A DNA stretch of 55,273 bases, from contig NZ_CALXRM010000014.1 of assembly GCF_944390845.1 (NCBI RefSeq), forward strand, positions 1-55,273, written 5' to 3'. A model generated the notes under the pieces. That model did not search any database and had not been told where the DNA came from. It saw nothing but the letters and a program-made list of their open reading frames with translations. Position numbers and translations under genes: made by a program. Source of the stretch: an uncultured Brachyspira sp. (GTDB lineage: Bacteria; Spirochaetota; Brachyspiria; Brachyspirales; Brachyspiraceae). Shown here in pieces: positions 1 through 55,273 of the stretch. Position 1 is the first letter of the stretch, and each line of letters begins with the position of its first letter.

Positions 1-39
1 GTGAATTATCAATAGCATTAGCAGAGAACTTTCATCTGT

Positions 40-1134
40 TTGAAAATTGACAAAATATATTTGTTTAGGTATATACCGGAAATAAATTTTGTTTGGCAGG
101 GAGGGGAGCCTACTCTTGCTTCTTTGGATTTTTATAAAGATGTTGTAAAGCTTCAGAAAAAATATGCTGGCAATAAAAATATTACTAATTCATTACAAAC
201 TAACGGACTTTTAATAGATGATGATTGGTGCAAGTTCTTAAAAGAAAATAATTTTCTTGTTGGTTTAAGTTTAGACGGTAATAAAGATATTCATAATAAA
301 TACAGAAAAGATATTTTTGGAAATGGTACTTTTGATAGAGTTTTTAATTCTTTGAAACTGCTTCAAGATTATAATATAGATTTTAATGTTTTAGCTTCTG
401 TAAGCAGATATTCTTCTAAATATCCTTTGGAAATATATAACTTCTTCAAAGAAAATAAAATTAAATATATACAATTTTCTCCTATAGTAGAAAGACTTCC
501 AGATGAAGAAGCTAAAAAACTTTCTCTAACTCATTCTATACCTAACAGCAATTCAAATGAAAAAGTTACTGATTATTCTGTTGAGCCTGAATGTTACGGA
601 GATTTTTTGATATCTATTTTTGATGAATGGGTTAAAAAAGATGTTGGGGAAATATTTGTTATGAACTTTGAATGGGCTTTAACTTCTTGGCTTGGGTTAG
701 ATAGTACTATATGTTTATTTGGAAAAGAATGCAGCGGATGCACTGTAGTTGAGCATAATGGAGATATTTACAGCTGCGATCATTATGTTTATCCTCATTA
801 CAAAATAGGAAATATAATAAATGATAATCCTAGAAGTATAATTGATTCAGATAAACAAAAATCTTTCGGAATTAAAAAATCAAATTTACCTAAAAATTGT
901 TTAAGATGCGATGCTTTATTTGCCTGCAGAGGAGAATGCCCAAAAAACAGATTCGATAAATTTTATGACAGTGAAGAAGGAAAAAATTATTTATGTGAAG
1001 GATACAAAAAATATTTTTATCATATTCACCCTTATATGAAAGCTATGAGGGAGCTTTTAGAAAATAATATAGATATTAGAGAGATTATGAGAATAAAGGA
1101 AAGCCCTATTGTAGTGGTGAAAAAGAATAATTAA
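40..1134 (+). pseudogene. Radical SAM anaerobic sulfatase-maturase-type protein, 5'-truncated
   Basis: The reading frame carries the middle and C-terminal parts of an anaerobic sulfatase-maturating-enzyme-type radical SAM protein: a WQGGEPTL segment near residue 19, an LSLDG segment, and a SPASM-like C-terminal cysteine region (CLFGKECSGC, then YSCDHY, CLRCDALFACRGECP). The family's N-terminal CxxxCxxC motif, which holds the catalytic [4Fe-4S] cluster, is absent. About 70 N-terminal residues are missing relative to the family as I know it. The first dozen codons, read from a TTG at 40, are not gene-like: they come from the right end of dispersed element A, which joins family-like coding sequence at about base 73. 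The rest of the gene could lie upstream of the window on the far side of the repeat. Inference: the gene was interrupted by the repeat and the remnant is not catalytically competent as read. Confidence 0.8.
45..73 (+). repeat. Right end of dispersed element A
   Basis: TTGACAAAATATATTTG followed by TTTAGGTATA matches the right ends of the four fuller element A copies at 1140-1410, 2572-2902, 20125-20468 and 21314-21586. Only the terminal part is recognisable, because bases 1-44 do not match the interior of the other copies well. It sits directly against the truncated radical SAM reading frame. Confidence 0.7.
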
Positions 1135-1139
1135 ATTTT

Positions 1140-1410
1140 ATTATTTGTTAGGCTTTGCCATTATATGGAATTATCAACTTTTTTCAGTACTCGTCAAACT
1201 TTTTATATTTCGGATACGTTATACGAAAAATGCAATTGCTAGAACTTTATATTTATTAAATGTGGGCTTAATCAAATGCAGTTGTTTTGGTTCTTTTATA
1301 TCAATAAAAGAACTAGGGTGCTGCACGCTGTGTACTTCGTAAGGGCAAAGCCCTGCAAATATTTGAAATTTCAAAAAATTATTTTTGACAAATATAGTTG
1401 TTTAGGTATA
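1140..1410 (+). repeat. Dispersed element A, copy 1
   Basis: This fills the gene-free stretch 1135-1563. It shares with the other copies an internal block AATGCAATTGCTAGAACTTT, then ATGCAGTTGTTTTGGTTCTT with a GTTCTTTTA/TAAAAGAAC hairpin, then a GGGCAAAGCCC hairpin at 1343-1353, and the conserved right end finishing GGTATA. The left end is degraded and its position is a guess. Two short ORFs cross it, but they follow the repeat's internal blocks and are unlikely to be genes. The remainder, 1411-1563, is AT-rich leader of the next gene. Confidence 0.7.
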
Positions 1411-1563
1411 TATAAAAATATAAAACAAATTTATTTATTATCTTATTCTGCTATGCGAAGCAACAATACACTTATTTTTCTAATATGTATATTATAAAAA
1501 ATAGTTTGCATTTCTTTTTATTTTGTTTTATAAATATAATAACAAATAAATTAGGATAATTTT

Positions 1564-2550
1564 ATGAAAGAGATAAAAATCACAGATATAGAAAATATAA
1601 AAATAGGCAATGCTGAAAATAAAGAAGCCGCAACAGGCTGTACAGTTATAATATGTGAAAGAGGTGCAGTTATAGGTTTAGATGTTAGGGGAGGGGGACC
1701 AGCTTCAAGAGAAAGCGAACTTACAAAGGCACAGGCTTCTACTGATATAGTTCATGCAGTTCTTCTTAGCGGAGGAAGTGCATTCGGATTAGATGCTTCA
1801 GGCGGAGTTATGAAATATTTAGAGGAAAGAAATATTGGTTTTGATGTTGGCGTTACAAAAGTGCCTTTAGTATGTCAGTCTTGTATATTCGATTTGAGAA
1901 TTGGCGATTATAAAGTGCGTCCTGATATTAATATGGGATATGAGGCTTGTGTTAATGCCCAGAATAATAATCCTAAAATGGGTAATTATGGAGCTGGTAC
2001 TGGTGCTACTGTTGGAAAGATACTCGGTGCTGATTATGCTATGAAGTCCGGACTTGGTTTCTATGCTGTACAAGTTGATGATGTGAAGATTGGGGCAGTA
2101 GTTTCTGTTAATGCTTTCGGTGATGTATATGATTATGACAGCGGTAAAATGATTGCAGGGCTTCTTAATGAAAATAAAAATGGATTTAGAAGTTCAGAAG
2201 AAGAATTAATAAAAATCACACAGAATAATAATTTATCTTTCACTTCTAATGCCTCAAATACAAAAGAAAATACAACAATAGGTGCCATTATAACAAATGC
2301 TAAATTCACAAAATCACAAATGGGAAAGATAGCTTCAATGGCACATAATGGATTTGCAAGAACTATAAAACCAGTTCATACAACATTAGACGGCGACAGT
2401 ATTTATGCTATGAGTGTAGGTGATGTTAATGCCAATTTAGATGCAGTAGGTACAATTGCTGCTATTGTAATGGGTAAGGCTATAAATAATGCTGTTAGAA
2501 ATGCTGAAACTTCTCATGGTTTTCAATGCTTAAATGATATAAAAAATTGA
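1564..2550 (+). CDS. P1 family peptidase (family S58, DmpA/BapA-like aminopeptidase)
   Basis: This 328-residue protein matches the P1/S58 family of self-processing N-terminal-nucleophile aminopeptidases related to DmpA and beta-aminopeptidases. Visible signatures are GCTVIICERGAVIGLDVRGGGP near residues 25-46, LSGGSAFGLDA near 68-78, GAGTGATVGK near 143-152, and NTTIGAIITNA from 236. In the family the chain cleaves itself before the first Ser/Thr after that Asn, making it the catalytic residue, so Thr237 is the predicted nucleophile. Length is normal for the family. There is no signal peptide, so a cytoplasmic location is likely. An AGGA ribosome-binding site lies just before the ATG. The gene stands alone between two element A copies. 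The physiological substrate cannot be read from the sequence. Confidence 0.9.
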   Translation: MKEIKITDIENIKIGNAENKEAATGCTVIICERGAVIGLDVRGGGPASRESELTKAQASTDIVHAVLLSGGSAFGLDASGGVMKYLEERNIGFDVGVTKVPLVCQSCIFDLRIGDYKVRPDINMGYEACVNAQNNNPKMGNYGAGTGATVGKILGADYAMKSGLGFYAVQVDDVKIGAVVSVNAFGDVYDYDSGKMIAGLLNENKNGFRSSEEELIKITQNNNLSFTSNASNTKENTTIGAIITNAKFTKSQMGKIASMAHNGFARTIKPVHTTLDGDSIYAMSVGDVNANLDAVGTIAAIVMGKAINNAVRNAETSHGFQCLNDIKN

Positions 2551-2559
2551 TAAATTTAG

Positions 2560-2585
2560 AAATTTTCAGTATATACTGAAAATTT
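2560..2585. terminator. Perfect 26-bp palindrome downstream of the peptidase gene
   Basis: The half-site AAATTTTCAGTAT is followed immediately by its exact reverse complement. It starts nine bases after the peptidase stop codon and its right half forms the outer end of element A copy 2. It could act as a weak AT-rich terminator or may be a by-product of the element's insertion. There is no G+C-rich stem, so terminator function is uncertain. Confidence 0.4.
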
Positions 2586-2902
2586 TTAAGTTTGTCAATT
2601 TTTTGTTGTTCTTTTTCCCGCCGCGTACGCTCTGCGGACTTCGTCAAAGAACCAAAAAGTGCAAATATAAAATTAGTATTAAATTATACTAATTATGTTT
2701 TACATGTAAGATAAATTACTAAATTTAAGTCAAAATGCAGCCTTTCGCGAAGCGTATCCGAGCCTGTCGAGGATATAGGTTCTTTGTGGCACGCCAAAGG
2801 CACTCCTTTCAGTAGCAAAAGAAGTGGGGGTGGGGGCAAAGCCCCAGATATAAAAACAAAAATATAAATTTATTTTTGACAAAATATAATTGTTTAGGTA
2901 TA
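2572..2902 (+). repeat. Dispersed element A, copy 2
   Basis: This 331-bp copy has both ends intact. The left end begins TATACTGAAAATTTTTAAG and continues TTTGTCAA. The right end is TTGACAAAATATAATTG then TTTAGGTATA. Read inward, the two 27-base ends match at 19 positions, including the outer five and inner eight. Inside are a GGGGCAAAGCCCC hairpin at 2833-2845 and a GCGAAGCGTATCCGAGCCTG block shared with copy 3. This accounts for nearly all of the gene-free stretch 2551-2968. Confidence 0.75.
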
Positions 2903-2905
2903 TAT

Positions 2906-2945
2906 AAAAAATGCCATAACATTTTTACATGCTATGGCATTTTTA
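2906..2945 (-). terminator. Rho-independent terminator of ftsH
   Basis: An inverted repeat AAAAAATGCCATA/TATGGCATTTTTA encloses a short loop. Read on the minus strand the stem is followed by a T-run, placing it a short distance after the ftsH stop. It abuts the right end of element A copy 2 by a few bases. Confidence 0.8.
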
Positions 2946-2968
2946 TTTTTAATCAGAAAAATCAATTT

Positions 2969-5077
2969 TTATTCTTCTGGATTTTTTTTCTTTTTAGAAG
3001 GAGTTACTTTCTTAACACTGCTTTTTTTGATTGATTTCACTTCCTTATTTTCTTCTTTCTTAAGAGGTTTTATAGGAGTATTAAATACTTCCTCTTTTAC
3101 ACTTTGTACGTCTCCGTCTTGATAAGCAGAAGGATCTTCAAGTTCATCAGTACCTCTTTTTGGGTCTTTACCAGCATAAACTAGCTTGTCTTTAACTTTA
3201 TCTAGTTTAACTTCACATATTCTTTCTATATCTTCTATATCAAGAGATTCTTTTTCAAATAATTCTCTAGATAAAGATTCAAATTTATCAGCATTTTCAG
3301 CTATTAATTTTTTAGTTCTTTCATAAGCTCTCATTACAAACTTATGTACTTCTTCATCTATTTTTTGAGCAGTTTCTTCACTGTAGTCTTTATGTCTTGC
3401 AATCTCTTTACCTAAGAATATTGGCTGTTCTTTTTGACCGAAAGATATAGGGCCTAATTTACTCATACCCCATTCACATACCATTCTTCTAGCAAGTTCA
3501 GTAACTCTTTCTATATCATTAGAAGCACCAGTAGTAACTGAATCCTCCCCGAATTTGAATTCTTCAGCAACACGTCCGCCAAGAAGTAAAGACATTTCAT
3601 CAATAGCCTTTTTTCTTTGAAGTGTATATCTTCCGTCAGGAGGTAAAGTCCAAGTAGCACCTAAACTTCTTCCTCTAGGAACTATAGTAACTTTATGTAA
3701 AGCATCTGTATTTTGAAGAAGAACTGCCATCAAAGTGTGTCCAGCTTCATGATAAGCAGTATTAAGTTTTTCTCTTTCACTTATTAGTATACTTCTTCTT
3801 TCAGGCCCCATCATAACTTTATCGCGGGCTTCTTCAAAGTCAGAAATTTCAACTCTTGATTTATCGTTTCTAGCAGCTATTAAAGCAGCTTCATTAACCA
3901 TATTAGCTATATCAGCACCAGAGAAACCTGGAGTAGCTCTAGCTAAATGATACAAATCTATAGAAGGATCATGCTGTATTTTAGCAATATGTACTTTAAA
4001 TATTCCTTCTCTTCCTTTTACGTCAGGTAAATCAACAACAACTTGTCTGTCGAATCTTCCAGGACGAAGTAGGGCAGGGTCTAATACATCTGGTCTGTTA
4101 GTAGCAGCAAATATGATTATTCTAGTATCAGTATTGAAACCGTCCATTTCAACAAGCATTTGGTTTAATGTTTGTTCTCTTTCATCATGACCGCCGCCGT
4201 ATCCAGCACCTCTAGTTCTTCCCACAGCATCAAGCTCGTCTATAAATATGATACAAGGTGCAGATCTTTTACCTTGTTCAAATAAGTCTCTAACTCTTGA
4301 AGCACCAACACCTACAAACATTTCAACAAATTCAGAACCAGACATACTAAAGAAAGGTACATTAGCTTCTCCTGCAACTGCTTTAGCAAGTAAAGTTTTA
4401 CCTGTACCTGGAGGGCCTACTAATAATACACCTTTAGGAATTTTAGCACCAAGTTTTGTGAATTTGCTTGCATCCTTTAAGAATTGTACAACTTCCTGCA
4501 ATTCTTCTTTAGCTTCCTTACAGCCTTCAACATCTTTAAATGTTACTTTAACATCTTCTTTAGTTAAAAGTCTTGCTCTGCTTTTTCCAAAGCTCATAGC
4601 TCTATTGTTTGAACCTTGAACCTGTCTAAACATGAAGAACCAAAGCAGGAAACCTATTAAAATTATTGGAAGTAAGTTTATAAGTATAAGATTTAGGTAG
4701 CTAGGCTTTTCAGCTTCTCCTCTTACTTTTACATTATTATCTATAAGTAAATTAACGAAGCCGCTTGCAGTAAATGGTATATAAGAGTAAAAGTTTATCT
4801 CAGTAATTTTGCCATTAACTGTTTCTATAGCTTTACCATTTCTTATATTCTGATCAACTATTGTTACTTCTTTAACAACACCTTCTTTAACCTTTTGTAC
4901 TACAGTAGAATAATCCCATTCTTCTGCTTTTATTTGAGGTGATTTTTGGAAATACATTATTGCCATTACTACAACCATTGTAAGAAGCAGTATGATAATA
5001 ATTTGATTTCCACCTCCGCCTGATTGAGGCATAGATTGTCTTCTATTATTTTTGTTCTTTCTACTATTATTATTCAT
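2969..5077 (-). CDS. ftsH: ATP-dependent zinc metalloprotease FtsH
   Basis: FtsH is the membrane-anchored AAA+ protease that extracts and degrades misassembled membrane proteins and some regulators. The 702-residue protein shows two membrane helices near residues 25-43 and 129-149 flanking the periplasmic domain, Walker A GPPGTGKT at 221-228, Walker B IIFIDELD around 276-283, the second region of homology ending LRPGRFDR near 337-344, and the zinc motif HEAGH at 443-447. Length is slightly above the usual 600-650 because of a Lys/Glu-rich C-terminal tail after about residue 640, ending in a [14 protein letters not shown] segment, probably flexible. It appears to be a single-gene transcription unit with its own terminator. 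Confidence 0.97.
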
Positions 5078-5136
5078 GTATTCTCCAAATATGTCTTATA
5101 TCTAAAAATTAAAAAAACTTATATTTGTCAATCATA

Positions 5137-5817
5137 TTATTTTTCTGGTATATCTAAAATAGTTCCATAACTATTAAAACAATGCGAAGCTAGAGCATTA
5201 ACTCCGCCGCCTCTTTTAAGATAACTGTTTATTATTTTTCCATCTTTTCTAGCTAAGTCTGGGTATTTTAAATTCATATAACCTAAAATAAGTCCCTTAC
5301 TTGTTGAAGCATGAATATAAGTTACAGTTTCATCTTTTTCATCAACATCTATTACTATACCAGCATGTGTAAGCTTTTTTGTATCTGATGTAGTTTTGTC
5401 AAACATAATAATATCGCCTACATTAGGCAATACATTTTTATATATCTTTTTGTATTTTGACAAAGTTGCATAAATAGTTTTTACTCCGCCAGAATCCAAA
5501 ATAGCCTGCTTTTCAAATACTGCTATATTAGATGCCCAATAAACAGCTGCTACATAACCAGAACAATCAAAACGAAATGTTTTCTTTTCTTTTGAAGCTG
5601 GGTGAGTTAATAGGGCTTTTTCATTATATTGATAATGTTTGTCCAAATAAAAGTTAGCCCATTTTTTTATATCTGATCTAACTTTTTCCTTCTGTTTATC
5701 TGTTATTTCTACACCGCTTTTCTCTAATTGTTTTTGATATTCCTTATCATAACCATAAGTTTGACTAAACAGTATAGATGATAACAACATTAATAATATA
5801 GTAGTATAAAAACGCAT
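5137..5817 (-). CDS. Secreted NlpC/P60-like cysteine peptidase, paralogue 1
   Basis: A 226-residue protein with a hydrophobic signal peptide (about residues 1-19). Its catalytic domain carries DCSG at 84-87, with Cys85 the likely nucleophile, His151 in LTHAGIV, and a later YIHAS segment. This Cys/His pattern is that of NlpC/P60 enzymes, which cleave gamma-D-glutamyl bonds in peptidoglycan peptides. The C-terminal half is nearly the same as that of the neighbouring downstream gene, sharing the segment SKGLILGYMNLKYPDLARKD with one difference, so the two are tandem duplicates. A periplasmic or secreted wall-remodelling role is inferred. It has no tandem SH3 or LysM wall-binding domain. Confidence 0.85.
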   Translation of the reverse strand: MRFYTTILLMLLSSILFSQTYGYDKEYQKQLEKSGVEITDKQKEKVRSDIKKWANFYLDKHYQYNEKALLTHPASKEKKTFRFDCSGYVAAVYWASNIAVFEKQAILDSGGVKTIYATLSKYKKIYKNVLPNVGDIIMFDKTTSDTKKLTHAGIVIDVDEKDETVTYIHASTSKGLILGYMNLKYPDLARKDGKIINSYLKRGGGVNALASHCFNSYGTILDIPEK

Positions 5818-5925
5818 AACACACTCTTATAATAGAAAAATATTTTATAAAATATTAGCAAAAAGTCAAGGCAATTTACAATATTCTTATTTTTAATGAT
5901 ATATAAATATTTATTTTATTAATTA

Positions 5926-6525
5926 TTAATTTGGTTTTTCAAAAATAGTGCCATAACTATTAAAACAGTATGAAGCATAGGCCTCAGGAGTGCTTCCTCC
6001 TCTAAGATAGCTATTTAATACTTTTCCGTCTTTTCTAGCTAAATCTGGATATTTTAAATTCATATATCCTAAAACAAGTCCTTTACTTGTTGAGGCATGT
6101 ATATATGTAATAGTTTCATCTTCATCAACTTTGATTACTATACCAGAATGTGTAAGTTTTTTATTTGGAGATGTAGTTCCGTCAAAAAATATTATATCTC
6201 CTACATTAGGCAAAGATTTTTTATATGTTTTATTTGCTTTGGATAATATATAAAATATATTTTCAGTTGAACCGGAAAATTTAATACTAGGATTTTTTAC
6301 AGCAGTCCAATAAACAGCATTTACAAATCCGGAACAATCAAAATTTACTTTCTTCTTTTCTTTTGTATAAGGATTTGTTATGGTATCAGATTGATTATAT
6401 TTATATTTTTTATTTAAATAAAAATTAGCCCATTTTACTATTTCTTCTCTTGTATTATTTTGACAAAATACTTCTGAAAAAAATGATAATGTTATAAACA
6501 AAACAGCAATATAATAACGTATCAT
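5926..6525 (-). CDS. Secreted NlpC/P60-like cysteine peptidase, paralogue 2
   Basis: This 199-residue tandem paralogue of the gene at 5137-5817 has a signal peptide (about residues 1-21), the DCSG motif at 63-66 (Cys64 nucleophile) and His126 in LTHSGIV. It lacks about 25 residues between signal peptide and catalytic domain that its neighbour has. The C-terminal half is highly conserved between the two, while the middle (residues 70-105) diverges, which may reflect different substrate preference. The genes are 108 bp apart, so separate promoters are possible. Confidence 0.85.
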   Translation of the reverse strand: MIRYYIAVLFITLSFFSEVFCQNNTREEIVKWANFYLNKKYKYNQSDTITNPYTKEKKKVNFDCSGFVNAVYWTAVKNPSIKFSGSTENIFYILSKANKTYKKSLPNVGDIIFFDGTTSPNKKLTHSGIVIKVDEDETITYIHASTSKGLVLGYMNLKYPDLARKDGKVLNSYLRGGSTPEAYASYCFNSYGTIFEKPN

Positions 6526-6580
6526 AATTCCTCCAACTTTCCTGTTAAATATAAATCGGATTTTTCATTATAAATAATAG

Positions 6581-7153
6581 TTACATATTATTATAATATA
6601 GATCTTTAATAGTAAACTCTTGAGATTTTAACCATTTTATTCTATATTGCAGAGGTGTTATTATATTAAAAAATACAGACAGATATGGATAAGCATTTTG
6701 AAACTGCATTGATAATCTAGTTTTAAAAAAGAATGTATTTTTATGATTTAATTTATTTACATTTATTATTTCTATTCTATTTATTGCGGATACATTTTTC
6801 ATTAAGGTTTGAAGATTTGTATTTCTAGTTTCTCTCATAGTTTCAGAACTTAATACAACATATTCTTTAGTGAAAAAATCATAATATATTTTTCTATATA
6901 AATATATTTCCCTTATATTATCATCTAAAAATAAATTTTTTTTAGCTAAATCTATTCTGAAGTTAATGAATACTATAATACCATTATCTATATATCTTTT
7001 AATATTATTGTAAATTTGTTCAGTGTAAGTAGTATTTACATCAGCATATAGTATATTGTCATATATATAACTTCTAACAAAATGAAGTCTTAATTCATAA
7101 GCATATAATGATGAAGCTGATATTATAAAAAATAAAATTAATATACGTTTCAT
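6581..7153 (-). CDS. Exported protein resembling DUF4390
   Basis: A 190-residue protein with an N-terminal signal peptide (MKRILILFFIISASSLYA). The body alternates short beta-like stretches such as LRLHFVRSYIYDNILYADVN and IVFINFRIDLAKK, and ends with a predicted hydrophobic segment near PYLSVFFNIITPLQYRIKW. This layout (signal, beta-rich domain starting with an 'ILYADV' strand, a Leu/aromatic-rich end) resembles DUF4390 proteins, whose function is unknown. The assignment is by eye and not firm. The neighbours are envelope proteins, consistent with a periplasmic or membrane location. Confidence 0.55.
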   Translation of the reverse strand: MKRILILFFIISASSLYAYELRLHFVRSYIYDNILYADVNTTYTEQIYNNIKRYIDNGIIVFINFRIDLAKKNLFLDDNIREIYLYRKIYYDFFTKEYVVLSSETMRETRNTNLQTLMKNVSAINRIEIINVNKLNHKNTFFFKTRLSMQFQNAYPYLSVFFNIITPLQYRIKWLKSQEFTIKDLYYNNM

Positions 7154-7211
7154 AATTTAGTTTTATATCATTTTTACAATAGTATATATTGCTGTAATAA
7201 TAAGTCAATAA

Positions 7212-8219
7212 CTATAGATACAAACTTATATCCAATCCTATTTTACTTTCCATCGTTTTGTGAGCATATAATTGTTTTGAACGTGAATAATCATATTTTA
7301 ATCCTATTATAACTCTGTAAATTTCAAAACCAACGCCTACAGATATAGAAGGAAGCCATTGTTTATAACTGCTGTTTATAAAATACCTTTGACCATTTAC
7401 GTTTCTAGTAATATCATTTATTAAATCATAATTAGCAGCTATATAAATACCGGATATAAAACTTATTTCTCCCCATATAGGTATTCTTAAATCACTTCCT
7501 ATAAAGGCACTGAACAAATTAACTATATTGGACTTTTTAAAGCCTGTAATAGCAAAGTCTGTCCCTCCATAAAATGTGAACCAGCCGTATTTATAATATG
7601 CTGATACTTGCATTTGTTCAAATCCAGAGTCCATGAATTTTTCTTTTTCTCTGTCATATAAAGAAGGATCTCCCAATATATCTCCGCTTATATGAGCACA
7701 TATATGCTTTAATGGAGTAACTCTTAATTTAAAAGTATTATTGTATATATAATCAAAAAATACTTCCACTTGCATATAAGTACCATACATTAAACTTTGT
7801 CCATAGTATTGATCATATCCTTTTTTGTAGCTTGATAGAAAAAAGTGTGTTAAATATCCTACACCTATTTTAAATCTATGTATATCATTATATCTAAATG
7901 CTATAGGTGTTATTTCAGTTGCTAATGTAGGCTGATAATAAAAATTCATTTTATCAAAATTGAAATTTCTATTATTATACATTTCTTTAATATTAAAAAT
8001 TTCTCCGATCCAGAATTTACTGTTATAGGCATTGGGATCAGTCCAGCCTGAAAAATATCTATCTGTTTCATAGTTTTTTAAAGGATTAAATTCCCATTTC
8101 ATTTTTATTTTTTGGGTATAATTATCCATTTTTACATTTAAAGAATTAGTTTCTTCAGCATGTATAATAGTTGTGAATGATATAAGTATTATTGTGATTG
8201 TTAAAATTGTTTTTATCAT
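7212..8219 (-). CDS. Outer-membrane beta-barrel-like protein, paralogue 1
   Basis: A 335-residue protein with a signal peptide (about residues 1-21) and many alternating aromatic strands, for example FKIGVGYLTHFFLSSYKKG, YMQVEVFFDYIY and ISVGVGFEIYRVIIGLKYDY. It ends on a strand with terminal Tyr-Leu, as outer-membrane barrels often do. The segment FKLRVTPLKHICAHISGDILGD recalls the 'R...HxSxHLGD' pattern of DUF1207 barrels, but the match is partial. It is about 55-60% alike by eye to the next gene upstream, so it arose by duplication. A surface-exposed role is inferred; no transport or binding specificity can be stated. Confidence 0.7.
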   Translation of the reverse strand: MIKTILTITIILISFTTIIHAEETNSLNVKMDNYTQKIKMKWEFNPLKNYETDRYFSGWTDPNAYNSKFWIGEIFNIKEMYNNRNFNFDKMNFYYQPTLATEITPIAFRYNDIHRFKIGVGYLTHFFLSSYKKGYDQYYGQSLMYGTYMQVEVFFDYIYNNTFKLRVTPLKHICAHISGDILGDPSLYDREKEKFMDSGFEQMQVSAYYKYGWFTFYGGTDFAITGFKKSNIVNLFSAFIGSDLRIPIWGEISFISGIYIAANYDLINDITRNVNGQRYFINSSYKQWLPSISVGVGFEIYRVIIGLKYDYSRSKQLYAHKTMESKIGLDISLYL

Positions 8220-8342
8220 AGTCTCTCTTTTGTCATAAAAATGTAAAAAATAATTGAGATATGAATTATAAATTTATTTCTTTATATAGCAATAATACTT
8301 TATCATAAAAAACGATATTTTTATATGTAGTTATGCTTTTTT

Positions 8343-9359
8343 TTAGAAAAATAGGCTGGCATCTAGTCCTATTCTGCTTTCCATTTTTTTATAAGCATAT
8401 AATTGTTTTGAACGTGCATATTCGTATTTTACTCCGATTACAAATCTATATACTTCAAAACCTATGCCTGTAGCTATAGAAGGAGTCCATTCATCATAAC
8501 TATGAGTAACAGGGTATCCTTGTCCATGTCCTTGAGTTCTATTTATGGTATTTATTCTGTCTAAATATGCTCCTACATGAATACCTGTTATTAAACTTAT
8601 TTCTCCCCATATAGGTATTCTTACATCAGCGCCGGCATAAATATTAAATAAATTTGCTAAATTGGAAATATTAAATCCAGATATTGCAAAAGAAGTTCCT
8701 CCATAAAATGAGAACCAGCCCCATCTGTAATTTGCAGATAAATGCATTTGTTCAAAACCAACATCTCTAAATTCTTCTTTTTTCTTATCATATAATGTTT
8801 CATCGCCAAGTATATCGCCTCCCATATGAACACATATATGTCTTAAAGGAGCAAATCTTATTTTTAATTTATTATTGAATATATATTCAAAATATGCCTC
8901 TACTTGCATGTAATTTCCATATAAAAAAGTAGAACCGTATAATTGATCTTCTCCTTTTTTATAACTGCTGAAAAATAATTTTAAAGAATATCCTACACCT
9001 ATTCTAAATCTATGTTTATCCCCATTTATATTAAATGCAATTGGAGCTAAATCTACAGCCAATTTCGGACTGAAATACATTACTACGTTGTCTAAATTAA
9101 AATTTTTGTTAGGATATAATGTTTTAGCATTTAAAATATCACCGAACCAAAAACTTGTATTATAATTATCTAGATCAAGCCAAGGTGAAAAATATTTATC
9201 TGTTTCATATACTCTAAGAGGATTATATTTCCACTGTACACTCAATTTTTCTTTGTAATTATTCATTTTATTTTCTAATGAATTATAATTACTATTTTGA
9301 CTGTACAATAAACTTGATAATAGAATAATAAAAATTATGCTATAATATTTTTTATTCAT
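8343..9359 (-). CDS. Outer-membrane beta-barrel-like protein, paralogue 2
   Basis: A 338-residue tandem paralogue of the gene at 7212-8219, with signal peptide (about residues 1-20) and the same strand pattern: YETDKYFSPW, RFRIGVGYSLKLFFSSYKKG, LKIRFAPLRHICVHMGGDILGDETLYD. It finishes SLFF, a C-terminal Phe typical of outer-membrane proteins recognised by the Bam machinery. The most divergent part is near residues 265-285 (TINRTQGHGQGYPVTHSYDE), which probably forms a surface loop. Intergenic distance is 123 bp. The function is unknown beyond the envelope location. Confidence 0.7.
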   Translation of the reverse strand: MNKKYYSIIFIILLSSLLYSQNSNYNSLENKMNNYKEKLSVQWKYNPLRVYETDKYFSPWLDLDNYNTSFWFGDILNAKTLYPNKNFNLDNVVMYFSPKLAVDLAPIAFNINGDKHRFRIGVGYSLKLFFSSYKKGEDQLYGSTFLYGNYMQVEAYFEYIFNNKLKIRFAPLRHICVHMGGDILGDETLYDKKKEEFRDVGFEQMHLSANYRWGWFSFYGGTSFAISGFNISNLANLFNIYAGADVRIPIWGEISLITGIHVGAYLDRINTINRTQGHGQGYPVTHSYDEWTPSIATGIGFEVYRFVIGVKYEYARSKQLYAYKKMESRIGLDASLFF

Positions 9360-9514
9360 TTTTTATCCAATATGTTTTCTTTAATTTTTGATAAGTTTTT
9401 ATTTATTAGGATAATTATATGTGAAATAATGATATTTTCAATATTTTCTATGTAAATATGGTGTAAATATAATGTAAATAATGGCAGAATATGATTGTAT
9501 TTTGTTAATATGTT

Positions 9515-10078
9515 TTATTGTGAAAGTAAAACTATATAAGGTTTAGTTTCTATATCTTTTTCTTCTATGCCGATTTCTTTTAATATTGATTTTAATTTTA
9601 TTATTTGCTCTTCTACTGTATCTTTTGAGTTTAAAAATTCTATTTCTATAAAGTCGCCTAAATTTTTTATTTTTGATACCTCAACTAAAGCATCTTTATA
9701 TATAAAAGCAGAACCTTTTTTTTCTTTACGTACATATTCTTTGTATTTTTGTAATGATGATAAAAAATTTATTATAAATCTTGCTCTTTTTTTTGTTACT
9801 TTAATTTCTCTCTCTTCATTAACTTCTACACCATCTATTAATTCTCTTTCTTTTGAGCAAAATGTATATCCTCCATGTTCTATTCTTAATCTTATACAGT
9901 CGCTTGTTTTTATATTTCCTTCTTTTATGCTTTTTTCTTTGGCATAATAAATATCTTTTTTAAAATACTTCTTTTTGAATTTCGCATTTTGATATAAGAA
10001 ATTTATAACAGATTCAAAATCTCTAACATAAGCTTTAATTTCAATTTCAGAATTTAAATGTTTATTTTCCATATTCAT
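9515..10078 (-). CDS. CYTH domain protein (class IV adenylate cyclase / triphosphatase-like)
   Basis: This 187-residue protein is a stand-alone CYTH domain. The hallmark ExExK motif is present as E11-I-E13-I-K15. Further conserved charged strands follow, including DCIRLRIEHGGYTFCSKERELIDGVEVNEERE and an EIEF segment near residue 150. In the family, acidic and basic residues inside an eight-stranded tunnel bind triphosphate and divalent metal. Members include CyaB-type class IV adenylate cyclases, thiamine triphosphatases and inorganic triphosphatases, and the sequence alone does not decide among them. The cNMP-binding-domain protein at 22669-25161 makes a cAMP link conceivable but unproven. 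Confidence 0.85.
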   Translation of the reverse strand: MNMENKHLNSEIEIKAYVRDFESVINFLYQNAKFKKKYFKKDIYYAKEKSIKEGNIKTSDCIRLRIEHGGYTFCSKERELIDGVEVNEEREIKVTKKRARFIINFLSSLQKYKEYVRKEKKGSAFIYKDALVEVSKIKNLGDFIEIEFLNSKDTVEEQIIKLKSILKEIGIEEKDIETKPYIVLLSQ

Positions 10079-10174
10079 TTTTTTATTTATTTTCTTTTTT
10101 CTATATATTATACTTTTATTATAAAATTAGCAATACTAAAATATTTATATAAAATTTAATTACCATCAATATTT

Positions 10175-11362
10175 TTAATTTACTTTCTTCTTAATTGTTA
10201 TTTTGATACCAAAGAAATATATAATTTTTCTGTCACTGAGTTTATCGATACCAAACAGTTTTGTATTTTTAGAAACTTTATTGGTAAGCATACTATTAAT
10301 TTTTTTATCTAATTCATTTATTCTATTATTTATGTTATTTATTTTATTAAATAATTCTTTATTTAATAAATATTTTTCATAAGTATCATTATTTTTTATT
10401 AATAAATATTCATTATATTTATCATTATCAAGATCTGATTTTGAAACATATATATTGAGTGTAAAATCATGTATATAACTATAAAACATACTTCTATTAC
10501 TTTCTGTTGAAATATTAAAAACATAAAAACAAGGAGTAAAAACATTTGGATATAAATCGTTTAGTAAATCAGTTCTTCTTTCTTTATAATATTTTATAAT
10601 ATTGTTCATATTATCGATCATATATATTGATCTGTCTATTTCTTTTTTATATTTATCAACTATTGAATTTCCTCTTATTCTGTAATAATATATAGCATTA
10701 TTATTATATGATAATTTTGGTTCATATAATAATATTCGAAGGGTTAATTCCGTATCATATCCTGCACCTATTTTACTTTCATTAGAGAATAAATTATGAT
10801 TTATTAAAAATTCTTTTTTATATAGCTTAGACCATAAATTAAAATTTGTAGTTTCTATATTTTTTCTATTAAGTTTTTTTAATGATGCTTCTGACTTATA
10901 TTCCATATAATTTGCAATATTTTTTTTCTGTTCAGCAGATAAAATATTGTCTATATGAAGCCAATATTTGTTTAATTTTCCATTTGTATTTGTATATATA
11001 TTAAGAGTATGTACTATATCAGAATCATATTTTTTTGCTGTATTATATAAACATTCTAAAAAGTTTAAAGAAATATAATCATCAGGATCTATGAAATATA
11101 GGTATTCTCCTTTAGCTAATTTTTCTCCAACGTTTCTAGTATATCCTACGCCCCTATTTTCATCATTTTGTAATAGTATAATTCTATTATCTTTTTTGGT
11201 ATATTCTTCTAATATTTTATAACTGTTATCAGAAGAACAGTCATCAATACATATAATTTCTATTTCTTTTAAAGTTTGATTGATAATGCTATCTAAACAT
11301 TCTTTTAAATAAGGTTCAACATCATATACAGGTACAATTATACTTACTTTTATATTATTCAT
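10175..11362 (-). CDS. Family 2 glycosyltransferase (A)
   Basis: A 395-residue protein whose first 110 residues are a GT-A glycosyltransferase family 2 domain: VSIIVPVYDVEPYLKECLDSIINQTL, IEIICIDDCSSDNSYKIL, then the metal-binding acidic stretch FIDPDDY near residues 90-97. The C-terminal part contains an Asn/Lys-rich coiled-coil-like segment (NKINNINNRINELDKKI) and a terminal FGIDKLSDRK...YFFGIKITIKK tail. It is the last gene of a three-gene minus-strand operon with 11-12 bp gaps, so it probably adds sugars to a surface polysaccharide or glycoprotein. The next gene upstream is a close paralogue. Confidence 0.88.
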   Translation of the reverse strand: MNNIKVSIIVPVYDVEPYLKECLDSIINQTLKEIEIICIDDCSSDNSYKILEEYTKKDNRIILLQNDENRGVGYTRNVGEKLAKGEYLYFIDPDDYISLNFLECLYNTAKKYDSDIVHTLNIYTNTNGKLNKYWLHIDNILSAEQKKNIANYMEYKSEASLKKLNRKNIETTNFNLWSKLYKKEFLINHNLFSNESKIGAGYDTELTLRILLYEPKLSYNNNAIYYYRIRGNSIVDKYKKEIDRSIYMIDNMNNIIKYYKERRTDLLNDLYPNVFTPCFYVFNISTESNRSMFYSYIHDFTLNIYVSKSDLDNDKYNEYLLIKNNDTYEKYLLNKELFNKINNINNRINELDKKINSMLTNKVSKNTKLFGIDKLSDRKIIYFFGIKITIKKKVN

Positions 11363-11374
11363 AATAACTTTATC

Positions 11375-12541
11375 CTAATTATTTTTTAATGTTATCTTTA
11401 TTCCAAAAAAATATATAATTTTTCTATCATTAAATTTATCGATACCAAATATTTTTATATTTTTTGAATTAGAGTTTATTTGAGTAATTTTTTTATTTAA
11501 TTCGTTTAATCTATTATTAATATTATTGATTTTATCAAATATTTCTTTATTTAACAAATATTTTTCGTAAGTATCATTTGATTTTATTAATAAATATTCA
11601 TTATATTCTAAATATTCTCCGCCATTTGGAGTAACTAAATCTTTTTTTATATGTATAGATGAAGCAAAATCATGTAAATATTTATAGCACTTTTTCCTAT
11701 TAATTTCGTTAGAGAGTGAAAATAAGTAATAAGGGCAATGCCAAGTTTTTATATATATATAATCTAAATATTCTATTTTATTTTGTTTGCAATAGAGTAT
11801 CGTATTTTGCATCTGTTCTATAGTAACGTTCCAATACTCTACATTTTTTATAGATGTATCAATAGAAGAATTTGATCTTTTTCTATAGTAATATTTTCCA
11901 AAATTGTTAAATGACATTTTAGGATTATTAATTACAATTTTCATTATAAAATCGGCATCTTCTGATGAGCCTGTTTTGTTTTCTATAAATAGTAATTTTT
12001 TTTTATTTAAAAACTCTTTTTTAAAAATTTTATTCCAAACATGATATGTAATAATATTTTTTGATAAGATATTTATATTTTTTATTTTTGCTTCAGCTTC
12101 ATATTCAATATCTAATTTTGATATTCTATTAAGATTATAATAATGGTATGATATTTTAGAATTAGTATCTAAATATATGTTTATATTATTTGTGATATCT
12201 GAATTAAATTTTTTAGCTGTGTTATATAAAGATTCAAAGTAATCCTTAGATATATAATCATCAGAATCTATAAAACCAATATATTCTCCTTTTGAAGTAT
12301 TAATACCTTTATTTCTAGATGTTCCAGCTCCGCTGTTTTTTTCGTTTTGTAATACTATTATTCTATTATCTTTTTTTGCATATTCTTCTAATATTTTGTA
12401 ACTATTATCAGTAGAACAATCATCTACACAAATGATTTCTATATCTTTTAGACTTTGATTAATTACTGAATCTAAACATTCTTTTAAATATTGTTCTACA
12501 TTGTAAACAGGTATTATTACACTTATTTTTATTTTATTCAT
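11375..12541 (-). CDS. Family 2 glycosyltransferase (B)
   Basis: A 388-residue paralogue of the downstream gene, with the same GT-A core: ISVIIPVYNVEQYLKECLDSVINQSL, IEIICVDDCSTDNSYKIL and the acidic metal site FIDSDDY. The middle region (residues 110-290) differs markedly, which is where acceptor specificity usually lies. It shares the C-terminal coiled-coil-like stretch and the closing FGIDKFNDRKIIYFFGIKIT tail. It is spaced 11-12 bp from both neighbours, so the three genes are very likely co-transcribed. Confidence 0.88.
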   Translation of the reverse strand: MNKIKISVIIPVYNVEQYLKECLDSVINQSLKDIEIICVDDCSTDNSYKILEEYAKKDNRIIVLQNEKNSGAGTSRNKGINTSKGEYIGFIDSDDYISKDYFESLYNTAKKFNSDITNNINIYLDTNSKISYHYYNLNRISKLDIEYEAEAKIKNINILSKNIITYHVWNKIFKKEFLNKKKLLFIENKTGSSEDADFIMKIVINNPKMSFNNFGKYYYRKRSNSSIDTSIKNVEYWNVTIEQMQNTILYCKQNKIEYLDYIYIKTWHCPYYLFSLSNEINRKKCYKYLHDFASSIHIKKDLVTPNGGEYLEYNEYLLIKSNDTYEKYLLNKEIFDKINNINNRLNELNKKITQINSNSKNIKIFGIDKFNDRKIIYFFGIKITLKNN

Positions 12542-12552
12542 TTAATTATCCA

Positions 12553-13686
12553 TTAATTTTCTGACATATATTTTAAATTTTCTAATGATTCTTTATATAA
12601 AATATCAGAATATTCAAATATCATTTTAGATTTTTGTAAATATTCATCATTATCCATATTGATAGCATATTTAATACTTTCTACTAATTCATCATTATTA
12701 TTATATATTAAGGCATTTTCTTTGTTAAATCCATATCTATATGAAAAAAAACTATGTATTATAGGTATTTTTCCAAAACCATATATTAGCTGAAATGTAC
12801 CAGAAACATCTTCTAAAAATCTTTTATGGTCTTCAATATTAGGATCTAGCATAGGTAAAATAAAATCAGATAATTGTACTTCTTTGTATAAAGATTCATA
12901 ATCTAAATAACCAGTAAATGCTATATATTTTTCATATCCAGTAATATCAATATTCAATTTGTTTATTCTTCCAACTAAAATTAAGTTAAAATTATTTATT
13001 CCTATATCTATTATTTTTTTTACAGAGTCAATTAATAATTGTATATTTTTTAGACTGTTTTCTTCTCTGGCAAATATTGCAAATTTTGTAATTTTATTTT
13101 TATTGTTTAGTTTTTTTTCAAAATAATAATGAGGGTTAATATATTTAGAACAAAAACTATTTGGTAAAAGCGTAACAGTTCTATTTTTATCTATATTTCT
13201 TTCAAAATCATAAAAAGCATTATGTTCTACACATATATATTTATTCATATTATCTAATACTTTTTCTTTATAAACAAATATAGATTGTCTTTTATTATCT
13301 AATGTAAATACATAACTATTAAAAAAAACAATATTATATTTTTTGATTACAGGGAAAAGTAATATATTATTAATTATGTCGAACTTATTGAATACAAATA
13401 TCTTATTTAATTTTTTATAATTGAAATTTGATAGAGCTTTATCTTTATATAGTGTAGAATCTATTAAAATATCTATATTATAGTTTAAATCTTCAAAGTA
13501 TTTTATAAAACCTGGTAAAGTTTCTCCATGATATGGATTAAATTCAATTATTAATACTGAGTTATCTGGTATTTTATGTTTAATAAATTCTTTGTATATA
13601 TTCTTTTTTATTGTGATCTTTATTCCTAAAATATTAATAGTTATATATTTCCTATCAGATTTATAGGAGAAAATTTTTTTTATCAT
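12553..13686 (-). CDS. GT-B (group 1-like) glycosyltransferase
   Basis: A 377-residue protein whose C-terminal half reads like a GT-B glycosyltransferase donor-binding domain: KITKFAIFAREENSLKNIQLLIDSVKK, NFNLILVGRINKL, YIAFTGYLDYESLYKEVQLSDFILPML and an EDVSGTFQLIYGFGKIPII segment in the place of the usual 'E..G....EAMA.G.P'. The N-terminal half (residues 40-170) is less typical. The N-terminus begins with SDRKYITINILGIKITIKKN, a variant of the tail that ends the two downstream family 2 enzymes. As first gene of the operon it is preceded by a 119-bp gap after mreD. Confidence 0.75.
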   Translation of the reverse strand: MIKKIFSYKSDRKYITINILGIKITIKKNIYKEFIKHKIPDNSVLIIEFNPYHGETLPGFIKYFEDLNYNIDILIDSTLYKDKALSNFNYKKLNKIFVFNKFDIINNILLFPVIKKYNIVFFNSYVFTLDNKRQSIFVYKEKVLDNMNKYICVEHNAFYDFERNIDKNRTVTLLPNSFCSKYINPHYYFEKKLNNKNKITKFAIFAREENSLKNIQLLIDSVKKIIDIGINNFNLILVGRINKLNIDITGYEKYIAFTGYLDYESLYKEVQLSDFILPMLDPNIEDHKRFLEDVSGTFQLIYGFGKIPIIHSFFSYRYGFNKENALIYNNNDELVESIKYAINMDNDEYLQKSKMIFEYSDILYKESLENLKYMSEN

Positions 13687-13805
13687 ATAATTTCCCTATT
13701 TTTATATACATTAATTAGATAAAATCATATATTTTTTAGTATACAGCAGAATTACATAAAGTCAATGTTTTATTATAAAAAGCATTTTGTTTTTTATGTT
13801 TTTTG

Positions 13806-14348
13806 TTATTCTGTATATTCTTTTGAAGTGCTGTCATCAACATGTATTTTGTTTTTATCATAAATAAGAGGAGCAACTTTTTCAAACAATATGAATAAAG
13901 GAGATGATAATATAACAGTAAGAGGAAGTCCTACTAATAATTCTGCTCTTATTAAGACAGCTACATTTGAGAGATCAGAATATATAGAAGTTACTAAGAA
14001 TAATGCTATAATTTTTATTAAATATCCTACCAAAGTTACGAATATTCCTGCGGCAATTTGCTTGATAAATATTCTTGTGTTGAAGAATCCAACAAAGAAA
14101 CCAATATTTAAAAATATCATAGCATAAGAACCGAAAGTACCGCTTGAAACTATATCTTGTAAAAGTCCTATAATAAATCCGTATATTATACCATCGAATG
14201 AACCATATCTAAATGATATAAAAACTAAGAAAATCAATAATAAATCTGGTTTCGCTCCAAGAGCTACTCTTATTAAATCATAAGCAGGAGATGATTGTAT
14301 TAAAAGCAAAATAAGAGTTGTAATGATAACGGTTATTATTCTTTTCAT
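13806..14348 (-). CDS. mreD: Rod-shape-determining membrane protein MreD
   Basis: MreD is the small integral membrane partner of MreC in the elongasome that positions lateral wall synthesis. The 180-residue protein has five to six hydrophobic helices and the typical segment ALGAKPDLLLIFLVFISFRYGSFDGIIYGFIIGLLQDIVSSG. Its start overlaps the mreC stop by 4 bp, showing translational coupling. It is the last gene of the che-bactofilin-mre run. Confidence 0.93.
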   Translation of the reverse strand: MKRIITVIITTLILLLIQSSPAYDLIRVALGAKPDLLLIFLVFISFRYGSFDGIIYGFIIGLLQDIVSSGTFGSYAMIFLNIGFFVGFFNTRIFIKQIAAGIFVTLVGYLIKIIALFLVTSIYSDLSNVAVLIRAELLVGLPLTVILSSPLFILFEKVAPLIYDKNKIHVDDSTSKEYTE

Positions 14349-15235
14349 TTTGTATTATCTCCATTTGCTTCAGTATCTTCTTCATTAGCAAGCATAATGA
14401 TTTCTTGATCAGGTATCTTTTTTATTACATAAACATTTTCTAGAGTAGAGAAGTTTACCGCAGGCTCTACATATAAATCGTGGAAAAGACCATAATTTTT
14501 CTTTTCAACTTTGAATATAGTTCCAACTAATATACCTTTAGGGAACACTCCTCCCATACCGCTTGTAACAACTCTTTCACCTTCTTCAACGTCCATTTGT
14601 AAATCTATATACTGCAAATGCGTTTGTGTAGATTTAGGACTTTGACCAACCATTATCCCCGTAGTTCTTGAGCTTTCAAGCATTACAGAAATTTGCGATC
14701 TTTGGTCAACTAAAGATAATATTCTGCTGTTATATCTTCTTACCTCAACAACTTTTCCAACCAAACCTTTATATCCATTTTGATAAGATATAACAGGCAT
14801 TCCTACAACTATACCATGAGCACTTCCTTTATTTATAACTATTGTAGTATAAAAGTTTTGAGGGTCTTTTGATACTATTTCAGCATATTCTAAAGGGTAT
14901 TCATCTGTAGGAGCTTCATTTAATAATGCTCTTAATCTTTCATTTTCAGCACTTAATTGCTCATATTCTAAAGCAGCGCCGCTTAATTCTGCTATTCTAT
15001 CTTTTAATAATTGTACCTGACTTTGAAGTGTAAATATATCAGTAATACTTGTATATATGTATACAAATGCCCTTGAAATACTTTTTGTGGCACTTTGAAT
15101 AGGGTATACACCTAAAGCATAAATAGATTGTAAATTAAATACAAAATTACTTCTATTTAAGACCATAAGTACACCTGCTATAAGATTTAGCAGAATATAT
15201 AAAGTAAGAAGTTTATGTTTTATAAAAAGTTTCAC
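14345..15235 (-). CDS. mreC: Rod-shape-determining protein MreC
   Basis: A 296-residue protein with one N-terminal membrane helix (about residues 8-25), a coiled coil (LQSQVQLLKDRIAELSGAALEYEQLSAENERLRALLNE, about 70-107) and two beta domains with conserved segments NKGSAHGIVVGMPVISYQNGYKGLVGKVVEV and VTSGMGGVFPKGILVGTI. This is the canonical MreC arrangement, and the protein acts as a periplasmic scaffold. A 47-bp gap to mreB upstream is the second widest gap in the run. Confidence 0.95.
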   Translation of the reverse strand: MKLFIKHKLLTLYILLNLIAGVLMVLNRSNFVFNLQSIYALGVYPIQSATKSISRAFVYIYTSITDIFTLQSQVQLLKDRIAELSGAALEYEQLSAENERLRALLNEAPTDEYPLEYAEIVSKDPQNFYTTIVINKGSAHGIVVGMPVISYQNGYKGLVGKVVEVRRYNSRILSLVDQRSQISVMLESSRTTGIMVGQSPKSTQTHLQYIDLQMDVEEGERVVTSGMGGVFPKGILVGTIFKVEKKNYGLFHDLYVEPAVNFSTLENVYVIKKIPDQEIIMLANEEDTEANGDNTK

Positions 15236-15282
15236 GTCTATGAGTATCGGCTATATTAATAAAATTTTTATTATTTTTCCGA

Positions 15283-16308
15283 TTAAGAGTATCTTCTGTA
15301 ATTTTTCAAATTTCTAGTTTCCTCTATAAACTTTCCGCAGCCTATAGCTACACAAGTAAGAGGACTTTCAGCAAGAATTACAGGAACACCTGTTTCCATA
15401 GATATCAAATCAGTGAAACCAGGAAGCATTGAAGTACCGCCGCTCATAACTATTCCTCTTTCTACTATATCAGCAGAAATTTCCGGAGGTGTCTGATTAA
15501 GTACAGATTTTACAGCTTCTAATATTTCTATTAATATATCAGCTATAGCATCTTTTATTTCAGCACTATTAATAGTTAAAGTTTTTGGAAGTCCTGATAC
15601 AGAGTCTCTTCCTCTTATATCCATAGTTTTAGATATATCACCTTTATAAGCATGACCTATATTGATCTTTATTTCTTCAGCAGTTTTTTCACCGATATAT
15701 AAGTTGTGAGTTCTTTGCATATATTTAATAATAGCATCATCAAGCTCATCTCCGCCTACACGTATAGAAGCACTTCTTACCATACTTCCAAGTGAAAGTA
15801 CGGCTACCTCTGTAGTACCTCCTCCTATTTCTATTATCATATTTCCATGAGGTTCATTTATAGGCATATCGGCACCTATTGCGGCAGCTCTTGCCTGTTC
15901 TATTAAAAATATTGTTCTAGCTCCTGCCTGTTCGCAGCTTTCTCTTACAGCTCTTCTTTCTACTTCTGTAATACCTGTAGGAATACCTATAGCTATTCTA
16001 GGCTTTACTAAAGTTCTTTTATTATGTACTTTATTAATAAAGTATCTTATCATCTTTTCAACAGTTTCAAAGTCAGCAATAACCCCGTCTCTCATTGGTC
16101 TTATAGCTGCTATAGAGTTAGGAACTTTACCTAACATTCTTTTTGCTTCATTACCAACTGCAATAACGTTTCCTGTACTTTTTTCTATAGCTACTACTGA
16201 TGGTTCAGCTAAAACAATTCCTTCTCCTTTTACATATACCAAAGTGTTAGCAGTTCCTAAATCAATTCCCATATCACTTGAGAACATATTGTATAACCAG
16301 TTAAACAT
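15283..16308 (-). CDS. mreB: Actin-like rod-shape protein MreB
   Basis: MreB polymerises on the inner membrane and directs the elongation machinery. The 341-residue protein has the actin-fold phosphate motifs [17 protein letters not shown] near the N-terminus and [16 protein letters not shown] near residue 160, plus [13 protein letters not shown] and the closing [10 protein letters not shown]. Length is normal. The start lies 3 bp after the stop of the preceding TPR gene. Confidence 0.97.
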
Positions 16309-16311
16309 TTA

Positions 16312-17253
16312 TTATAATCTCCTTAATATATCCCTAGCGGGCTTATACGAATTATCTATTTTTAGAGCTTCTCTAAACATTTTTATAGCTTCATTTCTTC
16401 TTTTGTTTTCTAAATATAATGTTCCTATACTATAATATAAATCCGGATTTTTGTCATCTATCTCTAATGTCTTTTTGTAAAAAAATTCGCTTTCCTTATA
16501 TAATCCTTGTCTATAATATAAATCGCCTAATTTGAAGTATGTTTTTGCCTCTAATATAGAATTGCCTTTAAATTTTCCATCCATTGATGATAATATTTGT
16601 ATTGCCTTAGTATAATCTTTATCTCCCTCATAAGCATTGGCAAGTTCATAATATAATTCCATATTTATAAATTCTTCACTATTTTCCCTTATTTCTCTGT
16701 CAATTGCGTTTTCTAAATATTTTATAGCATCTTTGTATAAACCAATTTCATAACATACTTTTGATAATTCTATAGTTGTGGATATTCTATTATCTCCATC
16801 ATTAATGGCATCTATATATGAATTATATGAATCGATATAATAAGCTTTTCCAAGTCTTTGATAGCTATAGCCCAATCTCTGATATATAACACGCTTATTT
16901 TTTACAAATTTTCCTGTTAATAATAATTGATTTGCATAACGTATAATATTTTCGCTTGCAAGTCTCATAATATCATTTTTATCTGATCTTATAAGTATAT
17001 CATAATATAAATCTATTCCTGTAACTAATATATTTTTATTTAGAGGTCTTTTAGCATAAAGATCACTGAATATAAAAGAGGCATTGTCATAATCTTCTAA
17101 TGCCATATAATCATATATAGATTTTAATCTTTTTTTTTCTATATAGTTATATGTGAATAAATATGCTACTGCAACAATGCTAAGGACAGCAATAAGAGTT
17201 ATAATAATGATATGTATACTAATTCTTTTTTCAACATTATATAGATATGGCAT
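16312..17253 (-). CDS. Membrane-anchored tetratricopeptide-repeat protein
   Basis: A 313-residue protein with one N-terminal membrane helix (about residues 13-33: ISIHIIIITLIAVLSIVAVAYLF shape) and then helical repeats. TPR signatures include YKDAIKYLENAI, YELANAYEGDKDYTKAIQILSSMDG, TYFKLGDLYYRQGLYKESEFFYKKTLEIDDKNPDLYYSIGTLYLENKRRNEAIKMFREALKID. At least five to six repeats are visible. It lies between the bactofilin and mreB with 3-10 bp gaps, so it may be a cytoplasmic-face scaffold for the shape complex. That role is inferred from context only. Confidence 0.85.
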   Translation of the reverse strand: MPYLYNVEKRISIHIIIITLIAVLSIVAVAYLFTYNYIEKKRLKSIYDYMALEDYDNASFIFSDLYAKRPLNKNILVTGIDLYYDILIRSDKNDIMRLASENIIRYANQLLLTGKFVKNKRVIYQRLGYSYQRLGKAYYIDSYNSYIDAINDGDNRISTTIELSKVCYEIGLYKDAIKYLENAIDREIRENSEEFINMELYYELANAYEGDKDYTKAIQILSSMDGKFKGNSILEAKTYFKLGDLYYRQGLYKESEFFYKKTLEIDDKNPDLYYSIGTLYLENKRRNEAIKMFREALKIDNSYKPARDILRRL

Positions 17254-17263
17254 AATCTATTAA

Positions 17264-17677
17264 TTATTTATTTCCGTTATTATCCGTATTGTTATTATAT
17301 AAAGATAGTATGGTTTCTCTTGGATTAGTAAGAGGGTCTGGAGCCACTATACATAAACCTTCAAGTATAACACCATTTTGTATAATCAATTCAGGTGTTC
17401 TGATTTCTCCAAGCACTCTGCTTGTAGGCATAAGCATAACTCTATTTTTAGCTTCTATGTTGCCTATAATTATTCCCTCTATAACGGCTGATACAGTTTT
17501 TATATTTGATTTTACTTTTCCTGTCTGACCCACAAAAACATTATCAACTTCTAATATCTCACCTTCATAACAACCATTTACTCTTAAAGTACCGTTTAAT
17601 GTAAATTCGCCTTTAAAATATGAGCCTTCACCTATAATGGAATTAGATTCTGTACTCTCATTTCTTTTCATAAACAT
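17264..17677 (-). CDS. Bactofilin (polymer-forming cytoskeletal protein)
   Basis: A 137-residue protein with a DUF583/bactofilin core: SIIGEGSYFKGEFTLNGTLRVNGCYEGEI, then short beta turns spaced for a right-handed beta helix (VFVGQTGKVKSNIKTVSAVIEGIIIGNIEAKNRVMLMPTSRVLGEI). Bactofilins form nucleotide-independent filaments that shape cells and position wall enzymes. A hydrophilic Asn-rich tail ends the chain. The gene's place directly upstream of TPR-mreB strongly suggests a morphogenetic role here. Confidence 0.93.
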   Translation of the reverse strand: MFMKRNESTESNSIIGEGSYFKGEFTLNGTLRVNGCYEGEILEVDNVFVGQTGKVKSNIKTVSAVIEGIIIGNIEAKNRVMLMPTSRVLGEIRTPELIIQNGVILEGLCIVAPDPLTNPRETILSLYNNNTDNNGNK

Positions 17678-17688
17678 CGAAAAAACTC

Positions 17689-18504
17689 CTAGTTTTTAGT
17701 GTATACTATGGAATTATCTATATTATTGAATTTGAATTTTGTATCAAGTCCAAACAAAGACTCACTATGTCCTATAAATAAATATCCATGTTCATTTAAT
17801 ATATCATAAAATCTATTAACAGTAAGTTTTACAGATTCGTTATCAAAGTAAATAAGTACATTCCTGCAAAAAATTACATCCATATTAGTTTGGCTTCCTC
17901 TATGTCTTAGATTATGATAGTCGAATGTGATTAATTTTTTTATATCATTTTTTATAGAGTATTCACCTGATGATAATTTATCAAAATATTTTTTTAAATA
18001 TTCTGCTGGAACATTTTCCACTTTGTGAGCTTCATATCTTCCTTCTTTAGCAGCCACCAAAGAATTAAGGGATAAATCACTTGCAAATATTTTTATATCT
18101 TGTGCTTTTATCCCAGCTGTCTCTAAACAAGTTATAGCTATAGAGTAGGGTTCCTCACCTGTAGAACAGCCGGCACTCCAAATTCTTATTTGTTCGCCAA
18201 CTTTTTTAGTTTTCATTATTCTTGGCAAAACATAATTTCTAAGTAATTTGAAGTTAGGTTCATTTCTAAAAAATTTTGTAAGGTTTGTAGTAATGTTATC
18301 TAAAAATGCTTTTAATTCCTCTTTATTTGTAGAAACGAGTTTATAATAATCTTCTACTTTATCAAGTTTTCTCTCTTTCATAGAAGATGCAATTCGAGAT
18401 TCTAAAATAATTTTATTGATAACATTAAAACAAATTCCGCTTTCTCTATATACAAAATCTTTAAACAGATCAAATTGTTTGTCAGTTAATTTTAGCTCAT
18501 TCAA
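17689..18504 (-). CDS. cheR: Chemotaxis methyltransferase CheR
   Basis: CheR uses S-adenosylmethionine to methylate glutamates of chemoreceptors. The 271-residue protein has the N-terminal helical domain (residues 1-75) and the SAM-binding domain with RIWSAGCSTGEEPYSIAI near residue 108 and DVIFCRNVLIYFD near 208. Length matches the family. It has no C-terminal receptor-tethering pentapeptide domain or TPR. It sits 11 bp upstream of the bactofilin gene and 32 bp downstream of the CheY-like gene. Confidence 0.95.
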   Translation of the reverse strand: MNELKLTDKQFDLFKDFVYRESGICFNVINKIILESRIASSMKERKLDKVEDYYKLVSTNKEELKAFLDNITTNLTKFFRNEPNFKLLRNYVLPRIMKTKKVGEQIRIWSAGCSTGEEPYSIAITCLETAGIKAQDIKIFASDLSLNSLVAAKEGRYEAHKVENVPAEYLKKYFDKLSSGEYSIKNDIKKLITFDYHNLRHRGSQTNMDVIFCRNVLIYFDNESVKLTVNRFYDILNEHGYLFIGHSESLFGLDTKFKFNNIDNSIVYTKN

Positions 18505-18536
18505 AATTAATTATTCCAGAATTAATAAAAATAAAC

Positions 18537-18959
18537 TTATTGTTTATTTTTTGCAAGAACCATCTTAATACGTTCAAGAACTTTTTTTCTATCTAAAGGT
18601 TTAGTGATATAGTTTTTTGCACCAGCTAATAAAGCTTTTTTAACCATATCTTCTTTACCTAAAGCACTAACCATAACTACTTTTGCATTTTTATCATACT
18701 CTATTATTTTAGTTAAGGCTGTAATACCATCCATTTTTGGCATTGTAATATCCATAGTTACTAAGTCTGGCTTGTATTCTTTATACATAAGTACGCCTTC
18801 CTCACCATTTTCTGCTGTACCAACTACATTATATTGTTCTGATACAAAAATTTGTTGCAATTGTTTAACAACAAAAGCAGAGTCATCTACAATTAGAACT
18901 TTGTATGGTTTTCCAAATTCGTTTATACCATCAGCTTCTTTTGTATTAATGTCAGCCAT
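18537..18959 (-). CDS. cheY: CheY-type response regulator
   Basis: A 140-residue single-domain receiver. The acidic pair D25-D26, phospho-acceptor D70 in LVTMDITMPKMDG, S98 in VVMVSAL and K120 in NYITKPLD complete the active site. There is no output domain, so signalling is by protein contact, as in CheY acting on the flagellar switch. About 17 extra N-terminal residues precede the receiver fold. The gene for a CheX-type phosphatase is 6 bp upstream, which fits a phosphorylation/dephosphorylation pair. Confidence 0.92.
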   Translation of the reverse strand: MADINTKEADGINEFGKPYKVLIVDDSAFVVKQLQQIFVSEQYNVVGTAENGEEGVLMYKEYKPDLVTMDITMPKMDGITALTKIIEYDKNAKVVMVSALGKEDMVKKALLAGAKNYITKPLDRKKVLERIKMVLAKNKQ

Positions 18960-18965
18960 ATTTAT

Positions 18966-19433
18966 TTACTCCTTTTCTGATTCTACGGCAACTAATATAT
19001 TAAAATCGCCAATAGAGGTATCTAATTTTATATGAAGAAATTCCGAATCGCTTATCGAAACCTCTAAATTTTTGCTTTTCATTATAACAGGCGGAGATAT
19101 ATCAACGTCATATCCGTCTGCTTCTAATTTTGTAACAGCTAATCCAGCTATTAAATTTATCAATTCCTGTAATGTGGATAATGATAATTTATTAATATCT
19201 CTTACTTCACTATCATTCATTATAGAAACTATTTTTTTAGCAGTTTCTACGTCCATATCTATTATGAAATGTCCAACTATGTCTTCGGATAGAGCTACTA
19301 TTGCTATAATACCAGAAGCATTTACAAAATCACCTTTTAGTGTAATATCGCTAGTTTTGATATTGTCACCCAAATAATTTTGCAATATCTCATTGGAAGC
19401 ATCAGTAAATGGTCTTATATAGTCAAGTCTCAT
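18966..19433 (-). CDS. cheX: CheX-type CheY-phosphatase
   Basis: A 155-residue protein of the CheX/CheC/FliY phosphatase class. The catalytic ExxN pair is seen as E90 and N93 in LQELINLIAGLA. The N-terminal YIRPFTDASNEIL and central 'G.I.I......G' strands are also typical. In spirochaetes CheX is the principal CheY-P phosphatase. First gene of a run that continues through cheY, cheR, the bactofilin gene and mreBCD without gaps above 47 bp. Confidence 0.88.
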   Translation of the reverse strand: MRLDYIRPFTDASNEILQNYLGDNIKTSDITLKGDFVNASGIIAIVALSEDIVGHFIIDMDVETAKKIVSIMNDSEVRDINKLSLSTLQELINLIAGLAVTKLEADGYDVDISPPVIMKSKNLEVSISDSEFLHIKLDTSIGDFNILVAVESEKE

Positions 19434-20124
19434 TTTAAATACTCTTTATTATGCTAGTTACTTACATTTTAACAATTTATGACATTTTTTGCAAGTATAG
19501 TTATAAAATAATTATTTATGATTATCTTAAATATCGAAAAAAAAATAATTTGCTTGAAAACAATATTTTTATTATTGTAAAATTATTTGATTTTATTGTG
19601 AATTGAAATGAATATGTAATTTTATTATAAAAATAATGTATATATTTTAACTGTATTTTTATTTATAAAATTATGGATTACAATAAAATAAATTTTATTG
19701 TTTGTTCTATAATAACAGTAATATAAAATATTTTTGAGTATTATGAAGATGTTGTTCTTTTATTGTTCTTTATTACCGCATAAGAAATTATCATTATATA
19801 AAATTATTAATGTTATTAAATTAATATTTTGAAAAAATTGTAAAAATATGCTTTTTTGTATATATATTATAATTATTTTAGTTTTCAAAAATAAATTTAA
19901 AATATTTTCATATTTTCCTAATATTTCTGTGATTATTTACAGATCACAATTAATTTTATCCAATTTTGTATTTTTTCTTATTGGTTATTTAAGCCAGGTT
20001 TTAGCAACATTCCTTAGCAATTTATACTAAAATTTTATATTATTGTACATTTAATACTTGTTTCAAGAATATGAAGTTATAAAGGCTTTTTATTTATGAT
20101 TGATTAACTGGCTTAGCAAGATAA
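19434..20124. other. Gene-free AT-rich stretch
   Basis: Nearly 700 bases upstream of cheX with no convincing gene. A 60-codon ORF at 19848-20030 has no ribosome-binding site and a composition like the surrounding DNA. A weak inverted pair, AAGCCAG near 19990 and CTGGCTT near 20109, brackets its end. The cheX promoter should lie in the first 150 bases, but I cannot pick a clear one in such AT-rich DNA. Confidence 0.5.
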
Positions 20125-20468
20125 CAATAAAAATTTTTAAGTTTGTCATCAATTTATGCTTTAAATAGATGTTATCTATTTTTGTAGTACACATTCTGCA
20201 GTCTTCGCCAAAGTAGCAAAAAATGCAATTACTAGAACTTTATAATTTAAAAATACTTATTAAATATAGGATATATTCTAAATTTATACTAAAAATGCAG
20301 TTTTTCGCGAAGTGTATCTGAGTTTATCAAGGATATAGGTTCTTTTTACACTTACAGTATTTCCTTCGGTTGTAAAAAAACTGGGGTGCTGCAGCGTAGT
20401 GGTCAAGGCCTTGCGAATATTTTAAATTGAAAAATTATTTTTTAACAAAATATATTTGTTTAGGTATA
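20125..20468 (+). repeat. Dispersed element A, copy 3
   Basis: About 344 bp. It keeps the left inner end AAAATTTTTAAGTTTGTCA, the blocks AATGCAATTACTAGAACTTT and TTTTTCGCGAAGTGTATCTG, and the right end finishing TTTAGGTATA. The outermost left bases are degraded, and the GGGGCAAAGCCCC hairpin has decayed to GGTCAAGGCC. It is therefore likely an older copy than those at 2572 and 21314. Confidence 0.65.
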
Positions 20469-20728
20469 TATTAAAAATTAATCATGTTTTGATGTTTTTG
20501 TGGTATAAAATATTATTTATATGAATTTTAAATTTTAATAAAAAATTTTCTTTAATTAAATATAAAATTATCAATAAAAAGCATTTTACTTTATTGTACA
20601 AGGTTTTTAAAAATTGTATTGCTATTAGTTATTATAAAAATACATTTTATAAATCATAATTAAACCTTTATATAAAAAAAAATAGAAATATTAAATTTTA
20701 AGTTAAAACTATTGCTTTATTATAAAAA

Positions 20729-21223
20729 TTATATTAAAGACTTTTTATTTCTTATCATTTCTTCTATTTCAACGGGTGAGTAAATAATCCATTCTTTGTA
20801 TTTATTTGTATCATAATTATCTATTGTTTTTATTTTCCCTCCAATCCATAGTTTTGTATCATATTCATTGCCCAATAAAAAAGATATTGAAGAATAATTA
20901 GAATCTTTTTCTTTATCATAATTTAATCCTCCAAAAATAAATCTCCATCTCTTTTTGTTAAATCCCATTGCAGTATGTAATGCTTCAAACATAAGTCAGG
21001 ATTTTATTATATTATTTTGATCATCAGGAATATTTCCGGTATAATTAAATATTTCTATTAAATCTCCCCCAGATTTATTAATTTCAATCAGTCTTCCAAA
21101 GCCGTAATTTTGTGTAGGAAGAAAATTTGTTTTTGAATAACTTTTAATATTATTTTTTATATCATTTGGCAAAAATAGCGGAATAAAAAATATATTGCCT
21201 TCTTTTTCTGTAGAGTAATTCAT
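20729..21223 (-). pseudogene. Imm26-like immunity protein gene split by an in-frame TGA
   Basis: Two ORFs, 20996-21223 and 20729-20992, lie in the same frame and are separated by a TGA (reading IIKS-stop-LMFEALHTAMGF). Joined, they give about 164 residues with the order expected for an Imm26-type immunity protein: EGNIFFIPL near the start, NYGFGRLIEI, DLIEIFNYTG, then FNKKRWRFIFGG and a C-terminal acidic segment. Immunity proteins of this class protect against contact-dependent or secreted polymorphic toxins. No toxin gene is adjacent. The piece is flanked by two element A copies in AT-rich DNA, which suggests a decaying acquired gene. The Imm26 assignment is by eye. Confidence 0.6.
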
Positions 21224-21283
21224 TATTATTTTCCTAATTATGATAATCTTTATTTCGGTACTTAAATTATTTTTTTTTTAATA

Positions 21284-21644
21284 TTCACCGCACGCAGAAT
21301 AATATTATAAACATATACTGAAAATTTTTAAGTTTGTCAATTGATGCACTTTATATAGATATTATCTACTTTTTTGCCGCACAAAAAAGTAGCAAAAAAC
21401 GCAATTGCTAGAACTTTATATTTTAAGAATATGTATTAAATATGGTATAAACCCTAGTTTTAGGTCAAAAATGCAGTTGTTTTGGTTCTTTTATACCAAT
21501 AAAAGAACTGGGGTATGGGGCAAAGCCCCAGATATAAAAACAAAAATATAAATTTATTTTTGACAAAATATAATTGTTTAGGTATATATTAATTAATTAT
21601 CAAAATTATAATAATAAAAAATAATGCATTAACCGTGCGTTAAA
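21284..21644. repeat. Element B, copy 1, interrupted by element A
   Basis: The left end TTCACCGCACGCAGAAT (21284-21300) and right end CATTAACCGTGCGTTAA (about 21627-21643) match the ends of an uninterrupted 92-bp copy at 33942-34033. Here they are 361 bp apart because element A copy 4 (273 bp) lies between them. Removing it leaves about 88 bp. The ends share an inverted CGCACG core. Confidence 0.7.
21314..21586 (+). repeat. Dispersed element A, copy 4 (nested in element B)
   Basis: The most compact complete copy, 273 bp. It has left end TATACTGAAAATTTTTAAG..., the AACGCAATTGCTAGAACTTT block, a GTTCTTTTA/TAAAAGAAC hairpin near 21487-21508, the GGGGCAAAGCCCC hairpin at 21517-21529 and right end TTGACAAAATATAATTG...GGTATA. 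Both junctions are TA-rich (ACATA before, TATATT after), compatible with insertion at a TA dinucleotide. Confidence 0.75.
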
Positions 21645-22594
21645 GAATTTTTTTAATCTATAAAAAACTAGGGTGGGTGTTATATTGAGAAAAATAAATT
21701 GAAAAGAATAATAATATTTAAATTGAAAAATTATATTATAAAATTTATAGGGTGGGGTATGTTAATAAAGTGCTATTTTTATATTTTTTTATTTATAAAA
21801 GTTTTGAAATATTTTTTATTGTTTTAGGAAGAATTATTTTTTATATAATAAAGTTTTAAATAATTGTCATTTATAATTAAAATATATATAAACTTATTTA
21901 TAATTTTACTGCATACAAAAATTGATATTGTTAATATTTAATTATATTAAAAAAATAGTTTAAGTATAATTTTTATAATTTGTTTAACATGTTTCTAATA
22001 AAGTTTTTATAAAATATAATCATAACCTTATAAAAATAATTTAAATAAAGCTGCTTTTTAATTAAATGATAAATAGAGTTTGTTAATTTCTTTTTTAATT
22101 TACATCATTAGAATATAATTTGTAAATTAGAAATAGTCTTAAATCATACTAATTTTCTATCTTTTATATTATTCTGAAATATGTTTTCTATACAAAATAT
22201 TTTTAAGAATAATATAATTTTCAGTCATTAATACATTCTAAAAGTAAAATATAAATTTATTTTTATAAGTAGAAGTTATGTGTCAATTTTTAATTCTGCA
22301 GTAGAAGTTCATTAATTTAATATTAAAAATATAAGTTAAAATTATATATAATTAGTTTTTAAATTCTTAATTTATTAGCATAACATCTTAGTGAAATATA
22401 AAAAAAATATTATATGTTTATAGAAATTGTACTATTAGAAATTAAAAAATTGTTTTTTTATTTATTTTTTTGATTAATTTTGGCATTATTATAATGCTTA
22501 AATAATTGTCTTTTTTGGTTAAAAAATATATATTATACTACATATAATACTAAATTGGTATGAATAAGTACTAATTTAGTGTTTTCTTTATAAA
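21645..22594. other. Gene-free, extremely AT-rich stretch
   Basis: About 950 bases with no ORF worth reporting on either strand. The only departures from A/T runs are two G-rich clusters, GGGTGGG at 21671-21677 and GGGTGGGG at 21750-21757. No tRNA, small-RNA fold or recognisable coding remnant could be made out. Confidence 0.5.
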
Positions 22595-22633
22595 AAAAGA
22601 GCCTTGAAGAAATAATTTTTTCAAGGCTCTTTT
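22595..22633 (-). terminator. Rho-independent terminator of the cNMP-binding-domain gene
   Basis: Stem AAAAGAGCCTTGAA/TTCAAGGCTCTTTT with a short A/T loop, followed on the minus strand by T residues. It is placed 36 bases past the stop of the gene at 22669-25161. The stem is perfect and G+C-rich for this genome. Confidence 0.85.
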
Positions 22634-22668
22634 ATGTTTATTAGTACTGTTTCGTACCGTCTGCTATT

Positions 22669-25161
22669 TTACATATCTTTATAGAACTCTATATGATGCT
22701 GTAATTCAGGAGGTAATGGGTTTCCTGTTTTTGTGAATTTGAAATATCTATTTTCTAATTCAGTAGCTTTTTTGTTTCTTATGTTTTTGAATCTGTTAGC
22801 TATTTCTGAGAACATAGGCTGTTTAGAAAGTTCATCTCTTATGTTTTTAGCAAAAGGTACTTGTCTGTATAATATTCCTCTAGCAACTCTGTTAAGTCTC
22901 ATAATACCTTTACTTTCATATCTAATCCATAAGTTGTAATCTGAAACAAATACTTCTCTCAAATTGTTTCTGCACTTTTTGATTTGTATTTTTAATTTTT
23001 CTTTAGATTCATCTGATAGATTTCTATTTTTCTTGTAGAATTGAACATAATCACTATATTCAGAAGTTATAGACATTTGAGTAATATCATTCCAAGCAGG
23101 TCCAAGCATAGTTTTGCATAATTCCCATCTGAAAGCACCGATAGTAGGAAGTAATAGAGATTCTATTTCTTCAGAAGTGAATATAGGGAATAAAAATCTT
23201 CCGGTACTATTTTTTTGTCTGCTTGAAAGCTCTTCCCACATTATAGCTCTTGAACCGAATGTAGGCATAAGTATTATATTTGGAAGAACTTCCTGCATAA
23301 CAAGTTCTTTTTCTATATTCAACTCTTTGTTTTTATACAATACCTCCCTATAGAATGCTGAGAAATCTATATCAGTTATTTCTTTGATAGATTTTTCCAT
23401 CACATCTCTTCTAATCAATGCTCTTTCAAGATCTTTAGTAATCATATCTTTGTGTAAGATAGGGAAGTATACACTAACCTGACCATAACATAATCTGTGT
23501 GTAGTTTCGATCATGTTATCAACTTCGTATTCAAGTCTTTTTGATGAACTTTCCCAATGTTCTTCCAACTCTTTATCGCTTATAGTACCGCGTTTTTTTA
23601 ATTCTCTCAAAGCTTCTCTGTAATCCTGTCCGAAACCGTTAACAGAAGGAGGCTCATCTTTATCGTATATTTTTTGAAGCCACTCATCTATGTAATAAAC
23701 ATTGACTCTCTTAGTTTTGCTTTTATCTTTTATTTCATAAAGGTCCATTATCTGATTTGGAGTAAGTAATTCATCGTCCATATATCCAAAGTTTATGAAC
23801 ATTTCGACTAATTTACTTCTATTGCCGTTTATAATAGCTCTTTTAGCAACTTCTCTGTATATTTCAAAGAATACGCTAGTAACGCCTCGTCTGATTTTTC
23901 TAACATCATCTTCTGTGCTGAATTTATCTCTTAATTTTTTGAATGCTTGTAATGATTTCATAAAGTTTTTAGCTTTACCTTCTTCAATTCCAGACATATC
24001 TATTAATCTCTTAGTAGGATTTTTTACTTCAGCAGGTAATTCTTCAAAACCTATAGTAACTCTTATGTCATCGTTTTCTAAAGCAGCTTCTTCAGAAGAA
24101 ATATTAGTGCTTCTTGATATTCTTTTTACAGCAGATTCAATTTCTTCCAAGTCTATATTCAAATCATAATCATATTCTGTTTTGATTTTATTATAAATAT
24201 CTTTTATGATGCTGGACATAAAGCCAATATATTTAACCCATACTTCATTGTCTTTATCTTGTTTATCTAAATCTATAGCAATTTTAAAATATTCTCCAAA
24301 TAAAGACTCATTTTCATTTGATGATAAGAATAATATATTTTCTATAGCTTCAACAATTTCAGTTTTTAGCATAGAAGATACAGTTTTAAGGTTTTCATAA
24401 AGCATATGTGAAGCATCTAAACTCATATTGATGTCATAAGTGAAGAATTGAGTTTTAATATTCTTAGGCATTGTTAAGAATCTTCTCACATAATCTATTT
24501 CAAATTCTAATTTTTCGTTATTTTCTATGAACTGATTTTTATTAAGCATATAAATTTCAGAGTGATCAGCTCTTATAAAATCAACATCAAACGAAGTAGG
24601 GAAGTTAAATCCAGAGTTTATAGAATCTTCGTAAATGTCTTTATAGTTTTTGAACATCTCAGATTTTATTTTTGCCTTATTTTGCTGTAAATTGAAATAC
24701 ATAACAGCAAGGTTTGAAGAAATAATCTTAATATTATCATTGATTTTTTTGATTTTCATGTATTCTTCGTAAGATTTTAGTATCATGTAGGCAATTGAAT
24801 GATACATATTTGTGATATAAGCCTTATTAACTTTGAAAAAGTTCTTAACATACTCTTGTGTAGGTGTTTTTACAGCGTATATTTCAGTATCATTTTTAGC
24901 CTTAAAAGAAAACATGTATTTTGAATTGGATTTGTAGCTTCCTATGCCAAGCATAATGTTTCTAGGTATTGAAAATAATCTGCAGCTATATCTCATTATT
25001 TCATTTTCATCTTCGATTCCTAAAATTTCTTTAGAAGATATATAGACATCTATTTCACCATTGGTAACAATAGATATATTTTCTATATTTTCGCCTTCGT
25101 AAAAAATAATAGTGTTAGGTTTTAGTTTTAAATTGCCATTTTCCTCAATATTTACACTCAT
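22669..25161 (-). CDS. Large protein with N-terminal cyclic-nucleotide-binding-type domain
   Basis: An 830-residue protein. Residues 8-135 read as a Crp/cNMP-binding-type beta barrel: LKLKPNTIIFYEGENIENISIVTNGEIDVYIS near 12-43 is the usual 'G.....GE....y.i..G.v.v' start. The remaining 700 residues are helical and match no common catalytic domain I recognise, although IEEGKAKNFMKSLQAFKKLRDKF and a repeated use of 'W..L' segments suggest a coiled scaffold. Similar long proteins with a cNMP-binding start occur in spirochaetes. There is no signal peptide or membrane helix, so it should be cytoplasmic. The key phosphate-binding Arg of CRP-type pockets is not evident, so cAMP binding is uncertain. 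Confidence 0.7.
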   Translation of the reverse strand: MSVNIEENGNLKLKPNTIIFYEGENIENISIVTNGEIDVYISSKEILGIEDENEIMRYSCRLFSIPRNIMLGIGSYKSNSKYMFSFKAKNDTEIYAVKTPTQEYVKNFFKVNKAYITNMYHSIAYMILKSYEEYMKIKKINDNIKIISSNLAVMYFNLQQNKAKIKSEMFKNYKDIYEDSINSGFNFPTSFDVDFIRADHSEIYMLNKNQFIENNEKLEFEIDYVRRFLTMPKNIKTQFFTYDINMSLDASHMLYENLKTVSSMLKTEIVEAIENILFLSSNENESLFGEYFKIAIDLDKQDKDNEVWVKYIGFMSSIIKDIYNKIKTEYDYDLNIDLEEIESAVKRISRSTNISSEEAALENDDIRVTIGFEELPAEVKNPTKRLIDMSGIEEGKAKNFMKSLQAFKKLRDKFSTEDDVRKIRRGVTSVFFEIYREVAKRAIINGNRSKLVEMFINFGYMDDELLTPNQIMDLYEIKDKSKTKRVNVYYIDEWLQKIYDKDEPPSVNGFGQDYREALRELKKRGTISDKELEEHWESSSKRLEYEVDNMIETTHRLCYGQVSVYFPILHKDMITKDLERALIRRDVMEKSIKEITDIDFSAFYREVLYKNKELNIEKELVMQEVLPNIILMPTFGSRAIMWEELSSRQKNSTGRFLFPIFTSEEIESLLLPTIGAFRWELCKTMLGPAWNDITQMSITSEYSDYVQFYKKNRNLSDESKEKLKIQIKKCRNNLREVFVSDYNLWIRYESKGIMRLNRVARGILYRQVPFAKNIRDELSKQPMFSEIANRFKNIRNKKATELENRYFKFTKTGNPLPPELQHHIEFYKDM

Positions 25162-25269
25162 AATTCATAACTCTCTATGTTTTTTTATTAATAATTATCG
25201 CTGAATTATATATTATTTTTTGAAAATATGCTAGTTTTTTGGATTTTTTTGAATTTTTTAGGATTTTTA

Positions 25270-25400
25270 ATAAAAAAATTCCCATTTTTCTTCCCAAATT
25301 TGCCCAAATTTTGGTGATTTTGGAGTGAAATTCGGGTCCGAAAAGGCAAATTTTGGGAATTTTGGAATTTTCCTGCAGGTAATTTGTATAAAATGTAGTA
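25270..25400. other. Foldable leader-like region between the cNMP-domain gene and the rRNA promoter
   Basis: This stretch differs from its surroundings by clustered CCC and GGG. TTCCCAAATTTGCC (about 25290-25304) pairs with GGCAAATTTTGGGAA (about 25346-25360), and inside that TTCGG/CCGAA forms a small perfect hairpin near 25331-25342. It lies about 80 bases before the rRNA promoter and about 110 bases before the minus-strand gene start. Two overlapping ORFs cross it but have no ribosome-binding site and repetitive composition, so I do not call them. Its role is unknown. Confidence 0.45.
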
Positions 25401-25459
25401 TAAAACCGAAAAACAGCCAAAATAATGCGAATTTTTTTAAAAATCGCATCTAAAACCTA

Positions 25460-25487
25460 TTGTGTTTTTTCGACCCTATGCTATAAT
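25460..25487 (+). promoter_or_regulatory. Likely promoter of the 23S-5S transcription unit
   Basis: TTGTGT (25460-25465), 16 bases, then a perfect TATAAT (25482-25487), about 330 bases before mature 23S. It is the best sigma-70-like site upstream of rrl and agrees with the position of the downstream boxA-like and processing elements. The -35 match is only partial. Confidence 0.55.
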
Positions 25488-25556
25488 AATAAAACAGTTG
25501 ATGAGAAACAAAAAATAAAACGAAACAAACACCAACTGAAAAAACGAAAAACTTAA

Positions 25557-25586
25557 GATCTTTGACAGATATATGAGAGCGTAGAT
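25557..25586 (+). promoter_or_regulatory. boxA-like site overlapping the 5' arm of a pre-rRNA stem
   Basis: ATCTTTGACA (25558-25567) resembles the rRNA antitermination boxA consensus TGCTCTTTAACA. The 30 bases from 25557 pair with 28855-28882, downstream of 23S, with one G-U wobble and one internal mismatch over about 28 positions. Such bracketing helices are RNase III substrates in other bacteria. Function here is inferred from position and pairing. Confidence 0.6.
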
Positions 25587-25816
25587 TTTTAGAAAGTTTT
25601 TTCCAATATTAAAAAACGGAAATCAGCGATTATAAAAATCTTCACTAGATAAAGAAAACACAATTAGATTGTGTGTCTTAGAGTAGAAACAATTAAGCGG
25701 AGCGTTACTAAAGAATTAGATAAGAAACAGCTTTAATTAGCTAAAAAGTCTCATTCAATTTGATGTATTAAACTTAGCTTTGATGTTAGAAATAATAAAG
25801 AAGAAAAGGATAATAT

Positions 25817-28808
<2,992 letters not shown>

Positions 28809-28917
28809 ATTATCGTTTTCTTCTTGAAAATAATAATAGAAAGTAGAATGAGACATCTACGCTCTTATATATCTGGCAAAGAGATTAAAAATTGTTCTTT
28901 TAATTTGCTAATATTAT

Positions 28918-29033
28918 TTCGGTGACCATAGAGAAAGTGATACACCCGTTCCCATTCCGAACACGGCAGTTAAGCCTTTCATCGTCGATGGTACTGTAAG
29001 GGTAGCTTTACGGGAGAGTAGAACGTTGCCGGG
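28918..29033 (+). rRNA. rrf: 5S ribosomal RNA
   Basis: A 116-nt 5S gene with the conserved CCCGTTCCCATTCCGAACACGG block and a terminal helix pairing CGGTGAC with GTTGCCG. It lies about 110 bases after 23S and outside the long helix bracketing 23S. No 16S gene is upstream; the unlinked 16S arrangement is known in Brachyspira. Confidence 0.95.
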
Positions 29034-29050
29034 TATATATTATATATTTA

Positions 29051-29084
29051 TCCCAATAGATTTACTTCTATTGGGATTTTTTTT
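29051..29084 (+). terminator. Terminator of the rRNA unit
   Basis: TCCCAATAGA, a 7-base loop including TTTACT, then TCTATTGGGA and a run of eight T. Perfect ten-base stem, directly after 5S. It separates rRNA transcription from the small membrane-protein genes. Confidence 0.92.
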
Positions 29085-29239
29085 ATGTTATTCTTTTTTA
29101 TTCTTTAAAATTTTCTTTTTATATCAATTTCCAATGCTTTAACTATTATTAATTTATTTGAAATTTTAAGAATTTTATTTTATAGTATTTATTATAAAAT
29201 ATTATATTTATTGAATTAATGAAAAATTAGAGTAGATTT

Positions 29240-29470
29240 ATGAACAATAAAGAAAGAATTATAAAAACTATTAAAATTATAGCTTATTTATTTTCTTATA
29301 TGATGGTTACTGTAGTTGCTTTCAATTACGGTTATATGTTTTATGCTGTGAAATTTGCTGGGGCTTCTGCTCCTCCTAGTGTTTCTTTTATTTTTGCCGT
29401 ACCTTTTATTATTGCTATATTAGTATGTGTTGTTTTAATAAAAATTATAAAAAAAAGAATGAAAGATTAA
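29240..29470 (+). CDS. Small membrane protein, two helices
   Basis: A 76-residue protein with two hydrophobic segments (about residues 10-32 and 46-68), a Pro/Ala-rich linker GASAPPSVSF and a basic tail KIIKKRMKD. It is 4 bp upstream of the zinc-binding protein gene and probably in one transcript with it. No family is recognised. The ATG at 29240 follows GAGTAGATTT, a weak ribosome-binding site. Confidence 0.65.
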   Translation: MNNKERIIKTIKIIAYLFSYMMVTVVAFNYGYMFYAVKFAGASAPPSVSFIFAVPFIIAILVCVVLIKIIKKRMKD

Positions 29471-29474
29471 TAAA

Positions 29475-29729
29475 ATGACAGTTGAAAAACTATTAAAAAT
29501 ACATAAATTATCTTCTAATCATAAAAAATTATTAATGCAAGAAGACATTTGCGGTTGTTTTTATTGTGTAAGTATTTTTAATCCAAAATTTATAACTGAT
29601 TGGATAGAAGATGAAAATGATTTAACTGCTATTTGTCCTTATTGCGGCATTGATTCTGTTATACCTAAACATTCTAATTATGAATTAAATAAAGAATTAC
29701 TAAAAGAAATGAGAGGATATTTTTTCTAA
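29475..29729 (+). CDS. Small cytoplasmic zinc-ribbon-type protein
   Basis: An 84-residue protein with two cysteine pairs, CGCFYC (residues 26-31) and CPYCGIDSVI (about 53-62), spaced as a zinc ribbon. The order 'CGCFYC ... W......TAxCPYCGIDSV' recurs in many bacterial genomes in proteins annotated only as cytoplasmic proteins. The function is unknown. It follows the membrane protein gene by 4 bp. Confidence 0.8.
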   Translation: MTVEKLLKIHKLSSNHKKLLMQEDICGCFYCVSIFNPKFITDWIEDENDLTAICPYCGIDSVIPKHSNYELNKELLKEMRGYFF

Positions 29730-29828
29730 AAATAAACATTTTAATAAAATATGCTTTTAAAAAGGTTTTATATTTTTTAATTTATTCACATTATATTAAA
29801 TATTACTTTATATAGGTATTATATTTAC

Positions 29829-29880
29829 ATTATTATAATATAAATAACTAAATAAAAACAATTTTTGGGGTTTTTGAATT
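29829..29880 (+). promoter_or_regulatory. Promoter/leader block, copy 1 of a local duplication
   Basis: The bases before the gene at 29881 (…TATAATATAAATAACTAAAT…, then TTTTTGGGGTTTTTGAAT and ATG) closely match those before the gene at 30339. The shared part includes a TATAAT-like -10 and a G-rich ribosome-binding site. Similarity extends about 75 bases upstream of both starts. Confidence 0.6.
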
Positions 29881-30180
29881 ATGGAAAAAGAAAATAAAAA
29901 AGTAAATAGAAAAATTATGTCGGCTTCTATAATATCTGTTTCTATATTTACTATTATAATTGCTGTACCTCTAACTTTTATTATTTATAATTTTAAATTA
30001 GAAAATGCTTCTTTTCTTCCTAATACTTTTTCTAAATATGCAGTATCTTTTTTAATAGCATTTATAGTTAGCCAGTTAATAACAGCTATCTTTCATAAGC
30101 TTATATTACTTGTTTTAACTTTAATTGGGGTACTTCTTATCAAGAAAATAGCAGAAGATGAAGAAAATAAAAGAATATAA
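29881..30180 (+). CDS. Small membrane protein with duplicated leader
   Basis: A 99-residue protein with two or three hydrophobic segments (about residues 13-34, 47-68 and 70-88) and a charged C-terminus AEDEENKRI. No known family is recognised. It is preceded by GGGG as ribosome-binding site and by a leader nearly the same as that of the downstream BI-1 gene, so the two are probably expressed alike. Confidence 0.65.
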   Translation: MEKENKKVNRKIMSASIISVSIFTIIIAVPLTFIIYNFKLENASFLPNTFSKYAVSFLIAFIVSQLITAIFHKLILLVLTLIGVLLIKKIAEDEENKRI

Positions 30181-30288
30181 TATTTAGTTTTGTTATTATG
30201 TAATTGTCATATAAATAATCAAAAAAATATTACTTTATTTAAAATAGCAAGTTTTATATCTATACTTTATAATGGTATTTTATTTAAA

Positions 30289-30338
30289 TTGTTATATAAT
30301 AAATAACTAAATAAAAAGAATTTTGGAGGTTTTGAATA
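30289..30338 (+). promoter_or_regulatory. Promoter/leader block, copy 2 of a local duplication
   Basis: TATATAATAAATAACTAAAT and TTTTGGAGGTTTTGAATA precede the ATG at 30339. See the copy at 29829-29880. GGAGG here is a better ribosome-binding site than the GGGG of copy 1. Confidence 0.6.
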
Positions 30339-31073
30339 ATGGCAAATCCTGTTTTATCAGATAAGGCATTTAATTATGCATCAAATTATGAAAATGAAAA
30401 CACAATGACTGTTAATGGGGCAATTAACAAGTCAATAATACTTACATTAGTATTAATGCTTTCTGCTATGGTAAGTGTATTTTTTGTTTTAGCTTCTAAT
30501 CCAGGACTTCTTTATCCTGCTGCTTTAGGTTCATCTATAGCTGCTTTTGTTTTAGCTTTGATAATGACTTTCAAAAAAGAATTATCTAAAGTATTTTCTA
30601 TACTTTATGCTATACTTGAAGGTGTTGCTATAGGTGCTGTTTCTTATGTTTTTAATGCTGCTTATGACGGTATAGTTGTGCAGGCTGTATTTCTTACATT
30701 TTTAGATTTATTTATAATGTTGGTATTATATAGATTTAGAATAATAAGAGTAACTGAGAAATTTAGAAGTGTAATAACTGTATCTACATTGTGTATAGGT
30801 CTTGTATATTTAGTTAATTTTATAATGTCATTCTTTGGTGCTAGAATTCCTTTCTTATATGGTTCAAGTCCTTTAAGCATTGGAATAAGCGTTGTAGTAG
30901 TTCTTATTGCTTCATTTAATTTACTTTTGGATTTTGACTTTATGGAGAAAGGTGAGCAGTATAATATGCCTAAATATTTTGAATGGTATGCTGCTTTCGG
31001 ACTTCTTGTTACTTTAGTATGGCTTTATTTAGAGATATTAAAGCTCTTATCTAAAATAAGAAGCAGAGATTAA
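30339..31073 (+). CDS. Bax inhibitor-1/YccA family membrane protein
   Basis: A 244-residue protein with a hydrophilic start (MANPVLSDKAFNYASNYENENTMTVNGAINKS) and seven membrane helices. Family traits are the 'TVNGAINKSIIL' start of helix 1, ILEGVAIGAVSYVF, and LDFDFMEKGEQYNMPKYFEWYAAFGLLVTLVWLYLEILKLLSK near the C-terminus, with the Asp residues that act as a pH/Ca2+ sensor in bacterial homologues. Bacterial members such as BsYetJ conduct calcium, and YccA modulates FtsH. The cytoplasmic-membrane location is secure; the activity here is inferred from family. Confidence 0.9.
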   Translation: MANPVLSDKAFNYASNYENENTMTVNGAINKSIILTLVLMLSAMVSVFFVLASNPGLLYPAALGSSIAAFVLALIMTFKKELSKVFSILYAILEGVAIGAVSYVFNAAYDGIVVQAVFLTFLDLFIMLVLYRFRIIRVTEKFRSVITVSTLCIGLVYLVNFIMSFFGARIPFLYGSSPLSIGISVVVVLIASFNLLLDFDFMEKGEQYNMPKYFEWYAAFGLLVTLVWLYLEILKLLSKIRSRD

Positions 31074-31095
31074 AAAATTATATAATTAAATAAAT

Positions 31096-31130
31096 TAAAG
31101 GCATGCATATTGATTTATGTATGCCTTTTT
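31096..31130 (+). terminator. Terminator after the BI-1/YccA gene
   Basis: AAAGGCATGCATA and TGTATGCCTTTTT form a stem with one irregular position and a T-run, 23 bases after the stop codon. Confidence 0.85.
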
Positions 31131-31153
31131 ATTTGCATTATATTTGTAATTTA

Positions 31154-31170
31154 GGGGTGGGTGGGCGGGG
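31154..31170 (+). other. Four-tract G-quadruplex motif
   Basis: GGGGTGGGTGGGCGGGG gives four G-tracts of at least three bases with single-base loops, the most stable class of intramolecular G-quadruplex sequence. It lies between the BI-1 terminator and the 3' end of the convergent gene at 31226. Confidence 0.85.
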
Positions 31171-31225
31171 TGAATAGATTAATAAAAAAATTAAATACTT
31201 TTATAAATTAATTCAATATGTGTAT

Positions 31226-32410
31226 TTAATTAAACATATCTGTAAGTCTAAAATCCCATGCTATAAATATTAATAAATTGTATATAAATCTTTTTGAAAC
31301 TTCTTTGTTTTCATTATTTTTAAATTCTATATTTATTTTAATTTTATCCTTATAATCAGCATAATCAGTTTCACCGTTAATTTTTGCTTTTATTATAAAA
31401 GTATCTCCATTATCAAGTGTTAAACTATATTCTTTAATTGTTCTATATTCTGTATATAAAGGAAACATTCCATATCTTGTTCCGAATGCTTTGAAAGTAC
31501 CGTAAGCAATTTCTATATTTTGAAGTTTATCTATTTCATTTTTCAAATTATTTTTATCAATATTTATTATGCTTAATTGATTTATAGTCTGAGACAGTTC
31601 ATAATCTTGTAATTGTTGCCTCCATTTTCTAATTGTTTCTTCTTCCATTTCAATAGGGCTTGCTAAACTAATAAAACTACTATTATCAATTTTTACTTCT
31701 TCATCATTACTATTTGTATAGCTTCCATCGCCTGAATATCTGAATGTAGTTATAAAATTGTTATTCTTGTCATACAAATTCCATATAAGAGACAAGTCAA
31801 ATTTATTCATTATTGGGTTATCAATAAATACCTCTTTGAAAAAATCATAATCGTATTTATCTCCTGCAATGAGTAATTTATTTAATATATACGAGAATTT
31901 TTTTATCATATTGGAAACTTGTTCTCTTATATTTTTTATATTTTGTTTTTTATTTTCATCTAAATTTCTTGGAATAGATTTTAATATTTTATTTTCTTTT
32001 ATATCGAATATACTTACAGAATAATCATTGTTCAATATTAATTTATAATTTTCATCAAGGATTTTTTCACTGTTTTTGTCAAATCCAATATTTGAATTAT
32101 ATTTTAATTCTAAATTGTAAAAAGGAATTTTTTTATCTTTTGCAATTTCTATTAATATGTCTAAAGCGTTATTTTTTGATGCCATTTTTTTGGCATTATT
32201 ATATATATTAAATAGTATTTTTATAGTATATTCATTTTCTTTATTTAAAGATAGTATATTAAAAAATAATTTTGATTCGCCGTCTTTTTTGTATATTTCC
32301 TCTAATGCTTCATAGCCTCCATATAATCCGTAAATTAATTGTGCTGTTTCTTTATTAGTTTCTCTGTAAATATTTTCAGCAAAGCTTAAAAAACTTTCTT
32401 TATCAAGCAA
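31226..32410 (-). CDS. Unknown protein, probably the C-terminal part of the DUF285 gene
   Basis: A 394-residue reading frame with no signal peptide and many Asn/Lys/Ile residues. EMEEETIRKWRQQLQDYELSQTINQLS (about residues 248-275) weakly recalls DUF4132 proteins, which often pair with repeat domains. The only start is a TTG at 32408-32410 with no ribosome-binding site. It overlaps the end of the upstream DUF285 frame by 8 bp in the +1 frame. Dropping one base from the A4/T4 run at 32409-32412 would fuse the two frames into one protein of about 780 residues reading EIDSIINLLDKESFLSF. I therefore think this is the C-terminal half of a frameshifted gene, though coupled reinitiation is possible. 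Confidence 0.65.
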   Translation of the reverse strand: MLDKESFLSFAENIYRETNKETAQLIYGLYGGYEALEEIYKKDGESKLFFNILSLNKENEYTIKILFNIYNNAKKMASKNNALDILIEIAKDKKIPFYNLELKYNSNIGFDKNSEKILDENYKLILNNDYSVSIFDIKENKILKSIPRNLDENKKQNIKNIREQVSNMIKKFSYILNKLLIAGDKYDYDFFKEVFIDNPIMNKFDLSLIWNLYDKNNNFITTFRYSGDGSYTNSNDEEVKIDNSSFISLASPIEMEEETIRKWRQQLQDYELSQTINQLSIINIDKNNLKNEIDKLQNIEIAYGTFKAFGTRYGMFPLYTEYRTIKEYSLTLDNGDTFIIKAKINGETDYADYKDKIKINIEFKNNENKEVSKRFIYNLLIFIAWDFRLTDMFN

Positions 32411-33563
32411 AATTTATAATAGAATCAATTTCAACAATACGATAAATATACTTCTTTAATTCTAAATATTTTAAATATATGTATTTTATTACATTTATAT
32501 TAACTTCTCTTGATTTATCTTTTATTAATACATTAGCTTCTTTTATAAAATCGACTTTCTTTTCATCTTTTTTATTTAAATTATTTTCAGCATAATTTTC
32601 TGCTTCTTCTATACTTTTAAAAATTTGGCAATCCGATAAATCTTTTAATTCATCATAATAAATATTTTCTAATCTCCTTTTGAAAGCTATTATTTTTTTA
32701 TTTTTACTTTCGGAAGCTATTTTATGAGCTTCTTTCAAATTGTCTTTTATAATATCATTACTGTAATAATAATTATCTAATACATGTAAATATAAAGTCC
32801 ATTTCAAATTTTTAAAATTTTGAAAGTTATTACAGAATTGAAAAATATTTTCCATAGAATTAACTTGACTAATATCCCAGTTTTCTAAAGAACTGTACTG
32901 ATTAAAATTATAAGTACCGCCAAACATGTAACTCATATTTTTTACTTTTGAAGTATTCCATTTATCGAGAGGCTGATTAAACTTTGAAGCAAGATAAAAC
33001 ATATATGATGTATCTTTAACATTTGATATATCCCAATCATTTAAAGGCTGATTGAACTCAAAAGATTGTGCAAACATACAATACATGTTTTCAACATTGG
33101 ATACATTCCAACTATTAAGCGGGTGATTAAATTTACTGCATCCTTCAAACATACAAGTCATATCTTTAACACTCTCAACATTCCAAGATGAAATATCCTG
33201 ATTAAATTCCATAGCATCATTAAACATATAATTCATAATTTTTACTTTATGAACATTCCAATTATTAATAGGCTGATTGAATTTAATTGCATACCTAAAC
33301 ATATAGCCCATATCTTCTACATTAGATACATTCCAGTTATTTATATTATGATTAAATTTACGTGCAAAAGAAAACATTGAGTTCATACTTACAACATTTG
33401 AAGTATCCCAAGTTTCTATACCTGAAAAATCTTCTCTTTCGCTTCCTGAAAATAATCCGCTCATATCTTTAATAAGGCTTGTATCTATATCGCCTAAATA
33501 AATGCTTTCATCTTGTACTATTTCGTATAATTCTTTTAAAATTTCTGGTTTGTATTTATGCAT
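32403..33563 (-). CDS. DUF285 / BspA-type repeat protein
   Basis: A 386-residue protein whose first 220 residues hold eight repeats of 24-26 residues of the DUF285 (BspA-type, leucine-rich-like) pattern, for example NWNVSNVEDMGYMFRYAIKFNQPI and SWNVESVKDMTCMFEGCSKFNHPL. Such repeats form solenoids for protein contact. There is no signal peptide or lipobox, unlike the surface-exposed members of other genera. After residue 240 comes a helical Lys-rich region that runs straight into the next frame. See the frameshift argument in the entry for 31226-32410. Confidence 0.8.
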   Translation of the reverse strand: MHKYKPEILKELYEIVQDESIYLGDIDTSLIKDMSGLFSGSEREDFSGIETWDTSNVVSMNSMFSFARKFNHNINNWNVSNVEDMGYMFRYAIKFNQPINNWNVHKVKIMNYMFNDAMEFNQDISSWNVESVKDMTCMFEGCSKFNHPLNSWNVSNVENMYCMFAQSFEFNQPLNDWDISNVKDTSYMFYLASKFNQPLDKWNTSKVKNMSYMFGGTYNFNQYSSLENWDISQVNSMENIFQFCNNFQNFKNLKWTLYLHVLDNYYYSNDIIKDNLKEAHKIASESKNKKIIAFKRRLENIYYDELKDLSDCQIFKSIEEAENYAENNLNKKDEKKVDFIKEANVLIKDKSREVNINVIKYIYLKYLELKKYIYRIVEIDSIINFA

Positions 33564-34045
33564 ATATTTATCCGTAAGTTTGATCTATAATAGTATAGTA
33601 TATTTATTTAAGAATTTCTATTAACTAAATATTATTTGCTATTCAAATAAATTAATGATGAATTATATATTTTTATTATATGATTTTATAAATGCTTCAA
33701 AACCTTATTTTTTATAATAAAATATATAATACAAAAAAGAACTAAAATATTTTTATTTAATATTTGATCAACTTTTAATTTTGTATATTAAATAATTTTT
33801 TATATTTAAGTTTAAAAAAATTATTCTAAATCCCGCCCTCTATCCTTATAAATATATTTTTTGTTTTAAGTATTTTGTTTCTTTAAAAAATTATCAAGAA
33901 ATATAAACACCCACCCAAGATTTTTCTAAATTTGCTGCTTATTCACCGCACGCAGAATGAAATTATATTATTTGAGTTAATTATAATTCTAATTTTTTTA
34001 TTATTGAAAATAAATCATTAACCGTGCGTTAAAAAGATTGCATTT
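33564..34045. other. Gene-free stretch holding element B copy 2
   Basis: AT-rich spacer between the DUF285 gene start and the 3' end of the LacI-type regulator. It contains CCCGCCC at 33832-33838, CCCACCC at 33910-33916 and element B at 33942-34033. No ORF, tRNA or convincing promoter for other genes was seen. Confidence 0.5.
33942..34033. repeat. Element B, copy 2 (uninterrupted)
   Basis: 92 bp from TTCACCGCACGCAGAAT to CATTAACCGTGCGTTAA, matching the ends of the copy at 21284-21644. The ends are imperfect inverted repeats sharing CGCACG and an ATGA/TCAT pair. It sits a few bases from the stop of the LacI-family gene, so it might also act as a weak terminator-like hairpin. Confidence 0.65.
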
Positions 34046-35035
34046 TTATATTTTTTTGCATGAGTTTCTAATTACTATATTAGGCTGAAGTATGATATTA
34101 ACATTATCAGTTATTCTTTCATTTATAATATTAAGTATAGAAAGTACAGCATTTTTACCCATTTCATAAGCTTGAGAAGATACAGTAGTTAATCCTATTA
34201 TTGATGAAAAAGGTATATTGTCATATCCTATTAATGATATGTCATTAGGTATTGAGATATTAAATTCTTCAGTAGCTTTTTTTATACCAAAACACATTAC
34301 ATCGCATGCAGAAAATATAGCAGTATAATCAAGTTTAGATTTTATTATCTCTTTCATTTGCTCATAACTTTCATCAAAATTGAAATTCGCTATTTTATAA
34401 TATTTGTCATAATTAAAATCTATATTATTGTCATTTAATGCATTAATAAAACCGCTGAATCTTTCTTTTTCTGTGCTTATATCTTTTGGGCCTGCCATAT
34501 ATATAATATTTTTATGGCCTAAATCTATTAAATATTTTGTTGCATTATAAGCTCCAACTTCATTGTCAGAACCCACATAATTTATATTATCTAGTTCTAC
34601 TTTTCTGTCTAAGAAAATAACTGGCAAATTAGAATTATTCACTATATCATCAAAATATTTAGTACTTCCCACAGATGGTATTATAATATATCCGGATACA
34701 CCTATATTTGTTATGTCTTTGAAATTTGATATATCTTTATTCTCTTTGAATTGAGAAAGTATTATATGATATCCGTAAAGATTAGCGGTATTTTCTATTC
34801 CTTCAATTATATTTGCAAAAAAAGGATTTGTAATATCAGGTATTATCACGGATATAATAGTTTTTGTTTTTATTGTTTTTTTTATATTATACCCATCAGA
34901 ATTAATAATTTTATTAATCTTATTTTTTATTTTCTCATCTACACTGCTGTTTCCATTTAATACCCTAGAAACAGTAGCAACTGAAACATTTGCCTTTTTT
35001 GCTATGTAGCTTAATGTTATTTTCTTATCATTCAT
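34046..35035 (-). CDS. LacI-family transcriptional regulator
   Basis: A 329-residue protein. Residues 4-26 are the LacI helix-turn-helix (ITLSYIAKKANVSVATVSRVLNG), followed by hinge and a periplasmic-binding-like ligand domain (IISVIIPDITNPFFANIIEGIENTA, GYIIIPSVGSTKYF, VPVIFLDR-type strand, SLIGYDNIPFSSIIGLTTVSSQAYEMG). It is divergent from the nucleoside operon with a 181-bp intergenic region that holds two perfect palindromes. Family members of this type respond to ribose or nucleosides, so control of the adjacent operon is the natural reading. Ligand identity is inferred from context. Confidence 0.93.
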   Translation of the reverse strand: MNDKKITLSYIAKKANVSVATVSRVLNGNSSVDEKIKNKINKIINSDGYNIKKTIKTKTIISVIIPDITNPFFANIIEGIENTANLYGYHIILSQFKENKDISNFKDITNIGVSGYIIIPSVGSTKYFDDIVNNSNLPVIFLDRKVELDNINYVGSDNEVGAYNATKYLIDLGHKNIIYMAGPKDISTEKERFSGFINALNDNNIDFNYDKYYKIANFNFDESYEQMKEIIKSKLDYTAIFSACDVMCFGIKKATEEFNISIPNDISLIGYDNIPFSSIIGLTTVSSQAYEMGKNAVLSILNIINERITDNVNIILQPNIVIRNSCKKI

Positions 35036-35103
35036 AATAAATAAATCATATTAAATTAAAATTTTGTATTACTATAATATATGAAGTTTAATTTGTCAAT
35101 ATT

Positions 35104-35118
35104 CTATACAAAGTATAG
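35104..35118. promoter_or_regulatory. Candidate operator 1: CTATAC-AAA-GTATAG
   Basis: A perfect 6+3+6 palindrome between the divergent regulator and nucleoside hydrolase genes, near the regulator's own promoter region. It lacks the central CG typical of many LacI-family operators, so identification rests on symmetry and position. Confidence 0.5.
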
Positions 35119-35130
35119 TTTCAGAAAAAT

Positions 35131-35148
35131 TTCAGAAAATTTTCTGAA
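35131..35148. promoter_or_regulatory. Candidate operator 2: perfect 18-bp palindrome
   Basis: TTCAGAAAATTTTCTGAA is its own reverse complement and ends 5 bases before the operon's -35 hexamer. A bound repressor here could block RNA polymerase. It has an additional TTCAGAAAAA half-site just upstream at about 35120. Confidence 0.5.
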
Positions 35149-35153
35149 AAAAA

Positions 35154-35181
35154 TTGACTTCGTATTAAACTTGACTATACT
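35154..35181 (+). promoter_or_regulatory. Promoter of the nucleoside salvage operon
   Basis: TTGACT (35154-35159), a 16-base spacer and TATACT (35176-35181). A TATAAT at 35183-35188 overlaps downstream and may serve as an alternative -10. The leader before the coding region is about 25 bases. Confidence 0.65.
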
Positions 35182-35216
35182 TTATAATTATAAAAAATAA
35201 ACATAGGATATAAATT

Positions 35217-36146
35217 ATAGTTAACAATAATAAACTCTACTGGGTAGATACAGATGCTGGAGTAGACGATGCTGTTGCTATATTATGGGCATTGAATAAT
35301 GACTTTAATATAGTTGGATTCAGCACTGTTGCTGGTAATTTAGCTGTGGAATCTACAGTTAGAAATGTGTGTGCTTTATTAGAATATAGTAAGAAGGACA
35401 TACCAGTATATTATGGAGCTTCTTATGCAACTATAGGGGGCCATATAGATGCTTCACATATACATGGTGTAAATCTAGGACCTATAGTAATAGATAAAGA
35501 TTATAAAGCAAAAGATCATGTATTTAATGGACTTATTAACTTTTTTGAAAATAGCGATAAGAAATTAAATATTATCACATTAGGACCGCTTACAAATATC
35601 AGTACATTTTTAATGCATTTTCCTAAGTATAAAGAAAGAATAGAATGTTTATATATTATGGGCGGCGGTAGTTTTGGTAATATGACAGCTTATGGTGAAT
35701 TTAATATTTATGCTGATGTTGAAGCTGCTCATTTCGTTTTTAATCAGAATATGAATATAGTTTTAAGCGATTTAGATATTACAGATCATTATGCTTATTT
35801 TACAAAAGAAGATATTGATTCCTATTTGAAAGGCAGAAGTTTAGATAATTGGATAGAACAGTTATTAAATTTTAGAATATCAAAAAGTGCTTTACCTCAT
35901 GCAGCAAGAATATACGATGTTCTTCCTTTTATGTATGTAAAATATCCGGATTATTTTACAACTAATGAAGTATATGTAGATGTTCAATTAAGCGGAAAAA
36001 TGAGAGGTTTTACTGCTTATGATTATGAGGGAATGAGAATAACAAATTATTTATTTCCAGAAAAAGATATAAAAAAAGTAAAAAGATTATTAACAATCGA
36101 TAAAAATATTTATATAGATACATTATTAAAAACATTTTTAAGATAA
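35217..36146 (+). CDS. Nucleoside hydrolase (IUNH family) with irregular start
   Basis: The protein cleaves ribonucleosides to base and ribose. The catalytic/calcium motif DTDAGVDDAVA is encoded at 35247-35279, followed by family segments ITLGPLTNIS, YIMGGGSFGNMTAYGEFNIYADVEAAH and the C-terminal 'YDVLPFMYVKYPDYF'. The first ordinary start, a TTG at 35292, would delete that motif. Between the in-frame TAA at 35211 and the motif there is no ATG, GTG or TTG. AGGA at 35205-35208 points to the ATA at 35217 (8-base spacing) or the ATT at 35214. I call the start at 35217, giving 309 residues, close to the family's usual 310-330. The gene may use a rare start or be translationally damaged. Confidence 0.8.
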   Translation: MVNNNKLYWVDTDAGVDDAVAILWALNNDFNIVGFSTVAGNLAVESTVRNVCALLEYSKKDIPVYYGASYATIGGHIDASHIHGVNLGPIVIDKDYKAKDHVFNGLINFFENSDKKLNIITLGPLTNISTFLMHFPKYKERIECLYIMGGGSFGNMTAYGEFNIYADVEAAHFVFNQNMNIVLSDLDITDHYAYFTKEDIDSYLKGRSLDNWIEQLLNFRISKSALPHAARIYDVLPFMYVKYPDYFTTNEVYVDVQLSGKMRGFTAYDYEGMRITNYLFPEKDIKKVKRLLTIDKNIYIDTLLKTFLR

Positions 36147-36156
36147 GGATAATATC

Positions 36157-37782
36157 ATGCAATTTACAGGATTTTTAGGTGTTGCTTTATTTTGTTTTAT
36201 AGGCTTTTTATTTTCTAAAAACAAAAAAGCTATTGATTGGAAATTAGTTATTTGGGGTATAGTTATGCAATTTATTATTGCAGCTATAATATTAGGTAAA
36301 GGATTAATAAGCTTAGTACCATTCTTTATATGGATATGGGCTATAGCTTGGTATAATTTAGATGTGTTTATTTTTAGAGCAAAAAATATGAATATAGTTG
36401 TCAGTGCAATAGCATCATTAATTCTTACAGCTATTGTTATAGGCATAACATATTTACTTGGCGGCGAAGTATCTTCATTATTGCTTTCAATAGTTTGGTA
36501 TCTTTTTATAGTTGTTGGAGTAGTGAGAGTTGCTTTGCTTTCTTTTGGTAAAGATATAAAACTATATAAACATTGGTCAAATATTGCTGGATTTTTATTA
36601 TGCGGTATAATATTTGGTAATTTATTAGCTAATGGAAAAACAGGTTCTGACTTTTTCGGAGTAATAGGAGATGCTATAACTTCATTCTTGAAATTTGCTT
36701 CTTTAGGCGGTGAGTTTATATTCGGCAAATTATATACAGGGGCAGTAGGCTGGGTATTTATAATAGATGTTGGTGTTGCTACAATATTCTTTATAGCTTT
36801 TGTTGGATTATTAGAAAGTGTTGGATTAATGAATCAAATTATTATAAGTATAGCTAGATTTGTAGATTGGAACATGAGAGGAATGGGTATTAAACCATTA
36901 AGCGGTGCTGAAACACTTGTTGCTATTTCTAGTATTCCAATGGGAGGAGATAATTTACTTCTTATAAAAAACTATTTAAGTACTTTAACAAGATCTGAAA
37001 TATCTCTATCTATATCAGCTATAATGGCTACTATATCAGCTAGCTTGTTTGCTGCATTTGTATCTTTGGGTATTTCTCCAGTGCATTTATTGGCTGCTAG
37101 TGCTATGAGTGTTCCTGCTGTTATAGTTGTATCAAAAATATGTTATCCTGAAGTAGATAATCCGGTTACTAGAGGTCAGGATATAGAGGTAGTAAAAGAT
37201 GTTAACTACGGTAAACCTATGAATGCTATTATGGATAGTATAAGCAATGCAATTCAAACAGTATTGATAATGGCAGGAAGTTTGGTTGTATTTATATCTT
37301 TGATAGGTGTATTTGACAGTATACTTGGACGTTTAGATGCTTATGTTGATGGTCAATTATTACATGGCGTAAAAAATATATATGGTGAATATAATGGATT
37401 TGTACCTGGAAGTTTAAAAACATTATTGGGATATATATTCTCTCCTTTGGCTTTTGCTATGGGTACTCCAGTTGAAGACATTATAAAAATGGGTTACTTA
37501 ATGGGTACTAAACTTTCTATTAATGAGTTTGTTGCTTTTACACAGCTTGGTGAATTTATAAAAAGCAATGCTTTAACAGAGAAATCTATTATAATAGCAA
37601 GTTTTGCTTTATGCGGATATGCTAACCCTGGCACAGTAGCTATGAATTTAGGTAAGGTATTGCCTTTTTCTGGAAACAACAGAGAGAATTATATTAATTT
37701 AGCATTTAAATGTATGTTTATAGGAGCAGCAGCTTCTTGGATGACAGCAGCTATTGCTGGAATAATATCAGGATTAATATAA
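36157..37782 (+). CDS. Concentrative nucleoside transporter (CNT/NupC family), enlarged
   Basis: CNT proteins import nucleosides with protons or sodium. The N-terminus FLGVALFCFIGFLFSKNKKAIDWKLVIWGIVMQFIIAAIIL is the classic first part. The C-terminal core has ISSIPMGGDNLLLIKNYL, an 'SAMSVPAVIVVSKICYPE' segment, FGYANPGTVAMN-type CGYANPGTVAMNLG and a hydrophobic end. The protein is 541 residues against about 400 for NupC. The extra about 130 residues form additional helices between residues 50 and 185. It is 10 bp after the hydrolase and its TAA overlaps the next ATG by one base. Confidence 0.9.
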   Translation: MQFTGFLGVALFCFIGFLFSKNKKAIDWKLVIWGIVMQFIIAAIILGKGLISLVPFFIWIWAIAWYNLDVFIFRAKNMNIVVSAIASLILTAIVIGITYLLGGEVSSLLLSIVWYLFIVVGVVRVALLSFGKDIKLYKHWSNIAGFLLCGIIFGNLLANGKTGSDFFGVIGDAITSFLKFASLGGEFIFGKLYTGAVGWVFIIDVGVATIFFIAFVGLLESVGLMNQIIISIARFVDWNMRGMGIKPLSGAETLVAISSIPMGGDNLLLIKNYLSTLTRSEISLSISAIMATISASLFAAFVSLGISPVHLLAASAMSVPAVIVVSKICYPEVDNPVTRGQDIEVVKDVNYGKPMNAIMDSISNAIQTVLIMAGSLVVFISLIGVFDSILGRLDAYVDGQLLHGVKNIYGEYNGFVPGSLKTLLGYIFSPLAFAMGTPVEDIIKMGYLMGTKLSINEFVAFTQLGEFIKSNALTEKSIIIASFALCGYANPGTVAMNLGKVLPFSGNNRENYINLAFKCMFIGAAASWMTAAIAGIISGLI

Positions 37783-38645
37783 TGTATTATATAATAATGT
37801 TTATAGCAACGACTATCTTCGCATCTATTGCTTGGGTAGCCAATTATTCAAAAGATATGGGATGGTCGTTGTTTTTCTTAGCATCTATAAGTTATTTTAT
37901 AGCTTTTTGTGTATTTGCTTTGCTTTGTATATTAAAGAAAAAGCCTATGTTTGATGCTGGTATGTGGAAAAACGGACTTAAACCTGTTATAATATTATTA
38001 GTTGGTAATATGTCATTAAATGTTGCAGTTTCTATGACAACCCCTGAAAAAATAGGTTTCTTAGTTGGTCTTACTGTAATTATTGTACCTATACTAGATT
38101 TTTTTATGTATAAAGTAAAGATACCAAAACTTATATACCCAAGTTTAATATTTGCTTTTATAGGTAATTTTATATTAAACTATAATAAAGAAATGAAAAT
38201 ATTTTCTTTTGGTCTTGGAGAATTTTTATCTTTGGCAACTACAGTATGTTATGCCTTATCTATTATATGGATAGGAAGATGTGCCAGATCTTTTGGTTTT
38301 GAGTCATTTGGTTTTATACAAAGTTTAGTTAGTTCTATAGGTTATCTTATAGCATCATTGATTACTGGAAGCATTCATTCTATAAGCAATTTGCCTTTAT
38401 ATCCTATATTATTTTATGGATTAGGATCTTATGTATTAGGAAATGCTTGTCAGTTTGTTGCTCAGAAAAATTTATCGCCTATAATTTCAGCATTGATTAT
38501 GGCAACACAGCCTATAGTTGGAGTTATAATAGGTATATTATTTTTTGATTTTAGTATTACAATGTCTATATGTATATCTGGTTTCTTTTTCTTCGTTGCC
38601 AGTGTAATGGGAGTAATTGCCAATAATAAGACATCTAAACAATAA
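37782..38645 (+). CDS. EamA/DMT-family transporter
   Basis: A 287-residue, about ten-helix protein. Segments such as ILLVGNMSLNVAVSMTTPEKIGFLVGLTVIIVPILDFFMYK and SPIISALIMATQPIVGVIIGILFFDFSITMS are the two EamA half-repeats. The ATG at 37782 shares its first base with the stop codon of the CNT gene (TAATG), which fixes the start by translational coupling; the frame is open further upstream only by overlap. Substrate is unknown. In this operon it could move a nucleobase, ribose or a related metabolite. Confidence 0.85.
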   Translation: MYYIIMFIATTIFASIAWVANYSKDMGWSLFFLASISYFIAFCVFALLCILKKKPMFDAGMWKNGLKPVIILLVGNMSLNVAVSMTTPEKIGFLVGLTVIIVPILDFFMYKVKIPKLIYPSLIFAFIGNFILNYNKEMKIFSFGLGEFLSLATTVCYALSIIWIGRCARSFGFESFGFIQSLVSSIGYLIASLITGSIHSISNLPLYPILFYGLGSYVLGNACQFVAQKNLSPIISALIMATQPIVGVIIGILFFDFSITMSICISGFFFFVASVMGVIANNKTSKQ

Positions 38646-38656
38646 GGAATATAAAA

Positions 38657-39529
38657 ATGAATAAAAATATTTTAGTGATAGGAAGTATAAATAAAGATTT
38701 AGTAATAACAACTCCTCGTTTTCCTAAAGAGGGTGAAACTATACTTGGTAATAATTTTTGTACTACTAATGGCGGTAAAGGTGCTAATCAAGCTTGTGCT
38801 ATAGGTAAGTTGGGCGGAAATGTAAGTATGCTAGGTGCTGTTGGAAATGATAATTTTGGTAAGGATTTATCAGAGGCTTTATCTTCTAATAATGTTAATA
38901 TAAGTAATTTATTAATAAAGGATAATGTTTCTACAGGCATAGCAGTTATTACAGTTACTAATGACGGAGCTAATCATATTATAGTGGCACAGGGAGCTAA
39001 TGCTTTGATTACAAAAGATGATATTAAAGAAGATTTGATTTCATCTTTCGATATAATAGTTATGCAATTAGAAATTCCTATAGAAATAGCAAAATATGCT
39101 GCATCTGTAGCTAGAAAACTTGGAAAAATTGTAGTGTTGAATCCTTCTCCTGCAATTAAATTAGATAAAGAGTTTTTAAGCAATATTGATATACTTATAC
39201 CTAATGAAACAGAAATAGATATCATAGGCGGTATAGATTATGTATTTGAATGCGGTGTTAAAAATATAATACTTACTTTAGGTGCTAATGGCTGCGATTT
39301 AATAACTAAAGAAGAAAGAAAGCATTTTGACGCTTATAAAGTAGATGTTGTTGATACTACTGCGGCAGGTGATAGTTTTTTAGGCGGTGTTGTCAGAACT
39401 ATTGCTGAAGGTAAAACTATAGAAGAAGCTATTGAATTTGCTACTAAAGTTTCTAATATAACAGTTACCAGAAAAGGTGCTATAGATTCGATACCTACTT
39501 ACAATGAAGTTATTGCTAAAAATTGGTAA
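38657..39529 (+). CDS. rbsK: Ribokinase
   Basis: Ribokinase phosphorylates D-ribose to ribose 5-phosphate with ATP. The 290-residue PfkB-family protein shows NKDLVITTPRFPKEGETILG near the N-terminus, the substrate motif NGGKGANQA at 38-46, LNPSPA near 161 and the anion hole/catalytic motif DTTAAGDSFLGG at 233-244 with Asp239 as predicted base. Length is normal. Last gene of the nucleoside operon, 11 bp after the EamA gene, where it would use ribose released by the hydrolase. Confidence 0.93.
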   Translation: MNKNILVIGSINKDLVITTPRFPKEGETILGNNFCTTNGGKGANQACAIGKLGGNVSMLGAVGNDNFGKDLSEALSSNNVNISNLLIKDNVSTGIAVITVTNDGANHIIVAQGANALITKDDIKEDLISSFDIIVMQLEIPIEIAKYAASVARKLGKIVVLNPSPAIKLDKEFLSNIDILIPNETEIDIIGGIDYVFECGVKNIILTLGANGCDLITKEERKHFDAYKVDVVDTTAAGDSFLGGVVRTIAEGKTIEEAIEFATKVSNITVTRKGAIDSIPTYNEVIAKNW

Positions 39530-39563
39530 TTTTATAATATAATATTCTCCACAAACAATTAAG

Positions 39564-39593
39564 AAATCAGGCTTATTTTAGGCCTGATTTTTT
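39564..39593 (+). terminator. Terminator of the nucleoside operon
   Basis: AAATCAGGC and GCCTGATTT with a 9-base loop and a T-run, 34 bases after the ribokinase stop codon. Confidence 0.9.
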
Positions 39594-39688
39594 CATAAAT
39601 AATAATTTTTTGACTCCAATGTCATTATCTGTTGACTTATTAAATTTTTTTAATATACTAAAATTTTATATAGAAAGAAGAGATTATT

Positions 39689-39916
39689 ATGAAGAAATAT
39701 TTATTTATATTATCATTTATGCTTTTGGTGATGTTTTCTGAGAAAGAATGTAAAGGTCCAGATGGAGATAGTAAACCCACACCTTTTAGAAAAGAAAATG
39801 CAATAGTTGAATATAAAGTTTTAAATAATGCAGAAAATATTCTTTATAGTGTTATATTGTTTTCTAGTATAACAATACCATCATTATTTTTTATAAATAA
39901 AAAGTTTCATAAATAG
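39689..39916 (+). CDS. Small exported or membrane protein of unknown function
   Basis: A 75-residue protein. Residues 1-17 form a hydrophobic signal-like helix, residues 18-48 are polar (ECKGPDGDSKPTPFRKENAIVEYK), and a second hydrophobic stretch (about 51-69) precedes a KKFHK tail. An AGAAGAGA ribosome-binding site sits before the ATG. No family is recognised. Twenty-four bases separate it from the next gene. Confidence 0.6.
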   Translation: MKKYLFILSFMLLVMFSEKECKGPDGDSKPTPFRKENAIVEYKVLNNAENILYSVILFSSITIPSLFFINKKFHK

Positions 39917-39940
39917 ACTATTAAATTGCGGGGGAGTATT

Positions 39941-40354
39941 ATGATTAATATAGAAGATTTAGTTAATGTTGCTGATGCTAATATAAGTGAAGATGATTGG
40001 GAATTATATAAAGTATTCAAACCTATGAAAGTTTTTGGAAAAGAATTATCAACTTTATTTGATATAGGTATTCATAAGTCTTGGAAACTAGAAGATATTA
40101 TTAATAATTTAAAAGAACATGTAAAAGTATTATCAGATTCAAAAGAAACATTAAAGAATGCTTATGGTGATTTCATGTTTATAGATGTAGATGATGAATG
40201 GTACAATAATATTGATATATATAAAATACTAATAAAAATAAATGAAGACGGCAGTATAGAATCCAAGGTGGATTGCGGAGATGATGAAAATACATTCAGT
40301 GTGTATTTTAAAGATAATGATATCATAAATATAATGGAATCAAATATAAGATAA
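39941..40354 (+). CDS. Small acidic cytoplasmic protein of unknown function
   Basis: A 137-residue acidic protein (MINIEDLVNVADANISEDDWELYKVFKPM...). I chose the ATG at 39941 because a strong GGGGGAG ribosome-binding site lies 7 bases upstream, whereas a TTG at 39926 would start inside that site. No signal peptide, helix or conserved motif is visible. The small size, acidity and 'GDFMFIDVDDEWYNNI' strands recall immunity-type or phage-like proteins, but no family is claimed. Confidence 0.65.
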   Translation: MINIEDLVNVADANISEDDWELYKVFKPMKVFGKELSTLFDIGIHKSWKLEDIINNLKEHVKVLSDSKETLKNAYGDFMFIDVDDEWYNNIDIYKILIKINEDGSIESKVDCGDDENTFSVYFKDNDIINIMESNIR

Positions 40355-41065
40355 TTAATTCCATATCATTAAAAGCAATTTATACAATATTGGAAGAAGC
40401 ACAACAGTTAAAGCTCCAGCAACACCTATAGCAAGACCAGACATAGCTCCTTCAGTTTCTCCCATTTCTATTGCTTTGCTTGTACCAACAGCATGTGAAG
40501 AAGTACCTATAGCAAGACCAATTGCAAGAGGAGATTTTATTCTAAATAATTTGCATACAAAAGGGGGTACTATTGCACCTACAACTCCAGATATTATAAC
40601 AGATAAAACAGTTATAGATTTCATTCCTCCCATATTGGCAGTGATATCAACAGCAATTGCTGTAGTAACGGATTTAGTCAATAGGGAAGGGAATAAAGCT
40701 TCAGATATTCCAAATAGTTTTGCAGATATAAATATACCGGTTATTCCTATTGTGCTTCCAATAGCTATACTTATCAATATAACGGCAAGATTAGCTTTAA
40801 GTATAGGAAGGTTTCTATATATAGGCAAAGCCAAAACAACAGTTGCAGGCCCTACCATAGCATTGATAAATTTTCCGCCGCTTTCATTGTAAACACTGTA
40901 AGGTACTTGCATAAAATATAAAGAAAAACCAACCAATATAACGCTTGTTACCAATGGAGTTAATATAGGTAATTTAGTTTTTATATATATTGTATATGCT
41001 ATTATATAAGCTATTAAAGTTATTACTATTGGTATTATAGGGTTTTGTATAAATAATTCTTTCAT
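40355..41065 (-). CDS. lrgB: LrgB/CidB-family membrane protein
   Basis: A 236-residue protein with about six or seven hydrophobic helices. Conserved segments are IPLVTSVILVG-type 'ILTPLVTSVIL', FINAMVGPATVVLALPIYRN, SLLTKSVTTAIAVDI and AIGTSSHAVGTSKAIEMGETEGAMSGLAIGVAG, all characteristic of LrgB. LrgA/LrgB pairs influence murein hydrolase export or carry organic acids and glycolate in plants. The gene ends at the base after the stop of the convergent gene at 39941. Confidence 0.93.
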   Translation of the reverse strand: MKELFIQNPIIPIVITLIAYIIAYTIYIKTKLPILTPLVTSVILVGFSLYFMQVPYSVYNESGGKFINAMVGPATVVLALPIYRNLPILKANLAVILISIAIGSTIGITGIFISAKLFGISEALFPSLLTKSVTTAIAVDITANMGGMKSITVLSVIISGVVGAIVPPFVCKLFRIKSPLAIGLAIGTSSHAVGTSKAIEMGETEGAMSGLAIGVAGALTVVLLPILYKLLLMIWN

Positions 41066-41077
41066 ATTAAATCCTTA

Positions 41078-41376
41078 TTATTGTTATGTTCGCCTCAGCC
41101 TAAAGGTTTGACTTAATAAATTAAGTCAAAGGCTTCGGCTCACTGTTTTTATTGTTATGCTCAACAAATCCAAATAGTTCCGGGTAATTTCATTACTCGG
41201 CGGCTTTGTCTCACTTTTTTATTGTTTGTTCGCCCACAGAAGGTTACTACTTGGTCGTCAAATAGTACAAAGTAATTTCATTGCTTGCCGTCTTTACTTA
41301 TTGTTATTTATTTTTTCTATATATAATTGTATTACTTAATACTTCAAAGCAATTTAATTACTTGTAGGTTGATTGA
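41078..41376. repeat. Tandem hairpin repeats between lrgA and lrgB
   Basis: The phrase TTATTGTTATG or a close variant recurs at 41078, 41149, 41219 and 41298, giving three units of 71, 70 and 79 bp. Each unit holds an inverted repeat: TTTGACTTAA/TTAAGTCAAA at 41107-41130, CGGGTAAT/ATTACTCG in unit 2, AAGTAAT/ATTGCTT in unit 3. A further AAGCAATT/AATTACTT lies at about 41346-41362. This is the whole gene-free region 41066-41427. Confidence 0.7.
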
Positions 41377-41427
41377 TTATTTTTTACCATTATGTTTTTT
41401 ATTGTTTATAAACTTTCTTAAAATTAA

Positions 41428-41787
41428 TTATTTTCTTAATTTTGAAAATAATTTTTCAAAAAGCTGTGCAGATAATCCTGTTGATGCCATAATTACTATT
41501 ACCATAAAAACACATATTATAACAAAAGGTATAATTTCATCTTTAACGTATTTGTATTCGTCCATTATAGCTAATGTTCCCGGTATAAATAATAATGACA
41601 TATTAGCTATTAATATATCACTAGCTTCATTTATATGACTTTCTTTTATTATTCCTAATAACAGAAGTACGAATAATAATATCATGCCTATTACATTTCC
41701 AGGTATTGGAAGTTTCAATAATTTACTTAATATATCAGCCACAGAATATACAGCGAATATGATTGTGAATTGTTTTATGAGTTTCAT
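41428..41787 (-). CDS. lrgA: LrgA/CidA-family holin-like membrane protein
   Basis: A 119-residue, four-helix protein: MKLIKQFTIIFAVYSVADILSKLLKLPIPGNVIGMILLFVLLLLGII, LLFIPGTLAIMDEYKYVKDEIIPFVIICVFMVIVIMASTGLSAQLFEKLF. The LPIPGNVIGM signature is diagnostic. LrgA normally overlaps or abuts lrgB; here they are 362 bases apart with hairpin repeats in between. It is divergent from the RNA polymerase operon. Confidence 0.93.
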   Translation of the reverse strand: MKLIKQFTIIFAVYSVADILSKLLKLPIPGNVIGMILLFVLLLLGIIKESHINEASDILIANMSLLFIPGTLAIMDEYKYVKDEIIPFVIICVFMVIVIMASTGLSAQLFEKLFSKLRK

Positions 41788-41849
41788 TTTTCATTCCATT
41801 AATTGTATATAGTCAATTATTTTTTATAAAATTTTTTGTATAAATTATA

Positions 41850-41906
41850 TATATTTAAACATTATTTTCAATAGTAAAGTACTGTAAAAAATAATGTTTA
41901 AATATA
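41850..41906. promoter_or_regulatory. 19-bp perfect inverted repeat upstream of the rpmG-rpoBC promoter
   Basis: Bases 41850-41868 and 41888-41906 are exact reverse complements (arm starts TATATTTAAACATTATTTT), with a 19-base loop. The repeat ends 18 bases before the -35 hexamer and lies between two divergent genes, lrgA and rpmG, so it could be a binding site acting on either. It is not followed by a T-run long enough for a normal terminator on the plus strand. Confidence 0.6.
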
Positions 41907-41924
41907 AAAATATTATATTTCTTG

Positions 41925-41953
41925 TTGACATAAAATTTTTTTCGTAGTATAAT
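41925..41953 (+). promoter_or_regulatory. Consensus sigma-70 promoter of the rpmG-rpoBC operon
   Basis: TTGACA (41925-41930), exactly 17 bases, TATAAT (41948-41953). Both hexamers and the spacing match consensus, as expected for the translation/transcription machinery. The leader is about 55 bases and contains a small TAAATTT/AAATTTA hairpin before the AAGGAG ribosome-binding site. Confidence 0.92.
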
Positions 41954-42014
41954 AGAATACCTTGTAAATTATAGGTCATCTAAATTTGTTTAACTTAAAT
42001 TTAAGGAGCAAAAA

Positions 42015-42191
42015 ATGGCAGGTGCTAAAGTAAAAACTGAGCAAATACATCTTCAATGTACAGAATGTAAAAGAAAAAATTATATAACAACTAAAAATAA
42101 ACAAAATGTTCCAGAAAAATTAGAATTAAAAAAATATTGTCCTCATGATAAAAAACACACAATTCATAAGGAATTAAAAGTATCTAGATAA
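42015..42191 (+). CDS. rpmG: Ribosomal protein L33
   Basis: A 58-residue protein ([29 protein letters not shown]...[20 protein letters not shown]) that fits L33 of the large subunit. AAGGAG stands 8 bases before the ATG. The first zinc pair CTEC is present, but the second pair reads CPHD, so one zinc-ligand cysteine is replaced by Asp. Position before tRNA-Trp, secE and nusG is the widespread bacterial arrangement. Confidence 0.95.
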
Positions 42192-42224
42192 ATACTTATT
42201 TTTTAATAAGATGTTTATAAATTT

Positions 42225-42297
42225 GGGTCAGTAGTTCAATTGGCAGAGCATCGGTCTCCAAAACCGAGTGTTGCAGGTTCGACTCCTGTCTGACCTG
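42225..42297 (+). tRNA. tRNA-Trp (anticodon CCA)
   Basis: A 73-nt cloverleaf: acceptor stem GGGTCAG/CTGACCT (closing G-U), D arm GTTC/GAGC, anticodon stem TCGGT/ACCGA with loop CTCCAAA, T arm GCAGG-TTCGACT-CCTGT and discriminator G. The 3' CCA is not encoded. It lies between rpmG and secE, the usual place in many bacteria. Confidence 0.96.
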
Positions 42298-42343
42298 ATT
42301 ATTTTTCTTATAAGATTAAGATAATACAGTTTAAGGTAGCTTT

Positions 42344-42664
42344 ATGGCAGATAAAAAGAAAAACAGTTTTTTTGCTTCTTTGCAAGAGATAAAAAAAGAG
42401 CTTTTTGAAAGAAGTGTATGGCCTACAAGACAAGATGTTATGAATCAAACAGTTGTCGTTATAGTTTTGCTCATATTAGCTTCAGCTTTTTTAGGTGCGG
42501 CAGATTATATTGTAACATTCGTTGTAAGGGCTTTATTAGATGGTTCTATTTTGGGTAGCTTAATATCTTCTAAGATTACATTAGTTTTAGTATTGGCTGT
42601 AGTTGTTTTATTTGTTGTGTATTTTGCTATTCGTTATATGAGAAAAAATAGATATAATAGGTGA
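42344..42664 (+). CDS. secE: Preprotein translocase subunit SecE
   Basis: A 106-residue protein. The region FFASLQEIKKELFERSVWPTRQDVMNQTVVVIVLLILASAFLGAADYIV (residues 9-57) is the conserved amphipathic helix, WPTR motif and membrane helix that clamp SecY. A second hydrophobic helix near residues 76-100 makes it longer than the minimal single-helix form. It is 7 bp upstream of nusG. Confidence 0.95.
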   Translation: MADKKKNSFFASLQEIKKELFERSVWPTRQDVMNQTVVVIVLLILASAFLGAADYIVTFVVRALLDGSILGSLISSKITLVLVLAVVVLFVVYFAIRYMRKNRYNR

Positions 42665-42671
42665 TTAAAAT

Positions 42672-43259
42672 ATGTCTGAAGAAATGGCTGATATAAAAGA
42701 TTATAGATGGTATATAGTTCATACTCAGCATGGTTATGAAAATAAAGTTCGTGAGCGTATAGAGAAAAGAGCTAAAGAAAATGGAATGACTGATTTAATA
42801 GTCGATATATATATACCTTCAGAAACAGTTACTTCTACAAAAAATGGTAAAAAAGTATCTAAGGAAGAATTCTTTTATCCTGGATATGTTTTAGTAAAAA
42901 TGATTATGACAGATGCTACTCAGGCTATGGTTAGAAGAACACCTGGAGTGGCTGGTTTTATTGGTAGTCATGCTACAACAAAAGAAGAAGGTAATATAGT
43001 TCCTACTCCTTTAAGTGAAAGTGATGTTGCTCGTATATTTGAAAACAGAGATGAGAAATCTAAGACTGAGATAAATGAAATTATAGGAATGGAATTTGAT
43101 ATCGGTGAGAAGGTTCAAGTAATAGACGGACCTTTCAACGGTTTAAATGGTGTTATAGAAAATATTAATTCTGATAAAGGTAAAGTAACTGTAAAAATAG
43201 AAATATTTGGAAGAAGTACTCCTACAGAATTAGAGTTTAACAAAGTAAAGAAACTATAA
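42672..43259 (+). CDS. nusG: Transcription termination/antitermination factor NusG
   Basis: A 195-residue protein with the N-terminal NGN domain (WYIVHTQHGYENKVRERIE, FYPGYVLVKM, RRTPGVAGFIG) and the C-terminal KOW domain (GEKVQVIDGPFNGLNGVIENINSDKGKVTVKIEIFGRSTPTELEF). It binds RNA polymerase beta' and links transcription to Rho or ribosome. Confidence 0.97.
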   Translation: MSEEMADIKDYRWYIVHTQHGYENKVRERIEKRAKENGMTDLIVDIYIPSETVTSTKNGKKVSKEEFFYPGYVLVKMIMTDATQAMVRRTPGVAGFIGSHATTKEEGNIVPTPLSESDVARIFENRDEKSKTEINEIIGMEFDIGEKVQVIDGPFNGLNGVIENINSDKGKVTVKIEIFGRSTPTELEFNKVKKL

Positions 43260-43306
43260 GATAAAGATTATAAATTTATAAAATAAATAATTAAGAGGTA
43301 GTAAAA

Positions 43307-43729
43307 ATGGCTAAAAGAGTAGTTGGTATTGTAAAGGTTCGCATACCAGGCGGAGAGGCAACACCTGCTCCACCATTAGGACCAGCATTAGGACAGAAGC
43401 AGATACAAATAGCAGCTTTCGTTAAAGATTTTAATGCTAAAACTTCTAAAATGAAAGGGCAAATATTAAATACTTATATAACAGTGTATGAAGATAAAAC
43501 TTATACATTCGTTACAAAAGGTACATCTACTTCTACATTAATCAAGAAAAAATTAGGTATTGAGAAAGGTTCTGGAGAGCCTAACAAAACTAAAGTTGCT
43601 ACAATTAATCAAAAGCAATTAGAAGAAATAGCTCAAGAGAAAATGGCTTATATGTCAGCTAATGATATAGAAGCAGCAAAAAAAATAGTTGCGGGTACTG
43701 CTCGTGCTATGGGTATTAAAGTAGAATAA
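43307..43729 (+). CDS. rplK: Ribosomal protein L11
   Basis: A 140-residue protein: VKVRIPGGEATPAPPLGPALGQKQIQIAAFVKDFN at the N-terminus and the RNA-binding C-terminal domain ending KKIVAGTARAMGIKVE. L11 binds the GTPase-associated centre of 23S rRNA together with L10. Confidence 0.97.
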   Translation: MAKRVVGIVKVRIPGGEATPAPPLGPALGQKQIQIAAFVKDFNAKTSKMKGQILNTYITVYEDKTYTFVTKGTSTSTLIKKKLGIEKGSGEPNKTKVATINQKQLEEIAQEKMAYMSANDIEAAKKIVAGTARAMGIKVE

Positions 43730-43749
43730 TATATATTTTAAGAAGCATA

Positions 43750-43771
43750 CCATTTATTAGTAAATAAATGG
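43750..43771 (+). other. Hairpin between rplK and rplA
   Basis: CCATTTATT and AATAAATGG with a 4-base loop in the 74-base gap between rplK and rplA. It may be a processing or translational-control structure, or simply AT-rich spacing. There is no T-run, so it is not a terminator. Confidence 0.4.
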
Positions 43772-43803
43772 AAGTAAACGTTTGAAAAAAGGAAGAAAAT
43801 AAG

Positions 43804-44505
43804 ATGGCTACAAAAGGAAAAAAAATAGGTGGCAAACGTTACGACGCTATACGTAAACAAGTAGAGAAATTAAAACTCTATTCAGTAGAAGAAGCTATTG
43901 AATTAGCTAAGAAAAACGCTACCTGTAAATTCGATGAAACTATTGAGGTTACAATTAACCTTAATATATTACCAAAACACTCAATAAGAGATACTTTATC
44001 TTTCCCAAATGCTTTTGGTAAAGAAAAAAGAGTTGTAGTATTTGCACAAGGTGAGAAAGCTGATGAAGCTAAAGCAGCTGGTGCTATGGAAGTTGGTTAT
44101 TTAGATTTAATAGATAAAGTTAAAGGCGGATATACTGACTTTGATGTTGCTATTGCTACGCCAGATTTAATGAAAGAAGTAGGTAAATTAGGACAAATTC
44201 TTGGTAGAAAAGGTCTTATGCCTAACCCAAAAACTGGAACAGTTACTCTTGATATAGCTCAAGCAGTAAAAAGTTTCAAAGCTGGAAGAATGGAATACAG
44301 AGCTGATAAAAACGGTATAGTTAGAATGGGTGTAGGTAAAGCTTCTATGACTTTAGAGCAATTAAATGAAAACTTTAAAGCATTCTATGATGAAATTTTA
44401 AGAAAAAAACCTACAGATTTAAAAGGTGAATATATTAAAGCAGTAGGTGTTACATCTACAATGGGTGTAGGTATAAAAATAGATCATAAAAAAATCAAAA
44501 TGTAA
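43804..44505 (+). CDS. rplA: Ribosomal protein L1
   Basis: A 233-residue protein with family segments [60 protein letters not shown] and [21 protein letters not shown]. It forms the L1 stalk and in many bacteria represses its own operon. Confidence 0.97.
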
Positions 44506-44607
44506 TTAGTTTAGTGATAAACCTATTTTATTTAGCGAAGTCGTATTTTGTGATCCCATTATATGAATAGTAATAATAAGATGGTTTAATATAATAGAGG
44601 TGGTAGT
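44506..44607 (+). promoter_or_regulatory. Possible L10 leader between rplA and rplJ
   Basis: The 102-base gap before rplJ is where other bacteria carry an L10(L12)4-binding leader that controls rplJL. AGCGAAGTCGTATTTTGTGATCC (about 44534-44556) has the sort of internal-loop sequence expected, but I cannot confirm the kink-turn. An AGAGGTGG ribosome-binding site ends the region. Confidence 0.3.
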
Positions 44608-45132
44608 ATGCCTAATAAGAAAAACATTGAAACAGTATCATTTCTTAAAGAAAATATTGGAGGATGTGCCGGCTTAGTATTCTTTGATTACAGAGGAGTA
44701 TCAGTAGCACAACTTACAGATTTAAGACGTGAATTAGCTAAGACTTCTTCTTCAATGAAAATATGTAAAAACTCTTTAGTTGATATTGCTTTAAAAGAGT
44801 TAGGCAGAGAAGTAAAAGATGAAATGTTCGTTAATCCTACAGCAGTAGTATTTGCTAAGGAAGACGTTCCAGGTGCTGCTAAAGTAATAAGCGAAGCATC
44901 TAAGAAAAATGATAAGATAAAAATCAAAGGTGGTTACATGGGTGAAGATTTACTTGACCCAGCACAAGTACAAGTAGTTGCTAATATTCCACCAAAAGAA
45001 GTTTTACTATCTCATCTTGTTACAGCACTCGAAGCTCCTATATCTGGTTTTGCAAACAGCTTGCAAAGCGTTATATCAGAGCTTGCTTATGTGCTTGACA
45101 GTGTTGAAGAAGAAAAGAAAAAATCAGCATAA
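44608..45132 (+). CDS. rplJ: Ribosomal protein L10
   Basis: A 174-residue protein: VFFDYRGVSVAQLTDLRRELAKTSSSMKICKNSLVDIAL near the N-terminus and a C-terminal helix VISELAYVLDSVEEEKKKSA, which carries L7/L12 dimers. It anchors the stalk to 23S rRNA with L11. Confidence 0.97.
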   Translation: MPNKKNIETVSFLKENIGGCAGLVFFDYRGVSVAQLTDLRRELAKTSSSMKICKNSLVDIALKELGREVKDEMFVNPTAVVFAKEDVPGAAKVISEASKKNDKIKIKGGYMGEDLLDPAQVQVVANIPPKEVLLSHLVTALEAPISGFANSLQSVISELAYVLDSVEEEKKKSA

Positions 45133-45197
45133 TATGTTGATAATTATTAATTAATAAAAATAAAGAAAATTATTAAACAATTTTAAGGAGATAAACC

Positions 45198-45584
45198 ATG
45201 GCTTTAACAAAAGAAGAAATATTACAAGCAATAAAAGAAATGAAAGTTATTGAACTTCATGAATTAGTAGAAGCTATCAAAGAAGAATTTAACGTAACAG
45301 CAGCTATGCCAGTTGCAGCAGTAGCAGCAGCTCCAGCAGCAGGCGGTGCAGCTCCAGCTGAAGAAGAAAAAACAGAATTCGATATCATTCTTACAGGTTT
45401 TGAAGCTGACAAGAAAATTGCTCTTATTAAAGAAGTTAGAGCTGTTAGCGGTTTAGGTTTGAAAGAAGCTAAAGACGCTGTAGAAAAAGGCGGAGAAACA
45501 ATTAAATCTGGCGTTTCTAAAGACGAAGCAGCTGCAATCAAAAAACAATTAGAAGCTGCTGGTGGTAAAGTTGAAGTTAAATAA
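45198..45584 (+). CDS. rplL: Ribosomal protein L7/L12
   Basis: A 128-residue protein with the N-terminal dimerisation helices ([31 protein letters not shown]), an Ala/Pro hinge ([23 protein letters not shown]) and the factor-binding C-terminal domain ([39 protein letters not shown]). Multiple copies form the ribosomal stalk. Confidence 0.97.
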
Positions 45585-45628
45585 TTATTTTTGTAAATAT
45601 ATCATTAACATTTAATGATTCATATAGT

Positions 45629-45661
45629 AAGAAGGGTATAACGCTTTTGTACCCTTCTTAT
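45629..45661 (+). terminator. Attenuator-type hairpin between rplL and rpoB
   Basis: AAGAAGGGTA and TACCCTTCTT, perfect ten-base stem and an 11-base loop, but followed by only a few T. A partial terminator at this site is known from E. coli, lowering rpoBC relative to ribosomal protein transcripts. Confidence 0.75.
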
Positions 45662-45720
45662 TAGTGTATTAAGTCAAATCAATATAATCAAAAAGCGTTT
45701 TAATTTGGAGATCTTTTAAT

Positions 45721-48700
45721 ATGGCCAATAATATTCAGATAGATAATAAAGTATATCCAGAACGAGGGGTGGAGTTCGCAAAAAAATATAGGATAGAAAA
45801 TGGACGTGTAAACTTTTCACGTTCTGCTTCAGTAATAGAACCTCCTGATCTCCTTGCTATACAGAAAGAGTCTTATGAAAGTTTCCTTCAAAAGGATGTA
45901 CCTGAACATAAAAGAAAAAATGAAGGATTGCAAGAAGTATTGACTTCAATATTCCCTATAGTAGCATCAAATGAAAAAATGCAAATAGAATTTATTTCTT
46001 ATTCTATAGGCGACCCTAAAATATCGGAAAAAGAAGCTAGAAGAAGAGATAAAACTTATGCTTATCCTTTTAAAATAAAAGTACAATTAACAGTAAGAGA
46101 TCCAGAAAGAATAATAGAACAAGAAATTTTTGTTGGTGATATACCTGCTATGACAGACAGAGGCACATTTATTATCAATGGTGCTGAACGTGTTGTAGTT
46201 TCTCAGATTCATAGATCCCCAGGTGTTGTTTTTAATAGAAGTGATAGAGAAGCCATGTTTGTGGCTAAAATTATTCCAGACAGAGGTACTTGGTTGGAAT
46301 TTGAGCTTGATACCAAAAAAGATATAATGTATGTTAGAATTGACAGAAAGAAAAAACTTCCTGTTACAGTATTTTTAAGAGCTATTGGTATCACAACTAA
46401 TGAAGAAATTTTAAAATTATTTTATGAAATAGATAATATATCATTAGAAAAACTTTCAGACGAAGAGAAAAAAGAAGCTTTAATAGGCAGACGTTCTTAT
46501 TCAACAGTATTTGATACAGAAAACCCTGACGAAATCATATTAAACCCAGGCGAACTTATCAATACAAACCTTGCTGAAAGACTTTTAATGAGCGGAATTA
46601 AAGAGATATCAGTATTAAATATGGATGCAATAAAAGACAATGCTACCATAATTAATACTTTAGATAAAGATACTACAAAGAACCAAGAAGAAGCATGTAC
46701 AAAAATTTATAATGTTATAAGACCAGGAGAACCTGCTTTAATAGAAAACGTTGTAAAAACTTGTAATGATTTAGTATTCGATCCTAAATTATATGCTTTA
46801 GGTGATGTAGGACGTTATAAAATCAATAAAAGATTGAATTTCCCAGAAAGCGAACAAGACAAAGTCTTAAGACATAAAGATATAGTAGAAACAATTCGTT
46901 TCTTAATCAAAGTATTTATTAACGAAGAACAATTAGACGATATTGACCACTTAGGTAACAGACGCGTAAGAAGCGTTGGTGAATTATTAGCTATACAAAT
47001 AAAAGCTGGTTTCACTAGAATGGAACGTATAGCTAAAGAAAGAATGCAAATGCAGGATATGGAGGCAGTAACTCCTCAATCACTTGTAAGCATTAAACTT
47101 ATACAAGCAGTAATAAAAGAATTCTATGGTACAAGCCAATTATCTCAGTTCATGGATCAAAACAATCCATTATCTGAAATTACACATAAAAGAAGATTAA
47201 ACGCTTTAGGTCCTGGAGGTCTTACAAGAGATAGAGCAGGATTTGAAGTAAGAGACGTACACCATACTCACTATGGTAAAATATGTCCTATTGAAACTCC
47301 TGAAGGTCCAAACATCGGACTTATAGTTTCATTAGCTACTTATGCTAAAATTAATAAACATGGTTTCTTAGAGACTCCTTATAGAAAAGTTATTGACGGC
47401 AGAGTAACAGATGAAATAGAATATTTGACAGCTCATGATGAGGAAAGATACCACATTGCTGATGCTAACGCTCCTATAAATGAGGACGGTACATTTAAGG
47501 AAAACTTAATATCAACAAGATATAGAAGTGAATTCCCATATTCTTCACCAGATCAGGTTCAGTATATGGACGTTTCACCTCAGCAGATAGTTTCACTTTC
47601 AAGTTCATTGATCCCATTCTTAGAGCATGATGACGCTAACAGAGCATTGATGGGTTCAAACATGCAACGTCAAAGTGTACCTTTATTGTATCCAGAAGCT
47701 CCTATAGTAGGAACAGGTGTAGAGGCAAAAATTTGTCAGCCTGGAACTGGTATAGCAGTACATGCAAAAAGAGCTGGTAAAGTTATTAAAGTTGTTCATG
47801 ATGAAATAAGAGTAAAACCTACAAAACCAAACAGCGATAATGATGTAGATGTTTATGAATTAGTAAAATATCAAAGAACTAACCAAGATACAAACTACCA
47901 TCAAAGGCCAGTTGTTAATGTAGGTGATGTAGTTAAAGTTGGCGGACTTTTAGCTGACGGACCTGCTACAGATCATGGTGAATTAGCATTAGGAAGAAAC
48001 GTACTCGCAGCATTTATGATTTTTGAAGGTTATAACTTCGAGGACGCTATTCTTTTAAGCAGGAGATTAGTTCAGGAAGATGTATTTACTTCCATACATA
48101 TAGAAGAGTTTTCAACAGAAGCTCGCGAAACAAAATTAGACAGAGAAAATATTACTAGAGATATACCTAACGTTTCAGAGGCAGCTTTCAAAAACTTAGA
48201 TGAAAGAGGTATTGTAAGAATAGGTGCTAAAGTAAAAGCTGGTGATATATTAGTTGGTAAAGTAACTCCAAAAGGAGAAACAGAAATAACACCAGAATAT
48301 AGACTTCTTCACTCAATATTTGGTGAGAAGGCAAGAGATGTAAAAGATACTTCTTTAAGAGTACCACATGGTAAAGACGGTACAGTTATAGATGTAAGAG
48401 TTTACAGCAGGGAAAATGGAGATGAATTAAAGCCTGGAGTAGAGGAAGTAGTAAAAGTATTCCTTGCTAAAAAACGTATAATACAGGAAGGCGACAAAAT
48501 GGCTGGTCGTCACGGTAACAAAGGGGTTGTTGCTAGAATAATGCCTATAGAGGATATGCCATTCTTAGAAGATGGTACTCCAGTAGATATATGTCTTAAC
48601 CCATTAGGTGTACCTTCACGTATGAACATTGGTCAGGTAATTGAGATGTTACTCGGTTGGTCTGGTCATAAAATGGGATTAAAATATGCTTGTCCAGTAT

Positions 48701-49242
48701 TCGAGGGCCCTAAAGAAGAAGCTTTGAGAGAAGCATTTGAATTTAGCGGTATGAATACTAATGGTAAAGTTAGACTTTATGACGGAAGAACAGGCGAACC
48801 ATTTAAGAATGATGTTGCTGTTGGATACATGTATATGCTTAAACTTAATCACTTGGTTGAAGATAAAGTACATGCTAGAAGTACAGGACCTTACTCACTT
48901 GTTACTCAGCAGCCTTTGGGAGGTAAATCTCAATTCGGAGGTCAGCGTTTAGGAGAGATGGAAGTTTGGGCATTAGAGGCTTATGGAGCTGCTAATATGC
49001 TTCAAGAGTTCTTAACTGTTAAATCAGATGATATGACAGGACGTGCTAGAATATATGAATCTATAGTTAAAGGTGATGTTATATCTTCTCCAGGTATACC
49101 AGAAAGCTTTAACGTATTAGTTCAAGAGCTTAGAGGTTTGGGTCTTAATATTACTATTCATGATGAAGAAGGCAATCAGCTTCCTTCTACTGAAAAAGAA
49201 CTTAGACAAAAAACTAAAAAGAAAACACAGATTTTTAAATAA
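45721..49242 (+). CDS. rpoB: RNA polymerase beta subunit
   Basis: A 1173-residue protein with all standard blocks, including GTSQLSQFMDQNNPLSEITHKRRLNALGPGG around residues 470-500 (rifampicin region), GPNIGLI, the GDKMAGRHGNKGVV segment and the C-terminal 'MEVWALEAYGAANMLQE'. In the rifampicin region the residue at the E. coli Ser531 position is Asn494 (codon AAC at 47200-47202). Length is shorter than E. coli (1342) because of missing lineage-specific insertions. It forms the catalytic core with beta'. Confidence 0.98.
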   Translation: MANNIQIDNKVYPERGVEFAKKYRIENGRVNFSRSASVIEPPDLLAIQKESYESFLQKDVPEHKRKNEGLQEVLTSIFPIVASNEKMQIEFISYSIGDPKISEKEARRRDKTYAYPFKIKVQLTVRDPERIIEQEIFVGDIPAMTDRGTFIINGAERVVVSQIHRSPGVVFNRSDREAMFVAKIIPDRGTWLEFELDTKKDIMYVRIDRKKKLPVTVFLRAIGITTNEEILKLFYEIDNISLEKLSDEEKKEALIGRRSYSTVFDTENPDEIILNPGELINTNLAERLLMSGIKEISVLNMDAIKDNATIINTLDKDTTKNQEEACTKIYNVIRPGEPALIENVVKTCNDLVFDPKLYALGDVGRYKINKRLNFPESEQDKVLRHKDIVETIRFLIKVFINEEQLDDIDHLGNRRVRSVGELLAIQIKAGFTRMERIAKERMQMQDMEAVTPQSLVSIKLIQAVIKEFYGTSQLSQFMDQNNPLSEITHKRRLNALGPGGLTRDRAGFEVRDVHHTHYGKICPIETPEGPNIGLIVSLATYAKINKHGFLETPYRKVIDGRVTDEIEYLTAHDEERYHIADANAPINEDGTFKENLISTRYRSEFPYSSPDQVQYMDVSPQQIVSLSSSLIPFLEHDDANRALMGSNMQRQSVPLLYPEAPIVGTGVEAKICQPGTGIAVHAKRAGKVIKVVHDEIRVKPTKPNSDNDVDVYELVKYQRTNQDTNYHQRPVVNVGDVVKVGGLLADGPATDHGELALGRNVLAAFMIFEGYNFEDAILLSRRLVQEDVFTSIHIEEFSTEARETKLDRENITRDIPNVSEAAFKNLDERGIVRIGAKVKAGDILVGKVTPKGETEITPEYRLLHSIFGEKARDVKDTSLRVPHGKDGTVIDVRVYSRENGDELKPGVEEVVKVFLAKKRIIQEGDKMAGRHGNKGVVARIMPIEDMPFLEDGTPVDICLNPLGVPSRMNIGQVIEMLLGWSGHKMGLKYACPVFEGPKEEALREAFEFSGMNTNGKVRLYDGRTGEPFKNDVAVGYMYMLKLNHLVEDKVHARSTGPYSLVTQQPLGGKSQFGGQRLGEMEVWALEAYGAANMLQEFLTVKSDDMTGRARIYESIVKGDVISSPGIPESFNVLVQELRGLGLNITIHDEEGNQLPSTEKELRQKTKKKTQIFK

Positions 49243-49261
49243 TTAGGAGAAGTTTAAGTAT

Positions 49262-52200
49262 ATGCAATTTTCAAACTTTGACCAAATAAAAATTAGTATA
49301 GCAAGCCCACAGGTTATGAGAGATTGGAGTTATGGTGAGGTTAAAAAGCCTGAAACTATTAACTACAGAACTTTAAGACCTGAAAGAGATGGACTATTTT
49401 GTGAAAAGATATTCGGAACTACTAAAGAATATGAATGTTACTGCGGTAAGTTTAAAAGCATTCGTTATAAAGGTGTAGTTTGTGATAAATGCGGTGTTGA
49501 AGTTACTCATTTTAAGGTAAGACGTGAGAGAATGGGACATATAGAATTAGCTGCTCCTGTTGCTCATATTTGGTATTATAGAAATACTCCTTCAAGAATA
49601 GGACTTCTTCTTAATATGAATATCGCTCATTTGAGAAGCGTACTTTATTTTGAAAGATATGTTGTTATAGATCCAGGCGATAGTGCTTATTCAAAAGGCG
49701 ATCTATTGACTGAAGATGAATATAATGAAGCTTTAGATAGATATGGTGATAATATCAGAATCGGTATAGGTGCTGAAGGTATAAGAGATATGCTTAAAGA
49801 CCTAGATATGGACGAGGAAATCAAAAAGCTTAGAGAAGAAATGATTAAAAAAGGTGAAAAGAGTGACAGACGTTTAAGAAAGCGTCTTGAAATCTTTGAA
49901 GACTTCAAAGCAAGCGGAAATGATCCTACTTGGATGATACTTGATGTTGTTCCAGTAATACCGCCAGATTTAAGACCTATGGTTCAGTTAGACGGCGGAC
50001 GTTTCGCTACTTCAGATTTGAATGACCTTTACAGAAGAGTTATAAACAGAAATATACGTTTAAGAAGATTATTAGTTTTAAGAGCTCCTGATATTATCAT
50101 TAGAAACGAAAAAAGAATGTTACAAGAAGCAGTTGATGCTTTATTTGATAATAGCAGACGTAAGAAAGTAGTTAAAGGTCCAGGTAACAGACCATTAAAA
50201 TCTCTTTCTGATATGCTTAAAGGTAAGCAAGGACGTTTCCGTCAAAACCTTTTAGGTAAACGTGTTGACTATTCAGGCCGTTCCGTTATTGTTGCTGGTC
50301 CTAGACTTAAAATGCATCAATGCGGACTTCCTAAGAAAATGGCTGTTGAATTATTCAAACCATTTATTATGAAAAAATTAGTTGAAAATAATTCAGCTCA
50401 TAATATAAAAACTGCCAAGAAGTATGTAGAGGAGGGCAGAGATGAAGTTTGGGAGGTTTTAGAAGAAATAGCTAAAGAACACCCAGTTCTATTAAACAGA
50501 GCCCCTACACTTCACAGATTAGGTATACAGGCATTTGAACCAGTACTTGTTGAAGGAAAGGCTATTCAGCTTCACCCATTAGTATGTCACGCTTATAACG
50601 CTGACTTCGACGGTGACCAGATGGCAGTACATACTCCGCTTTCAGCAGAGGCACAAATTGAGGCTTGGACTTTGATGTTAGCTCCTCATAATATATTGAA
50701 CCCTGCTAACGGAGAACCTATTGTTAACCCTACTCAGGATATAGTACTTGGTATTAACTATTTGACTAAATTAAGACCAGGCAGCAAAGGTGAAGGAAAA
50801 ATGTTTGCTTCTCCTAAAGATGCTATACTTGCTTATGATAATAATTTAATTGAGCTTGAAGCTAGAATTAAAGTTTTGATGAAAGATAAAGATGGAGAGG
50901 AAAAATTCCTAGAAACTTCTGTTGGAAGATTAAAATTCAATGAAGTTATTCCAGAAGATTTCAGATATCAGAATAGAGATTTTAACAGTAAAGATTTAGC
51001 TAAATTTATTCATGAAGTATATTTAAAACATGGTACAGCTGTAACTGTTAATATGCTAGATGATATTAAAGAACTTGGCTATCAAAGTGCTACAATATTC
51101 TCATCTACTATTTCTATTGCGGATATACTTATCCCTCCAATGAAAAAGCATGAGATAGAAGAAGCTACAAAACAAGTAGAGTTCATTGAAAACCAATACC
51201 AAAACGGTGTTATTACTACAGATGAGAAAAAGCAGAAAGTTATCGACCTTTGGACTACAGTTGAAGGTAAAATAACTGAAGCTATGATGGATAATTTAAG
51301 ACAAGACCAAGACGGATTCAACCCTGTATATATCATGGCTGATTCTGGTGCGAGAGGTTCTAAACAGCAGATAAGACAGCTTGCTAGTATGAGAGGTTTG
51401 ATGGCTAAACCTTCAGGAGAGATTATCGAACTTCCTATTATATCAAACTTTAAAGAAGGTCTTACTGTACAAGAGTACTTTATTTCTACACACGGTGCTA
51501 GAAAAGGTCTTGCCGATACTGCGTTAAAAACTTCTAATGCCGGATATTTGACTAGAAGATTAGTTGACGTTGCAATAGGGGTGGTTGTTTCAGAACATGA
51601 CTGCGGTACTGTTAAAGGTATTGAAATTGAGGCTATAAAATCAGGGGACGAAATTATTGACCCGCTTAAAAACCGTATTGTTGGTTTCTTTAGTAATGAA
51701 TATATTTATCACCCTGTTACAAAAGAACTTATTTGTTCTGCTAACACTGAAATTACAGAAGAAATTGCTGATGTTATAGAAAAAGCAGGAATAGAAAAAA
51801 TAAAAATAAGACACCCACTTACTTGTGAAAGTAGAATGGGAGTTTGTCAGAAATGTTATGGTAGAAGCTTATCTACTAATAACCTTGCTTCTATTGGTGA
51901 GGCTGTTGGTGTTGTTGCTGCTCAAAGTATTGGTCAGCCTGGTACACAGCTTACAATGAGAACTTTCCACATCGGTGGTGTTGCTACTCAGATGGTTGAG
52001 GAAAATGAAGTAAAAGTAAATTATCCTATATACATAGAGAAATTCTCTAACTATGTTGTACAGCCTAATGGTGTTAAAATCACTGCTAGAAAAGGTGATT
52101 TAGTAATTAGACGTGTATTAGAAAAATTCGAAAAAGCATCTTTCAAAGAAGTATTATTTGAAAATTATGCTAAGATACTTATAGGTGATGTTATAGGTTA

Positions 52201-53464
52201 TGATAAAGATGGTGCAGAAATAAAAGCTACTCATAATGGTACTTTCATTATTACTGATGATGATAAATATGTTATGGTTACAGGTGTTGATCACACTATT
52301 TCTATTAAAGTTGGTAGTGAATATAAAGTTGAAGAACATGTATTCATAGAACCTAATACTGTAATAGCTAGCTTCGACACTTATAACGAGCCTATCATTT
52401 CTGAAAAATCTGGTATTGTTAGATGGCAGGATATCATACCTGGAAGAACATTGGTTGAATCTATAGACGATCAAACAGGTAATAAAACTAATATAATTCA
52501 AGAGTTTAAAGATGCTAGTATGCAGCCTAAGATTTTGATTGTTGGTGATAATGATACTTTTGAAACTGACATACCTAATGGTGCTCAGCTTATGGTTGAT
52601 AATAACCAAAGAGTTGAGGTTGGTGAAATCATTGCTAAAACAACTCGTATACAGCAAAAGAGTAGGGATATTACAGGAGGTCTTCCAAGAGTACAAGAAT
52701 TGCTTGAAGCTCAGAAGCCTAAAGACACTGCTATTATTGCTGGTATTGATGGTGTGGTTGAAATCGGAGGTTCTCATAAGGGTAAGAAAGTAGTTAAAAT
52801 TAGAAACGAATTTGATGAAACTAAACATTTAGTTCCTCATGGTAAAATGCTTCTAGTAAGAAATGGTGACTATGTAGAAACTGGTGCTCAATTATGTGCT
52901 GGTAAAATAAACCCTCATGATATATTGGAAACTCAAGGTGATTTAGCATTACAAACTTACTTGCTTGAAGAGATTCAAGGCGTATATAAACAGCAAGGTG
53001 TAGGTATTAATGATAAGCACTTCGCTATTATCATTAGACAGATGTTAAGAAGACTTGAAATAACAGATCCAGGCGATACTAAATATATTGTTGGACAGTA
53101 TGTTGATAAATACGAATTTGAAGAAGAAAACAGACGTTATGAAGAAGCCGGCGGTTCTCCTGCAAGCGGTAAGCCAGTGCTTTTAGGTTTGACTAAGGCT
53201 GCTCTTAATACAGAAAGCTTTATATCTTCTGCTAGCTTCCAAGAAACTACTAAAGTTTTAACTAATGCTGCTATTAAGGGTAAGGTTGATAAGTTGCTTG
53301 GATTAAAAGAAAATGTTATTATAGGACACTTAATACCTGCTGGTACTGGTGTTAAAATGTATAACAAACTCCATGTTTATAACAAACAAAGCGGAGATTT
53401 AGATAAGAGAGAAAATGTAGATAATTCTGCTAAAGAAGAAGAAATACAACAAATTACTGTGTGA
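49262..53464 (+). CDS. rpoC: RNA polymerase beta' subunit
   Basis: A 1400-residue protein. The catalytic magnesium loop [10 protein letters not shown] has Asp448, Asp450 and Asp452. The N-terminal zinc finger is [19 protein letters not shown], and a second zinc site is [11 protein letters not shown] near residue 860. The trigger loop region [13 protein letters not shown] is also seen. It follows rpoB by 19 bases with an AGGAGA site. Confidence 0.98.
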
Positions 53465-53477
53465 TTTGATTCTATTA

Positions 53478-53521
53478 AATTAAGAGGTTTTCATAAGTAT
53501 TTATGGAAACCTCTTTAATTA
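53478..53521 (+). terminator. Terminator of the rpoBC operon
   Basis: AATTAAGAGGTTT pairs with AAACCTCTTTAATT (one bulged T), with an inner CATAA/TTATG stem. It starts 14 bases after the rpoC stop codon. Confidence 0.85.
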
Positions 53522-53597
53522 TATTGATTATCAATTTCCTTTTAGAAGTCTTAATAATGAATAATTCAAAAATATAAATAATAAAGTGTAATAAAAA

Positions 53598-54539
53598 ATG
53601 ATAAGAAAAATTAATAAAATGCCTTTGGCTTTAACTGGTTTAGCACTTGGCGTTGGTGGAATATTTAATGCTTGGACTATATTTACTGGTATTAAATATT
53701 TTGCTTATGTAGGTGCTTTAATTTCATCTATTTTAATTTTAACTATTATAACAAAAATATTTTCATCATTTGGAGATTTTCTTAATGATTTAGAACACCC
53801 AGTTGCTGGAAGTACAATTCCTACTCTTGATATGGCGGTTATGGTAATATCATCTTCAGTAGTGAAATTTGTAAAACCCCTTGGGGTTGCTATGTGGTTT
53901 ACAGCAATTGCAGTTCATATAATATTTGCATTCACATTTTTAGCTCATAGAATTAATTTAAAAGATTTGCATCATATACTTCCTAGCTGGTTTGTTCCTC
54001 CTGTTGGTATAGTGGTTGCTGCTGTTACTGGATCTAATATGGGATTTCCCCAAGTATCTCAAGTAATAGTTTATATAGGTACTGTTCTTTATATTATATT
54101 ATTCCCTTTTATATTTTATAGAATAATATTTCATGATCCTTTAGCTGATGACAGATTTCCTGCATTCGCGGTAATGGGGGCTCCTGCCAATCTTTGTCTT
54201 TGCGGTTATTTAACAGCATTTACTGATTATAATACTGCTTTGCTTAATTTACTATTAGCATTGGGATTATTTACTACATTCAAAGTATATTTATCTCTTA
54301 TAAGAGCTTTTCAAATAAAATTTATACCTTTATTTGCGGCTTATACTTTTCCTTTGGCTGTAGGTGCTCAAGCATTATTAAAATATGCTAATTATTCTAA
54401 AAGTGTTAATGGACAGTATTTTTATATATGGAATATCATTTCTATATTTGAACTTATAGTTGCAAGTATGATGATTATTTATGTATTTGTAAATATGATG
54501 TTCTTTGTTCATAACAATGTTATAAAGGATAATAAGTAA
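53598..54539 (+). CDS. TDT/SLAC1-like transporter (TehA-related)
   Basis: A 313-residue protein with about ten hydrophobic helices. PLALTGLALGVGGIFNAW near residue 9, AMWFTAIAVHIIFAFTFLAHR and SWFVPPVGIVVAAVTGSNMGFP are typical of the tellurite-resistance/dicarboxylate (TDT) family that includes TehA and plant SLAC1 anion channels. The FPAFAVMGAPANLCLCGY segment is also characteristic. The substrate is uncertain: malate, anions or tellurite are all known in the family. It stands alone after the rpoBC terminator, with a weak ribosome-binding site. Confidence 0.85.
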   Translation: MIRKINKMPLALTGLALGVGGIFNAWTIFTGIKYFAYVGALISSILILTIITKIFSSFGDFLNDLEHPVAGSTIPTLDMAVMVISSSVVKFVKPLGVAMWFTAIAVHIIFAFTFLAHRINLKDLHHILPSWFVPPVGIVVAAVTGSNMGFPQVSQVIVYIGTVLYIILFPFIFYRIIFHDPLADDRFPAFAVMGAPANLCLCGYLTAFTDYNTALLNLLLALGLFTTFKVYLSLIRAFQIKFIPLFAAYTFPLAVGAQALLKYANYSKSVNGQYFYIWNIISIFELIVASMMIIYVFVNMMFFVHNNVIKDNK

Positions 54540-54775
54540 TATTATTTTTTATATTAAAATATTGTATTTATCTAAATGCATTTGTTTATTAATAAAAATA
54601 AGTAATATTCTATACTTTAATAGTTAAACTTTTTATATATTACTATTTGAAAAAATATTTTATTTATTAGTTATGTATAAAAAATTATAGTTATATTGTT
54701 AGTATAATATTTAGTAATGAGACTGAACTAAATGTAAATCTATGCAGATGAAAATTGTTGGTAAAAATGAATATT

Positions 54776-55150
54776 TTATAAAAAGACTATTTGAACATTT
54801 TCTGCTAGTTTTTTAGCTTTAGATTGAGATATTTCAATTCGATTTTCAGAATCATGTATTTCAGCATGATATTCATTATTCAAACTTGGTTTATAAATAG
54901 GATATAATTCTAATTCTTTACAGATTCCAACAGAAATCTTTACTACAGATTTTACTTTATCCATTCCAAATCTATTAATGAAAGAGTTAATAACTTCATT
55001 TTCTTCTCTATCTCCTAATCTATCAACTGATAAACCTTTTTTATCTTTATATGCTGCTGAAGAAGGTCTGTTATGTTCGTTATCCCAAAATATAGATGCT
55101 GGATGTATTTTTCTATATAAAATTTCTTCATTATTTTCTATTAATCTCAT
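54776..55150 (-). CDS. Uncharacterised protein with 'RPSSAA...SVD' signature
   Basis: A 124-residue protein: ILYRKIHPASIFWDNEHNRPSSAAYKDKKGLSVDRLGDREENEVI, then a helical middle and YHAEIHDSENRIEISQSKAKKLAENVQIVFL. The order 'H/P...RPSSAAF.....LSVD' and a later 'HAxI' recurs in a scattered family of short bacterial proteins, often near mobile DNA, with no known activity. It is convergent with the TDT gene and lies just left of an IS end, so it may be accessory cargo. Confidence 0.6.
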   Translation of the reverse strand: MRLIENNEEILYRKIHPASIFWDNEHNRPSSAAYKDKKGLSVDRLGDREENEVINSFINRFGMDKVKSVVKISVGICKELELYPIYKPSLNNEYHAEIHDSENRIEISQSKAKKLAENVQIVFL

Positions 55151-55199
55151 AAAAATCCATAATTATAGAATTAATTTTATTTGTACTCATTGAATTAAT

Positions 55200-55273
55200 G
55201 GGGCTGTCCTAGATAACTTAAATTTGTTAAAATTTAAGTATGAAACGAAGTAAATTAAGTAAAGATAAACAAT
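55200..55273 (+). mobile_element. Left end of an insertion sequence, cut by the window edge
   Basis: GGGGCTGTCCTAGATAACTT at 55200 resembles a terminal inverted repeat of IS5-type elements. A ten-base perfect stem ACTTAAATTT/AAATTTAAGT lies at 55216-55239, immediately followed by an ATG at 55240 that opens MKRSKLSKDKQ, a typical start for an IS5-family transposase. The rest is beyond the window, so the family is not proven. Confidence 0.65.

What the first reader, a model, noticed from the sequence alone, without database searches (positions are those of the whole stretch)
31154..31170. G-quadruplex motif in very AT-rich DNA
GGGGTGGGTGGGCGGGG is four G-tracts with one-base loops, very unlikely by chance at this base composition. 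Shorter relatives occur at 21671, 21750, 33832 (as C-tracts) and 33910 (as C-tracts), all intergenic and mostly near gene ends. They may be a genome-wide structural or termination signal.
Basis: partly seen in the sequence, partly recalled or inferred. Interest (0 to 1): 0.6.

Follow-up and report, generated by a model that had tools for sequence, protein, structure and literature searches.

The report
Brachyspira dispersed intergenic G-tract repeats
The guanine-rich sequence is real and is one of about ten copies per genome of a motif found only in Brachyspira gut spirochaetes; it belongs with a roughly 200-copy family of guanine-tagged intergenic repeats that sit where genes have been inserted or reshuffled, so it looks like a DNA-level landmark of genome rearrangement rather than a transcription terminator.

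Summary
GGGGTGGGTGGGCGGGG at 31154-31170 is real and not chance: about 0.001 four-tract sites are expected per genome and 10 exist. A flanked form occurs 38 times in 16 of 26 Brachyspira genomes and never in 221 other Spirochaetota. The "shorter relatives" at 21671/21750 and 33832/33910 are the paired ends of a second repeat, CTTGGGYGGG-N~70-TAAAGGGYGGG, with 204 exact copies in this genome. A scan of 84,980 species listed only Brachyspira. These boxes alternate in orientation around inverted CGCACG/CGTGCG arms 66-70 bp apart. Both kinds are intergenic. Boxes show no preference relative to gene direction, and an ordinary terminator lies just upstream of the motif, so a termination role is not supported. 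Box-bearing gaps hold 4-8 times more synteny breakpoints than box-free gaps. Four-tract sites sit at core/accessory seams (BI-1, CDF loci), and one subclass lies beside vsp and hsdS genes. At an orthologous locus the G-tracts differ 1.5% pairwise, loops 18%, flanks 13%. Best reading: a Brachyspira-specific mosaic repeat, BIME-like but without RAYT, serving as recombination junctions. G4 folding and any recombinase are unproven; the link between four-tract sites and boxes is suggestive only.

The parts
31154..31170 (+). Four-tract motif GGGGTGGGTGGGCGGGG (class A site: TTTA-GGGGTGGGTGGGCGGGG-TGAATAGATTAATAAA)
   Evidence: one of 10 in the genome
31097..31128 (+). Intrinsic terminator of the BI-1 gene, separate from the motif
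   Evidence: 13-pair stem, T tail; conserved in relatives with and without the motif
30339..31073 (+). Bax-inhibitor-1-like gene: core neighbour of the motif
   Evidence: PF12811 E=6e-75; found in 21 of 26 genus genomes
31226..32410 (-). DUF4132 gene: accessory neighbour; motif lies between it and BI-1 in G000 and G002 only
   Evidence: PF13569; synteny
32403..33563 (-). DUF285 (BspA-like) gene of the same accessory pair
   Evidence: PF03382
33832..33916 (-). GGGYGGG box: CCCGCCC (33832-33838) ... CCCACCC (33910-33916), spacing 78
33947..34028 (-). Inverted arms CGCACG (33947-33952) and CGTGCG (34023-34028), loop 70, upstream of this box
21671..21756 (+). GGGYGGG box: GGGTGGG (21671-21677) ... 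GGGTGGG (21750-21756), spacing 79
21634..21639 (+). Single arm CGTGCG upstream of the 21671 box; inverted partner absent (half element)

Best explanation
The motif is one copy of a Brachyspira-specific set of dispersed, strictly intergenic, G-tract DNA repeats. Two forms exist. The first is a short four-tract site, YYC-looped, about 10 per genome, to which this finding belongs. The second is a mosaic element of about 200 copies per genome, built from GGGYGGG boxes about 77 bp apart, arranged head-to-head around CGCACG/CGTGCG arms and tail-to-tail. Shown: identity, copy number, fixed spacings, genus restriction, intergenic placement, G-tracts better conserved than the sequence around them, and association of the boxes with synteny breakpoints and of the four-tract site with core/accessory gene seams at some loci. 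Inferred: they act as DNA, not RNA. The G-tracts are maintained because a protein reads them and/or because they fold (G4) in single-stranded DNA, and the repeats are substrates at which blocks of genes are recombined, inserted and inverted, by homologous recombination between copies or by an unidentified recombinase. Also inferred, and weaker: that the four-tract sites and the boxes are one family.
For: Genus-wide four-tract census; 0 of 221 non-Brachyspira Spirochaetota carry the flanked form. Box pattern: 204 copies here, 25-187 in 22 other genomes; all 80 loci listed from a scan of 84,980 species are Brachyspira. Fixed spacing: 76-79 in most copies; arm loop 65-71 in 284 of 289. An HMM with G-tracts masked finds 257 copies, 204 with both G pairs intact. 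CDF locus, sampled by the neighbouring gene and so without selecting for the motif: G-tracts 1.5% pairwise difference, loops 18%, flanks 13%; one decayed G in 132, although the accessory gene beside it is broken in several species. Breakpoints between two species at 91% identity: 14 of 23 box-bearing gaps versus 33 of 173 and 31 of 185 box-free gaps, OR 6.6 and 7.7, P 6e-5 and 1.5e-5; gaps of 300 bp or more still OR about 4. BI-1 locus: G010 has BI-1-[boxes]-c6 while G018 has BI-1-[boxes]-two accessory genes-[boxes]-c6. At the AGE-epimerase locus G009 carries an 853-aa gene between two copies of the terminator plus four-tract site, where G004 and G017 have a single site and no such gene.
Against: No recombinase or target-site duplication was identified. 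Breakpoint enrichment was shown for boxes, not for four-tract sites, in one species pair and part of the chromosome; with a length-weighted intergenic control it is weak. Two four-tract loci (phage-tube-like gene, OMP-M20 peptidase) keep both neighbours across species, so not every site is a seam. The G009 duplication covers about 150 bp, so the G-tracts may be passengers. The kinship of the two forms rests on shared GGGY syntax, absence of three-tract forms and weak flank similarity (AUC 0.70); arms are absent next to most four-tract sites. The CDF-locus permutation test is P=0.07. Some boxes have decayed at orthologous sites.
Confidence: 0.5

Rival explanations
1. A non-autonomous mobile repeat (MITE-like). 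The G-tracts and CGTGCG arms are recognition ends for an unknown transposase; rearrangement is a by-product and there is no cellular function.
For: Lineage-specific bursts (G010/G015 share a subfamily of similar interiors), tandem copies about 345 bp apart, genus-wide but patchy copy number 0-204, decayed copies.
Against: No target-site duplication or autonomous partner found; Y1_Tnp is absent. G-tracts stay intact at the one four-tract orthologous locus sampled without selecting for it.
Confidence: 0.3
2. Binding sites for a chromosome-organising or regulatory protein. Fixed spacings (74, 77-78, 43, 146 bp) reflect a looped or wrapped nucleoprotein complex, and G-quadruplex folding is irrelevant.
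For: Spacing is conserved while interiors are not. Arms are invariant with no compensatory changes, and flanking positions pair less than expected, so a hairpin is not what is selected. Loops are restricted: third loop C in 37 of 39, first two mostly pyrimidine.
Against: Copy number varies from 0 to 204 between congeneric species, and copies amplify and are lost, unusual for a housekeeping site.
Confidence: 0.25
3. RNA-level element: transcription terminator or 3'-UTR G-quadruplex.
For: Intergenic; the reported site follows a gene end.
Against: A separate terminator sits upstream. Orientation to genes is random for boxes. In the window the motif would be C-rich in the DUF4132 transcript. No Rfam match in a locus with eight boxes.
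Confidence: 0.04
4. Chance G-run or compositional artefact.
For: None beyond its short length.
Against: 0.0008 expected versus 10; 0 of 100 shuffles; absent from 221 other genomes.
Confidence: 0.01

Closest known systems
REP / BIME (bacterial interspersed mosaic elements) with RAYT transposases
   Same: More than 100 intergenic copies, alternating orientation, composite arrays, genome-specific amplification (features as described in PMC2817692).
   Different: No Y1/RAYT transposase in the genome; unit about 215-345 bp rather than 20-40 bp palindromes; defined by paired GGGYGGG boxes 76-79 bp apart and 6-bp arms 66-70 bp apart.
Neisseria pilE G-quadruplex (recombination-initiating G4)
   Same: Short-loop G3 quadruplex motif; one subclass (class B) lies between tandem vsp surface-protein genes or next to hsdS.
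   Different: Many dispersed sites rather than one locus; no evidence of gene conversion or of the associated small RNA (described for pilE in PMC3547852); loop pattern YYC.
MITEs / composite MITE-bounded gene insertions
   Same: Short non-coding repeats, lineage-specific bursts, accessory genes found between copies.
   Different: Terminal inverted repeats with target-site duplication and a cognate transposase were not found.
Quadruplex-forming repeats of Xanthomonas and Nostoc (PMC4692102)
   Same: Genus-enriched, G-rich, quadruplex-competent repeats.
   Different: Those are described as simple sequence repeats with short units; here the sites are dispersed, part of a larger spaced architecture, and carry conserved flanks.

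Membership tests
G-quadruplex motif (G3+ N1-7 x4) | Four runs of at least 3 G with 1-7 nt loops | tested here: met
   GGGG-T-GGG-T-GGG-C-GGGG
G-quadruplex motif (G3+ N1-7 x4) | Folds into a G4 in vitro or in vivo | not testable with these tools
   Only an RNA G4 energy model, -39.6 kcal/mol
REP/BIME | High-copy intergenic repeats in alternating orientation | tested here: met
   Boxes: 204 copies, ++43-- and --146++ arrays
REP/BIME | Associated RAYT (Y1) transposase | tested here: not met
   PF01797 absent from the genome; positive controls ring
REP/BIME | 20-40 bp palindromic unit | tested here: not met
   Arms of 6 bp with 66-70 bp loop; next positions pair less than chance
MITE | Terminal inverted repeats plus target-site duplication | tested here: inconclusive
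   One three-species alignment showed a deletion, not an empty site
MITE | Cognate autonomous transposase | tested here: inconclusive
   Only Y1 and PDDEXK_2 were sought; PDDEXK_2 has 18 copies above cut-off, of which only C4 is flanked by mapped boxes
pilE-type recombination G4 | Located at an antigenic-variation locus | tested here: inconclusive
   Class B sites lie beside PF05540 vsp genes in three species; the reported site does not
pilE-type recombination G4 | Required for recombination at that locus | not testable with these tools
   Needs mutants
Intrinsic terminator | GC stem-loop followed by a U tract | tested here: not met
   The motif has neither; the terminator is separate at 31097-31128
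Integron attC array | attC sites with an integron integrase | not tested
   Integrase families were not searched
Known structured RNA | Rfam match | tested here: not met
   Only rRNA and tRNA matches in the window, only tRNA in L110 with eight boxes

The most novel reading that the evidence does not exclude
Brachyspira carries its own recombination system in which dispersed G-tract sites (GGGYGGG pairs and YYC-looped four-tract sites) are read by a dedicated recombinase or G4-processing pathway. The system inserts, excises and inverts accessory-gene blocks genome-wide and drives variation at vsp and hsdS loci: an integron-like or pilE-like mechanism distributed over the whole chromosome.
Probability: 0.12. 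Interest if true: 0.9.

Novelty: new variant of a known kind. Interest (0 to 1): 0.55.

Why it matters
Brachyspira genomes are known to be extensively rearranged between species (PMC2897892); the passages found in the two Brachyspira papers consulted name no interspersed repeat as a cause. A repeat of about 200 copies per genome with rigid architecture and breakpoint association offers a testable cause. The four-tract subclass beside variable surface protein and type I restriction specificity genes makes a DNA-structure role in antigenic and phase variation directly testable. No paper in the searched open-access library mentions Brachyspira together with G-quadruplexes.

Tried and rejected
RNA-hairpin idea for the CGCACG/CGTGCG arms: no covariation, and flanking positions pair below chance. 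RAYT/REPIN: no Y1 transposase. PDDEXK_2 (Rpn-like) nucleases as partners: only one of eight copies on contigs with mapped boxes is flanked by boxes. Four-tract sites as simple deletions of the box interior: arms upstream only at L038 and near L054/L057; flank similarity weak. Phage origin: no box in IMG/VR; two 39-40% GC phage-like contigs carry the four-tract form by themselves. An apparent strand bias in G004 was a listing artefact of the tool. A length-weighted intergenic control made breakpoint enrichment weak; a gap-based control restored it, so both are reported. Coding potential of the boxes: interiors carry in-frame stops and lengths are not multiples of three (read).

Full report
OBSERVATION. 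The 17-mer GGGGTGGGTGGGCGGGG is at 31154-31170. It is the only four-tract G3N1 motif in the window, against none in 100 shuffles. In the whole genome (G000, 3.43 Mb, 27% GC in a 435-kb sample) there are 10, against 0.0008 expected from a first-order Markov chain. Three-tract forms are missing except inside the four-tract sites and two GGGGGGGTGGG, while two-tract GGGYGGG occurs 490 times.

WHAT THE SHORTER RELATIVES ARE. The listing of GGGYGGG sites shows that they come in direct pairs 76-80 bp apart. The consensus box is aaaCTTGGGYGGG-N~70(A-rich)-TAAAGGGYGGG. It has 204 exact copies here and 25-187 in 22 other genomes of the genus, and none in three. Boxes face away from one another across these arms (-- 146 ++) or face one another tail to tail (++ 43 --), giving alternating mosaics and tandem copies about 345 bp apart. 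An HMM with the G-tracts masked still finds 257 copies, of which 204 have both G pairs intact.

TWO CLASSES OF FOUR-TRACT SITE. After collapsing near-identical flanks there are 29 class A sites (TTa-GGGGYGGGYGGGCGGG-[G/C]TGAATAAATTAA), including this one, and 10 class B sites (upstream ...TTTGTTTAACTWTAAA). Loops are restricted: the third is C in 37 of 39 and the first two are mostly pyrimidine. The flanked class A form has 38 matches in 16 of 26 Brachyspira genomes and none in 221 other Spirochaetota; the backward control gives one match in all 247 genomes. Whether four-tract sites and boxes are one family is not settled. Shared GGGY syntax, absence of three-tract forms and weak flank similarity (AUC 0.70) favour it; the general absence of the arms next to four-tract sites does not.

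PLACEMENT. 252 of 261 box copies are outside predicted ORFs; the other nine overlap ORFs of only 75-94 aa. Convergent gaps are enriched (84 of 215 placed copies versus 47 of 390 background gaps), and orientation relative to co-directional genes is 43:42. All but one of the 36 four-tract sites first examined are intergenic. At the reported site a standard terminator (31097-31128) lies about 25 bp upstream of the motif and is conserved in species without the motif. A termination role is therefore not supported.

CONSERVATION. At the CDF-transporter locus, sampled by the neighbouring gene and so not selected for the motif, 12 genomes have the site or its remnant between the CDF gene and an accessory gene or a rearranged region. 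In 11 aligned genomes the G-tracts differ by 1.5% pairwise, the loops by 18% and the flanks by 13%; one tract has decayed in G006 (permutation P 0.07 because the tract is short). The accessory gene beside it is fragmented in several of these species while the tract stays intact. In G005 the homology ends inside the tract. At the BI-1 locus the site is present only in G000 and G002, the two genomes where DUF4132 directly follows; other species have no decayed remnant, and four have the arm-plus-box element instead. Boxes upstream of gene c6 keep both G pairs in several of ten species and are decayed in others, so individual copies are dispensable.

REARRANGEMENT. G010 and G015, 91% identical at the median, have shuffled 1-17-kb blocks in the sampled regions. 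Fourteen of 23 box-bearing intergenic gaps contain a breakpoint in each genome, against 33 of 173 and 31 of 185 box-free gaps (OR 6.6 and 7.7, P 6e-5 and 1.5e-5). In gaps of at least 300 bp the OR is about 4 (P 0.014 and 0.007). A control that weights intergenic positions by length gives only weak enrichment, partly because the boxes themselves make up much intergenic sequence. Examples: G010 has BI-1-[boxes]-c6 where G018 has BI-1-[boxes]-two genes-[boxes]-c6. G009 has an extra 853-aa gene between two copies of a roughly 150-bp segment that contains the terminator and the four-tract site, where G004 and G017 have one copy and no such gene. The published comparison of three Brachyspira species reports extensive genome rearrangement (PMC2897892).

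CLASS B NEIGHBOURS. Class B sites lie between or after vsp genes (PF05540) in G004, G005 and G006, and next to hsdS (PF01420) in G000, G002 and G020 (Pfam was run on one vsp and one hsdS protein, the others were assigned by their similar N-termini). This recalls the pilE G4, but nothing here tests gene conversion.

MECHANISM. Shown: identity, genus restriction, spacing, placement, conservation pattern and breakpoint association of the boxes. Inferred: action at DNA level, recognition or folding of G-tracts, and use as recombination junctions. Loop restriction and the lack of arm covariation favour sequence recognition as at least part of the constraint; G4 folding has not been measured. No recombinase has been found: Y1 is absent and PDDEXK_2 copies are not generally adjacent.

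VERDICT. The larger object is a Brachyspira-specific dispersed repeat system that resembles BIMEs in layout but fails the RAYT and palindrome criteria.

Noticed in passing
window 2826-2836 and 21510-21520 with following sequence: A different repeat, GGGG..TGGGGGCAAAGCCCCAGATATAAAAACAAAA, forming a GC hairpin, occurs twice in the window and again in variant form near the 19542 box of L098 and downstream of BI-1 in G006.
   Followed up: no
BI-1 downstream region in L142, L144, L145, L148, L149: Another dispersed AT-rich repeat, CAAACGCTTCAAAnnnTTGTTATTGnAnnGA, appears in several species at this gene end.
   Followed up: no
L406 4832-5250 (G000 C72): About 400-bp tandem duplication, each copy with a class B four-tract site, between hsdM and hsdS of a type I restriction-modification locus.
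   Followed up: partly
L090 5943-6420: A 30-kb IMG/VR contig (40% GC, not Brachyspira-like) carries several copies of TTGGGGCGGGTGGGCGGGGA close together, downstream of a large ORF.
   Followed up: partly
L373, L376, L380: Class B four-tract sites lie between or after tandem vsp (PF05540) genes in three species.
   Followed up: partly
G000 C4:23807-25056: A PDDEXK_2 nuclease-family gene is flanked on both sides by boxes pointing toward it; 17 other copies above cut-off exist in the genome.
   Followed up: yes
L295, L298, L301 downstream of the CDF gene: The accessory gene after the CDF transporter (no Pfam match) is broken into fragments in several species while the adjacent G-tract mostly remains intact.
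   Followed up: partly
G010 C1:1406573-1406777 and 1751912-1752116: Two near-identical box pairs in mirrored order, suggesting a recent inverted duplication or exchange.
   Followed up: no
window 25817-29034: 23S and 5S rRNA genes without an adjacent 16S gene in the window.
   Followed up: no
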